The notes under the pieces: model-generated | The model's input: the letters and a program-made list of their open reading frames with translations, nothing else | Told to the model about the DNA's origin: nothing | The model's database searches: none | In this document: positions 1-39,027 of the stretch, piece by piece | Layout: every line of letters begins with the position of its first letter | Numbering within the stretch: the first letter of the stretch is position 1 | Translations under genes and position numbers: made by a program | Assembly (NCBI RefSeq): GCF_010091945.1 | Contig: NZ_WVIE01000035.1 | Coordinates: forward strand, 1-39,027 | Reading direction: 5' to 3' | DNA length: 39,027 nucleotides | Source: Myxacorys almedinensis A | Lineage (GTDB): Bacteria; Cyanobacteriota; Cyanobacteriia; Leptolyngbyales; Leptolyngbyaceae

Positions 1-247
1 AAGCTCATCAGGACAAATCAAACAACGCTTTCCTAATCTTGCTTCCTTTCCTCTCCTTCAAGATGGATAAAGTCGAGTTGAGAAGCAGTCTAACTTCTTT
101 TTAGAGAGAAAGTTTCCACATATCATCCCAAATTAGGTGAATAGGCAGAAACATTCTGCGATCGCGTTGAGTTGCCCATACTTTGAGTTCTTTGCCTGCG
201 ATCGCTAAAGTTGAAGCCTTAGAGCGATCGCTAGGAAAGAAGATTAG

Positions 248-275
248 CCTCCCGTTTGGCTCTAGGCTTGGGAGG
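248..275 (-). terminator. Possible hairpin terminator at the 3' end of clpP1
   Basis: CCTCCC at 248-253 is complementary to GGGAGG at 270-275, leaving a 16-nt loop that contains the clpP1 stop codon (262-264). Read on the minus strand the hairpin is followed by a moderately T-rich stretch but no clean T run, so termination is only a suggestion. Confidence 0.3.
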
Positions 276-876
276 GCACGAGCGCAGGCTTCATCGCCGA
301 AGGACGCCGATCAATCACCTGATCGATCAAACCGTAGTCTTTCGCTTCTTCAGAAGACATGAAGAAATCTCGCTCCGTATCCTCCTCAATGCGCTCTAGG
401 GGTTGACCGGTGTGATCGGCAAGCAAAGAGTTCAGGTGCTGCTTGTGATAGAGAATTTCTTTTGCCTGAATTTCAATATCGGTCGCCTGACCTTGCGCTC
501 CACCCAACGGCTGATGAATCATGATGCGCGAGTGAGGCAGGCTCATGCGTTTTCCTTTGGTTCCAGCACTAAGGAGAAACGCGCCCATGCTGGCGGCAAA
601 CCCAACACAAATTGTAGAAACCGCCGGACGAATCTGCTTGATGGTGTCGTAAATGCCCATGCCTGCCGTGACCGAGCCGCCCGGAGAGTTGATGTAGATA
701 TAAATATCTTTGTCAGAATCTTCTGACTCTAGAAACAGCAGTTGGGCGACGATGAGATTTGCCACATCAGAATCGATCGCTTGACCCAAAAAGACGATGC
801 GCTCTCTGAGCAGCCGAGAATAGATATCAAAGGCGCGATCGCCGCGACCCGAACTTTCAATAACGGTAGGAATCAT
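262..876 (-). CDS. clpP1: ATP-dependent Clp protease proteolytic subunit ClpP (ClpP1-type)
   Basis: This is a serine peptidase subunit of the cytoplasmic Clp protease, which degrades unfolded proteins fed to it by a Clp ATPase. Counting from the chosen ATG, the catalytic triad is visible: Ser96 in GFAASMGAF, His121 in [10 protein letters not shown] and Asp170 in DTERDFFMS. The length of 204 aa is normal for the family. The reading frame stays open upstream to 948, but those 24 residues do not look like ClpP and the conserved N-terminus begins [12 protein letters not shown], so I chose the ATG at 876. The gene stands alone here, diverging from an unknown gene at 1044. In cyanobacteria the stand-alone catalytic paralogue is usually called clpP1 and the copy next to clpX (31547 here) clpP2. 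The numbering is by context; the enzyme identity is secure. Confidence 0.95.
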
Positions 877-970
877 GGAGCCATCTCTAGTAGTTTGTTC
901 TATTTTAGCGAGTTGCGGCAGAGGAGGTTGGGAACAGCAAAAAGACAAGGTATCTTGAGAACAAGAAATT

Positions 971-1029
971 GACTGGTTAAAATCGGCTGGTTGAAAAATC
1001 GGCTAGTCGAAATTGACGGGTTGAAAATC
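971..1029. repeat. Four degenerate tandem copies of a 14-16 nt unit
   Basis: Between the divergent clpP1 and the 1044 gene there are four consecutive units: GACTGGTTAAAATC (971-984), GGCTGGTTGAAAAATC (985-1000), GGCTAGTCGAAATT (1001-1014) and GACGGGTTGAAAATC (1015-1029). They share the pattern G-R-C-(T/G)-(G/A)-G-T-(T/C)-(A/G)-AAA. The array ends 14 nt before the GTG start of the downstream gene, so it lies in that gene's leader or promoter. Confidence 0.6.
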
Positions 1030-1043
1030 ATTCCGAGGTAGCT

Positions 1044-1868
1044 GTGAAAAAGATTGGCTTAGTCTTACTCGTGCTGCTCGGCGGCACGCTTTCGGGTCTG
1101 TATTATTTTTGGCATCAAGCAACAAAACTTCCAGACTGGTATCAAGAAGGAACTCCGCAAGGCTCTGAAGGATCGCCAGAAGATATTGAGCAACGCGCGG
1201 CAACGGTTCAGCAAACGATTCAGGCGAAACTTCGGCACCGTCCTACCCCCTCTAGTTTGGCTACTGCCAGTTCTGGCAAACCGTCTGCCCAGGTTCCTCA
1301 GAGCCAACCTAACGGTGCGATCGCGAAAAAAGCAGTGGGCACCGTCCCCGCGCCAAGGTCTCGTCAAGATGTAGAAGTGCAGCTTAATCCGCAAGAACTC
1401 AATGACGTGTTGGTGTCTAAAATTGCCGAGCAGAGTCAAGCAAAGGCGCTGCCCAAGTCTGTGAAGAGTGTCCGGACTACGGTAGAAGCAGACACTCTGA
1501 AAACGGGGGCGATCGTGGATATGAAGGCGCTGAGAGAAAGCGATCTGGGCACTCAAGAGCAGACGTTTTTAACGGAGGCAGCCGCAAAGTTTCCGGGATT
1601 AAGCGATCGCAAGGTTTACATTGGCATCGAAGGGAAGCCTCGCATTCAAGACGGCAAAGTACAGTTTGATGATGAAACCCGAGTTCGAGTTGGCAACTTG
1701 AGGCTTACGATCGCAGAGATTGCCGAGCGCTTTGGTGTTTCTCCAGACCAAGTTAAAGAACAACTTGCCTTGAGGCTCCAGTTCAATAATCTGCATGTGA
1801 AAGATATTGAGTTGCTAAACGGAACCGCGATTCTGCGCGGATCGCCGACACCGACCACTGCTCCTTAG
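1044..1868 (+). CDS. Conserved hypothetical membrane-anchored protein
   Basis: The function is not recognised. The 274-aa product starts with Lys-Lys followed by a hydrophobic stretch (about residues 4-22, ending near LSGLYYFW), which looks like an uncleaved signal anchor because no clear signal-peptidase site or lipobox cysteine follows. The remainder, predicted outside the membrane, has a Pro/Ser/Gln-rich linker (about 60-105) and then a charged region with no cysteines or obvious catalytic motif. The start is GTG, with GAGG (1035-1038) six bases upstream. The stop is five bases before a possible start of the next gene (1874), so the two probably share a transcript. I believe similar proteins occur in other cyanobacteria, but that is recollection. 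Confidence 0.75.
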   Translation: MKKIGLVLLVLLGGTLSGLYYFWHQATKLPDWYQEGTPQGSEGSPEDIEQRAATVQQTIQAKLRHRPTPSSLATASSGKPSAQVPQSQPNGAIAKKAVGTVPAPRSRQDVEVQLNPQELNDVLVSKIAEQSQAKALPKSVKSVRTTVEADTLKTGAIVDMKALRESDLGTQEQTFLTEAAAKFPGLSDRKVYIGIEGKPRIQDGKVQFDDETRVRVGNLRLTIAEIAERFGVSPDQVKEQLALRLQFNNLHVKDIELLNGTAILRGSPTPTTAP

Positions 1869-1930
1869 GAAAGATGCCAACGAGGGATGAAGGCGGAAAA
1901 ATGAGACGTTTAGTTGTTCTTCCTGTTGCC

Positions 1931-3997
1931 ATGCCAAATCGTCTTGCCCGCGCTCAAAGTCTCTACTTACGCAAACATGCGGATAATCCGATCGATTGGT
2001 GGACGTGGTGCCCCGACGCGATCGAGACGGCACGACGAGACGACAAAATTATCTTTTTATCGGTTGGGTATTCAAGTTGTCACTGGTGCACGGTGATGGA
2101 GGGCGAAGCGTTTTCAGATGCCGCGATCGCAGCCTACATGAACGCTAATTTTCTGCCGATCAAGGTCGATCGAGAAGAGCGACCCGACCTCGACAGCATC
2201 TACATGCAAGCGTTGCAAATGATCACAGGGCAAGGCGGATGGCCACTCAACATTTTTCTTTCGCCTGATGACTTGGTGCCCTTCTATGGCGGAACCTATT
2301 TTCCAGTTGATCCCAAATATGGACGCCCTGGATTTCTACAGGTTTTGGAAGCTATTCGGCTTTACTACGATCACGATAAAACAAAGCTAGATGGGATTAA
2401 AGGAGAGATTCTGACTCATTTACAGAATGCTACTCTGCTCTCGCCCACAGCCCTCAGCGACACGTTGCTGCGACGGGGTTTGGACTATAGCGCTGGGGTT
2501 TTGTCGTCTAAATCGCCGGGTCCGAGTTTTCCGATGATTCCCTATGCAGAGGCTGCCCTGCGATCGGTGCGCTTTGCCTGGAATTCTCCCTATAACTCCC
2601 ACGAGGTTAGCGTTCAACGGGGCATGGATTTAGCGCTCGGAGGCATTTTTGACCATGTTGCAGGTGGCTTTCATCGCTACACCGTCGATCCCACATGGAC
2701 GGTGCCACACTTTGAAAAAATGCTGTATGACAATGGGCAAATTGTGGAGTATCTTGCCAATCTGTGGGCGATGGGCATTCGAGAGCCTGGATTTGAACGC
2801 GCGATCGCACTGACGGTGCAATGGCTCAAGCGAGAAATGACGGCACCAGAAGGCTATTTCTATGCCGCGCAAGATGCAGATAATTTCGCCACGATCGATG
2901 CCGCAGAGCCTGAAGAAGGCGATTTCTACGTCTGGAGCTTTGCCGAACTGCACTCCCTGCTCACCCCCGAAGAAGTTGCCGAACTGCAAACCCAGTTTAC
3001 GGTGACAGAGCACGGCAACTTTGAAGGGAAAACCGTATTGCAGCGGCGGCACGCGGGCAAACTCTCAGACTCGCTAGAAACTGCTCTGCATCACTTATTT
3101 GCTGCCCGATATGGAGCCTCCGCCGTGGATGTCTTTCCGCCTGCTCGCACGGCTGAGGCTGCAAAAACCATGGCGTGGTCGGGTCGCATTCCCCCAGTGA
3201 CCGATACCAAAATGATCGTTGCCTGGAATAGTTTGATAATTTCTGGATTGGCGCGATCGTATGGCGTTTTCCGAACGCTAGAGGATCTAGAACTTGCCAG
3301 CCAAGCCGCCCGGTTTATTCTGCAAAACCAGTGGGTAAACCAACGATTCCACCGGGTGAACTATGATGGCAAGATTGAAATTTTAGCGCAGTCGGAAGAT
3401 TATGCTCTGTTTATCAAAGCGTTGCTCGATCTCCATCAAGTCACCCGCAGCCTGCCCCCAAACGCCCCAGAACAGGAGACAGACTGGCTAGCCGCCGCCC
3501 TGCGCGTGCAAGCCGAGTTCGATGAATATTTGTGGAGCATTGAACTTGGCGGCTATTACAACACTGCAAAAGATGGAAGTCAGGAGTTGTTGATCCGGGA
3601 ACGCAGTTATGTCGATAGTGCTACACCCTCGGCAAATGGGATTGCGATCGCCAATCTCATCCGGCTCTCTCTCCTGACCGAAAACCTGGATTATTTCGAC
3701 CAAGCTGAACAAACCCTGCAAGCCTTCGCAAGCGTGATGGAACAATCTCCCTCAGCCTGCCCCAGCTTATTTTCCGCGTTGGATTGGTTCTGCAATCAAA
3801 CCCTGATTCAGACCACCCCAGAGCAAATTTCTCAGCTAGAAACGCAGTATCTTCCGACGGTGGCGTTTTCAGTCTTAAATCCGATGCCAGACGGTGCAGT
3901 GGCGCTAGTGTGCCAAGGGCTTAGTTGTCAGGAGCCGGCTCGAACTCAAGAACAGCTTCACACTCAAGTGCAGCAGAGCCTTGTGAGAAAAAGCTAA
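1931..3997 (+). CDS. DUF255 / thioredoxin-fold protein (YyaL, SPATA20 family)
   Basis: The N-terminus carries the family hallmark: NPIDWW, then GYSSCHWC with a CxxC pair, then MEGEAFSD, and the segment GQGGWPLNIFLSPD. The roughly 500 C-terminal residues resemble the (alpha/alpha)6 barrel half of this family, with HFEKMLYDNGQ and an ALDWF-type ending. Family members are widespread and poorly characterised. The CxxC suggests a redox or metal role and the barrel resembles sugar epimerases and glycosidases, so no reaction is assigned. Three starts are possible: ATG 1874, ATG 1901 (AAGG at a good distance) and ATG 1931, where conserved sequence MPNRLARAQSLYLRKHA begins. I chose 1931 by conservation, although no Shine-Dalgarno precedes it. 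It is convergent with ftsI, 37 bp away. Confidence 0.88.
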   Translation: MPNRLARAQSLYLRKHADNPIDWWTWCPDAIETARRDDKIIFLSVGYSSCHWCTVMEGEAFSDAAIAAYMNANFLPIKVDREERPDLDSIYMQALQMITGQGGWPLNIFLSPDDLVPFYGGTYFPVDPKYGRPGFLQVLEAIRLYYDHDKTKLDGIKGEILTHLQNATLLSPTALSDTLLRRGLDYSAGVLSSKSPGPSFPMIPYAEAALRSVRFAWNSPYNSHEVSVQRGMDLALGGIFDHVAGGFHRYTVDPTWTVPHFEKMLYDNGQIVEYLANLWAMGIREPGFERAIALTVQWLKREMTAPEGYFYAAQDADNFATIDAAEPEEGDFYVWSFAELHSLLTPEEVAELQTQFTVTEHGNFEGKTVLQRRHAGKLSDSLETALHHLFAARYGASAVDVFPPARTAEAAKTMAWSGRIPPVTDTKMIVAWNSLIISGLARSYGVFRTLEDLELASQAARFILQNQWVNQRFHRVNYDGKIEILAQSEDYALFIKALLDLHQVTRSLPPNAPEQETDWLAAALRVQAEFDEYLWSIELGGYYNTAKDGSQELLIRERSYVDSATPSANGIAIANLIRLSLLTENLDYFDQAEQTLQAFASVMEQSPSACPSLFSALDWFCNQTLIQTTPEQISQLETQYLPTVAFSVLNPMPDGAVALVCQGLSCQEPARTQEQLHTQVQQSLVRKS

Positions 3998-4034
3998 AAA
4001 CGCCCCATTTTGCGGGTATGGCTTGATTTGGGAT

Positions 4035-6059
4035 CTACGGCGTTGAAGACGGGGCTGGAACTGGCTCAACCCCAAGGCTTTCGGCTGGACTCAACCCCTC
4101 GATCGCGCTTGCCCCAGGGCTGGGAGCCACCGTTGCAGCAGGCTGACTCGGCGGCATCTGATCGAGGGTAATCAGGGCATCGATCACCGCTTTCACGATC
4201 GGAGCCGCCACCGTCGAGCCAAACGCATCTTCTCCCTTCGGCTCATCAATCACCGCCGCTACCACATAGCGCGGATTCTCGACCGGAAAGATAGAAACAA
4301 AGCTGGTGATCTTGGCATTTTCCTGATAGCCGCCACTCGCACTTGCCTTTTGCGCCGTTCCAGTTTTGCCAGCAATGCGATAACCCGGCACTTGAGCCGC
4401 TTTGCCACTGCCCTTTTGCACAACCGACTCCATCATTTGAAGCACCGTTTGTGCCGTTTGGGGTGAGAAAATTTGCTGGGGCTGGGTCTGCCGCACAGGT
4501 TGCCAGTAGGGGTGCCCGGCTTCGTCGTACAAGCCTTGCACCACATGGGGCGTCAGCAACTTGCCCCCGCTTGCCAAAATGCCGTGCAGTTGCACCAGTT
4601 GAATGGGCGTTAGCGAAAATCCTTGTCCGAAGGCACTTGTTGCTGCATCGATCGCCGATTCGGTGAACGTCTTGCGGTCTTTAAGCTGTCCCGCAATTTC
4701 AAACGGCAGATCAATGCCGGTGGGTTGTCCAAGTCCAATTTTTTGCAGCCAGTTGTAGTAGTTATCGCGCTGCATTTGTTGCATGATGTGCACCATGCCG
4801 ACGTTGCTAGAGCGCTCTAGAATCTGCGTGACGCTAGTTGCGCCCCGTGCTCCGGCGGTGGAGTAGTCAAAATTTTGGATTGGCCACTGGTCAACATAAA
4901 TAGAGCCTTCGTCATTAAAAATCTGATCTGGTCGAATGGCTTTTGTTTCGAGGGCGATCGCAACATTAAGCGGTTTAAATGTTGATCCCGGTTCATATAA
5001 ATCCGTCATTGCCCAGTTTTTGAACCGCTCGACATTGGCTTTGTAATATTCGTTGGGGTCGTAAGACGGCTCAGAAACCAGCGATCGCAGCGCGCCATCG
5101 GCGACATCCATCACCAGAACGACACCCCGTTTAGCGCCATATTTTTTCACCTGCTGCTGAAGCGCGCTCTGGGCAGTGCGTTGGACTCGGCTATCAACGG
5201 TCAACTGCAAATGCAGATTGTCAATATGCAAAAATCCACCGGGAATCCGATCGGGCATCATCGATCCCAGCCCCGTCCGGCTCAGGCGAACTGATTTAAT
5301 CGAGCGCTGCAATAAATTTTTGTGACTGTGTTCAATGCCAGCCTGACCTTGCTGATCTACATCTACATAACCCACCACATCAGCCGTGAGATGCTGCTGT
5401 GGATACAGGCGTTGCTGCTGTTGTGCTAGATCTATCCCATCAATCTGTAAATTTAGCAGCCGATCCGCCGTATTCTCAGAGAGCGCCACTTCTAGCCGAA
5501 TGCCGCTCTCTGCGGTATCGAGTTTGCGTAAAAGCTCTCCGGCAGACTTACCCAAAATCGGAGCTAGCTTTTCAGCCACCGTTGTTTTAGGTTCTTTAAA
5601 CGACACTGGATGAGCATAGAGGGTGTAAACCGGCTGATCGATGGCTAGCACGTTGCCTATGCGATCGACAATGGGGCGACGGGGAATAAACGGGCGTAAA
5701 AAAATGGTTTGCTGCGATCGCGCTTGTTTTAGCAAATCTGGAGCCTGAATGACCTGAAGCCGCACCAAATTGAGCACCAGCAGCACCATTGCACCGAGCA
5801 ATACCGCCCATACCATCACCAGCCGCCGGGCGCTCGGTTTGGCGTGCGCCGTCCGAAGGCGCTCTAGCAGCCGCCTCATCCCAGCATTGCCCGGACGATT
5901 TAGCCCCAAACTGTTAGTTGCCAAGCGAGAAGAGCGCGATCGCAGATCAGACAGCAGGGTTGCCAATGTTGCCGAAACAGGCTTTGAGCCACGCTGCGAG
6001 GCTGGCAGACGCATCTGAGTTGGGCGTAAATGATTTGTGGGTTTACTCCGCTTCACCAT
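4035..6059 (-). CDS. ftsI: Peptidoglycan D,D-transpeptidase FtsI / penicillin-binding protein 2
   Basis: This is a class B penicillin-binding protein that cross-links septal peptidoglycan in the periplasm. A long basic cytoplasmic tail (1-78) precedes a single membrane anchor (about 79-99), then a PBP dimerisation domain (about 120-270) and the transpeptidase domain. The three penicillin-binding motifs are intact: S359-T-F-K362 (nucleophile and lysine), S417-S-N419 and K565-T-G567. The C-terminus is a Pro/Ala/Ser-rich tail after about residue 635. The 674-aa length exceeds E. coli FtsI mainly because of the N-terminal tail and this extension. The gene lies 32 bp downstream of the FtsL-like gene, the order seen for ftsL-ftsI in many bacteria, which supports a division rather than an elongation role. 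Confidence 0.93.
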   Translation of the reverse strand: MVKRSKPTNHLRPTQMRLPASQRGSKPVSATLATLLSDLRSRSSRLATNSLGLNRPGNAGMRRLLERLRTAHAKPSARRLVMVWAVLLGAMVLLVLNLVRLQVIQAPDLLKQARSQQTIFLRPFIPRRPIVDRIGNVLAIDQPVYTLYAHPVSFKEPKTTVAEKLAPILGKSAGELLRKLDTAESGIRLEVALSENTADRLLNLQIDGIDLAQQQQRLYPQQHLTADVVGYVDVDQQGQAGIEHSHKNLLQRSIKSVRLSRTGLGSMMPDRIPGGFLHIDNLHLQLTVDSRVQRTAQSALQQQVKKYGAKRGVVLVMDVADGALRSLVSEPSYDPNEYYKANVERFKNWAMTDLYEPGSTFKPLNVAIALETKAIRPDQIFNDEGSIYVDQWPIQNFDYSTAGARGATSVTQILERSSNVGMVHIMQQMQRDNYYNWLQKIGLGQPTGIDLPFEIAGQLKDRKTFTESAIDAATSAFGQGFSLTPIQLVQLHGILASGGKLLTPHVVQGLYDEAGHPYWQPVRQTQPQQIFSPQTAQTVLQMMESVVQKGSGKAAQVPGYRIAGKTGTAQKASASGGYQENAKITSFVSIFPVENPRYVVAAVIDEPKGEDAFGSTVAAPIVKAVIDALITLDQMPPSQPAATVAPSPGASAIEGLSPAESLGVEPVPAPSSTP

Positions 6060-6091
6060 TGCTTTAGGCTCCTTGTTTGGCCCTGATTCGG

Positions 6092-6595
6092 TTAATACCC
6101 TAGCGGTGCGATCGGTGAAGCTTGAGGAGGGGTAAGCGGGGTCGGAGCGTCTCCCCGGCTCGGAGCAGGTCTTAGAAAAATCAGCCGATCCGGACTTTGC
6201 GGCACCAAGGTCGAACCCGGACGATTGCCCTGTTTAGCGATTTGATCTTTCAGCATTTCTTTATTGGTGGTGAGTTGCCGCTCATGGCGTCGCAGGGTCT
6301 CAAGCTGCTGATATTCTTTGCCCCACACTTGCTGAGAATAAACCGTCCAGCCATAGACTGCCAACACCGACCCAGCCAGCCCAAACGTGGCAACCACCGA
6401 CGCTTGCTGCACCCACAGCAGCGATCGCACCCACGCTGGAACCGACGCTTGCGCCGGTAAACGCTGCACCTGACGATCAGGGCTAAAGAGAGAGACGCGC
6501 CGAGGGTCTGAAGAACGGGGAGAGACGTGACGGGGTGAAGCAGGGCGTTTGCGTCGAGATGGATTCAGCGCAACAGACATAAGCGTTACCAGCAT
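6092..6595 (-). CDS. FtsL-like small single-pass protein upstream of ftsI
   Basis: The 167-aa product has a basic, Arg/Pro/Ser-rich cytoplasmic tail (1-55), one transmembrane segment (about 63-85) and then a charged helix likely to form a coiled coil (about 88-122, with EYQQLETLRRHERQ and NKEMLKDQI). A Pro-rich tail follows. This is the topology of the divisome protein FtsL, and the gene sits directly upstream of ftsI as ftsL does elsewhere. Sequence similarity to FtsL is too weak to see by eye, so the function is inference. ATG 6595 has GGA immediately before it and ATG 6580 (MSVALNPS) is an alternative. It is 139 bp downstream of the GAF gene on the same strand. Confidence 0.8.
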   Translation of the reverse strand: MLVTLMSVALNPSRRKRPASPRHVSPRSSDPRRVSLFSPDRQVQRLPAQASVPAWVRSLLWVQQASVVATFGLAGSVLAVYGWTVYSQQVWGKEYQQLETLRRHERQLTTNKEMLKDQIAKQGNRPGSTLVPQSPDRLIFLRPAPSRGDAPTPLTPPQASPIAPLGY

Positions 6596-6734
6596 TCCTA
6601 GAGCAGTGAGACTGAATACACCCTAACGTTGCATTATCAGTACGTATACGGCGACAGCCAAATCGCTGTCTTAGACGCCCCTTATTGTATCTACAGACTC
6701 GCAAAGTGAGACCGAAAATTTAGGATTCTGATGA

Positions 6735-9527
6735 TTAGCCGATCGGCAAAACCAATCGGCTCATGAGTCGTCCGTCTTCTAGTTTGTAGAGGTTAAACTC
6801 TCCGCCTAGTTGCTTCATTAACGACTGACAAATGGCAAGATGCAGCCCTGGTGCTTTGTCAATCAGAGACGGTGCGAGCAAATCAACGGCTCTGCCCCGT
6901 TCTAAGTCATCGATCAACCGTGGCTCAACCGTGCCATCGTCGGTAATGGAAACCTCGATCCAGCGCGCATCGAGGGGGCGGCACCAAATATCGATGCGTC
7001 CGCCGGGGTGCGATCGCTGGCAGGCAAGCAGCAGCAATTCATACAGCACCAGTTCGATCTTGGCGATGTCTCCGGTAACCATGGGGTTGGTATCGTTGTG
7101 CACCTGCGACCAGAGTTGGCGCTGTTTGATCAAATGATCCACCCGATCTAGAGCACGACGCAGCAGACTGATCAACGGCACGGTGTCGGTGCGGTGGGTC
7201 AGTTGCCACTGTTCATCTCGAATCACGGCGTTGATCGGCGCGATCGCATCGTCGATCTGGCGTAAGATCTGCTGCTGACGAGTTGCCATGAGTGGCTCTG
7301 GAGCAGAGCTTGGCATCTCGCCAAGCCGGGTCACCCCCGATTTGACGGCTCGGTACATATCTTCTAGGCGGCGGTGTTTATACCAACTCAAGCGCTCCAA
7401 GCGATCGCGCTGGGCTTTCAAGCTTTCAGACACCATAAGATAGCGCCGCGACCAGGCAAACTGGCTCACAAGAATCGTCAACGCCGCGATTTGACGGTCG
7501 ATCCACTGACGATCCAACGTATCCACCACGATCAGCACTGCCGATGGCTCGTGCTCGGCGGCTGTCCGCAGTGCCATCATCAGCAGTTGTCCTGCCTCTG
7601 GCGCGTTGAGCCATTGCCGTGTTTCGGGCGGAATGTCATCGATCGAGAGCGGCACAATGCCATCGTGGGCAAGGGCGCGGTGCATCAAAACATCGGTTTC
7701 CAGAGATACCTTCAACACCGGATTGCAGCTAAACCGCCGATCGCTCTCGATCGATTGCATCAGCCGCCCAGCCCGTTTGCCCGGAAACCACGAGACCAAA
7801 GCCGCCACGGGTGCTTGCAGCACTTGAGCAATGTATTGCAGCGCCGAGCGTTCTAACAGGTCTAACTGCTGGGTTTGCTGCATCGAGGCTAGCCCCCATT
7901 GAATCGTTTGATAAATTTTCTGCTGCTGTTCGTGCTGCTGCTGGAGTTGCCATTGTCGCAAGATTAACCCAATCTGCCGGGCAACGGCTTGGGTCAATTC
8001 GCCTTCGGGTTGGCTCCAGGCACGGGGCGTTTCGTGAGCCACAATCAGTAACCCTTCGACCGACTGCCCAAGCGCCGTATTGCACAGAAGCAGCGATCGC
8101 ACATCTAGTTCTAACAGGGTCTCCCGCCAGGCCGCGAGGCGCAAATCTTCTTCGATGTTTTCAATGGCGATCGCGCCCTGGTGACGCTCTAGCATGTCCC
8201 AGTCGATCGGGCTGAGCGTTCCTAAACGGGTGCCAAGTGCCCGTCGGTTCTTGGGATGGCTTTGATAGCACACCTCAAAGTGACCCTGTTCTGGGTTGTA
8301 GAGCAGGGCGAGAAAGCGATCGGTGCGGAGCCGTTTGCCCAGCAGTTCTGCCGCATTTTTCAGGGTGACTTTCCAATCGCTGGTGTCGTAGATCGAATGG
8401 GCAATTTCTGCCGTTAACGCTTGGTCGAGTTTGGTTTGCTCGATCATGGTTTCCATGTCTTCGAGCGGTGCCACCAAGGCTATGAGTTGGGCGGCTCCTC
8501 GAATGAATTTTTTTTCCCCTTCTTGCCAAACCCTGGCATCGCTGCCTTCGGCGGCAAGGAATCCTAACAGTTCGTTGCGGTAAAGAATCGGAGCCGCTAG
8601 CAGCGATCGCGCTTTGATGTTTTGCATCACCCGGCTGGTGACATCGGATCTAAGCGAACTCATCGCTTCGCCGATCGACACGACCTGATCTGCCATCAGT
8701 GCCTGGTAGAAACTGCTCATTTCTTGCACCGTCATCCCTGAGACCGGCTGATTTTCGGTAAGCGCTGGCTCGGCACTGGGCAGACCCCGAGTCGGAGATT
8801 TTTGATGGGTGACTCGCCGCCAAAAATAGCGACGCTGGCGCTCAAACCAATAGATACTCGTGCGAGTGGGCTGAATAAACTGATGGGCTTCGTCTACGAC
8901 AATATCGAGCCGTTGACCCAAATTGGGCAGCGATCGCAGGTGAGCCAGCAAGCGCAGCAGTGGCTCATCCAACTGTTTGATCTGCTGGCGTCGTTGTTCG
9001 GTTTCAACCCGTTCCAACGCTGCCGCCAAACTGCCCAACACCATAGACAGCAACGCCTTCTCTTCTGTTTTTGGAAAATTTCCCCACAGCCGCGATCCCA
9101 AAATTGCTGCTCCAAAGCAGCATTCTTGATAGGAAATTGGAAAGATCATCGTGCCTTGGATGCCCCACCGCTGTGCGAATTTGCCCCATTCATTAGCTCG
9201 GACTTCTTCACGCAGATCAGGAAAGCTGAGCGGGCGCTGCTGAATCACAATTTGCTCTAGCACATCGCCTGAAGTCAAGGTAAAGCGCTGCTTGAGCACG
9301 GCAGCATCGTTGCCTAAAGGCGTGGTTCCGCCTTTGCCAGAGAGCCGATGAGCGGCGCGATCGTAGAGTCCGATCCAGATTAGATCAGAGCCAAAATCAG
9401 CCTTGAGATAGGTCAATACTGCCTCTACAAGCGCGTCAATGCTTGTTCCTTCCCGCAAGGTTTGGAGGACGCGCCCCAGGCTGACAAGGTGCTGATCATA
9501 AGAGGTTGGCTCTTTGGTTTGGCTCAT
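6735..9527 (-). CDS. Multi-GAF protein with a degenerate histidine-kinase-like C-terminus
   Basis: The 930-aa protein is predicted to be cytoplasmic. It appears to have four consecutive GAF-type sensor units (roughly 15-175, 195-350, 370-530 and 545-700), recognised by recurring segments such as LLAAPILYRNELLGFLAAEG and LLLCNTALGQSVEGLLIVAH. A coiled linker and a kinase-like region (about 710-930) follow. That region keeps a G1-like DDG (SITDDGTVEP) and a G2-like GLHLAICQSLMKQLGG, but the N-box reads ELLLLACQRS, with Leu where histidine kinases have the Mg-ATP-binding Asn. No convincing phospho-acceptor His motif is visible. No GAF chromophore Cys motif is obvious. It is probably a non-catalytic or divergent signalling protein. 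It lies upstream of the FtsL-like and ftsI genes on the same strand and may be cotranscribed with them. Confidence 0.85.
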   Translation of the reverse strand: MSQTKEPTSYDQHLVSLGRVLQTLREGTSIDALVEAVLTYLKADFGSDLIWIGLYDRAAHRLSGKGGTTPLGNDAAVLKQRFTLTSGDVLEQIVIQQRPLSFPDLREEVRANEWGKFAQRWGIQGTMIFPISYQECCFGAAILGSRLWGNFPKTEEKALLSMVLGSLAAALERVETEQRRQQIKQLDEPLLRLLAHLRSLPNLGQRLDIVVDEAHQFIQPTRTSIYWFERQRRYFWRRVTHQKSPTRGLPSAEPALTENQPVSGMTVQEMSSFYQALMADQVVSIGEAMSSLRSDVTSRVMQNIKARSLLAAPILYRNELLGFLAAEGSDARVWQEGEKKFIRGAAQLIALVAPLEDMETMIEQTKLDQALTAEIAHSIYDTSDWKVTLKNAAELLGKRLRTDRFLALLYNPEQGHFEVCYQSHPKNRRALGTRLGTLSPIDWDMLERHQGAIAIENIEEDLRLAAWRETLLELDVRSLLLCNTALGQSVEGLLIVAHETPRAWSQPEGELTQAVARQIGLILRQWQLQQQHEQQQKIYQTIQWGLASMQQTQQLDLLERSALQYIAQVLQAPVAALVSWFPGKRAGRLMQSIESDRRFSCNPVLKVSLETDVLMHRALAHDGIVPLSIDDIPPETRQWLNAPEAGQLLMMALRTAAEHEPSAVLIVVDTLDRQWIDRQIAALTILVSQFAWSRRYLMVSESLKAQRDRLERLSWYKHRRLEDMYRAVKSGVTRLGEMPSSAPEPLMATRQQQILRQIDDAIAPINAVIRDEQWQLTHRTDTVPLISLLRRALDRVDHLIKQRQLWSQVHNDTNPMVTGDIAKIELVLYELLLLACQRSHPGGRIDIWCRPLDARWIEVSITDDGTVEPRLIDDLERGRAVDLLAPSLIDKAPGLHLAICQSLMKQLGGEFNLYKLEDGRLMSRLVLPIG

Positions 9528-9704
9528 GGAATCCGGCGGCTTAGATTAGCGGTGGCGGTGGATGCTTCGCACAGGAAGCGCTCAAGAGACGAAAACGTTC
9601 GTACTCCTTGCTTAGAGTGCCCTGGAAGGGTAGTAGATGCGCTATGGTGAATTCCGACGGTTGTGTTGGGGTTGCCGCGGGTGCAATCGAGGGAGGGTGC
9701 GTTG

Positions 9705-10823
9705 GTGGATTTATATCAAGCCGTGGTGCGTCCAGTTTTGTTTTCGGCAATCCACGCTGATCCCGAATGGTTGGCTCAGCAGACGCTGCGATCGCTCAGT
9801 TGGCTCGATCAAGACCCTGCCGTTGCCAAGCGGTGGCTGCGATCGCGCTTGGATCGGCTCTACGGGTTTAGCCATGCTCGCCTGGGGCAAACGCTCTGGG
9901 GGCGGTCGTTTGCCAATCCCATCGGTTTGGCGGCAGGGTTTGATAAAGATGGCATTGCTGCCAATGTGTGGTCTCACTTTGGGTTTGGCTTTGCCGAAGT
10001 GGGCACCGTTACGCTCCATGCTCAACCCGGAAACCCTCAACCTCGGCTGTTTCGCCTGCCTGTCGATCGCGCGGCGCTAAATCGCATGGGCTTTAATAAC
10101 CAAGGGGCAGCAGCCCTAGCAGAACGATTGACCCTCCGCACCAGCGCATTTCCCATCGGGATCAATTTAGGCAAGTCAAAGATGACGCCGTTAGAAGACG
10201 CGGCAGCCGACTATAGCGGGAGTTTTCGGCAGCTAAAAGACCTGGGCGATTATTTTGTTGTGAATGTCAGTTCTCCGAACACACCGGGGCTGCGATCGCT
10301 GCAAGCCACCGATCAGCTAGAACCGATTTTGGCTGCCTTGCAGCAAGAAAATAGCGCTGGAAAACCGCTTTTGATCAAAATTGCACCCGACTTAGAGTGG
10401 GACGACATTGCTGCCGTCGTGACGTTGGCTCAGCGCTATCATCTCTCAGGCATCATCGCCACCAACACCACCATTCGCCGAGATGGGCTAAAAACCCGTG
10501 CGATCGCAGCCACAGGCAAGCCCGTCACCGAAGAAGCAGGCGGCATTAGCGGTGCGCCCCTAAGAACGCGATCCACCGAGGTGATTCATTTCGTCTACCA
10601 ACACACCAAGGGAACGCTGCCCATCATTGGAGTGGGAGGAGTGTTTACCCCAGAGGATGCTTGGGAAAAAATTGCCGCAGGGGCAACGCTGGTTCAAGTC
10701 TACACAGGCTGGATCTATGAAGGGCCAGGCATGGTGCGTCGCATTCTTCAAGGGCTATTGCAGAAGTTAGACCAGCAGGGCATGACGTCGATCAGCGAAG
10801 CGATCGGGTTAGCTCATCATTGA
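9705..10823 (+). CDS. pyrD: Dihydroorotate dehydrogenase (quinone), class 2
   Basis: PyrD oxidises dihydroorotate to orotate in pyrimidine synthesis, passing electrons to membrane quinone. The class 2 features are visible: an N-terminal helical extension for membrane association ([12 protein letters not shown]), [13 protein letters not shown], the active-site segment [15 protein letters not shown] with its catalytic Ser, LIKIAPDL, the FMN-site TNTT, and [13 protein letters not shown] near the end. The frame is open from 9663, but the strong Shine-Dalgarno GGGAGGG (9691-9697) sits 7 nt before GTG 9705, and translation from there starts exactly at the conserved helix; TTG 9702 is the other option. 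The product is 372 aa. Its last codons lie in the repeat shared with the convergent holB. Confidence 0.95.
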
Positions 10824-10890
10824 TTAACTAGCTCATCCATTAATTAGCTCATCATTGACACTATTGATTAACCCATCATCGACACTAGCG
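10809..10890. repeat. Imperfect ~15-nt repeats spanning the convergent 3' ends of pyrD and holB
   Basis: TTAGCTCATCATTGA occurs at 10809-10823 and again, identically, at 10844-10858, with a diverged copy CTAGCTCATCCATTAA between them (10828-10843). ATTGATTAACCCATCATCGACACTA (as two parts, 10864-10888) continues the pattern in weaker form. The pyrD stop codon (10821-10823) is inside the first copy, and the holB stop (10868-10870) and last codons are inside the last one. Confidence 0.65.
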
Positions 10891-11812
10891 TAACTTCCCA
10901 CACAAGCTGCGGCTGGACGTACGCCAGCAAATATTTTCTCGTATCTTCGAGCAACTGGAGCGCGGTTGCACTGCCCGTCTGCGACCAATACACCTGCTGA
11001 AGATAATCGACTAGCCACAGTTGCGCGTCGCTGTCTAGGGTCTTGGCGATCGTCCGCGCTAGTTCCAATGCTCCTCGTAGCGAAGAGGGTAATGTCTTTG
11101 CCGACTCTAGCACCGCCGCCGGAATCGTTTGGAGTTGATGCCAATGCGCGATCGCGGCTCCTGGACTGCCCTGAGCCAGTGCCAAAATCTGCGGCTGAGA
11201 TAAAATTTCGGCTTGCCCCACCTGCCGGAGCACCTGCATCATTGCCACGCCATCTAGCCGGTAAAACGGGATGCGCTGGCAGCGAGACACCAAGGTTGGC
11301 AGCAGCGCTTCCCCTTGAGGAGCCAGCAGAATAATTGTTGCTTTTCCCGGTTCTTCCAAGGTCTTGAGCAGGGCATTGGCGGCTGCTTCGGGCATGGTTT
11401 CGGCAGCCTCGATCACAACCACCGATCGCGGTGCTTCCATCGGAGGACGACCGAGAAACTGAGTAATCTCTCGAATCTGCTCTAAGCGCACCATGGGCGG
11501 CGTTTTGCGCTTGAGACCGGCGGCGTCTGCCTCGCTCGCAGAGAACCGCTTGCCCTGATGAACATAGATCGGCTCGACCCAGAGCAAATCTGGATGGTTG
11601 CGGCTCGCAATGCGGTGAGGGAGAGATGGCGCGATCGCAAGGCGCGGAGACTGAGAGAGCAGCAGGGTAAGGAAACACTCCGCCGCGAGGCGTTTCCCAA
11701 TGCCCGGAGACCCGGCAAACAGGTAGGCAGGCGCAACGCGATCGCGGGCGATCGCTTGCATCAATAGCTCGACGGCTTGGGGTTGTCCGATCAGGGGCGC
11801 AAAGACAAACAT
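10868..11812 (-). CDS. holB: DNA polymerase III subunit delta'
   Basis: Delta' is part of the clamp-loader that places the sliding clamp on DNA. The AAA+ fold is visible in FAPLIGQPQAVELLMQAI, the P-loop-like GSPGIGKR, SVVVIEAAETMPEAAANALL, KTLEEPGKATIILL and the clamp-loader SRC motif in TLVSRCQRIPF. The zinc-binding cysteine cluster of many DnaX and delta' proteins is absent, which is tolerated in delta'. The frame extends to a TTG at 11860 overlapping the tmk stop, but the first 16 residues look unrelated and ATG 11812 gives the usual start just before the conserved FAPLIGQ. The product is 314 aa. It follows tmk on the same strand, a common tmk-holB pairing. Confidence 0.92.
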   Translation of the reverse strand: MFVFAPLIGQPQAVELLMQAIARDRVAPAYLFAGSPGIGKRLAAECFLTLLLSQSPRLAIAPSLPHRIASRNHPDLLWVEPIYVHQGKRFSASEADAAGLKRKTPPMVRLEQIREITQFLGRPPMEAPRSVVVIEAAETMPEAAANALLKTLEEPGKATIILLAPQGEALLPTLVSRCQRIPFYRLDGVAMMQVLRQVGQAEILSQPQILALAQGSPGAAIAHWHQLQTIPAAVLESAKTLPSSLRGALELARTIAKTLDSDAQLWLVDYLQQVYWSQTGSATALQLLEDTRKYLLAYVQPQLVWEVTLVSMMG

Positions 11813-11856
11813 AGAGGCATAAGGGCATGAAGCGTATTTCAGTGTAGCGCTATGGG

Positions 11857-12621
11857 TCAAACTTCATAACTAGCAAGGTTAAACCATTGGCTCAAAGACT
11901 CGCTTAGAACGATTTCAATCCGTTCAGCCACCTGTAGTTCGCTGCCGCTCGCATCAACTCGGACAAAGCGCTGAGGCTCTGTTTGGGCGAGGTGAGCAAA
12001 TCCGTGCCGCACCCGTCGATGGAAGTCAACATCCGCTTGCTCAATGCGATCGCCGATAGGTGAGCTTCCTTGGGAATCGCCGATAGGTGAGCTTCCTTGG
12101 GAATCGCCGATAGGTGAGCTTCCTTGGGAATCGCCTTTTCCCCGTTGCTGCATTCTCGCCAAGCCTGTCTCTACGTCTAGATCAAGCCAAAGGGTCAGAT
12201 CGCTTTGCAATCCCTGCGTAGCAATTTGGTTTAGATGCCCAATCAGGGTGAAATCCAATCCTCGACCGTAGCCTTGGTAGGCAATCGTTGAATCGGTGTA
12301 GCGATCGCACAAAATCAAATCATTTGCTGCTAAATGAGGTCGCAAGAATCCCTCAACATGCTGAGCGCGATCGGCAGCATACAGTAACAATTCCGCCCGA
12401 TCGTGAATCGCTTCAGACGCAGGATTTAGCAACAATTGCCGAATGGTCGTTCCGAGGGTTGTGCCACCTGGTTCGCGAGTGAGAATTAAATCTTTGATCA
12501 CCCCTCGCTTTTGCAGCGCTGGCAGCCATCGACTATTTGAAAGCCACTGCCGCGATCGCGCCAACTGCGTAGTCTTACCACAGCCTTCAGTCCCTTCAAA
12601 AACAATCAGTTTTCCGGTCAT
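11857..12621 (-). CDS. tmk: Thymidylate kinase with a tandem-repeat insertion
   Basis: Tmk phosphorylates dTMP to dTDP in the cytoplasm. The P-loop EGTEGCGKTTQ, the LTREPGGT segment and LCDRYTDSTIAYQGYGRG are all present. The family is usually 205-215 aa; this one is 254 aa. Part of the excess is three exact tandem copies of GDSQGSSPI between ARMQQRGK and DRIEQADVDFHRRV, which is the lid region that closes over the nucleotide. The reading frame is kept, and the residues before and after the insert are well conserved, so the enzyme may still work with a longer flexible lid. The remaining extra residues lie near the N-terminus around LSNSRWLPALQKRG. The stop overlaps a possible TTG of holB. Confidence 0.93.
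   Translation of the reverse strand: MTGKLIVFEGTEGCGKTTQLARSRQWLSNSRWLPALQKRGVIKDLILTREPGGTTLGTTIRQLLLNPASEAIHDRAELLLYAADRAQHVEGFLRPHLAANDLILCDRYTDSTIAYQGYGRGLDFTLIGHLNQIATQGLQSDLTLWLDLDVETGLARMQQRGKGDSQGSSPIGDSQGSSPIGDSQGSSPIGDRIEQADVDFHRRVRHGFAHLAQTEPQRFVRVDASGSELQVAERIEIVLSESLSQWFNLASYEV
12051..12135. repeat. 27-bp tandem repeat, three exact copies plus a 4-nt start of a fourth
   Basis: Exact copies occupy 12051-12077, 12078-12104 and 12105-12131, each beginning CGCCGATAGGTGAGC and ending TCCTTGGGAAT; CGCC at 12132-12135 begins another. The period is a multiple of three and the array is in frame inside tmk, where it encodes GDSQGSSPI three times on the minus strand. Confidence 0.95.
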
Positions 12622-12727
12622 GGGAAATGCTCAACAAACCTTCAAGAAAATATCCCACATAATTAGGAATTCGGTATAAAGGTCGTAGGATTTGTGCTGA
12701 TCGCTCACCGCAACTGTCCTTATTCTC

Positions 12728-12756
12728 TTCGCAGAGTGTCTATAGACACGTATGAT
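12728..12756 (+). promoter_or_regulatory. Promoter with a perfect 14-bp palindrome in its spacer
   Basis: TTCGCA (12728-12733, four of six matches to TTGACA) and TATGAT (12751-12756, five of six to TATAAT) are separated by exactly 17 nt. The spacer contains the perfect palindrome GTGTCTATAGACAC (12736-12749). A regulator dimer bound there would lie between the two polymerase boxes. The predicted transcript start, near 12762, is downstream of the first 22 codons of the open frame, so translation would begin at ATG 12790. Confidence 0.5.
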
Positions 12757-12789
12757 GAAGATTCCGTTATTGCACGCTTGGGATTAGCT

Positions 12790-13134
12790 ATGGCTCGTTA
12801 TACTTGTCTCTTCACGCTTGGCGCTTCACTAGAAAACCTCATCCCGTTAATCAACGAGACCCTCCAGTCGTGCAATCTCAACGTCATCTATTTCAATGCC
12901 GATTACATTATGGCAAAAGAGATTCCTGGGAAGGTGCCTTTTCCTAAGCTGGTCACGGTTGAAGTGCTCGTCGATCGCACAACCGCAACTGGCGAAGAAG
13001 TAAAAGTTAATTTAGTCAGCAAAAACGAAGAGTTACCGCTTCAGACCGATAATCACTGCTATCAGGTGTTTGACGTTATCACAAAGGCAATTAGCGAAGA
13101 TAAAAATTGGCGGCTCATTGAAACGGTGCGGTAA
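12790..13134 (+). CDS. Conserved small cyanobacterial protein of unknown function
   Basis: The 114-aa product starts MARYTCLFTLGASLENL. It is a compact soluble alpha/beta protein with no signal peptide, membrane segment or cysteine pair motif, and with a balanced, well-structured composition (YFNADYIMAKEIPGK, PKLVTVEVLVDRT, CYQVFDVITKAI). I do not recognise a characterised family, though I believe orthologues occur among cyanobacteria. The frame is open from 12694, but the extra 32 residues would span the promoter and palindrome described separately, so ATG 12790 is preferred. It is divergent from tmk and convergent with the FHA gene; the 246 bp up to 13380 hold nothing I can name. Confidence 0.75.
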   Translation: MARYTCLFTLGASLENLIPLINETLQSCNLNVIYFNADYIMAKEIPGKVPFPKLVTVEVLVDRTTATGEEVKVNLVSKNEELPLQTDNHCYQVFDVITKAISEDKNWRLIETVR

Positions 13135-13380
13135 GTTGGTAGCGCTTCAACCGTCAGGATGCTTTTCTTAATCATCCAGGGGTTGGCAACGATGACCCTC
13201 TGGTTTGATCTGATGAGATGATTGGATTGATTGACCGTCAAGTGCGATCGCTAGGTGGTGAGGCAGTCTAAACTTTGCAATTTGAAACCCTTGGAGCGTT
13301 GCCACCCGCTACTCCAGAGTAATGTATCGGATCGTTGGCGTTATTGCCCACATCAACAGGACTTGCCCAGATTCAAGCCC

Positions 13381-13803
13381 TCAATCCTCTGGATCACCCA
13401 CCATATTGGGGCTAATCAGGGTGATGTCAAACTCATCGGGGGGAACCGTCAGCACCGCATCCCGCTTTAGCAGATAGTAAATCGCTCGGACTTGTGGTCC
13501 AAACACCACTTCATCTTCATTTCGCAGGTCATATTGCTGAAGCTTGCGACCATTGATTAATAGCCCATTTGCACTGGGTTTGCCTTTGAGGTTGCCGTCT
13601 ACGATTCGGTAATAGTAAGTACCATTTTCGTTGGGCAATTGCAATAACGTGGCATGACGACGAGACACAAACTGTGACACCAATCGAATGTCGCACTTTG
13701 GATCTCGCCCAATCGAATACACCGGGGCGTCTAAGACAAACTCTCGGCGTCCTTTATCGTCTTCGATGATTAAAAGATGATTTTGATGGGGTTCTGAGGG
13801 CAT
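13381..13803 (-). CDS. FHA domain protein
   Basis: The 140-aa protein is essentially one forkhead-associated domain, a phosphothreonine-binding module of signalling proteins. The family signature is complete: YSIGRDPKCDIRL (Gly-Arg of strand 3), VSRRHA (the Ser and His that contact the phosphopeptide), and then SANGLLINGRKL, with the conserved Asn-Gly turn. A short C-terminal tail (about 115-140) is acidic and could itself be phosphorylated, but that is speculation. There is no kinase or phosphatase gene next to it, so the partner is unknown. It stands alone between a convergent neighbour and the copper ATPase, which lies upstream on the same strand, 310 bp away. Confidence 0.92.
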   Translation of the reverse strand: MPSEPHQNHLLIIEDDKGRREFVLDAPVYSIGRDPKCDIRLVSQFVSRRHATLLQLPNENGTYYYRIVDGNLKGKPSANGLLINGRKLQQYDLRNEDEVVFGPQVRAIYYLLKRDAVLTVPPDEFDITLISPNMVGDPED

Positions 13804-14113
13804 TGAAACTCAATTAGGGGTGATGAGTGACGGCAAGGAGAATCTGCAACCTACCTAAGTAAAATACCCGATTACAAGTTGAAGGATTCGGTACTTTTCC
13901 AAGAAACCTTATCAAGACACTTCTTCTCCTGCATGACCGAATGCATCCTAACAGAGTTTCAGAGGTTGGCGCACGTCCATTGTTAAGCTTGTTAACAGTA
14001 GATTTTTGTTGATCTAACTTTCTAAGTTTCAGAAGTTGGTGCACATCTGTTGGCGCGCATCTGTTGGGATTGATCAACCCTTGTCAACCGCTGTCAATGG
14101 CGTATGCCAAGGG
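13804..14113. other. 310-bp gap with a 22-nt imperfect direct repeat
   Basis: No convincing gene is present. GTTTCAGAGGTTGGCGCACG (13956-13975, extending to 13977) recurs as GTTTCAGAAGTTGGTGCACA (14026-14045, extending to 14047), 19 of 22 positions matching and 70 bp apart. Part of the unit, TTGGCGCGCATCTGTTGG, follows once more from 14050. The open frame through this gap on the minus strand reads as repetitive low-quality protein and is not called. Confidence 0.5.
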
Positions 14114-16501
14114 TTAGCCTTGGGAGGAAGAAAAAGAGTGTCTGAGCAACAGAGAATTGCTGACTACACTAACGGAGCTAAATGCCATTAAAGCACCTGC
14201 GGCGGCAGGACTGAGCAAAAGCCCCAGGGAGGGAAGAAGCACACCTGCTGCGATCGGGATGCCTAGCAAATTATAGGCAAATGCCCAAAATAAGTTCTGG
14301 CGAATTTTACGAAACGTCGCACGGCTGAGGCGAATCGATTCCACCACATCAGATAAGCGATCGCGCATCAAAACAATTCCAGCCGTCTCGATTGCCACCT
14401 CAGTTCCAGATTTTAGCGCGATGCCGATATCCGCTTGAGCCAGGGCAGGCGCATCGTTGATGCCGTCCCCAACCATGGCAACACACTGCCCCTGGGCTTG
14501 CAGTTGGGCAATTTTAGCCGCTTTGCCCTGGGGCAAAACCTCTGCTAGCACCGAGTCAATGCCCACTTCTGCCGCGATCGCATGGGCGGTGGCGTGGCGA
14601 TCACCCGTCAGCAAGACGACCCGAAGCCCCATGCCTTTCAGCGTAGCGACGGTGGCTTTGGCATCTGCTCTCAGCACGTCTGTCACCGCCAGCAGACCCA
14701 CCAGCGATGACGCCAGCGCCACGTAGACCACCGTTTTTCCTTGAGCCGCCAAATCCGCCGCTTGAGCATGAACGGTCTGCTCTATCTTCACCTGATGCTG
14801 CTCCAGCCAAGCCGCAGTCCCCAACAGCACGGGCTGATAGGTGCCTTCCCACAACACGTTGGCAGAGACGCCAAACCCGGCTTCGGTATAAAAATCTTGA
14901 GCCGCCAGTTCCGGTACTGCTTGCTGACGGGCGGCTTGGGTGATGGCTTGCGCCAATGGGTGACGTGTGCCCCTTTCCACCGAGGCTGCAAGCTGGAGCA
15001 AGGGAACACCGGTTTGAACCACCAACGAGTCGGTCACGATGGGTTGCCCGGCGGTTAAGGTGCCGGTCTTGTCAAAGACAATCGTATCGAGGTGATGAAC
15101 TTGCTCTAAAACATCTCCCCCGCGAATCAGCAAGCCCCGCTCGGCTCCGATGCCTGAGCCAACGAGAATGGCGGTGGGAGTGGCAAGCCCAAGAGCACAG
15201 GGACAGGCAATCACCAGCACCGCGATCGCGAGTTTTAAGCTCAGAAGTTGGGACGATGAGTGTGGCTCGGCGCTATGCATCATGGCGTGTTCTGCGCCCA
15301 ATAAGGCATAGTTGGACTGCATCACCACCTCTGCCCAGACATGAGTGCCGATCAAAAACCAAAAGCAGAACGTCAGGGTGGCGATCGCCATGACGCCGTA
15401 GGTAAAGTAGCCTGCGACCGTATCGGCAAGGGTTTGAATCGGGGCTTTACGGGCTTGTGCCGCTTCTACCAAGCCGATGATCTGGGCGAGGGTGGTGTCT
15501 TGTCCGATCCGGGTGACCCGCAGCGCGATCGCACCCGACTGATTTAGGGTTCCGGCTGCCACATCGTCTCCAGGCTGCTTTTGAACGGGAAGCGGTTCCC
15601 CCGTGAGCATCGATTCGTCCACCGTGGTCTGCCCTGCCACCACTTCGCCATCAACGGGTATTTTCTCCCCAGGCAACACTTGGAGCCATTCTCCCAGCCG
15701 CACCTCTGCGATCGGAACATCGATCGGGGCTTGGGTAGCTCCGGCTCCTTGCTCAATTCGTCTTGCCGATTGAGGCTGCAACGCAAACAAAGCGTGCAGG
15801 GCAGATGCGGCGCGCCCTCGTGCCCGTTGTTCTAGGGTTCGTCCCAACAAAATGAAGCCAACGAGCATCACGGGTTCATCAAAAAAGCACTCCCATCCCA
15901 ATTGGGGGAATAGTAGCGCGACTAAGCTGGCGGCAAAGGCGCTGATCGTGCCCAGGCTCACCAGCGTATTCATGTTGGGCGCGTTGCGGCGCAATCCTCG
16001 CCAACCGTCTACCACCATCGACCGTCCGGGGAACAGGAGGGCTGCCGCCGCTAAGCCGCAGTGAAACCAAATATTGCTCAGTCCCGGAATGACCACTCCA
16101 GTGAACTGATTGAGATGCCCGATGGTGGAGAGGACGAGCAGCAGAATCGCGATCGCCAGCCGTTGATTTTGCTGCTGATGCTCCTGGGATCGCCGCTCAG
16201 CTAAGTCCACAAATTCTGGCTGACCTGCTGACGATCTTGGCTGGCTCGGAAATCCAGATTCTGTCAACCTCTCCGCAAGACTAGCCGGATCGACACTCGG
16301 TTCACAGGCAACCGTCGCCAGTTCTGTAACTAAATTGACGGTTGCGCTCAGCACACCAGGATATTGCGTCAATTGCTGTTCAACCGCGCTCACGCATCCT
16401 GCACATTTCATTCCGGTCACATCTAGGGTGATGGTTTCGGGTTTGGAGGTCTCCTCGGTTGCGATCGACAAGAGGTTCTCAGGCAAAATATCAGGCTCCA
16501 C
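14114..16501 (-). CDS. ctaA: Copper-transporting P1B-type ATPase (CtaA/PacS-like)
   Basis: This membrane ATPase moves monovalent copper. It has an N-terminal heavy-metal-associated domain with MKCAGC (Cys33, Cys36), the transmembrane CPC metal site in [12 protein letters not shown], the phosphorylation motif DKTGTL, the actuator motif TGEP, the HP locus in RHPLAQAI, and [16 protein letters not shown] in the hinge region. The length of 795 aa and eight predicted helices fit P1B ATPases. In cyanobacteria CtaA imports copper towards the cytosol and PacS loads the thylakoid. The MKCAGC form of the metal site is, as I recall, the CtaA one, so the symbol is given with moderate confidence. The start is a GTG without a clear Shine-Dalgarno. 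The gene diverges from the coiled-coil gene at 16770. Confidence 0.9.
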
Positions 16502-16653
16502 ACAAGCGTCTATCTTGAGCGTAGATGATGTTTTGCCAAATTAACGTGCGATCGCTAACTTTTCTAGATCGCGATCGTTCAGTGTAAATCGTAAAATCGG
16601 TAAAAGTTGAAACGTTTGCTTAGCATTTTTGAAACTTTATACTTATGGCTTGA

Positions 16654-16667
16654 ATGATGCGAATCAT
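16654..16667. promoter_or_regulatory. Small inverted repeat between ctaA-like gene and the 16770 gene
   Basis: ATGAT (16654-16658) and ATCAT (16663-16667) form an inverted repeat around four bases, in the 268-bp divergent intergenic region. A second inverted repeat, CAGTC-TTCTA-GACTG, lies nearby at about 16701-16715. Either could be an operator for one of the two flanking genes; no known metal-regulator box is matched well. Confidence 0.25.
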
Positions 16668-16769
16668 GAGTTGACAGAGGAACTTCAGCCGAGTTCACCA
16701 GTCAGTCTTCTAGACTGTGTAAGAGCAGAATTAGACTAAGTAAAACTACTACCGTTCGGGGTACAACGT

Positions 16770-17546
16770 ATGTCGTCTATGCGAAGAGGGGATCGAAGAA
16801 ATGAATCTGACGACAATGCCATGAATCACCCTCGTTCCCGGCAATCAGAACCTGCTTCTCCCCACGCGGATAGGCAAGTTCTAGCGACGGTACGCGCACA
16901 GCGAAACGAAGCACAGGTCGAGCGAGACAACTGGCAAAAAGTTGCCCAGGAAAAAGAACAGCAAGCAGAACAGACGCACCATCTGTATTTAGAAGAACAA
17001 CAGAAATATCAAACAGCCCTGACGCTCTATCAAGAGGAGCAAACTCAGTCAAGGTCATATCTGATGCAGTTTGAAGAAGCTCAGACGCAAGCCACATCCT
17101 ACTTGACGCTGTATCAAGACACCCAAACACAAGCGCAGTCTTACCTGACGCTGTATGAAACCGAGAAGGCACGAGGCGATGAGTTGTCCATTACATTTAA
17201 GGAAGTTGAAACTCAGCGCGATCGCTACTTGACGTTGTATACCGAGTCTCAAGATCAACTTAAGGTTGAACGGCGCTCTAAAGCTGGCATCAAGGGCTGG
17301 GAAACGCGACGCAAGCGGGAAAATCAACAGTTGAAGCAAGAGATTTTAGAGATGACTGTTTTGCTCCGAGATTCTCTAGATCGAAAAGAGGAGGCAGTCG
17401 ATAATTTGTACGTTTTGGCGGATCGGATGGATCGCATTCAGCAGCTTGTTGATTCGGTCGATGAGGATTCTACGACAAATCCGATAGGTGTCGTTCAGAA
17501 ACTCCAGCGTATATGGCAGATGGTCAAGGAAATTCTTGCAGAGTAA
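16770..17546 (+). CDS. Unknown helical protein with seven 14-residue repeats
   Basis: The function is not recognised. The 258-aa product is highly charged, Gln/Glu-rich and probably cytoplasmic. Residues 68-165 are seven consecutive 14-residue repeats without gaps: one diverged copy at 68, then 82, 96, 110, 124, 138 and 152. The clearest unit is SYLTLYQDTQTQAQ, and the consensus is x-Y-L-T-L-Y-x-x-x-Q-T-Q-x-x. Fourteen residues equal two heptads, so a long helix is likely, but the hydrophobic residues cluster in the first half of each unit, unlike an ordinary leucine coiled coil. A basic segment follows (RRSKAGIKGWETRRKREN, 168-185), which could bind nucleic acid, and then a second helical region (186-258). 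The next gene starts 9 bp later. Confidence 0.85.
   Translation: MSSMRRGDRRNESDDNAMNHPRSRQSEPASPHADRQVLATVRAQRNEAQVERDNWQKVAQEKEQQAEQTHHLYLEEQQKYQTALTLYQEEQTQSRSYLMQFEEAQTQATSYLTLYQDTQTQAQSYLTLYETEKARGDELSITFKEVETQRDRYLTLYTESQDQLKVERRSKAGIKGWETRRKRENQQLKQEILEMTVLLRDSLDRKEEAVDNLYVLADRMDRIQQLVDSVDEDSTTNPIGVVQKLQRIWQMVKEILAE
16971..17264 (+). repeat. 42-nt coding repeat, seven copies
   Basis: The DNA counterpart of the 14-residue protein repeats. Copies start at 16971, 17013, 17055, 17097, 17139, 17181 and 17223. Adjacent copies share stretches such as TACTTGACGCTGTATCAAGA and TACCTGACGCTGTATGAAAC, while the outer copies have diverged at synonymous and non-synonymous sites, which suggests old duplication followed by selection on the protein. 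Confidence 0.8.
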
Positions 17547-17555
17547 GAGGGATGG

Positions 17556-18041
17556 ATGAGCAATGATTCTTCGATCGTCAAAGTGGTGAGTAGAAGAATG
17601 GCTGGCGATCGCATTCGCAATATCGCCGATCGATTAAAGCAGGAAACAGCGTTGCAAATCAAAGCAACGTCTCGCATTTTAGGGGCAGCCGCTCAGATTT
17701 CAGAAAATCACGATCGGCTGATCAATGAAGTCGTTGAAATGGTGGAGGAGGATTTTGAGCAACACCCTCCAGCGAAAGGGATCAACGTGTTGACGATTGA
17801 GCAACTCAAGCATCGGTTTGGAACGTTAAATCAGGCAAAGGCGCATTTTGCTACGAAGGCAAACAGTTGGGCGTCTCTGGTTGAGAAGCTCAACGAGCCA
17901 ACGGCAACTCCACCTTCCCATCAAGATGAGGCGGCTGTTGATGCGCGATTGGCAGCAATCGAGAGTGATCTCAAAACATTACGAACGGATCTAAATCAGG
18001 CTTTGAGCCTATTAGACCTGATCTTGAAAAAGGTTTCCTAG
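17556..18041 (+). CDS. Unknown helical protein, partner of the 14-residue-repeat protein
   Basis: The function is not recognised. The 161-aa product is soluble and helical. It has a basic N-terminus (VVSRRMAGDRIRNIADRL), a central segment (PPAKGINVLTIEQLKHRFG, then AKAHFATKANSWASLVEKL), a Pro/Ser/Gln linker near 115-125, and a C-terminal heptad-like helix (ARLAAIESDLKTLRTDLN) that could pair with another coiled coil. GAGG (17547-17550) lies five bases before the ATG, and the gap from the upstream gene is only 9 bp, so the two are almost certainly one operon and their products may interact. There are no cysteines and no catalytic motif. No cotranscribed gene follows. Confidence 0.8.
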   Translation: MSNDSSIVKVVSRRMAGDRIRNIADRLKQETALQIKATSRILGAAAQISENHDRLINEVVEMVEEDFEQHPPAKGINVLTIEQLKHRFGTLNQAKAHFATKANSWASLVEKLNEPTATPPSHQDEAAVDARLAAIESDLKTLRTDLNQALSLLDLILKKVS

Positions 18042-18086
18042 AGCAGAGAACCGTGCTGCTTAATCAGCTTGGGTAATAAACAAGAC

Positions 18087-18272
18087 CTAATCTGACGGCT
18101 TTGATCGGCGGCAAACCTCAACCCAAGTCGAAACTACCCCCCCTGCCGCAATGATCAGCAACAGTTCTGTGCTCAACACAGTATTCACGTTCAACTCAGA
18201 CAACCCATTAAAGCCAGCCATGCCGAGAATGACACACCAAAAAAATAACGTTGATCTCTGAAATTTCAGCAT
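18087..18272 (-). CDS. Small two-helix membrane protein
   Basis: The 61-aa product has two hydrophobic segments, STLFFWCVILGMAGF and LLLIIAAGGVVSTW, joined by a short polar loop, and a basic C-terminus (CRRSKPSD). No family is recognised. It lies directly after the CPBP protease gene on the same strand. A GTG at 18287 would make it overlap that gene by 11 bp; the ATG at 18272 leaves a 4-bp gap and begins MLKFQRSTLF. Neither start has a good Shine-Dalgarno. Tight linkage suggests joint transcription with the protease. Confidence 0.6.
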   Translation of the reverse strand: MLKFQRSTLFFWCVILGMAGFNGLSELNVNTVLSTELLLIIAAGGVVSTWVEVCRRSKPSD

Positions 18273-18276
18273 TCGC

Positions 18277-19836
18277 TTAAGCGCCACTTCCGCCGAGTAA
18301 AAACAGCGTCACTAGTGTGCCGCTATTCCACAGCGCATGTAACAAAATCGATGCCATCAAATTTTGAGTCCGGGTGTAGACAAACCCCAGAATAATGCCC
18401 AACGTCATCAGCGGCAACACTTCTGAGAGACTGAGATGCACCACAGCAAAGATTAAACTACTGAGCAGAATCGATTGCCACGTTGAAAAATATTTAGTGA
18501 GAGACGAGAGCAGAAAGCCTCGAAAAAAGGTTTCCTCAAACAACGGAGCCGCGATCGCGGCGGTTGCCAAAAAAATCATCAGCGCGATCGGATCGCGACC
18601 CTCTAGCGCCACCGACAAAATTGGATTGCTGCCGCCCCGCCCTTGCCAGATCAAGCTGTTGACCCACGACACCGCCACCACGAGCGGATACGCTGCCGCA
18701 TAGCCGCCCAATCCCCACCAAAACCAGTTGCCCCGCAAACTAAAGCGGAACCAGCCTTCTGGCAACGGAAGGAACGATCGGATCGACCCATACAAAACGC
18801 CCAAGCCCCCCGCCGCCAGCAGCACGTACGTCGAGAGCGACAACAGCGATTTTTCGCGCACAGAAAAGGCAGCCGACTCTATATGAAAGACGGATTGAGC
18901 AATGCCCAAGCCAATCGGCAACAGCAGCGCGCCAATCAGAACTTGTCCGACAAAAAAGAAGCCCACAATCAACACTTGCCAGATAATTTCCCAATCCCAC
19001 GGAACTGCCCACGTCACAGCATCCGTTCCGGCAAGCAGGGCTTGTTTTCCTCTAATAGCGCGTTGAGCAATCAGAAAAATCAGCACACCGATGCCGATCA
19101 CTATCGCGATCGCCGGAACGGCATTTGCCCCTGCCCACTTTAGAAATGCCTGTTGTGCGGATTGTTGCTGCACCGTCCGCAGTTGAGCGAGATCCTCGGA
19201 GCGCTGCTGGAGGTCGTAAAGTTTTGCGAGTCCCTGGTAGCGAAACCACCCGTTGAGGTTTTGTTTGAGAATCGGTTCGGCTTTGGGCGAAATTTTTGCA
19301 GGCTTGCTCCACAGGTCGCTCAGAACCGACGCTGTGTTTTGAATAGAAGTTGAGACCGGACGTTGATTCAACGTTGAGCGCACCGTTCGCGGGGGTTCTG
19401 GCACAGGATCAATCGCAGATGGCACGCTCTTAAGCTGTGACCACGTTGCGATCGCAGCCGCTACTTGATTTTCTTGGGCTTGCAGCACCCCGATTCGCAC
19501 ATCTAGCTCATTGAGCAACGACTGCTGCTGTCGCAATTGCGCCGTCGCCATCGGGCTGCTGGGGTCGTCTATGCGAGAGTGCAGAGTTGCGATCGCGCCT
19601 TCCGTTGATTTGCGTGTTTTTTGGTAAGCCTCTAGTGCGGTTTGCACCGGTTTTTCCCCAGACCCATTGAGTTGCTGTGCGCCCTGCCATTCCGACGCTT
19701 GTAGCAATAGATCCGTCTCGTAGAGCGTTAAGCGGCTTTGAAATTGCGGCTGATTCCAGCTTTCAAACAAACTGAGGAATACGGAAGCTGCCGCAACCAG
19801 GGTCAAAAGCCCTAGAAAGATTCGCTTAGCTGTCAT
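18277..19836 (-). CDS. CPBP (CAAX-like) intramembrane metalloprotease
   Basis: The C-terminal half carries the CPBP family motifs: EETFFRGFLLSSL (the EExxxR glutamates), FAVVHLSL (metal-binding His) and ILLHALWNSG (second His). These residues sit in the membrane, and bacterial members cleave or modify membrane proteins, peptides or immunity factors; the substrate here is unknown. From the chosen ATG the 519-aa protein has a first helix (about 5-22), a large extracytoplasmic region (about 25-235) with heptad-like Gln-rich stretches, and then at least six more helices. That large insert before the protease domain is a form I recall from cyanobacteria. The frame is open to 20001, but those 55 residues are not hydrophobic or conserved-looking, so ATG 19836 (MTAKRIFLGLL) is used. 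Confidence 0.88.
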   Translation of the reverse strand: MTAKRIFLGLLTLVAAASVFLSLFESWNQPQFQSRLTLYETDLLLQASEWQGAQQLNGSGEKPVQTALEAYQKTRKSTEGAIATLHSRIDDPSSPMATAQLRQQQSLLNELDVRIGVLQAQENQVAAAIATWSQLKSVPSAIDPVPEPPRTVRSTLNQRPVSTSIQNTASVLSDLWSKPAKISPKAEPILKQNLNGWFRYQGLAKLYDLQQRSEDLAQLRTVQQQSAQQAFLKWAGANAVPAIAIVIGIGVLIFLIAQRAIRGKQALLAGTDAVTWAVPWDWEIIWQVLIVGFFFVGQVLIGALLLPIGLGIAQSVFHIESAAFSVREKSLLSLSTYVLLAAGGLGVLYGSIRSFLPLPEGWFRFSLRGNWFWWGLGGYAAAYPLVVAVSWVNSLIWQGRGGSNPILSVALEGRDPIALMIFLATAAIAAPLFEETFFRGFLLSSLTKYFSTWQSILLSSLIFAVVHLSLSEVLPLMTLGIILGFVYTRTQNLMASILLHALWNSGTLVTLFLLGGSGA

Positions 19837-20326
19837 GGATCTACCTGTGCCTACATGTCTCTGAGCATTTACGTTAGCACGGGATGAATAAGAGTGAAGG
19901 ACAACAGTAGCGGCTCTTAAGTATGATTCGCTTTGACAGCAAGGGCGATTGTTCCGATTTCTCAATACACTTGGCGGCAGTGATGTAGAAATCCGTGTCA
20001 AAACTAAGCCTGGGTCTAGTTCTCAGGCTCAAACAAAGGTTGTCACTGTCTAGAATCGAGAAGCTTGTGCGATCGCATCTCTATGCAAAGCATTGGTATA
20101 TAAAAGCTCAATCTGAACGGCTCTATTGGATTATGAATGGTTTGCAGGCATCCGCGATCTCTGAATTTGCTGAATCTTCGGAGAAGCGCTTCTCAATCGC
20201 TCTAAACTCGTTCCTAAAACCTTCTAGAGAACAGCAGGCTCGACTCCCACAGATCTACACACATCCAAATCACGGTAGAATCATTCTGACTTTTGCCCCA
20301 ATCTAGAAAAACAGGGAGGAACCCGT
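19837..20326. other. 490-bp divergent intergenic region without a convincing gene
   Basis: This separates the CPBP protease (-) from the histidine phosphatase (+) and should hold both promoters. A 103-codon open frame at 19995-20306 (GTG start, no Shine-Dalgarno, irregular composition) crosses it; I regard it as chance. No strong -35/-10 pair or palindrome stood out. Confidence 0.4.
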
Positions 20327-21655
20327 TTGAGTACTCGCGTTATTTTGGTGCGCCACGGAGAGAGCAGCTACAACGCAGAACGCCGAGTTCAGGGGCATTG
20401 TGACTTATCATCCCTCACCGACAAGGGCGAAGCTATGGCAACTCAGGTTGCAACCGCCCTCCAAGAATTAACGTTTGATGCCGTGTATAGCAGCCCCCTG
20501 CAACGGGCAAAACGAACCGCAGAAATTATTCTGTCAGGCTTAACCACTCCGCCTCCCCTGCAAACCACCGATGACTTGAAAGAGATTAGCTTACCTTTGT
20601 GGGAAGGCTTGCCGTTTACAGAGGTCGAAGCGAAGTATCCGGACGAGTTTCAAGATTGGAAAGATCAGCCCCACAAGCTGAAAATGACGCTCCCGGATGG
20701 CACCGAATTCTTTCCGATCGCGGCTCTCTTTGAGCAAGCCCGGCGATTTTGGCAAACCTTGCTCTCTGACCATGCCGGACAATCGATTTTAGTCGTTGCC
20801 CATAGCGGCATTAATCGCTCGTTGATTTACAGCGCCATTTCGCTGCAACCTGAGCATTATCACCGCTTCCAAATTTCAAATTGTGGTATCAGCATCCTCA
20901 ATTTTGCGGGCGAGTTGGGGCAACCTGTTCAGATCGAATCGCTCAATATGACCTCTCATCTAGGGGAGGCGCTCCCCAATCTCAGACCAAAACACCAAGG
21001 TCCGAGGCTGCTTTTGGTGCGTCATGGCGAAACGGAGTGGAATCGCCAAGGGCGTTTTCAGGGACAAATTGATGTGCCGCTCAATGACAACGGACGCCAC
21101 CAAGCCGAGCAAGCCGGGGAATTTCTCAAGTCTGTCCCCATCGACTATGCGGTAACTAGCTCTATGTCTCGCCCCAGAGAAACCGCAGAGATTATTCTCA
21201 AGCATCATCCTGGCGTGCCGTTAGCCCTACGAGAGGATCTACGCGAAATTAGCCATGGGTTGTGGGAAGGCAAGTTTGAAGCCGAAATTGAGCAGAGCTA
21301 TCCGGGGCTGCTTCATCAGTGGCAGCTTCATCCTGAAACGGTGCAAATGCCAGAAGGCGAAAACTTGCAGCAGGTTTGGGAGCGTGCGATCGCAGGGTGG
21401 AATGCGATCGTTCAAGCTTATTCGGGGCAACCCTGCACGGTGATGGTCGTGGCTCACGATGCCATCAACAAAGCCATTCTGTGCCACGTCTCAGGACTCG
21501 GAGCCGAATCGTTTTGGAACTTTAAGCAGGGCAACGGAGCCGTCAGCGTCATCGACTACCCAACTGGAGAAACCAGCGCACCGATGCTGATGAGCATGAA
21601 TATTACGACCCACCTGGGCAGTGTTTTGGATAAGACGGCTGCCGGAGCGCTGTAG
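20327..21655 (+). CDS. Two-domain histidine phosphatase (phosphoglycerate-mutase-like)
   Basis: The 442-aa protein is a tandem of two histidine phosphatase domains, and both look catalytically complete. Domain 1 (about 1-215) has LVRHGESSYN (His10), LKEISLPLWEG and VVAHSGINRS. Domain 2 (about 228-435) has LLVRHGETEWN, LREISHGLWEG and VVAHDAINKA. The reaction runs through a phosphohistidine intermediate. Substrates in this family range from phosphoglycerate to phosphoserine and sugar phosphates, and the sequence does not decide among them. A cyanobacterial member was reported as phosphoserine phosphatase, but I cannot say this is its orthologue. The start is TTG, fixed by a strong Shine-Dalgarno GGGAGGA (20314-20320) six bases upstream. 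It may be cotranscribed with the next gene, 71 bp away. Confidence 0.92.
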   Translation: MSTRVILVRHGESSYNAERRVQGHCDLSSLTDKGEAMATQVATALQELTFDAVYSSPLQRAKRTAEIILSGLTTPPPLQTTDDLKEISLPLWEGLPFTEVEAKYPDEFQDWKDQPHKLKMTLPDGTEFFPIAALFEQARRFWQTLLSDHAGQSILVVAHSGINRSLIYSAISLQPEHYHRFQISNCGISILNFAGELGQPVQIESLNMTSHLGEALPNLRPKHQGPRLLLVRHGETEWNRQGRFQGQIDVPLNDNGRHQAEQAGEFLKSVPIDYAVTSSMSRPRETAEIILKHHPGVPLALREDLREISHGLWEGKFEAEIEQSYPGLLHQWQLHPETVQMPEGENLQQVWERAIAGWNAIVQAYSGQPCTVMVVAHDAINKAILCHVSGLGAESFWNFKQGNGAVSVIDYPTGETSAPMLMSMNITTHLGSVLDKTAAGAL

Positions 21656-21726
21656 TAACCGTCATTGTAGGAGTCTAGGTTGGGGTCTAGGGCTGAGTTT
21701 CTGGCGCGTTTTGTATCGTTAGGTTT

Positions 21727-22992
21727 ATGTTGTCTCTTCTCCAGCAAGTTCGGCTGCTCGACCCGGTGGCAAACACCGATCAGATTGCGGATGTCTTAAT
21801 CGAGGATGGTGTGATTCGCGCCATTGCACCTCATCTTTCCGAGGTTCCCGCCGAGGCTCAGGTTCGCTCGTGCCAAGGATTAGTTTTAGCGCCCGGTCTA
21901 GTCGATCTCTACAGCCATAGCGGAGAGCCAGGATTTGAAGAACGCGAAACGCTCGACTCGTTGATGCAAGCTGCGATCGCGGGCGGCTTCACCCGGATCA
22001 ATCTCCTCCCCGATACTCACCCTGCGATCGATAATCCAACCACCGTTGCCTGGATCGCCAGCAAAGTTGGCTCTGCTCCTCACCTTAGCTGCTGGGCAGC
22101 GCTCACGGTTGATACCCAAGCTCAGCACATGACCGAGTTGCGCGACCTTGCCAACGCTGGGATCACAGGATTTAGCGACGGCAAGCCCATTACCAACTTC
22201 AGTCTTCTGCGACGGCTTCTAGAATACTGTCAGCCCCTCCAGAAGCCAATTGCCCTGTGGGCATGGGAACCAGAATTAGCCGGAATGGGGGTTGCCCGTG
22301 AAGGGGTCAACGCTTTGCGCTTCGGCTTGTCGGGTGTTCCAGCGATCGCAGAAACCGCCCCCCTCGCTGCCCTGTTGGAATGTGTAGCAGAAATCGGGAC
22401 GCCCGTTCATCTGATGCGAATCTCCACGGCTCGTAGTGTGGAATTGATCCGGCTTGCAAAGGCGCGCGCTGTGCCGATCACGGCTAGCACAACCTGGATG
22501 CATCTCCTGCTAGATACAGATGCCCTCGCCAGATATGATCCCCAACTTCGGCTCGATCCACCTTTGGGAAATAGTGTCGATCGCGCTGCGATCGCACAAG
22601 CCGTCAAAGACGGAGTGATCGATGCGATCGCGGTGGATCACAGCCCCTACACCTACGAAGAAAAAACGGTTTCTTTTGGCGAAGCGCCCGCCGGTGCGAT
22701 CGGTCTTGAACTAGCCCTACCCCTGCTGTGGCAAGCCTTTGTTGCTACCGGGCAATGGTCTGCACTAGAGTTGTGGCGCGCGCTCAGTTCTCGTCCCCTG
22801 GAATGTTTAGGTCAAAAACCAAGCGCCTTGCATCCCCTTGCCAAACCTGCACCCTCGCCAGCCGCCGAACTGGTCTTATTTGATCCCGATCAGACCTGGG
22901 TTACTAAACCTCAGTCCCTTAAGTCGCTGTCAGACAACACCGTCTGGCTAAACAAAACACTGACTGGGCGGGTTCTACAGGTCTGGACGTGA
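21727..22992 (+). CDS. Dihydroorotase-like protein lacking key metal ligands
   Basis: The 421-aa protein is an amidohydrolase of the dihydroorotase family by overall sequence: GLVLAPGLVD, GGFTRINLLPDT, AGITGFSDGKPI, DGVIDAIAVDHSPYT. However, the usual D-x-H-x-H-x-R motif reads D60-L-Y-S-H-S-G66, so the first metal His and the substrate-binding Arg are lost. The HAED segment is replaced by LWAWEPE, and the HxxH pair reads H229-L-M-R232. With three metal ligands missing it is unlikely to hydrolyse dihydroorotate. Non-catalytic dihydroorotase-like subunits that support aspartate transcarbamoylase are known in some bacteria (PyrX/PyrC' type), which is the likeliest role. It is convergent with lepB, 38 bp away. 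Confidence 0.85.
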   Translation: MLSLLQQVRLLDPVANTDQIADVLIEDGVIRAIAPHLSEVPAEAQVRSCQGLVLAPGLVDLYSHSGEPGFEERETLDSLMQAAIAGGFTRINLLPDTHPAIDNPTTVAWIASKVGSAPHLSCWAALTVDTQAQHMTELRDLANAGITGFSDGKPITNFSLLRRLLEYCQPLQKPIALWAWEPELAGMGVAREGVNALRFGLSGVPAIAETAPLAALLECVAEIGTPVHLMRISTARSVELIRLAKARAVPITASTTWMHLLLDTDALARYDPQLRLDPPLGNSVDRAAIAQAVKDGVIDAIAVDHSPYTYEEKTVSFGEAPAGAIGLELALPLLWQAFVATGQWSALELWRALSSRPLECLGQKPSALHPLAKPAPSPAAELVLFDPDQTWVTKPQSLKSLSDNTVWLNKTLTGRVLQVWT

Positions 22993-23030
22993 TCTTAGGG
23001 TTTTGGGGCTACCGTTTAGAGCTAGTTTTT

Positions 23031-23624
23031 CTAATATTCCGGTCTTGGCACAATTTCCCCAAGGCGATCGGGAGGCCAAAACCTTACCACAGCGCGACCG
23101 ATAATCTTCTCGCGAGGGACAAATCCCCAATAGTGGCTGTCGTAGCTGTTGTTGCGATTGTCTCCTAGCACCAAGTAAGAATTTTCTGGAATGACCGATG
23201 GGCCCCACTGATATTGGGGGGCTTCGTCTTTCCCAATGTAGTCTTCTCGTAAGACCTGATCATTGACATACACTCGCCCGCCCTTAACCTCGATTTTGTC
23301 GCCCGGTAGCCCAATCACTCGCTTGATAAACGCATCATGAAAGTTTTGCTTCTCCAACGTTGCGGTCGGTGAAAAAACAACCACATCGCCCCGTTGAGGA
23401 TTCTTAAAGCGGTAGCCAAGCTTATCAATAATTAGCCGATCATTGATTTGCAAGGTTGGCAGCATCGAGCCAGAGGGAATGTATCGGGCTTCTGCCACAA
23501 ATTGGCGAATGCCGATCGCTAGTACCGCACTTAGCCCAATGGTCTTAAGCCCCTCAAGCCAAGGATTTTCGCCCTTGGAAGCTGAGGTGTCATTTTTCGG
23601 TGCTGGGTTTTCTACACGAGCCAT
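23031..23624 (-). CDS. lepB: Signal peptidase I
   Basis: LepB removes signal peptides from exported proteins at the outer face of the plasma or thylakoid membrane. The 197-aa protein has a single membrane anchor (about 28-44), the catalytic Ser53 in [10 protein letters not shown], the general-base Lys101 in [11 protein letters not shown], and the family box [14 protein letters not shown]. The Ser-Lys dyad is complete. The N-terminal 20 residues are hydrophilic. It lies between the two dihydroorotase-family genes, on the opposite strand, with its start 168 bp from the plus-strand start of the second. No Shine-Dalgarno is visible before the ATG. Confidence 0.95.
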
Positions 23625-23792
23625 AAGATATTAATGAAAACAAGTAGAGATTGAGGTCACGATCGCGTTTGTCTAGTTTAATCTACACGCAAGTCAATCG
23701 ACTTTCAGTAGTGTAACGATGATTTATTTAGGTTGTTCAAGACCGCGCCTCTGTAGTCTAAACTGAATAACCATCGATCGCTCGTTTTAATT

Positions 23793-25115
23793 ATGTCTGC
23801 GTCATCTCTGCTGATCCGCCATGCACAGATTTTGCTTCCATCAGGAGAATTTATTTTAGGGGATGTGGAAATTCGGTCGGGCAAAATTGTTCGAGTTGGA
23901 GACCTGCTAACGCCGCCAGAAAATGCAACTACTCTGATTGACGCAACGGGCTTAACTTTGTTGCCAGGAGTAATCGATCCGCAGGTTCATTTTAGAGAGC
24001 CAGGGCTAGAGCACAAAGAGGATCTCTTCACCGCAAGCTGTGCCTGTGTGCGGGGCGGCGTGACATCGTTTCTAGAAATGCCGAATACGCGACCGCTCAC
24101 CACCACCCAAGCCGCGTTAGATGACAAGCTAAAACGCGCCTCTGAGAAATGCTTGGCAAATTATGGCTTTTTTGTGGGCGCAACGGCAGAAAACTTGCCC
24201 GATTTGCTCAGCGCAACCCCCACGCCAGGGATCAAGATTTTTATGGGATCAATGCACGGTGACTTGCTAGTCGATGAAGAGTCGGCATTAGATCCCATTT
24301 TTGCCACAGGAGAGCGGCTCATTGCTGTCCATGCTGAAGACCAGACTCGGATTCGCGATCGCCGCTCCCAATTTACTGGCATCAGCGATCCTGCCGTTCA
24401 CTCGCAGATCCAAGATAATCAAGCGGCTCTCAACGCGACTCAGTTAGCGCTAAAGCTTTCCAAGAAATATCAGCGTCGCTTGCACATTCTGCATATGTCT
24501 ACGGCTGAAGAAGCAGAGTTACTGCGCCGCGAGAAACCCGTTTGGGTGACTGCCGAAGTGACGCCGCAGCACCTACTGCTCAACATCAATGATTATGAAA
24601 AGCTTGGTTCGCTGTTGCAAATGAATCCGCCGATTCGCTCACCCCATGATAATGAAGTGCTTTGGCAAGCGCTTCGCGATGGCGTGATTGATTTTATCGC
24701 CACCGATCATGCCCCTCACACGCTCGCAGAAAAAGCCCAACCCTATCCCAACAGCCCTTCTGGAATGCCGGGGGTCGAAACCTCTCTAGCGTTGATGTTG
24801 ACCCAAGCCAAACAAGGGCGCTGTACCGTTGCCCAGGTTGCGAACTGGATGTCTGCGGCGGTGGCGAAGGCTTATCAAATTCCCAACAAAGGATTAATCG
24901 AGCCAGGATATGATGCTGATTTAGTTTTGGTAGATTTGGAAAATGATCATCCTGTGCAGCGGGAGGACATTGTGACCAAGTGCGGATGGAGTCCATTTGA
25001 GGGCTGGAATCTAACTGGGTGGGCACAAATCACGATCGTGGGTGGGCAGGTCGCGTACGATCGCGGCACGCTAAACACAAATGTTCGAGGTCAAGCTTTG
25101 CAGTTTGGCTCGTAA
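23793..25115 (+). CDS. pyrC: Dihydroorotase
   Basis: PyrC closes carbamoyl aspartate to dihydroorotate, the third step of pyrimidine synthesis, in the cytoplasm. The 440-aa length and motifs fit the amidohydrolase form: D62-P-Q-V-H-F-R-E-P-G, EMPNTRPLT, GIKIFMGS with Lys148 (candidate carboxylated lysine), VHAEDQ (His180), LHILHMST (His231, His234), and FIATDHAPHT with the catalytic Asp305. The first His of the usual HxH is Gln64. I recall this QxH variant from dihydroorotases of Bacteroidetes, so it does not imply inactivity. It is the likely functional enzyme of the two in this window. An allantoinase or hydantoinase identity cannot be fully excluded by eye. Confidence 0.88.
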   Translation: MSASSLLIRHAQILLPSGEFILGDVEIRSGKIVRVGDLLTPPENATTLIDATGLTLLPGVIDPQVHFREPGLEHKEDLFTASCACVRGGVTSFLEMPNTRPLTTTQAALDDKLKRASEKCLANYGFFVGATAENLPDLLSATPTPGIKIFMGSMHGDLLVDEESALDPIFATGERLIAVHAEDQTRIRDRRSQFTGISDPAVHSQIQDNQAALNATQLALKLSKKYQRRLHILHMSTAEEAELLRREKPVWVTAEVTPQHLLLNINDYEKLGSLLQMNPPIRSPHDNEVLWQALRDGVIDFIATDHAPHTLAEKAQPYPNSPSGMPGVETSLALMLTQAKQGRCTVAQVANWMSAAVAKAYQIPNKGLIEPGYDADLVLVDLENDHPVQREDIVTKCGWSPFEGWNLTGWAQITIVGGQVAYDRGTLNTNVRGQALQFGS

Positions 25116-25132
25116 GACGCGACTCATTCTTT

Positions 25133-25160
25133 GGCTCAAATCCATCGGCTCAAATCCATG
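25133..25160. repeat. 14-bp tandem duplication
   Basis: GGCTCAAATCCATC at 25133-25146 is followed immediately by GGCTCAAATCCATG at 25147-25160, differing only in the last base. It lies in the 3' flank of pyrC. Confidence 0.6.
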
Positions 25161-25211
25161 GGTGCATCAGAGCCACCCCATTTGCGTTAAAACCCGCCTT
25201 AATAATCCAAT

Positions 25212-25253
25212 AGGTTTTGAAACTCGATGTCCTAAAAGCTAGTCTCAAAACCT
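25212..25253. terminator. Long hairpin between pyrC and tRNA-Arg
   Basis: AGGTTTTGAAACT (25212-25224) pairs with AGTCTCAAAACCT (25241-25253): 13 positions with one mismatch and a 16-nt loop. It sits 96 bp after the pyrC stop and 10 bp beyond the 3' end of the minus-strand tRNA, so it could terminate either transcript. Neither side has a strong T run. Confidence 0.45.
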
Positions 25254-25262
25254 GTTCGCTAA

Positions 25263-25335
25263 CGAGCATGGAGGGATTCGAACCCCCGACCCTTAGAACC
25301 GGAATCTAATGCTCTATCCACTGAGCTACATGCCC
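25263..25335 (-). tRNA. tRNA-Arg(CCG)
   Basis: The 73-nt cloverleaf folds cleanly: acceptor stem GGGCATG/CATGCTC with one G-T pair, D arm GCTC/GAGC, anticodon stem TTAGA/TCTAA with loop TTCCGGT, five-base variable loop GGGTC, T arm GGGGG/CCCTC with loop TTCGAAT, and discriminator G. The anticodon is CCG, reading the arginine codon CGG. The 3' CCA is not encoded, so it must be added enzymatically. Confidence 0.95.
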
Positions 25336-25463
25336 TTACGCTGCAAAGTATAGCACACCCAAATCAGCCCCTTGCCTTCGGGTGCGGAATTGGGCTGAAA
25401 CTCGCAGTCAACTACAGTCCGTAGGGTTTGAATTTTGACTGCAAGTTCCAGGCTAATCATGGG

Positions 25464-27257
25464 TCAGGACGCTACTTTGGCCGGAGTGCGCTGTCGTGCT
25501 GCATTTTTGACAGCAGTAGGTTCTGGGCTTTGCATCAAGAAGACCAAGAGCGGATTACTCTGCAACTCTCGCCGCAAGATTCGTTGTACCTCCCGCTCGA
25601 TCTGAACATTTAGCCCTGCCCAGTCCACCTCAAGCTTTTTATCAAGGGTGCGAGCAAACTCAGACCAGCGATCGCGCAATACAGTTTCGATCGCGTCCTG
25701 AATTCTGGCTTGTAACTGATCGCGGTTTACCGACGAAACCACGCCTCGCAGATGCATTTCTGGTTTGGCAAATAGACGACCATCGAGGTTGATCGATGCT
25801 GCGATCGTCACCATGCCATCTCCGGCTAGCTGCTGACGTTCCTTCAACACCCGCTGATCTACCATGCCAGAGCGAGATGTATCGACTAATTCAATTCCCG
25901 CCGGAACTTTCTCACCCTTGCGGATAGAGTCTTTCTTCAGTTCCACCACATCACCATTATCGATAATTACCATATTCTCAGCCGGGATGCCCATACTCTG
26001 AGCCGTTTGGGAATGTTTGATCAGCATTCGATGCTCACCATGCACAGGCAAGAAAAACTTCGGGCGAGTCAAATTAATCATCAATTTGTGATCTTCCTGG
26101 CAACCGTGCCCTGAGACGTGGATGCCGTGTTCGCGTCCGTAGATCACTTTTGCACCCAGCATCATCAGCCGATCGATAGTGTTGACAACTGCGATCGTAT
26201 TGCCCGGAATTGGATTCGCCGAAAACACAACCGTATCGCCTTCCCGAATCTTGACTTGGCGGTGCTCGCCCTTAGAAATCCGCGTCATGGCAGACATCGG
26301 CTCACCTTGCGAACCGGTTGTCAGAATCAGAACATTCTCATCGGGAATTTTGTGAATCGTATGCAGCGGTTGCAGCAAATCATCTTTACACTTGATATAG
26401 CCAAGGGTGCGAGCATGGGCAATCACGTTCAGCATCGAGCGTCCCACAACAGCAACCACACGTCCATGCTTCTCAGCAAGTTCTAGGATCATATTGATCC
26501 GATGCACAGATGAAGCAAACGTTGTGACCAGCAGCCGCCCTTTTGCTTGGCTAAAGACGCGATCGAGGTTCGGAAATACCGAGCGCTCCGACGGCGTAAA
26601 GCCCGGAATTTCTGCATTAGTCGAGTCGCTAATCAAGCAGTGAACGCCTTTTTCGCCGTATTCTGCTAGGCGCTGAATGTCGAAAGCTTCCCCATCAACG
26701 GGGGTATGATCAAACTTAAAGTCGCCCGTATGAATGACGACGCCAACGGGCGTATGAATCGCCACCGAGAAACTATCTGCGATCGAGTGAGTGTTGCGAA
26801 TAAACTCGACGAAAAAATGCTTTCCAAAGCGAACAATGTCACGCGGGCTAACGGTGCGAAGTTCGGTGCGATCAGAAACGCCAGCTTCTTCCAGCTTGCC
26901 TGCAAGCAACGCCAGCGCCAATTTTGGACCATACATCACCGGAATATCTAGCTGCTTGAGGTGAAAGGCAATCCCGCCGATGTGATCTTCGTGCCCGTGG
27001 GTAATCACCATCCCCTTAATCTTGTGGCTGTTTTCCCGCAGATAGGTCATGTCGGGCAGCACAATATTGACGCCGTGCATGCCATCGGTAGGAAACGCCA
27101 GCCCAGCATCTAGCAAAATAATTTCGTCGTCATACTCAAACACGCAGGTGTTTTTGCCAATTTCGTGTAATCCACCGAGCGGAATAATTCTGAGAGTTTC
27201 GTTGTCTTTTGTCATGGGTTTTTTTGAGCGAGGGGTTGAAGAATTTGTTGTAGTCAT
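25464..27257 (-). CDS. rnj: Ribonuclease J
   Basis: RNase J is a metallo-beta-lactamase/beta-CASP nuclease with endonuclease and 5'-exonuclease activity, active in mRNA turnover and rRNA maturation. The zinc motif ITHGHEDHIGG (His87, His89, Asp91, His92) is intact, as are VIHTGDFKFDH, the beta-CASP segment with LTTGSQGEPMSA, and HVSGHGCQEDHKL followed by FLPVHGEHRML. The C-terminal domain and a short basic tail complete the 597 aa. An internal ATG at 27215 (MTKDNETLRI) is an alternative start that would remove a Ser/Thr-rich leader. It lies 138 bp downstream of dapA, in the order asd-dapA-rnj that I recall from Synechocystis. Confidence 0.94.
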   Translation of the reverse strand: MTTTNSSTPRSKKPMTKDNETLRIIPLGGLHEIGKNTCVFEYDDEIILLDAGLAFPTDGMHGVNIVLPDMTYLRENSHKIKGMVITHGHEDHIGGIAFHLKQLDIPVMYGPKLALALLAGKLEEAGVSDRTELRTVSPRDIVRFGKHFFVEFIRNTHSIADSFSVAIHTPVGVVIHTGDFKFDHTPVDGEAFDIQRLAEYGEKGVHCLISDSTNAEIPGFTPSERSVFPNLDRVFSQAKGRLLVTTFASSVHRINMILELAEKHGRVVAVVGRSMLNVIAHARTLGYIKCKDDLLQPLHTIHKIPDENVLILTTGSQGEPMSAMTRISKGEHRQVKIREGDTVVFSANPIPGNTIAVVNTIDRLMMLGAKVIYGREHGIHVSGHGCQEDHKLMINLTRPKFFLPVHGEHRMLIKHSQTAQSMGIPAENMVIIDNGDVVELKKDSIRKGEKVPAGIELVDTSRSGMVDQRVLKERQQLAGDGMVTIAASINLDGRLFAKPEMHLRGVVSSVNRDQLQARIQDAIETVLRDRWSEFARTLDKKLEVDWAGLNVQIEREVQRILRRELQSNPLLVFLMQSPEPTAVKNAARQRTPAKVAS

Positions 27258-27395
27258 ATGAACCAGTTAGAGAAACTTTTTTGTGGAGAACTGCCACGGC
27301 TACTCCATCACGCCATCCGAACCGGTGAGGTGAAGCCATAGACCATGCGTTATTCGATTGTCAAGCCTGTATTGCCAAGACGGGGTGGAAAACGC

Positions 27396-28292
27396 TTACG
27401 CTAGAGCGGTTTTGAGCAGATCGAGATCGGTCATGATTTGAGCAAGATCAGCGCACGCTTTGTCCTCAGGAACGTCCATGGGTGGGCGCAAAGAGCCGAC
27501 ATTCCAGCCTTGCAAGTTCAGGGCAGCTTTGACAAGAATCGGATTGGTAGTCACAAATAACGCTTTAAATAGAGGAAACAGTTTGAGATGAAGTTGAATA
27601 GCAGTTTGATTTTGTCCTGATTCAAAGGCGCGGATCATATTTTGAAGTTGGCTGCCGACAAGATGGCTAGCAACGCTGACAACGCCTTTTGAACCAACTG
27701 CCAGCATTGGCAAGGTGAGTGAATCGTCTCCTGAATAAATCTCAAATTCTGGGGGAGTCAGTTGCCTTACTTGGCTCACTTGATCCAAATTACCGCTTGC
27801 TTCCTTGATGGCGGTAATGTTGGGAATCTCGGCAAGACGCGCTACTGTCTCTGGCAAAAGATTCTGACCGGTGCGCCCTGGAATGTTGTAAAGCATTAGC
27901 GAAAGTCTGGGAGCAGCCTGTGCGATCGCGCTGAAATGCTGATACAACCCGGACTGAGGCGGTTTGTTGTAATAAGGCACAACCTGAAGTGTGCCATCTA
28001 TCCCTATTGTATCGGCTTTTTGGGTAGCTGCGATCGCTTCTTTGGTCGAGTTTGATCCGGTTCCTGCCATTACCTTGGCTTTGCCAGCAACCGCCCGCTT
28101 GACCACTTGAAACAGTTCAAACTCTTCATCCCAGGAAAGGGTTGGCGATTCGCCTGTGGTTCCGCACAGCACCAAGGTATCCGTTCCATTCTCAACGAGA
28201 TGAACAGCTAATTGTTCTGCTACAGCATAGTTCACGCTGCCATCTGCCCCAAAGGGCGTAATCATTGCGGTCAAGACCCGTCCAAAATCCAT
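27396..28292 (-). CDS. dapA: 4-hydroxy-tetrahydrodipicolinate synthase
   Basis: DapA condenses pyruvate with aspartate semialdehyde, the first committed step to diaminopimelate for peptidoglycan and to lysine. The 298-aa length is typical. Visible landmarks are the substrate loop [11 protein letters not shown], the catalytic Tyr135 in [12 protein letters not shown], and the Schiff-base Lys163 in TAIKEASGN. It follows asd, which makes its substrate, by 26 bp on the same strand, so the two form an operon. The protein is cytoplasmic and expected to be a tetramer by family precedent. Confidence 0.96.
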
Positions 28293-28318
28293 AAAGTTAT
28301 GTCGTAAGTCGTAGGGGA

Positions 28319-29359
28319 CTAGCTATTGGCAGCCAGTGCCGGTTTGAGTAAATTCTTTTGGATCAAAAGTTCAGCAATTTGCACCGCATTCAGGGCTGCG
28401 CCTTTACGAATTTGGTCACCGCACAGCCACAACTCAAGCCCATTGGGATGGGAAAGATCTTGACGAATCCGCCCGACTAGCACTTCGTCTTTGCCGCTTG
28501 CATCGATCGGCATCGGGAAATAGTTTTTTTGCCAGTCTTCAACCAGTTTGACACCGGGAGCTTGACTTAAAATCTCTCTTGCGTGCTCAACGCTAAACGG
28601 TTGCTCAAACTCAAGGTTAATCGATTCTGAATGCGCTCGTAAGACGGGAACCCGTATACAAGTTGCCGTAATTCTTAGGTCATCTGCCCCAAAGATCTTC
28701 CGGGTTTCGTTGACCATTTTCATTTCTTCTTCACAATACCCCAGCGCATTGAGCGGCGAGTTGTGAGGAAACAGATTGAATGCCAACGGATAGGGAAAGG
28801 CTTGGGGCTTCGGCTGTTTGCCCTGCAAAATGTCGAGCGATTGAGTTTTAACTTCCTCCATCGCCCGTGCGCCTGCGCCACTTGCCGATTGGTAAGTTGA
28901 AGCGACAATCCGGCGGATCGGCTGAACCTGATGCAGGGGATATAGGGCGACCGCCATCAAAATTGTGGTGCAGTTGGGATTGGCAATTAATCCGCGATGA
29001 TGGGCAGCCGCACCGGGATTCACTTCTGGCACAATCAGTGGCACAGAGGTATCCAGGCGAAACGCGCTGGAGTTGTCGATCATCACGGCTCCGGCTGCGA
29101 TCGCGGGTTCTGCCCACGCTTTTGAGACTGACCCGCCCGCCGACGCCAGCACGATATCCACCCCTGCAAAGGAATTTGCCTCAACAGTTTCAACCGGAAG
29201 CGCTTCCCCGCGAAACAAAAGCGTGTTCCCCGCAGACCGAGGTGACGCTAGCAGCTTTAGGTCGGCAAGCGGGAAATTGCGGTGCTCTAGCAACTCTAGC
29301 AACTCAGTGCCCACAGCGCCAGTAGCCCCTAAAATGGCAACTCGATACGATTGACCCAA
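28319..29359 (-). CDS. asd: Aspartate-semialdehyde dehydrogenase
   Basis: Asd reduces aspartyl phosphate to aspartate semialdehyde with NADPH, feeding the lysine, diaminopimelate, threonine and methionine branches. The NADP-binding [14 protein letters not shown], the catalytic Cys130 in NPNCTTILM, the QSASGAGA segment and His243 in VLRAHSESI are all present. Length is 346 aa. The start is a TTG at 29357-29359 with a good Shine-Dalgarno GGGAGG eight bases upstream, giving [14 protein letters not shown]. It is the first gene of the asd-dapA(-rnj) run and diverges from tig across a 574-bp region. Confidence 0.95.
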
Positions 29360-29933
29360 AATTTATGCCTCCCAAATTATGCGAACTTTAAACAGAAATA
29401 CTTCAAACAGAAATAAAAGTAGCAATACACCGGTAGATAACGATTCGATAAGCGTTTTGAATCTCAAAAAATAGAGAGAATATCTAGCGAGTTTTAATAA
29501 TCGTCAGTCTAAACCACTCTTGAGTTTAGCGGGGTTTGGCTTACTAACCTTTGCCCATCACAATTTGCACCTTATATTTTTTTGCACTTTATTTATACAG
29601 ATGCCCAGGATTTTAACGGATATTACTGATAACGAGTACGAGAAAACTGAGTAGAGGCGCTGAGTGCATCCAGAGCCTATCGCGAGTGATGGATTAAATT
29701 CAAGCGTTCGGCTCATTAAAATTATCATCAACTTTCTTGAAGCCTTTTTGCCAGTATTCCCGCCATGGGGCTGACCTGACCCGAATATCCCCCCATTTTG
29801 TCAGAGCGGTGCGGTGCGCCTCTTCTGAATTCTTAAGATTTTGAATCGAAGGAATGGCTCATCGGTCGCTAGGATCGGTTAGTATAGCTTACTGCATTTG
29901 CAATATTTGAAACTGTTTGCGACTCATACGCCG
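29360..29933. other. 574-bp divergent intergenic region between asd and tig
   Basis: No gene is seen. The region is AT-richer than its surroundings. It has a tandem duplication close to asd (CTTTAAACAGAAATA at 29386-29400 followed by CTTCAAACAGAAATA at 29401-29415) and a small hairpin (CTAAAC 29509-29514, GTTTAG 29524-29529). It must hold the promoters of both operons, but no -35/-10 pair with good spacing stood out. Confidence 0.5.
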
Positions 29934-31358
29934 ATGAAAGTTACCCAGGAAAAGCTCCCCGCCAGCCAAATTGGGCTGGAAATCGAAATTACGCCAGAGA
30001 TGTCGAAACAGACTTACGAAAAAGTTGTGAAAGACTTGACTCGTTCGTTGAATATTCCTGGGTTCCGTAAAGGAAAAGTCCCTCGTCAGGTGATCATTCA
30101 GCGCTTTGGTCTCACCCGCATCAAAGCCTCTGTGGTGGAGGAATTGGTGGATGTGGCGCTGAAAGAAGCGTTGAAACAAGAAAAAATCGATGCGATCGGC
30201 AATTTTCAACTGCGATCGCAGTTCGACGAACTAGTTGAAAAATTTAGCCCTGACAGCACGTTGACGATTTCCGCATCGGTGGATGTCCAACCTGAGGTGA
30301 CGCTAACGCAATACCAAGGCTTCACGGTGCAGGCAGAAGAAGTTAAACCGGATGCTGAGCGAGTAGACACCACCATCGAAGGCTACCGCAAGCAAATGGC
30401 AACCCTGATTCCGGTAGAAGACCGTCCGGCTCAGAAAGGCGATACGTCGGTGGTTGACTATAAAGGACGCTATTTACCGGCAGGCGAAGACGCTGAAGCA
30501 CAAGACGTTCCGGGAGGTGAGGCAACAGACTTTCAGCTTGAACTCGAAGACGGTCGCTTTATCGAAGGCTTTATCGATGGGATTATTGGCATGAAGCCGG
30601 GAGAGTCAAAGGAAATCTCGGTGAACTTTCCTGAAGATTATCCGCAGGAAGATTTGGCGGGTCGTCCTGCCACGTTTTCTATGACGCTGAAGGAACTGAA
30701 GGCAAAAGAGCTTCCTGAGTTAGATGATGACTTTGCAGAAGACGTGAGCGGCGGCGATTTCAAAACGATCGTTGAGTTGCGCGAATCGTTAGAAAAGCGC
30801 TATGCCGATGAAGCCGAGCAGCAAACTAAATCTAACAAAGAACAAGCCCTGCTCGATGAACTGCTAGGTCATGTCGAAGTCGATTTGCCGGAAACGCTGA
30901 TCGAGCGCGAGGTTGAGTATATGATTACCCAAACGGCGATGCAGCTACAGCAGCAGGGAATCGATATCAAGCAGTTACTCAACCAAGACACGATCCCCAT
31001 GTTGAAGGAGCGATCGCGCCCTGAGGCGATCGACCGGATCAAGCGCACGCTTGCCTTGGGCGAGGTTGCCAAGCGAGAAGCCCTCAAGGTCGAAGAGGCT
31101 GAACTCAATGAGCGAGTTCGAGAAATTCTCAGCGAACTGAGCGATCGCGAGATCGATCCCGAACGCCTCCGCAGTGCCGTCGAAGAAGATCTTCTCAAGG
31201 AGAAAATCATGGCGTGGCTCGAAGAGCACTCTACGATCGAGCTAGTCCCAGAAGGAACGCTGAAAAAAGATGAACCTGAAGCCCTAGATGACGCTGAAGT
31301 GTTGGAAGACGGCACTATAGAGGTCGAAGCGGTTGAAGCAACTGAAGAGGCTGAGTAG
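29934..31358 (+). CDS. tig: Trigger factor, ribosome-associated chaperone and prolyl isomerase
   Basis: Trigger factor binds the ribosome exit site and shields nascent chains. The N-terminal ribosome-binding domain has IPGFRKGKVPRQVI, which carries the GFRxGKxP signature. The FKBP-type isomerase domain follows (about 150-245, with AQKGDTSVVDYKGRY and FIEGFIDGIIGMKPGESKEI), and then the long helical C-terminal chaperone arms. The C-terminus is strongly acidic (about the last 25 residues). The ATG at 29934 (MKVTQEKLPASQ) starts the conserved domain; the 12 codons upstream are not needed. The product is 474 aa. It heads tig-clpP-clpX, a gene order shared by many bacteria. Confidence 0.95.
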   Translation: MKVTQEKLPASQIGLEIEITPEMSKQTYEKVVKDLTRSLNIPGFRKGKVPRQVIIQRFGLTRIKASVVEELVDVALKEALKQEKIDAIGNFQLRSQFDELVEKFSPDSTLTISASVDVQPEVTLTQYQGFTVQAEEVKPDAERVDTTIEGYRKQMATLIPVEDRPAQKGDTSVVDYKGRYLPAGEDAEAQDVPGGEATDFQLELEDGRFIEGFIDGIIGMKPGESKEISVNFPEDYPQEDLAGRPATFSMTLKELKAKELPELDDDFAEDVSGGDFKTIVELRESLEKRYADEAEQQTKSNKEQALLDELLGHVEVDLPETLIEREVEYMITQTAMQLQQQGIDIKQLLNQDTIPMLKERSRPEAIDRIKRTLALGEVAKREALKVEEAELNERVREILSELSDREIDPERLRSAVEEDLLKEKIMAWLEEHSTIELVPEGTLKKDEPEALDDAEVLEDGTIEVEAVEATEEAE

Positions 31359-31376
31359 ATCGTCACGCTGACGACC

Positions 31377-31430
31377 GGATAAGGGTTGGATAAGGGTTGA
31401 ACAGACGAGCAACTCCTCACTGATCAACCC
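31377..31430. repeat. 11-bp tandem repeat and inverted repeat between tig and clpP2
   Basis: GGATAAGGGTT occurs twice in a row (31377-31387 and 31388-31398). The second copy runs into GGGTTGA (31394-31400), which is complementary to TCAACCC (31424-31430), giving a 7-bp stem with a 23-nt loop. No T tract follows, so this may be an mRNA structure or processing site rather than a terminator. Confidence 0.5.
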
Positions 31431-31546
31431 GACCGCCCTCAACTCTTTATTACCGATTCCAACAACTCCAAATGACTTGAGGCATAATGAGGGCAGAACG
31501 CGCAAAGTAACTCCGGTCTATCTCGCTTGAACAAACGACTTCGCTT

Positions 31547-32239
31547 ATGGTTTACTCCCAGTCAGACTCTAATTTTGTTTACGGCTTAAGCACCTTCGAT
31601 GTCGTTTCTGCCGCTCCTAATGCCGTCGTACCGATGGTCGTCGAGCAATCTGGGCGCGGGGAACGGGCATTTGATATCTATTCTCGCTTGCTACGAGAGC
31701 GCATCATCTTTCTAGGCACTCAAGTTGACGATACGATCGCAGACTCGATTGTGGCGCAGCTTTTGTTTCTAGAAGCCGAAGACCCCGAAAAAGATATTCA
31801 ATTATACATTAATTCTCCGGGTGGCTCGGTTACAGCAGGCATGGCAATCTATGACACCATGCAGCAAGTTAGCTGTGATGTCGTGACAATTTGTTTTGGC
31901 TTAGCTGCTAGTATGGGGGCGTTCCTGCTTTCTGGCGGCACTCAGGGGAAGCGGATGTCTTTGCCAAGCTCTCGGATTATGATTCACCAACCTCTTGGTG
32001 GCGCTCAGGGGCAAGCGGTGGATATTGAGATCCAAGCCAAAGAGATCCTCTATCATAAGCGCAAGCTCAATGAACTGCTGGCTCAGCATACTGGGCAGCC
32101 CCTAGAGCGTATCGAAGATGATACAGAGCGTGACTTTTTTATGTCTGCTCAAGAAGCCAAAGACTACGGATTGATCGATCAGGTGATTTCTCGACAGAAT
32201 CTCCCCCAACCCGGAGAATCTGTTGTTGCAGCAAGATAA
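31547..32239 (+). CDS. clpP2: ATP-dependent Clp protease proteolytic subunit ClpP (ClpP2-type)
   Basis: This is the ClpP paralogue paired with ClpX. Numbering from its ATG, the catalytic Ser122 (GLAASMGAF), His147 ([10 protein letters not shown]) and Asp196 ([10 protein letters not shown]) are intact. The 230-aa product has an N-terminal extension of about 27 residues compared with the copy at 262-876, rich in Ser and Tyr ([12 protein letters not shown]); it may be a processed propeptide, or the true start may be Met30 ([10 protein letters not shown]). The two proteins are very similar across the core. The stop is 9 bp before clpX, so they are cotranscribed, matching the clpP2-clpX operon of cyanobacteria. 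Confidence 0.95.
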
Positions 32240-32248
32240 GAGGCAGAT

Positions 32249-33592
32249 ATGTCCAAGTACGACTCCCATCTGAAATGTTCCTTTTGTGGAAAATCTCAAG
32301 AGCAAGTCCGCAAGCTGATCGCGGGTCCAGGTGTCTACATCTGCGACGAATGCGTTGATTTGTGTAACGAGATTTTAGATGAAGAGTTGTTCGACTCTGG
32401 TGCGGCACCGCAGCCTGTTCCAAAACGAGAGCAGGCTCCGGAAAAGCGCCGCGTCAAATCTGCTAATCTCTCGCTCAATCAGATCCCCAAGCCGCGCGAA
32501 ATCAAAAAGTATCTTGATGAGCATGTCATTGGGCAAGACGAAGCCAAGAAAGTCCTGTCGGTGGCGGTATACAATCATTACAAACGGTTGAGCTTTTTGC
32601 AGACGATCGGCAGCAACGATAAAGGATCTACTGATGATCATGTGGAGTTGCAAAAGTCTAATATTCTGCTGATCGGCCCAACTGGGTGTGGCAAAACTCT
32701 ACTCGCTCAGACCTTAGCCGAGATTCTAGATGTTCCTTTTGCTGTTGCAGACGCCACAACGCTGACGGAGGCAGGGTATGTCGGTGAAGATGTTGAAAAT
32801 ATTTTGCTTCGCTTGCTGCAAGTAGCTGACTTGGATGTTGAAGAAGCTCAGCGCGGCATTATTTATATTGATGAAATTGATAAAATCGCCCGTAAGAGCG
32901 AAAACCCCTCGATCACCCGCGATGTTTCCGGCGAAGGGGTTCAGCAGGCTCTACTGAAAATGTTGGAAGGAACGGTTGCGAATGTTCCACCGCAAGGCGG
33001 GCGGAAGCATCCCTATCAAGACTGTATCCAGATTGATACGAGTAATATCTTATTTATTTGCGGTGGCGCGTTTGTTGGACTCGATAAAGCGGTTGAGCAG
33101 CGCTTGGGCAAGCGATCGATGGGCTTTATTCAGCCTGGAGATGCTCAATCGCGAGAGAAGCGAATTGCCGACATCTTACAGCATATGGAACCTGACGATT
33201 TGGTCAAGTTCGGTATGATCCCTGAATTCATCGGGCGGATTCCGGTGCAAGCGGTGATCAATCCTCTCGATGAAGATGCTTTGGCTGAGATTCTCACGGA
33301 ACCGAAAAATGCCCTCGTGAAGCAATTCCAGAAGCTGATGAAGATGGACAATGTGCAGCTTGAATTTAAGCAAGATGCCATTCGTGCGATCGCACAAGAA
33401 GCCTACCGCCGTAAAACCGGAGCGCGCGCCCTTCGCAGCATTATCGAAGAACTGATGCTCGATATCATGTACGAGTTGCCGTCTCGCAAAGATGTAACTC
33501 GCTGTGCCATCACTCGCGAAATGGTGGAGAAACGCTCTACCGCAGAACTGCTGCTCCATCCCTCTTCTCTACCCAAACCGGAATCAGCCTAG
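32249..33592 (+). CDS. clpX: ATP-dependent Clp protease ATP-binding subunit ClpX
   Basis: ClpX is the hexameric AAA+ unfoldase that feeds substrates to ClpP. The N-terminal zinc domain has Cys10, Cys13, Cys32 and Cys35 (CSFC, then CDEC). The ATPase domain has Walker A GPTGCGKT (Lys149), Walker B IIYIDEID (Asp208-Glu209), the pore loop Gly-Tyr-Val-Gly (176-179) and the sensor-2 arginine segment TGARALRS. The ClpP-docking loop, IGF in E. coli, appears here as MGF in KRSMGFIQ. Length is 447 aa. It lies 9 bp after clpP2. Confidence 0.97.
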
Positions 33593-33661
33593 AATTTAGC
33601 GTCGATCTACGAGACGGGAATGATACCGTAAATCTTAGACCTTAACTTCTAAGCGTTTAAG

Positions 33662-34537
33662 ATGCCAAACATTCCTGTCAACGGGTATGACCACTATTAC
33701 GAGTGGGTCACTGCATCAGGTGGCTCGGAGCCATCTGGTAAGCCTGTCTTGGTGTTTCTTCACGGCTGGGGTGGCTCGCTGCGCTATTGGGAAAGCACTG
33801 CGATCGCGCTATCGAAACAGTTCGATTGCTTACTTTACGATATGCGTGGGTTTGGTCGTTCTCGTCAGCCAGCGCCTCACTCGTCTGCCCCTTTTACAAC
33901 AGCAGAGTACGAGCTAGAAACCTACGCCGAAGATTTAGCGAACTTGCTCGATCAGTTGGGGCTTCAGCGAGTTTATCTCAATGCTCATTCGACCGGAGCT
34001 TCGATCGCAGTTTTCTTTCTAAATCTCTATGCCGACCGAGTTGAGCGTGCCATCTTAACCTGTAGCGGCATTTTTGAGTACGACAAAAAATCATTTGATG
34101 CCTTTCATCGGTTTGGTGGCTATGTTGTCAAATTCCGTCCGCGCTGGCTCTATGGATTGCCCCTTATGGATCGGCTATTTATGCAGCGTTTCTTGCACCG
34201 TCAGTTGGCGGGTGACATCAGTCGATCGTTCTTAAACGACTTCTTGATGGCAGACCAGAATGCCGCGATCGGCACCATGATGACGGCGGTTAGCCAAAAA
34301 GCAGCCGAAGTTATGCCTCAAGAGTTTGCTCGGTTAACCGTGCCAACTCTGCTGATTTCTGGGGAACAGGATGTAATTATTCCGGCTGAGCTAGGGCGAC
34401 GAGCCGCCGCGCTTAGTGAGAAGGTCAAGCATGTTGTGATGCCCAACACAGCCCACTTTCCCATGCTAGAAGATGCAGAAACCTACCTTCAGCATGTGAA
34501 TGAGTTTTTAGGCATTTCGACCCCCGCAGGCGTTTGA
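33662..34537 (+). CDS. Alpha/beta-fold hydrolase
   Basis: The 291-aa protein has the alpha/beta hydrolase plan: oxyanion segment VFLHGWGGS, strand and turn LLYDMRGFGRS, nucleophile Ser110 in LNAHSTGAS, an acid in SGEQDVIIP and the catalytic His in NTAHFPMLED. The nucleophile elbow has Ala where the common motif has Gly (A-H-S-T-G). The substrate cannot be told; esterase, haloperoxidase-like and C-C hydrolase members look alike. There is no signal peptide. It follows clpX by 69 bp and may be read from the same transcript. Its last 49 bp overlap the 3' end of cofG on the other strand. Confidence 0.9.
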   Translation: MPNIPVNGYDHYYEWVTASGGSEPSGKPVLVFLHGWGGSLRYWESTAIALSKQFDCLLYDMRGFGRSRQPAPHSSAPFTTAEYELETYAEDLANLLDQLGLQRVYLNAHSTGASIAVFFLNLYADRVERAILTCSGIFEYDKKSFDAFHRFGGYVVKFRPRWLYGLPLMDRLFMQRFLHRQLAGDISRSFLNDFLMADQNAAIGTMMTAVSQKAAEVMPQEFARLTVPTLLISGEQDVIIPAELGRRAAALSEKVKHVVMPNTAHFPMLEDAETYLQHVNEFLGISTPAGV

Positions 34538-35502
34538 TTGCGAAATTTCGCTGTTACTGCTCTTAGCCCTGGTGATAGCCACTGATCGTATTGAGGATAC
34601 ACGGGTAGGCGAGGAGTCAGAGTCCAGCCTGCCTCGCTCAAAAGTAGTTCTAACTCAGCGATTTTAGGATGAGGATAGTCCGGATTCACTTCATCGTGGG
34701 GGCTGATTCCGCCTAGATCCCTTGCTCCTGCTGCTAAGCACGCGATCAGCAGTTCAGGAGTTGGGATTAGATTAGGCGGAATTTGCAAACAAATCGATTC
34801 GGGTAGAATCTTGCGAGCGATCGTGATCATGTCTACGATCGCGTCGATTTGAAACGCTGAACTTCCCCTGGTTTCATTGTGCCCAGGACTGTAGGGCTGC
34901 AAAATAACTTCTTGAATGTGTCCCCATCGATCGTGCGATCGGGCGATCGCTTCTAGCGTATCAATGCGATCGCGCTCTGTTTCGCCGATGCCCAGTAACA
35001 GCCCCGTGGTGAATGGAATGTGCAGTTCTCCTGCCCACGCAAGCTGCTGCGATCGCACCTCCGGAATTTTGCTCGGAGCATAGCGATGAACCGTTTCAAG
35101 TAAGGTTGGCGTCACTTGCTCTAGCATTAATCCCATCGATACATTGACTGCTTTTAACCTCTCCATTTCTGCAAAACTGAGAACTCCTGCATTGGTGTGA
35201 GGCAAAAACCCTAGCGATCGCGCGAGGTCGCACAGATCAAAGATGCGCTGAAACCACGCCGCCCGATAGGAACTATGCGGATGCACTTCACCACTGAGAA
35301 CCAAAATTTCGATCACACCCCGGCTCCGCAGCGTTTTGAGGGTGGCTTCTGCCGCTGTTAAGCTCAGCCAAGTGTTGTGCTCCGGATCAGCCCGAAAATT
35401 GCAGTACGTGCAACGATTAAAGCACTCGTACGTGGGCACCACTGTGTAGGCAGGACTATACGTTACGATCTGAGAAAAGGTCATTTCGGTCGATCCAGTC
35501 AC
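34489..35502 (-). CDS. cofG: 7,8-didemethyl-8-hydroxy-5-deazariboflavin synthase subunit CofG
   Basis: CofG is a radical SAM enzyme that, together with CofH, makes the deazaflavin 8-HDF. Cyanobacteria use it as the antenna pigment of DNA photolyase. The radical SAM cluster motif is Cys27-x3-Cys31-x2-Cys34 in TYECFNRCTYCNF. Other supporting segments are VLSGEVHPHSSYR, TTGLLLGIGETERDRIDTLE, QPYSPGHNETRG and ARDLGGISPHDEVNPDYPHP. The 337-aa length is normal plus a short tail. The GTG start at 35502 has GGGA a few bases upstream; ATG 35484 is the alternative. cofH is not in this window, which is usual where the two genes are unlinked. Confidence 0.93.
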   Translation of the reverse strand: MTGSTEMTFSQIVTYSPAYTVVPTYECFNRCTYCNFRADPEHNTWLSLTAAEATLKTLRSRGVIEILVLSGEVHPHSSYRAAWFQRIFDLCDLARSLGFLPHTNAGVLSFAEMERLKAVNVSMGLMLEQVTPTLLETVHRYAPSKIPEVRSQQLAWAGELHIPFTTGLLLGIGETERDRIDTLEAIARSHDRWGHIQEVILQPYSPGHNETRGSSAFQIDAIVDMITIARKILPESICLQIPPNLIPTPELLIACLAAGARDLGGISPHDEVNPDYPHPKIAELELLLSEAGWTLTPRLPVYPQYDQWLSPGLRAVTAKFRNQTPAGVEMPKNSFTC

Positions 35503-35635
35503 AGGTTCCCTTTAGAACGGTAAACTCAAAACCTAGAACTGTCGAATGTTGCAAGTCTTGAGTCAGACGCCCCAGGATTTGTTGCTTTCCAAGGCTTATC
35601 GCTTCAAATGATCGCTGTTGCCCAGAGCACCTTCG

Positions 35636-36400
35636 CTATCTGGAGTACCAAATTTTTTCATGCCCTGGCAAGCGTTTGCGCTTGGAATAAACATTTTTGA
35701 TATGCGTTTTCACCGTATTAAGACTAATTCGCAGCATGTCCGAAATCTCTTGATAGGTGTACTCCTGACGCAGTAGAAGCCAGATCTCAGCTTCTCGATC
35801 CGTTAGTTCATACTTCTTCTGCTCTAGCGCAAGCTCGTCCCTTAGGGCAGCATAACCATCTTCTAGAAGAACCAGGATATAGCGCTGTTTAGACGCTTCA
35901 CCCAGCGAGATCCACCGTAGGCACAGTCGAACAAACTGCCTCGAATCTCCTTGATACTCTACTACAAGGGCTTCTGACGATTCATTTCTTTCTCGCAGCA
36001 ATCGGTAACAAGCATCCGCGATCGCAGGGGGAAAAACTCCTTCTGCCGTTTCTTGTAACTGCTGGCAAATCTCTTCCGCCTGACGATTCCAGTAAATCGG
36101 CTGAAGTGCTCCTTCAGACTTTGGTGAAGCCACTCGCGAAATCACCATGACGCCTTCTCGGATCGAGCTTAGAAGAACGCCCCAAAGTCCATCTAGACCG
36201 ATGCAAGTTGCTCCACAAAGCGCTGAAGCAACACCCTTCTGTTTCTGGTGAGCGCGGTCAAACTCAATGGGAAATGCGTCATCGGTAAACGGCTTCTTGG
36301 AAATAGCGCATGGAGACGATTGCTTACGATCGCGTTGGCTAAACCAAGATTTGACGGGTAGCTGTAATTCGGGGGGTACAGAAAGTAGGCGGGCTGTCAT
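35636..36400 (-). CDS. LuxR-type HTH transcriptional regulator with a PAS-like sensor region
   Basis: The 254-aa protein ends in a LuxR/GerE helix-turn-helix (about 198-245): LTDREAEIWLLLRQEYTYQE, then ISLNTVKTHIKNVYSKRK, which includes the recognition helix. The middle part (about 73-185) resembles a PAS fold, with SIREGVMVISR, QPIYWNRQAEEI and a later YILVLLEDGYAAL. No receiver-domain Asp is seen, so control is likely by ligand or protein contact rather than a response-regulator switch. The N-terminal 70 residues are basic and unstructured-looking. A GAGGA lies about 10 bases before the ATG. Repeats about 100 bp upstream (36484-36528) may be its own operator. Target genes are unknown. Confidence 0.88.
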   Translation of the reverse strand: MTARLLSVPPELQLPVKSWFSQRDRKQSSPCAISKKPFTDDAFPIEFDRAHQKQKGVASALCGATCIGLDGLWGVLLSSIREGVMVISRVASPKSEGALQPIYWNRQAEEICQQLQETAEGVFPPAIADACYRLLRERNESSEALVVEYQGDSRQFVRLCLRWISLGEASKQRYILVLLEDGYAALRDELALEQKKYELTDREAEIWLLLRQEYTYQEISDMLRISLNTVKTHIKNVYSKRKRLPGHEKIWYSR

Positions 36401-36872
36401 AACTCAGAGTCCTCAAGCACTCCGCCTATTGTGGTTGCCCGAGGTGTGAAGATACAATGAGTACGCTGAACTTGACTGCACAAAGGTGAAGTAAACTGAA
36501 CTAAACTGAGACACTACTAAACTTCACCCCTCCAACCTTGTCACAAAATGCTGGTTAAGGAATAATAAGCACGCAGCCATAGCAACACCAGAGTTAACCC
36601 AGAGTTAGCGCAATAGCGTGTCTACTTTGTTTCGTCATTGAGTTGAGTGGAAAATGCCTAAATCTGGCTTGTCGAATGTTCTAGCAGCTTCTGTAATCCA
36701 ATAAGTTCACAAGATATTCGACCAGATCCTTGAGTAACCTATCGGAGCGACTTTGATTCAGGGACTTTAGATCGATAGGGCTACATCCCTATATTTTCGT
36801 TGATTGATTGATCGAACCGCTTCACCCAAATGGGTTGTTTTCACTGCTTTCGCGCTTTCTTTGCCTAGAGCC
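36401..36872. other. 472-bp divergent region upstream of the LuxR-type gene
   Basis: No gene is called. The region contains the inverted and direct repeats described at 36484-36528. The rest, up to the ATG at 36873, has no structure I can name; the open frame of the plus-strand gene begins at a TTG (36804), which I do not take as the start. Confidence 0.4.
36484..36528. promoter_or_regulatory. Candidate operator: inverted repeat with 10-bp-phased direct repeats
   Basis: GGTGAAGT (36485-36492) is complementary to ACTTCACC (36521-36528), with 28 bp between. Inside lie two copies of TAAACTGA (36492-36499 and 36502-36509) spaced by exactly 10 bp, one helical turn, and a weaker CTAAACT copy further on (about 36517-36523). 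This arrangement fits cooperative binding of a dimeric regulator. It is about 85-130 bp upstream of the LuxR-type start codon. Confidence 0.45.
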
Positions 36873-37907
36873 ATGACTCCAGAACGCCTGAATGAACTAT
36901 TTTCCATTGAACAGCAACGCGATTACATCGCCATGATGCAAAGACGCGGTGGTCTCACTCGCCAACGAGCAGAGTATTTTGTGAGACTCTGGGCCTATTT
37001 GCTGCTCAAGCAGCGCGAAGAGACCGACGGGCACTTGCCGCGATCGCTAGATCATCTTTCTGCGCCTAAAGGACTCGTGGCATGTACCCATCGCGAAGCG
37101 GCAGACCTCTTTTATAGCAATAAAGAACGAGGCAGCGATCGCGCAGCCGGCATGATGATCGATCGCCTTGCTGCCTTAGGATTACTCGATAAACGTTACG
37201 ATGGTCAGACTCTGTCATTACAGATACGATCGCTCCCAGAATTAGAAATTCAAGAAGCCGAAACGCCCATTCAGTTGATTGCCGACAGCTTTAATCCTCG
37301 TACCGATGCGATTTCTGTTGCAAATCTATACGCTCGCAGCTATGCCGAACTGGTGCGCGATGGTGAAGCAATGGCAAAAATAGCCAGAGCACTTAGAACG
37401 TGGGCTTCCTGTTATCCCGTCGGAATGCGAGTTTTGCGCCGCGCAGACAATCTAAATGTCGTTGCCGCTTCTATTCTTTTTCCAGTTGCGAGTGAGTCAG
37501 AAGCTTACTTTTTCCAGTCTCCTAGCAAAAGTTTTTATCTCACCACCGATGCCCAAGTTGACCCTATCCAAATGGCACCCTTGGGCGACGAAACTTGCAC
37601 ATCAATCTACATCAGAGCCTGGATTATCGACCCATCATACATGAATGGCGCAACGCTCTATCAACTCTTAGAAGACACAAAGCAGGCACTCGTACGAATG
37701 CAAGCTGACTACCCCGGAATCTGTAATCTCTACTCGCTCATTCTTCATCCCATGTATGAAGAGCTAAGACGCGTTTTAGGATTTGAGCGCATTTGCCAAG
37801 ACTCGCAGCGTTCATACACCTGGATTTATCTTGCGTTAGACCGGTTTTTACAAATTGACACAAAAAAAGCTCTAGCAAATCTGAGAATGAAGGACGGTGC
37901 TTCTTAA
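36873..37907 (+). CDS. Unknown protein with acetyltransferase-like C-terminus
   Basis: I do not recognise a named family. From ATG 36873 the product is 344 aa: MTPERLNELF, a helical region (1-80, with QRAEYFVRLWAYLLLKQREE), and a middle part (85-140) with the look of a winged helix (THREAADLFY, then GMMIDRLAALGLLDKRY). The C-terminal 180 residues resemble a GNAT acyltransferase fold: strand RADNLNVVAASILFP, strand SIYIRAWIIDPSY, helix TLYQLLEDTKQALVRM, strand NLYSLILHP, and MYEELRRVLGFERI, recalling the GNAT LYEKLGF ending. The acetyl-CoA loop is not clear, so activity is uncertain. The TTG at 36804 would add 23 residues. A short hairpin (GCTTCT/AGAAGC, 37899-37919) covers the stop codon. Confidence 0.75.
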   Translation: MTPERLNELFSIEQQRDYIAMMQRRGGLTRQRAEYFVRLWAYLLLKQREETDGHLPRSLDHLSAPKGLVACTHREAADLFYSNKERGSDRAAGMMIDRLAALGLLDKRYDGQTLSLQIRSLPELEIQEAETPIQLIADSFNPRTDAISVANLYARSYAELVRDGEAMAKIARALRTWASCYPVGMRVLRRADNLNVVAASILFPVASESEAYFFQSPSKSFYLTTDAQVDPIQMAPLGDETCTSIYIRAWIIDPSYMNGATLYQLLEDTKQALVRMQADYPGICNLYSLILHPMYEELRRVLGFERICQDSQRSYTWIYLALDRFLQIDTKKALANLRMKDGAS

Positions 37908-38353
37908 AAAATGAGAAGCTCGATCGAGTCAGTCATTCTTAAACCTTAAGACTCTACCAACACCCCTCAGAATATTTGCAGGGTGACACCACTCCCCGCT
38001 CTAGAGATTACCTTTCTTTCTAAGTTCACCATAGTTCGCTAATCTGCCTTGTGGATCTTCCCATAAGGTTGGTTTAGTCAGTTTGCTGCTCTGCTTATAG
38101 ATCGCAAATAGCAACAATTTCTATGTAGATGAGGCAGGTTAGATGGCATGGAACCTGTAGGTTCTAGGTTTGATTTGCTGATAGCAAAGCCTACAAGGCA
38201 TTTCATTCATATTTCTCCATAATTGAGAGAGTACTTCAAATTAGTCTGAGAATAAAGTTTATAAACTGCTTTACAAAATGATACGTTCCGCTTAATATAA
38301 AGGGGTGGGTCAGAAATGACTCGATTATCAACAACAAACGGAATTATAAGTAC
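37908..38353. other. 446-bp region upstream of psbA
   Basis: No gene is seen. The last 85 bp hold the psbA promoter described separately. Further upstream is a 14-bp dyad, GAACCT-GT-AGGTTC (38151-38164), about 140 bp before the predicted psbA transcript start; it could be a regulator site. The remainder is AT-rich and unremarkable. Confidence 0.45.
38270..38298 (+). promoter_or_regulatory. psbA promoter with a candidate HLR1 (RpaB) element
   Basis: TTTACA (38270-38275, five of six to consensus) and TAATAT (38293-38298, four of six) are 17 bp apart and predict a transcript start near 38305, giving a 5' leader of about 49 nt. Overlapping the -35 box, TTTACAAA (38270-38277), two bases, then GATACGTT (38280-38287) resembles the high-light element HLR1, whose two halves are (G/T)TTACA(T/A)(T/A): the first half matches 8 of 8 and the second 6 of 8. 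HLR1 is bound by RpaB in other cyanobacteria. No good Shine-Dalgarno precedes the ATG. Confidence 0.55.
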
Positions 38354-39027
38354 ATGACGACAACCCTGCAGAGACGCGAAAGCGCGAACCTGTGGTCACA
38401 GTTTTGCAACTGGGTCACCTCCACCGAGAATCGAATTTACGTCGGCTGGTTCGGCATCCTGATGATTCCGACCCTGCTCGCCGCCACGATTTGCTTCATC
38501 ACCGCCTTCATCGCCGCCCCCCCAGTGGATATCGACGGCATCCGGGAACCCGTGGCAGGCTCGCTCATGTTCGGCAACAACATCATCTCCGGTGCTGTGG
38601 TGCCGTCCTCCAACGCCATCGGCTTGCACTTCTACCCGATTTGGGAAGCCGCCTCCCTCGATGAGTGGCTGTACAACGGCGGTCCTTACCAACTGGTAGT
38701 GTTCCACTTTTTGATCGGCATCTTCGCCTACATGGGTCGGGAATGGGAACTGTCCTACCGCCTGGGCATGCGCCCGTGGATCTGCGTAGCTTACTCTGCC
38801 CCTGTAGCCGCCGCCACCGCGGTCTTCCTGATCTACCCGATTGGGCAAGGCTCCTTCTCGGACGGCATGCCCCTCGGCATTTCCGGCACCTTTAACTTCA
38901 TGCTGGTCTTCCAAGCTGAGCACAACATTCTGATGCACCCGTTCCACATGTTGGGAGTCGCTGGAGTTTTTGGCGGCGCCCTGTTCTCCGCCATGCACGG
39001 GTCGCTGGTGACCTCATCCTTGGTGCG
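38354..39027 (+). CDS. psbA: Photosystem II protein D1, 5' part (cut by window end)
   Basis: The D1 core subunit of photosystem II binds the reaction-centre pigments, plastoquinone QB and the water-splitting cluster in the thylakoid membrane. The frame opens [20 protein letters not shown] and runs off the window end after 224 codons, so about 136 residues of the usual 360 are missing. Key residues are present in the expected contexts: TyrZ161 in [10 protein letters not shown], Asp170 in FSDGMPLG, Glu189-His190 in AEHNILM and the chlorophyll ligand His198 in HPFHML. Position 130 is Glu in MGREWELS, the form associated with high-light D1 (D1:2), whereas the low-light form has Gln. Codons strongly favour C at the third position, as expected for a very highly expressed gene. 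Confidence 0.97.

Follow-up and report, generated by a model that had tools for sequence, protein, structure and literature searches.

What might a protein built on seven contiguous 14-residue repeats do in a cyanobacterium, and which gene does it work with? The window, by which we mean the whole 39,027-nucleotide stretch of Myxacorys almedinensis A DNA analysed here, encodes such a protein as gene 1, whose open reading frame had been described correctly in an earlier note on the sequence. That note missed gene 2, the partner gene, which lies downstream of gene 1 in 62 of 63 named loci, the sole exception ending at a contig end. Together the two genes represent a real, apparently undescribed family and accessory module of cyanobacteria. 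Our preferred reading, to which we assign a probability of about 40%, is that their products join in a nucleic-acid-binding coiled-coil scaffold of two proteins. The module consists of the following parts:

16567..18087, no strand assigned: the whole cassette, absent from the same site in the same-genus genome G001 (blastn against the G001 locus L239)
16629..16658, plus strand: a weak site of sigma-70 type within the cassette, ahead of gene 1 (site scan)
16770..17546, plus strand: gene 1, the rod protein, 258 amino acids (open reading frame call, homologues and dN/dS)
17556..18041, plus strand: gene 2, the partner protein, 161 amino acids, starting 9 nucleotides after gene 1 (downstream in nearly all loci)

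The product of gene 1 can be divided into four segments:

16770..16859, plus strand: conserved N-terminal tail, residues 1-30 (MRRxDRR..DN..P.SR..EP; alignment and model)
16971..17264, plus strand: seven 14-residue units, residues 68-165, a heptad coiled coil inside helix 31-232 (period test, heptad tests and model)
17268..17324, plus strand: conserved basic segment ERRSKAGIKGWETRRKREN, residues 167-185 (alignment)
17325..17543, plus strand: conserved C-terminal helix and tail (..RMDRIQxLVDSV..NPxGxxQKxxRIWQAxxEILAE; alignment, with helices to 232 and 238-257)

The seven gap-free units reported for residues 68-165 are indeed there: shifting the sequence against itself by 14 residues gives 26 identities, where shuffles average 8.4 (z 6.5; maximum among 2000 shuffles, 17), and a shift of 28 gives 21 against 7.1. 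In order, the units read QTHHLYLEEQQKYQ, TALTLYQEEQTQSR, SYLMQFEEAQTQAT, SYLTLYQDTQTQAQ, SYLTLYETEKARGD, ELSITFKEVETQRD and RYLTLYTESQDQLK, and the alignment shows the pattern to be common to the gene 1 homologues. Every letter of the 14-residue consensus proposed previously occurs in four or five of the seven units, but units 1 and 6 fit it poorly. The 42-nucleotide DNA repeats underlying the block are also genuine (122 of 252 matches at a lag of 42, where 500 codon shuffles give 71.9; z 6.7), and the roughly 48% identity between copies implies that the DNA copies are old. In the repeat-finder check that had been proposed, Tandem Repeats Finder at its default threshold did not return the 42-nucleotide repeats, the DNA copies having drifted too far.

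How are these repeats folded? According to the earlier note, hydrophobic residues fall in only the first half of each unit, and the protein is not a standard leucine-heptad coiled coil. The first statement is nearly right, but several units carry A, V, Y or L at positions 9 or 13, which are core positions. The second is wrong or at best incomplete, since a tyrosine-rich heptad core (a/d) runs through the rod. Two heptad positions stand out in gene 1 as hydrophobic (in 19 of 29 and 18 of 29 cases; next best 10 of 28), and the hydrophobic power at 3.5 residues is matched by only 1 of 1000 shuffles. Over 62 of the 64 sequences, hydrophobic residues make up 97, 65, 65 and 53% at the four a/d positions of the 14-residue frame, the most hydrophobic phase being mostly Tyr; in one of the two heptads a pair of flanking phases, mostly Leu, reaches 76 and 57%. 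This phase pattern implies that each 14-mer is two heptads, differently decorated. Gene 1 thus encodes a heptad coiled coil, with 3-4 a/d spacing on an extended helix, and the heptad tests dispose of a repeat of non-coiled-coil type; its tyrosine core and leucine flanks make it an unusual coiled coil.

An AlphaFold2 model built on an alignment of 31 contains the regular helix across residues 68-165 that the earlier reading presupposed. A single helix is predicted to run from residue 31 to 232 (202 residues, or about 30 nm), with blocks of ten residues in the rod scoring a pLDDT of 95-98; a final helix spans 238 to 257. The N-terminal tail is mostly without predicted structure, with pLDDT below 50 at residues 1-12 and only a short helix at 15-19. 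Both ends of the protein are strongly conserved, namely the N-terminal motif and the C-terminal part from ERRSKAGIKGWETRRKREN on. The basic segment does follow the repeat block, as had been noted; 18 of its 19 positions are invariant or at least 90% conserved over 31 rows (the gene 1 alignments leave out L059 and L067, the latter cut by a contig end), and nine lysines or arginines fall within residues 166-190. It is a candidate nucleic-acid contact, although its model confidence is below that of the rod, which counts against the nucleic-acid scaffold.

The suggestion that gene 1 belongs to no known family has been borne out, as searches of Pfam, NCBIfam, PHROGs and PADLOC turned up nothing convincing; an Allantoicase match (Pfam E 0.068, NCBIfam 0.015) was rejected as weak or partial, and the variant L059, whose contig is as long as that of L152, has no Pfam match above cut-off. 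In the open-access literature we found no report of the motif strings, the 14-residue repeat or the gene pair. Homologues of gene 1 are patchily distributed, in 42 of 388 class genomes and 10 of 58 relatives (own genome included in each count). An alignment-based scan of genome contigs gave 118 pattern stretches, from which come the 63 named loci, all of them presumably cyanobacterial, judged by title or genus; the same kind of scan with the single gene 1 protein gave no matches. Anabaena sp. PCC 7120 does not figure among these named carriers. In the Calothrix variants L129, L146 and L152, the N-terminal tail has been swapped for another domain, of about 190 amino acids.

The survey of other cyanobacteria recommended earlier shows that rod length does vary, whole proteins ranging from 199 to 588 amino acids. 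Measured from the EP motif to ERRSKA, rods come in 26 distinct lengths, of which 11 are divisible by 7 (binomial P 5e-4, a guide only, since the sequences are related) and a further 6 are 3 mod 7; above 200 residues, only one of seven distinct lengths is a multiple of 7. This analysis anchored 50 of 64 sequences, the other 14 being truncated, variant or missed by the pattern. Rod length thus appears to change preferentially by whole heptads. Values of dN/dS over five homologue pairs (0.07-0.32 for gene 1) and five pairs for gene 2 (0.12-0.37) indicate that purifying selection acts on both genes.

The pairing of the two genes is nearly absolute. Besides the 63 named loci, gene 2 accompanies gene 1 in 32 of 33 loci and in 70 of 72, the 72 of the neighbour set being the named loci plus the window and 8 of 32 retrieved ones; because the 33- and 63-locus sets overlap, these counts are not independent. 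In the phylum sample, all nine loci with a full-length partner match carry gene 1, own genome included; the partner matches there number 14, five of them restricted to the region of the mini-domain. A frameshift interrupts the partner gene in L039 (2419 region, draft contig) and L093, through sequencing error or decay, and the partner alignment excludes L039 and L067. Two segments of gene 2 are of interest:

17601..17762, plus strand: partner N-half helix, residues 16-69 (GDRIRxIAxxLxxExxxQIKATSRILGAAAQIxxNHDRLIxEVVEMVEEDL; model, and tandem viral copies)
17790..17894, plus strand: 36-residue mini-domain (TxxxLKxxFxTLxxAKxHFxxKAxSWxxLVxKLN; profile, homologous in other module types)

Gene 2 matches no Pfam, NCBIfam, PHROGs or PADLOC family above cut-off. 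Matches to MscS_porin (0.021), the SA1320 family (0.0086), a PHROGs exonuclease (0.0048) and a DdrA-like anti-restriction protein (0.017) were rejected as below cut-off or partial, as were two PADLOC PDC-M14B models (E 0.0028 and 0.021) matched over only part of their length. A low-confidence model of the partner (pTM 0.28) has a helix at 16-69, three short helices within 81-113 and a helix at 122-160. The three short helices predicted there make the mini-domain look HTH-like by eye; it has no Pfam HTH match, and Foldseek with the same model returned nothing at E<=0.001. Comparison of the partner profile with solved structures gave 12 matches at E<=1, the best a designed coiled coil (0.014), which we take as chance. 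Neither gene matches a Pfam DNA- or RNA-binding family; like the by-eye basis of the HTH likeness and the empty Foldseek result, this counts against the nucleic-acid scaffold.

Is the pair part of a larger unit? The flanks of the cassette, at window positions 14129-16566 and 18088-19939, align by blastn to 975-3425 and 3437-5285 in G001 (79 and 77%), where 11 bp take the place of the 1521-bp cassette comprising both genes, 203 bp upstream and 46 bp downstream. G001 has no match to gene 1 or to the mini-domain, and the two genes flanking the cassette are adjacent there. The two genes are thus either both there or both missing, as a single segment, at one position in the chromosome. Seven genomes were searched for the flanking genes, the alignment at the site being to G001 only; these genes lie roughly 0.7-1.7 kb apart in G021, G029 and G003, far apart in G006 and G033, and on different contigs in G008. 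No transposase or integrase was recognised within the 1521 bp. The sigma-70-like site upstream of gene 1 is not evidence of function, since four such sites were found on both strands against 1.6 (sd 1.4) expected, and the same scan found no plus-strand terminator-like site.

A conserved wider operon can be rejected: gene 2 is the only widely conserved neighbour, and the other shared neighbours are clade-level or Uma2-like, genes that we take to be Uma2-like lying near gene 1 in 12 of 72 loci. Nor is gene 1 a plasmid gene, with one copy in 72,556 plasmid records (Nostoc sp. MS1), or a phage gene, since a search of 50,697 phage records found neither gene 1 nor gene 2. On the Nostoc plasmid, pNSMS101 (L069), type I-MYXAN cas genes are found about 1.5 kb downstream of the module. 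Elsewhere in the window, positions 12049-12135 hold exact 27-bp tandem repeats (3.2 copies, 100% matches) that encode GDSQGSSPI three times in frame, within an open reading frame (11857-12621, minus strand) that is presumably a thymidylate kinase gene.

Although no viral contig matches gene 1, two IMG/VR contigs (L156:3816-6818 and L157:4581-5651) encode proteins with two tandem copies of the partner N-half domain. When a 224-residue piece of the L157 protein that includes its C-terminal part was compared with phage records, 226 of them matched, most from cyanophages. Among the 20 of the 226 matches listed, 18 are confined to the last quarter or so of the piece, a separate motif, and the other two, to phage Bellamy at 23% identity, extend over most of its length.

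The mini-domain profile matches 62 of 378 class genomes, own included. We read 27 mini-domain loci picked from matches outside the window's own type (type 1), and assigned types by reading. Ten have a type-2 second gene, which ends in the same mini-domain as gene 2; in nine of these (L200, L201, L203, L204, L205, L207, L212, L213 and L214) it stands behind a predicted coiled-coil gene of 165-241 amino acids, a rod that starts MKNLNR and has a conserved basic SRNSMRGRLGN-like stretch, and in L202 it is alone. Nine have a type-3 second gene, and in eight of these (L193-L198, L208 and L209) the small mini-domain protein comes second, behind a gene with a HicA-like domain plus coil; L199 has no such gene upstream. 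The HicA domain is an RNA-binding domain. Pfam HicA_toxin is found in five of the eight type-3 rods at E<=0.1 (best 1.2e-4), but the one score listed is 21.6 against a Pfam cut-off of 27 bits, a point against the nucleic-acid scaffold. A fourth kind accounts for one locus. In three the mini-domain is joined to a J-domain-like part, in one it lies at the end of a Ser/Thr kinase, in two it belongs to membrane-like proteins with extra copies (two or three by eye) and in one it is elsewhere; the J-domain-like, Ser/Thr protein kinase and membrane-like loci are among L188, L189, L190, L192, L191 and L211. Because it also turns up in kinase, J-domain-like and membrane-like proteins, it may be a binding module of general use, which again counts against the nucleic-acid scaffold.

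Pairwise hhalign comparison shows homology of the mini-domain between types 1, 2 and 3 (E 6e-10, 1e-12 and 2e-8). Homology of the rods is not demonstrable between types 1 and 2 (E 0.011, probability 4%), types 2 and 3 (probability 12%) or types 1 and 3 (E 0.0076, 5%, collinear at the C-termini), a further point against the nucleic-acid scaffold. In the heptad-power test, which took three of nine type-2 and three of eight type-3 rods, the power was reached by 3-4 of 1000 shuffles for the three type-2 rods and one type-4 rod, and by 0, 44 and 51 of 1000 for the type-3 rods. Similar short basic peptides open the type-1 rod (window 16770) and both the type-2 rod and its partner (L201:1661 and L201:2206).

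How might the pair work? Gene 1 would dimerise or oligomerise through its Tyr/Leu core, and gene 2 would bind the rod via its own long helices. The basic KAGIKGWETRRKRE segment, in continuous helix beside the coil, would grip DNA or RNA, with the HTH-like mini-domain of the partner as a possible second contact. Such a complex could tether or organise nucleic acid, with rod length setting the spacing, a mode of action like that of plasmid KfrA-KfrC without being KfrA. We favour this nucleic-acid scaffold because of the basic segment in a continuous helix, the HTH-like mini-domain, the HicA-like domain of a sister rod and the near-absolute pairing.

Rather unlikely, in our judgement, is a cytoskeletal or septal scaffold in which the rod polymerises, the partner caps or anchors it and the basic segment serves assembly. 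The modelled rod with its unstructured head would suit such a role, and the named carriers include many filamentous genera (Leptolyngbya, Nodosilinea, Nostoc, Calothrix, Tolypothrix and Oscillatoria), but Hydrococcus rivularis and a Thermosynechococcaceae MAG, which are not known to represent classic filamentous genera, are carriers too. Multicellular cyanobacteria are also described as richer in coiled-coil-rich proteins, some of them filament-forming (PMC7002697, as far as the text consulted goes). A very patchy spread (10 of the 58 relatives) and gain or loss of the module within a genus are difficult to reconcile with such a scaffold. A signalling adaptor acting via the mini-domain would be one example of a minor, lineage-specific role for an ordinary coiled-coil pair, and the mini-domain in kinase and J-domain-like proteins is consistent with it; we consider this improbable, because invariant N- and C-terminal positions over diverse genera, together with near-absolute pairing, imply a specific function.

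A conflict or defence module, whether toxin-antitoxin-like or an anti-phage device with the phage N-half copies as decoys, falls in likelihood between the cytoskeletal scaffold and the ordinary pair. The clean presence or absence at one site and the tandem partner-like domains on two viral contigs, one with a C-terminal part matching cyanophage proteins, speak for conflict, and HicA_toxin in five of eight type-3 rods and the closeness of type I-MYXAN cas genes (1.5 kb) to the single plasmid copy point the same way. The N-terminal domain of one Calothrix variant, L129, weakly matches a defence-RT-associated PADLOC model (E 0.0065), but that of L146, of similar kind, has no PADLOC match. Known anti-phage systems would be recognised by a PADLOC model over most of the protein; gene 1 has no PADLOC match, gene 2 none of that extent, neither was matched in the phage records, and no catalytic site was recognised in type 1. 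Recognised neighbour clusters in at least four loci look like housekeeping genes (presumably an NADH dehydrogenase subunit, homoserine kinase, phosphoenolpyruvate synthase and a cytochrome), which argues mildly against defence islands. Least probable of all the proposals is an undescribed class of accessory two-gene devices of cyanobacteria with a rod plus a mini-domain partner, in which the 14-residue-repeat, SRNSMRG and HicA-like rods are interchangeable and act on nucleic acid against phages, the phage tandem rod-side domains being decoys. If the pair is a defence device, the phage-borne domain copies offer a ready test.

Whichever reading is correct, an unnamed cyanobacterial family gains an anatomy, a near-constant partner and a natural comparison of presence and absence at one chromosomal site, and one shared mini-domain ties the module to its sister modules. 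Among known systems, the filament-forming coiled-coil-rich proteins Fm7001, Syc2039, Slr7083 and HmpF of cyanobacteria (PMC7002697) resemble gene 1 by description, as coiled-coil-rich hypothetical proteins chosen for an unstructured head and tail, but the text consulted in that source describes no partner gene of the gene 2 kind for them. Bacterial intermediate-filament-like proteins are marked by a long coiled coil with an unstructured head and tail; the gene 1 model has a rod and such a head, and its C-terminal part is mostly helical. HicA is described as having a dsRBD-type fold, and HicA domain proteins as including SMC-HicA fusions (PMC10865869, in the part consulted); the likeness extends to the type-3 sister modules only, where a HicA-like domain is joined to a coiled coil. 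Unlike HicAB, the window pair has no HicA match at E<=1 in Pfam or NCBIfam, and the second genes have no HicB match in Pfam.

The nucleic-acid scaffold that we prefer is closest in conception to KfrA-KfrC. Neither gene matches the KfrA family, represented in Pfam by the KfrA N-terminal DNA-binding domain, at E<=1 in Pfam or NCBIfam. KfrA-KfrC is plasmid-borne, unlike the window module with its one copy among the plasmid records. As the sections consulted of PMC7783346 describe it, KfrA binds DNA, oligomerises by a helical tail and forms a complex with KfrC. KfrA and KfrC of plasmids RA3 and IncP are likewise two alpha-helical proteins encoded by nearby accessory genes, one of the two having a long coiled-coil tail and a nucleic-acid-binding part, the latter a candidate only in gene 1; the DNA-binding part of KfrA is N-terminal and globular, whereas the basic segment of gene 1 is C-terminal to the repeats (same sections). 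Should the complex bind nucleic acid, cyanobacterial chromosomes would have their own equivalent of the KfrA-KfrC scaffold, one in which the rod is lengthened or shortened in evolution largely by heptads.
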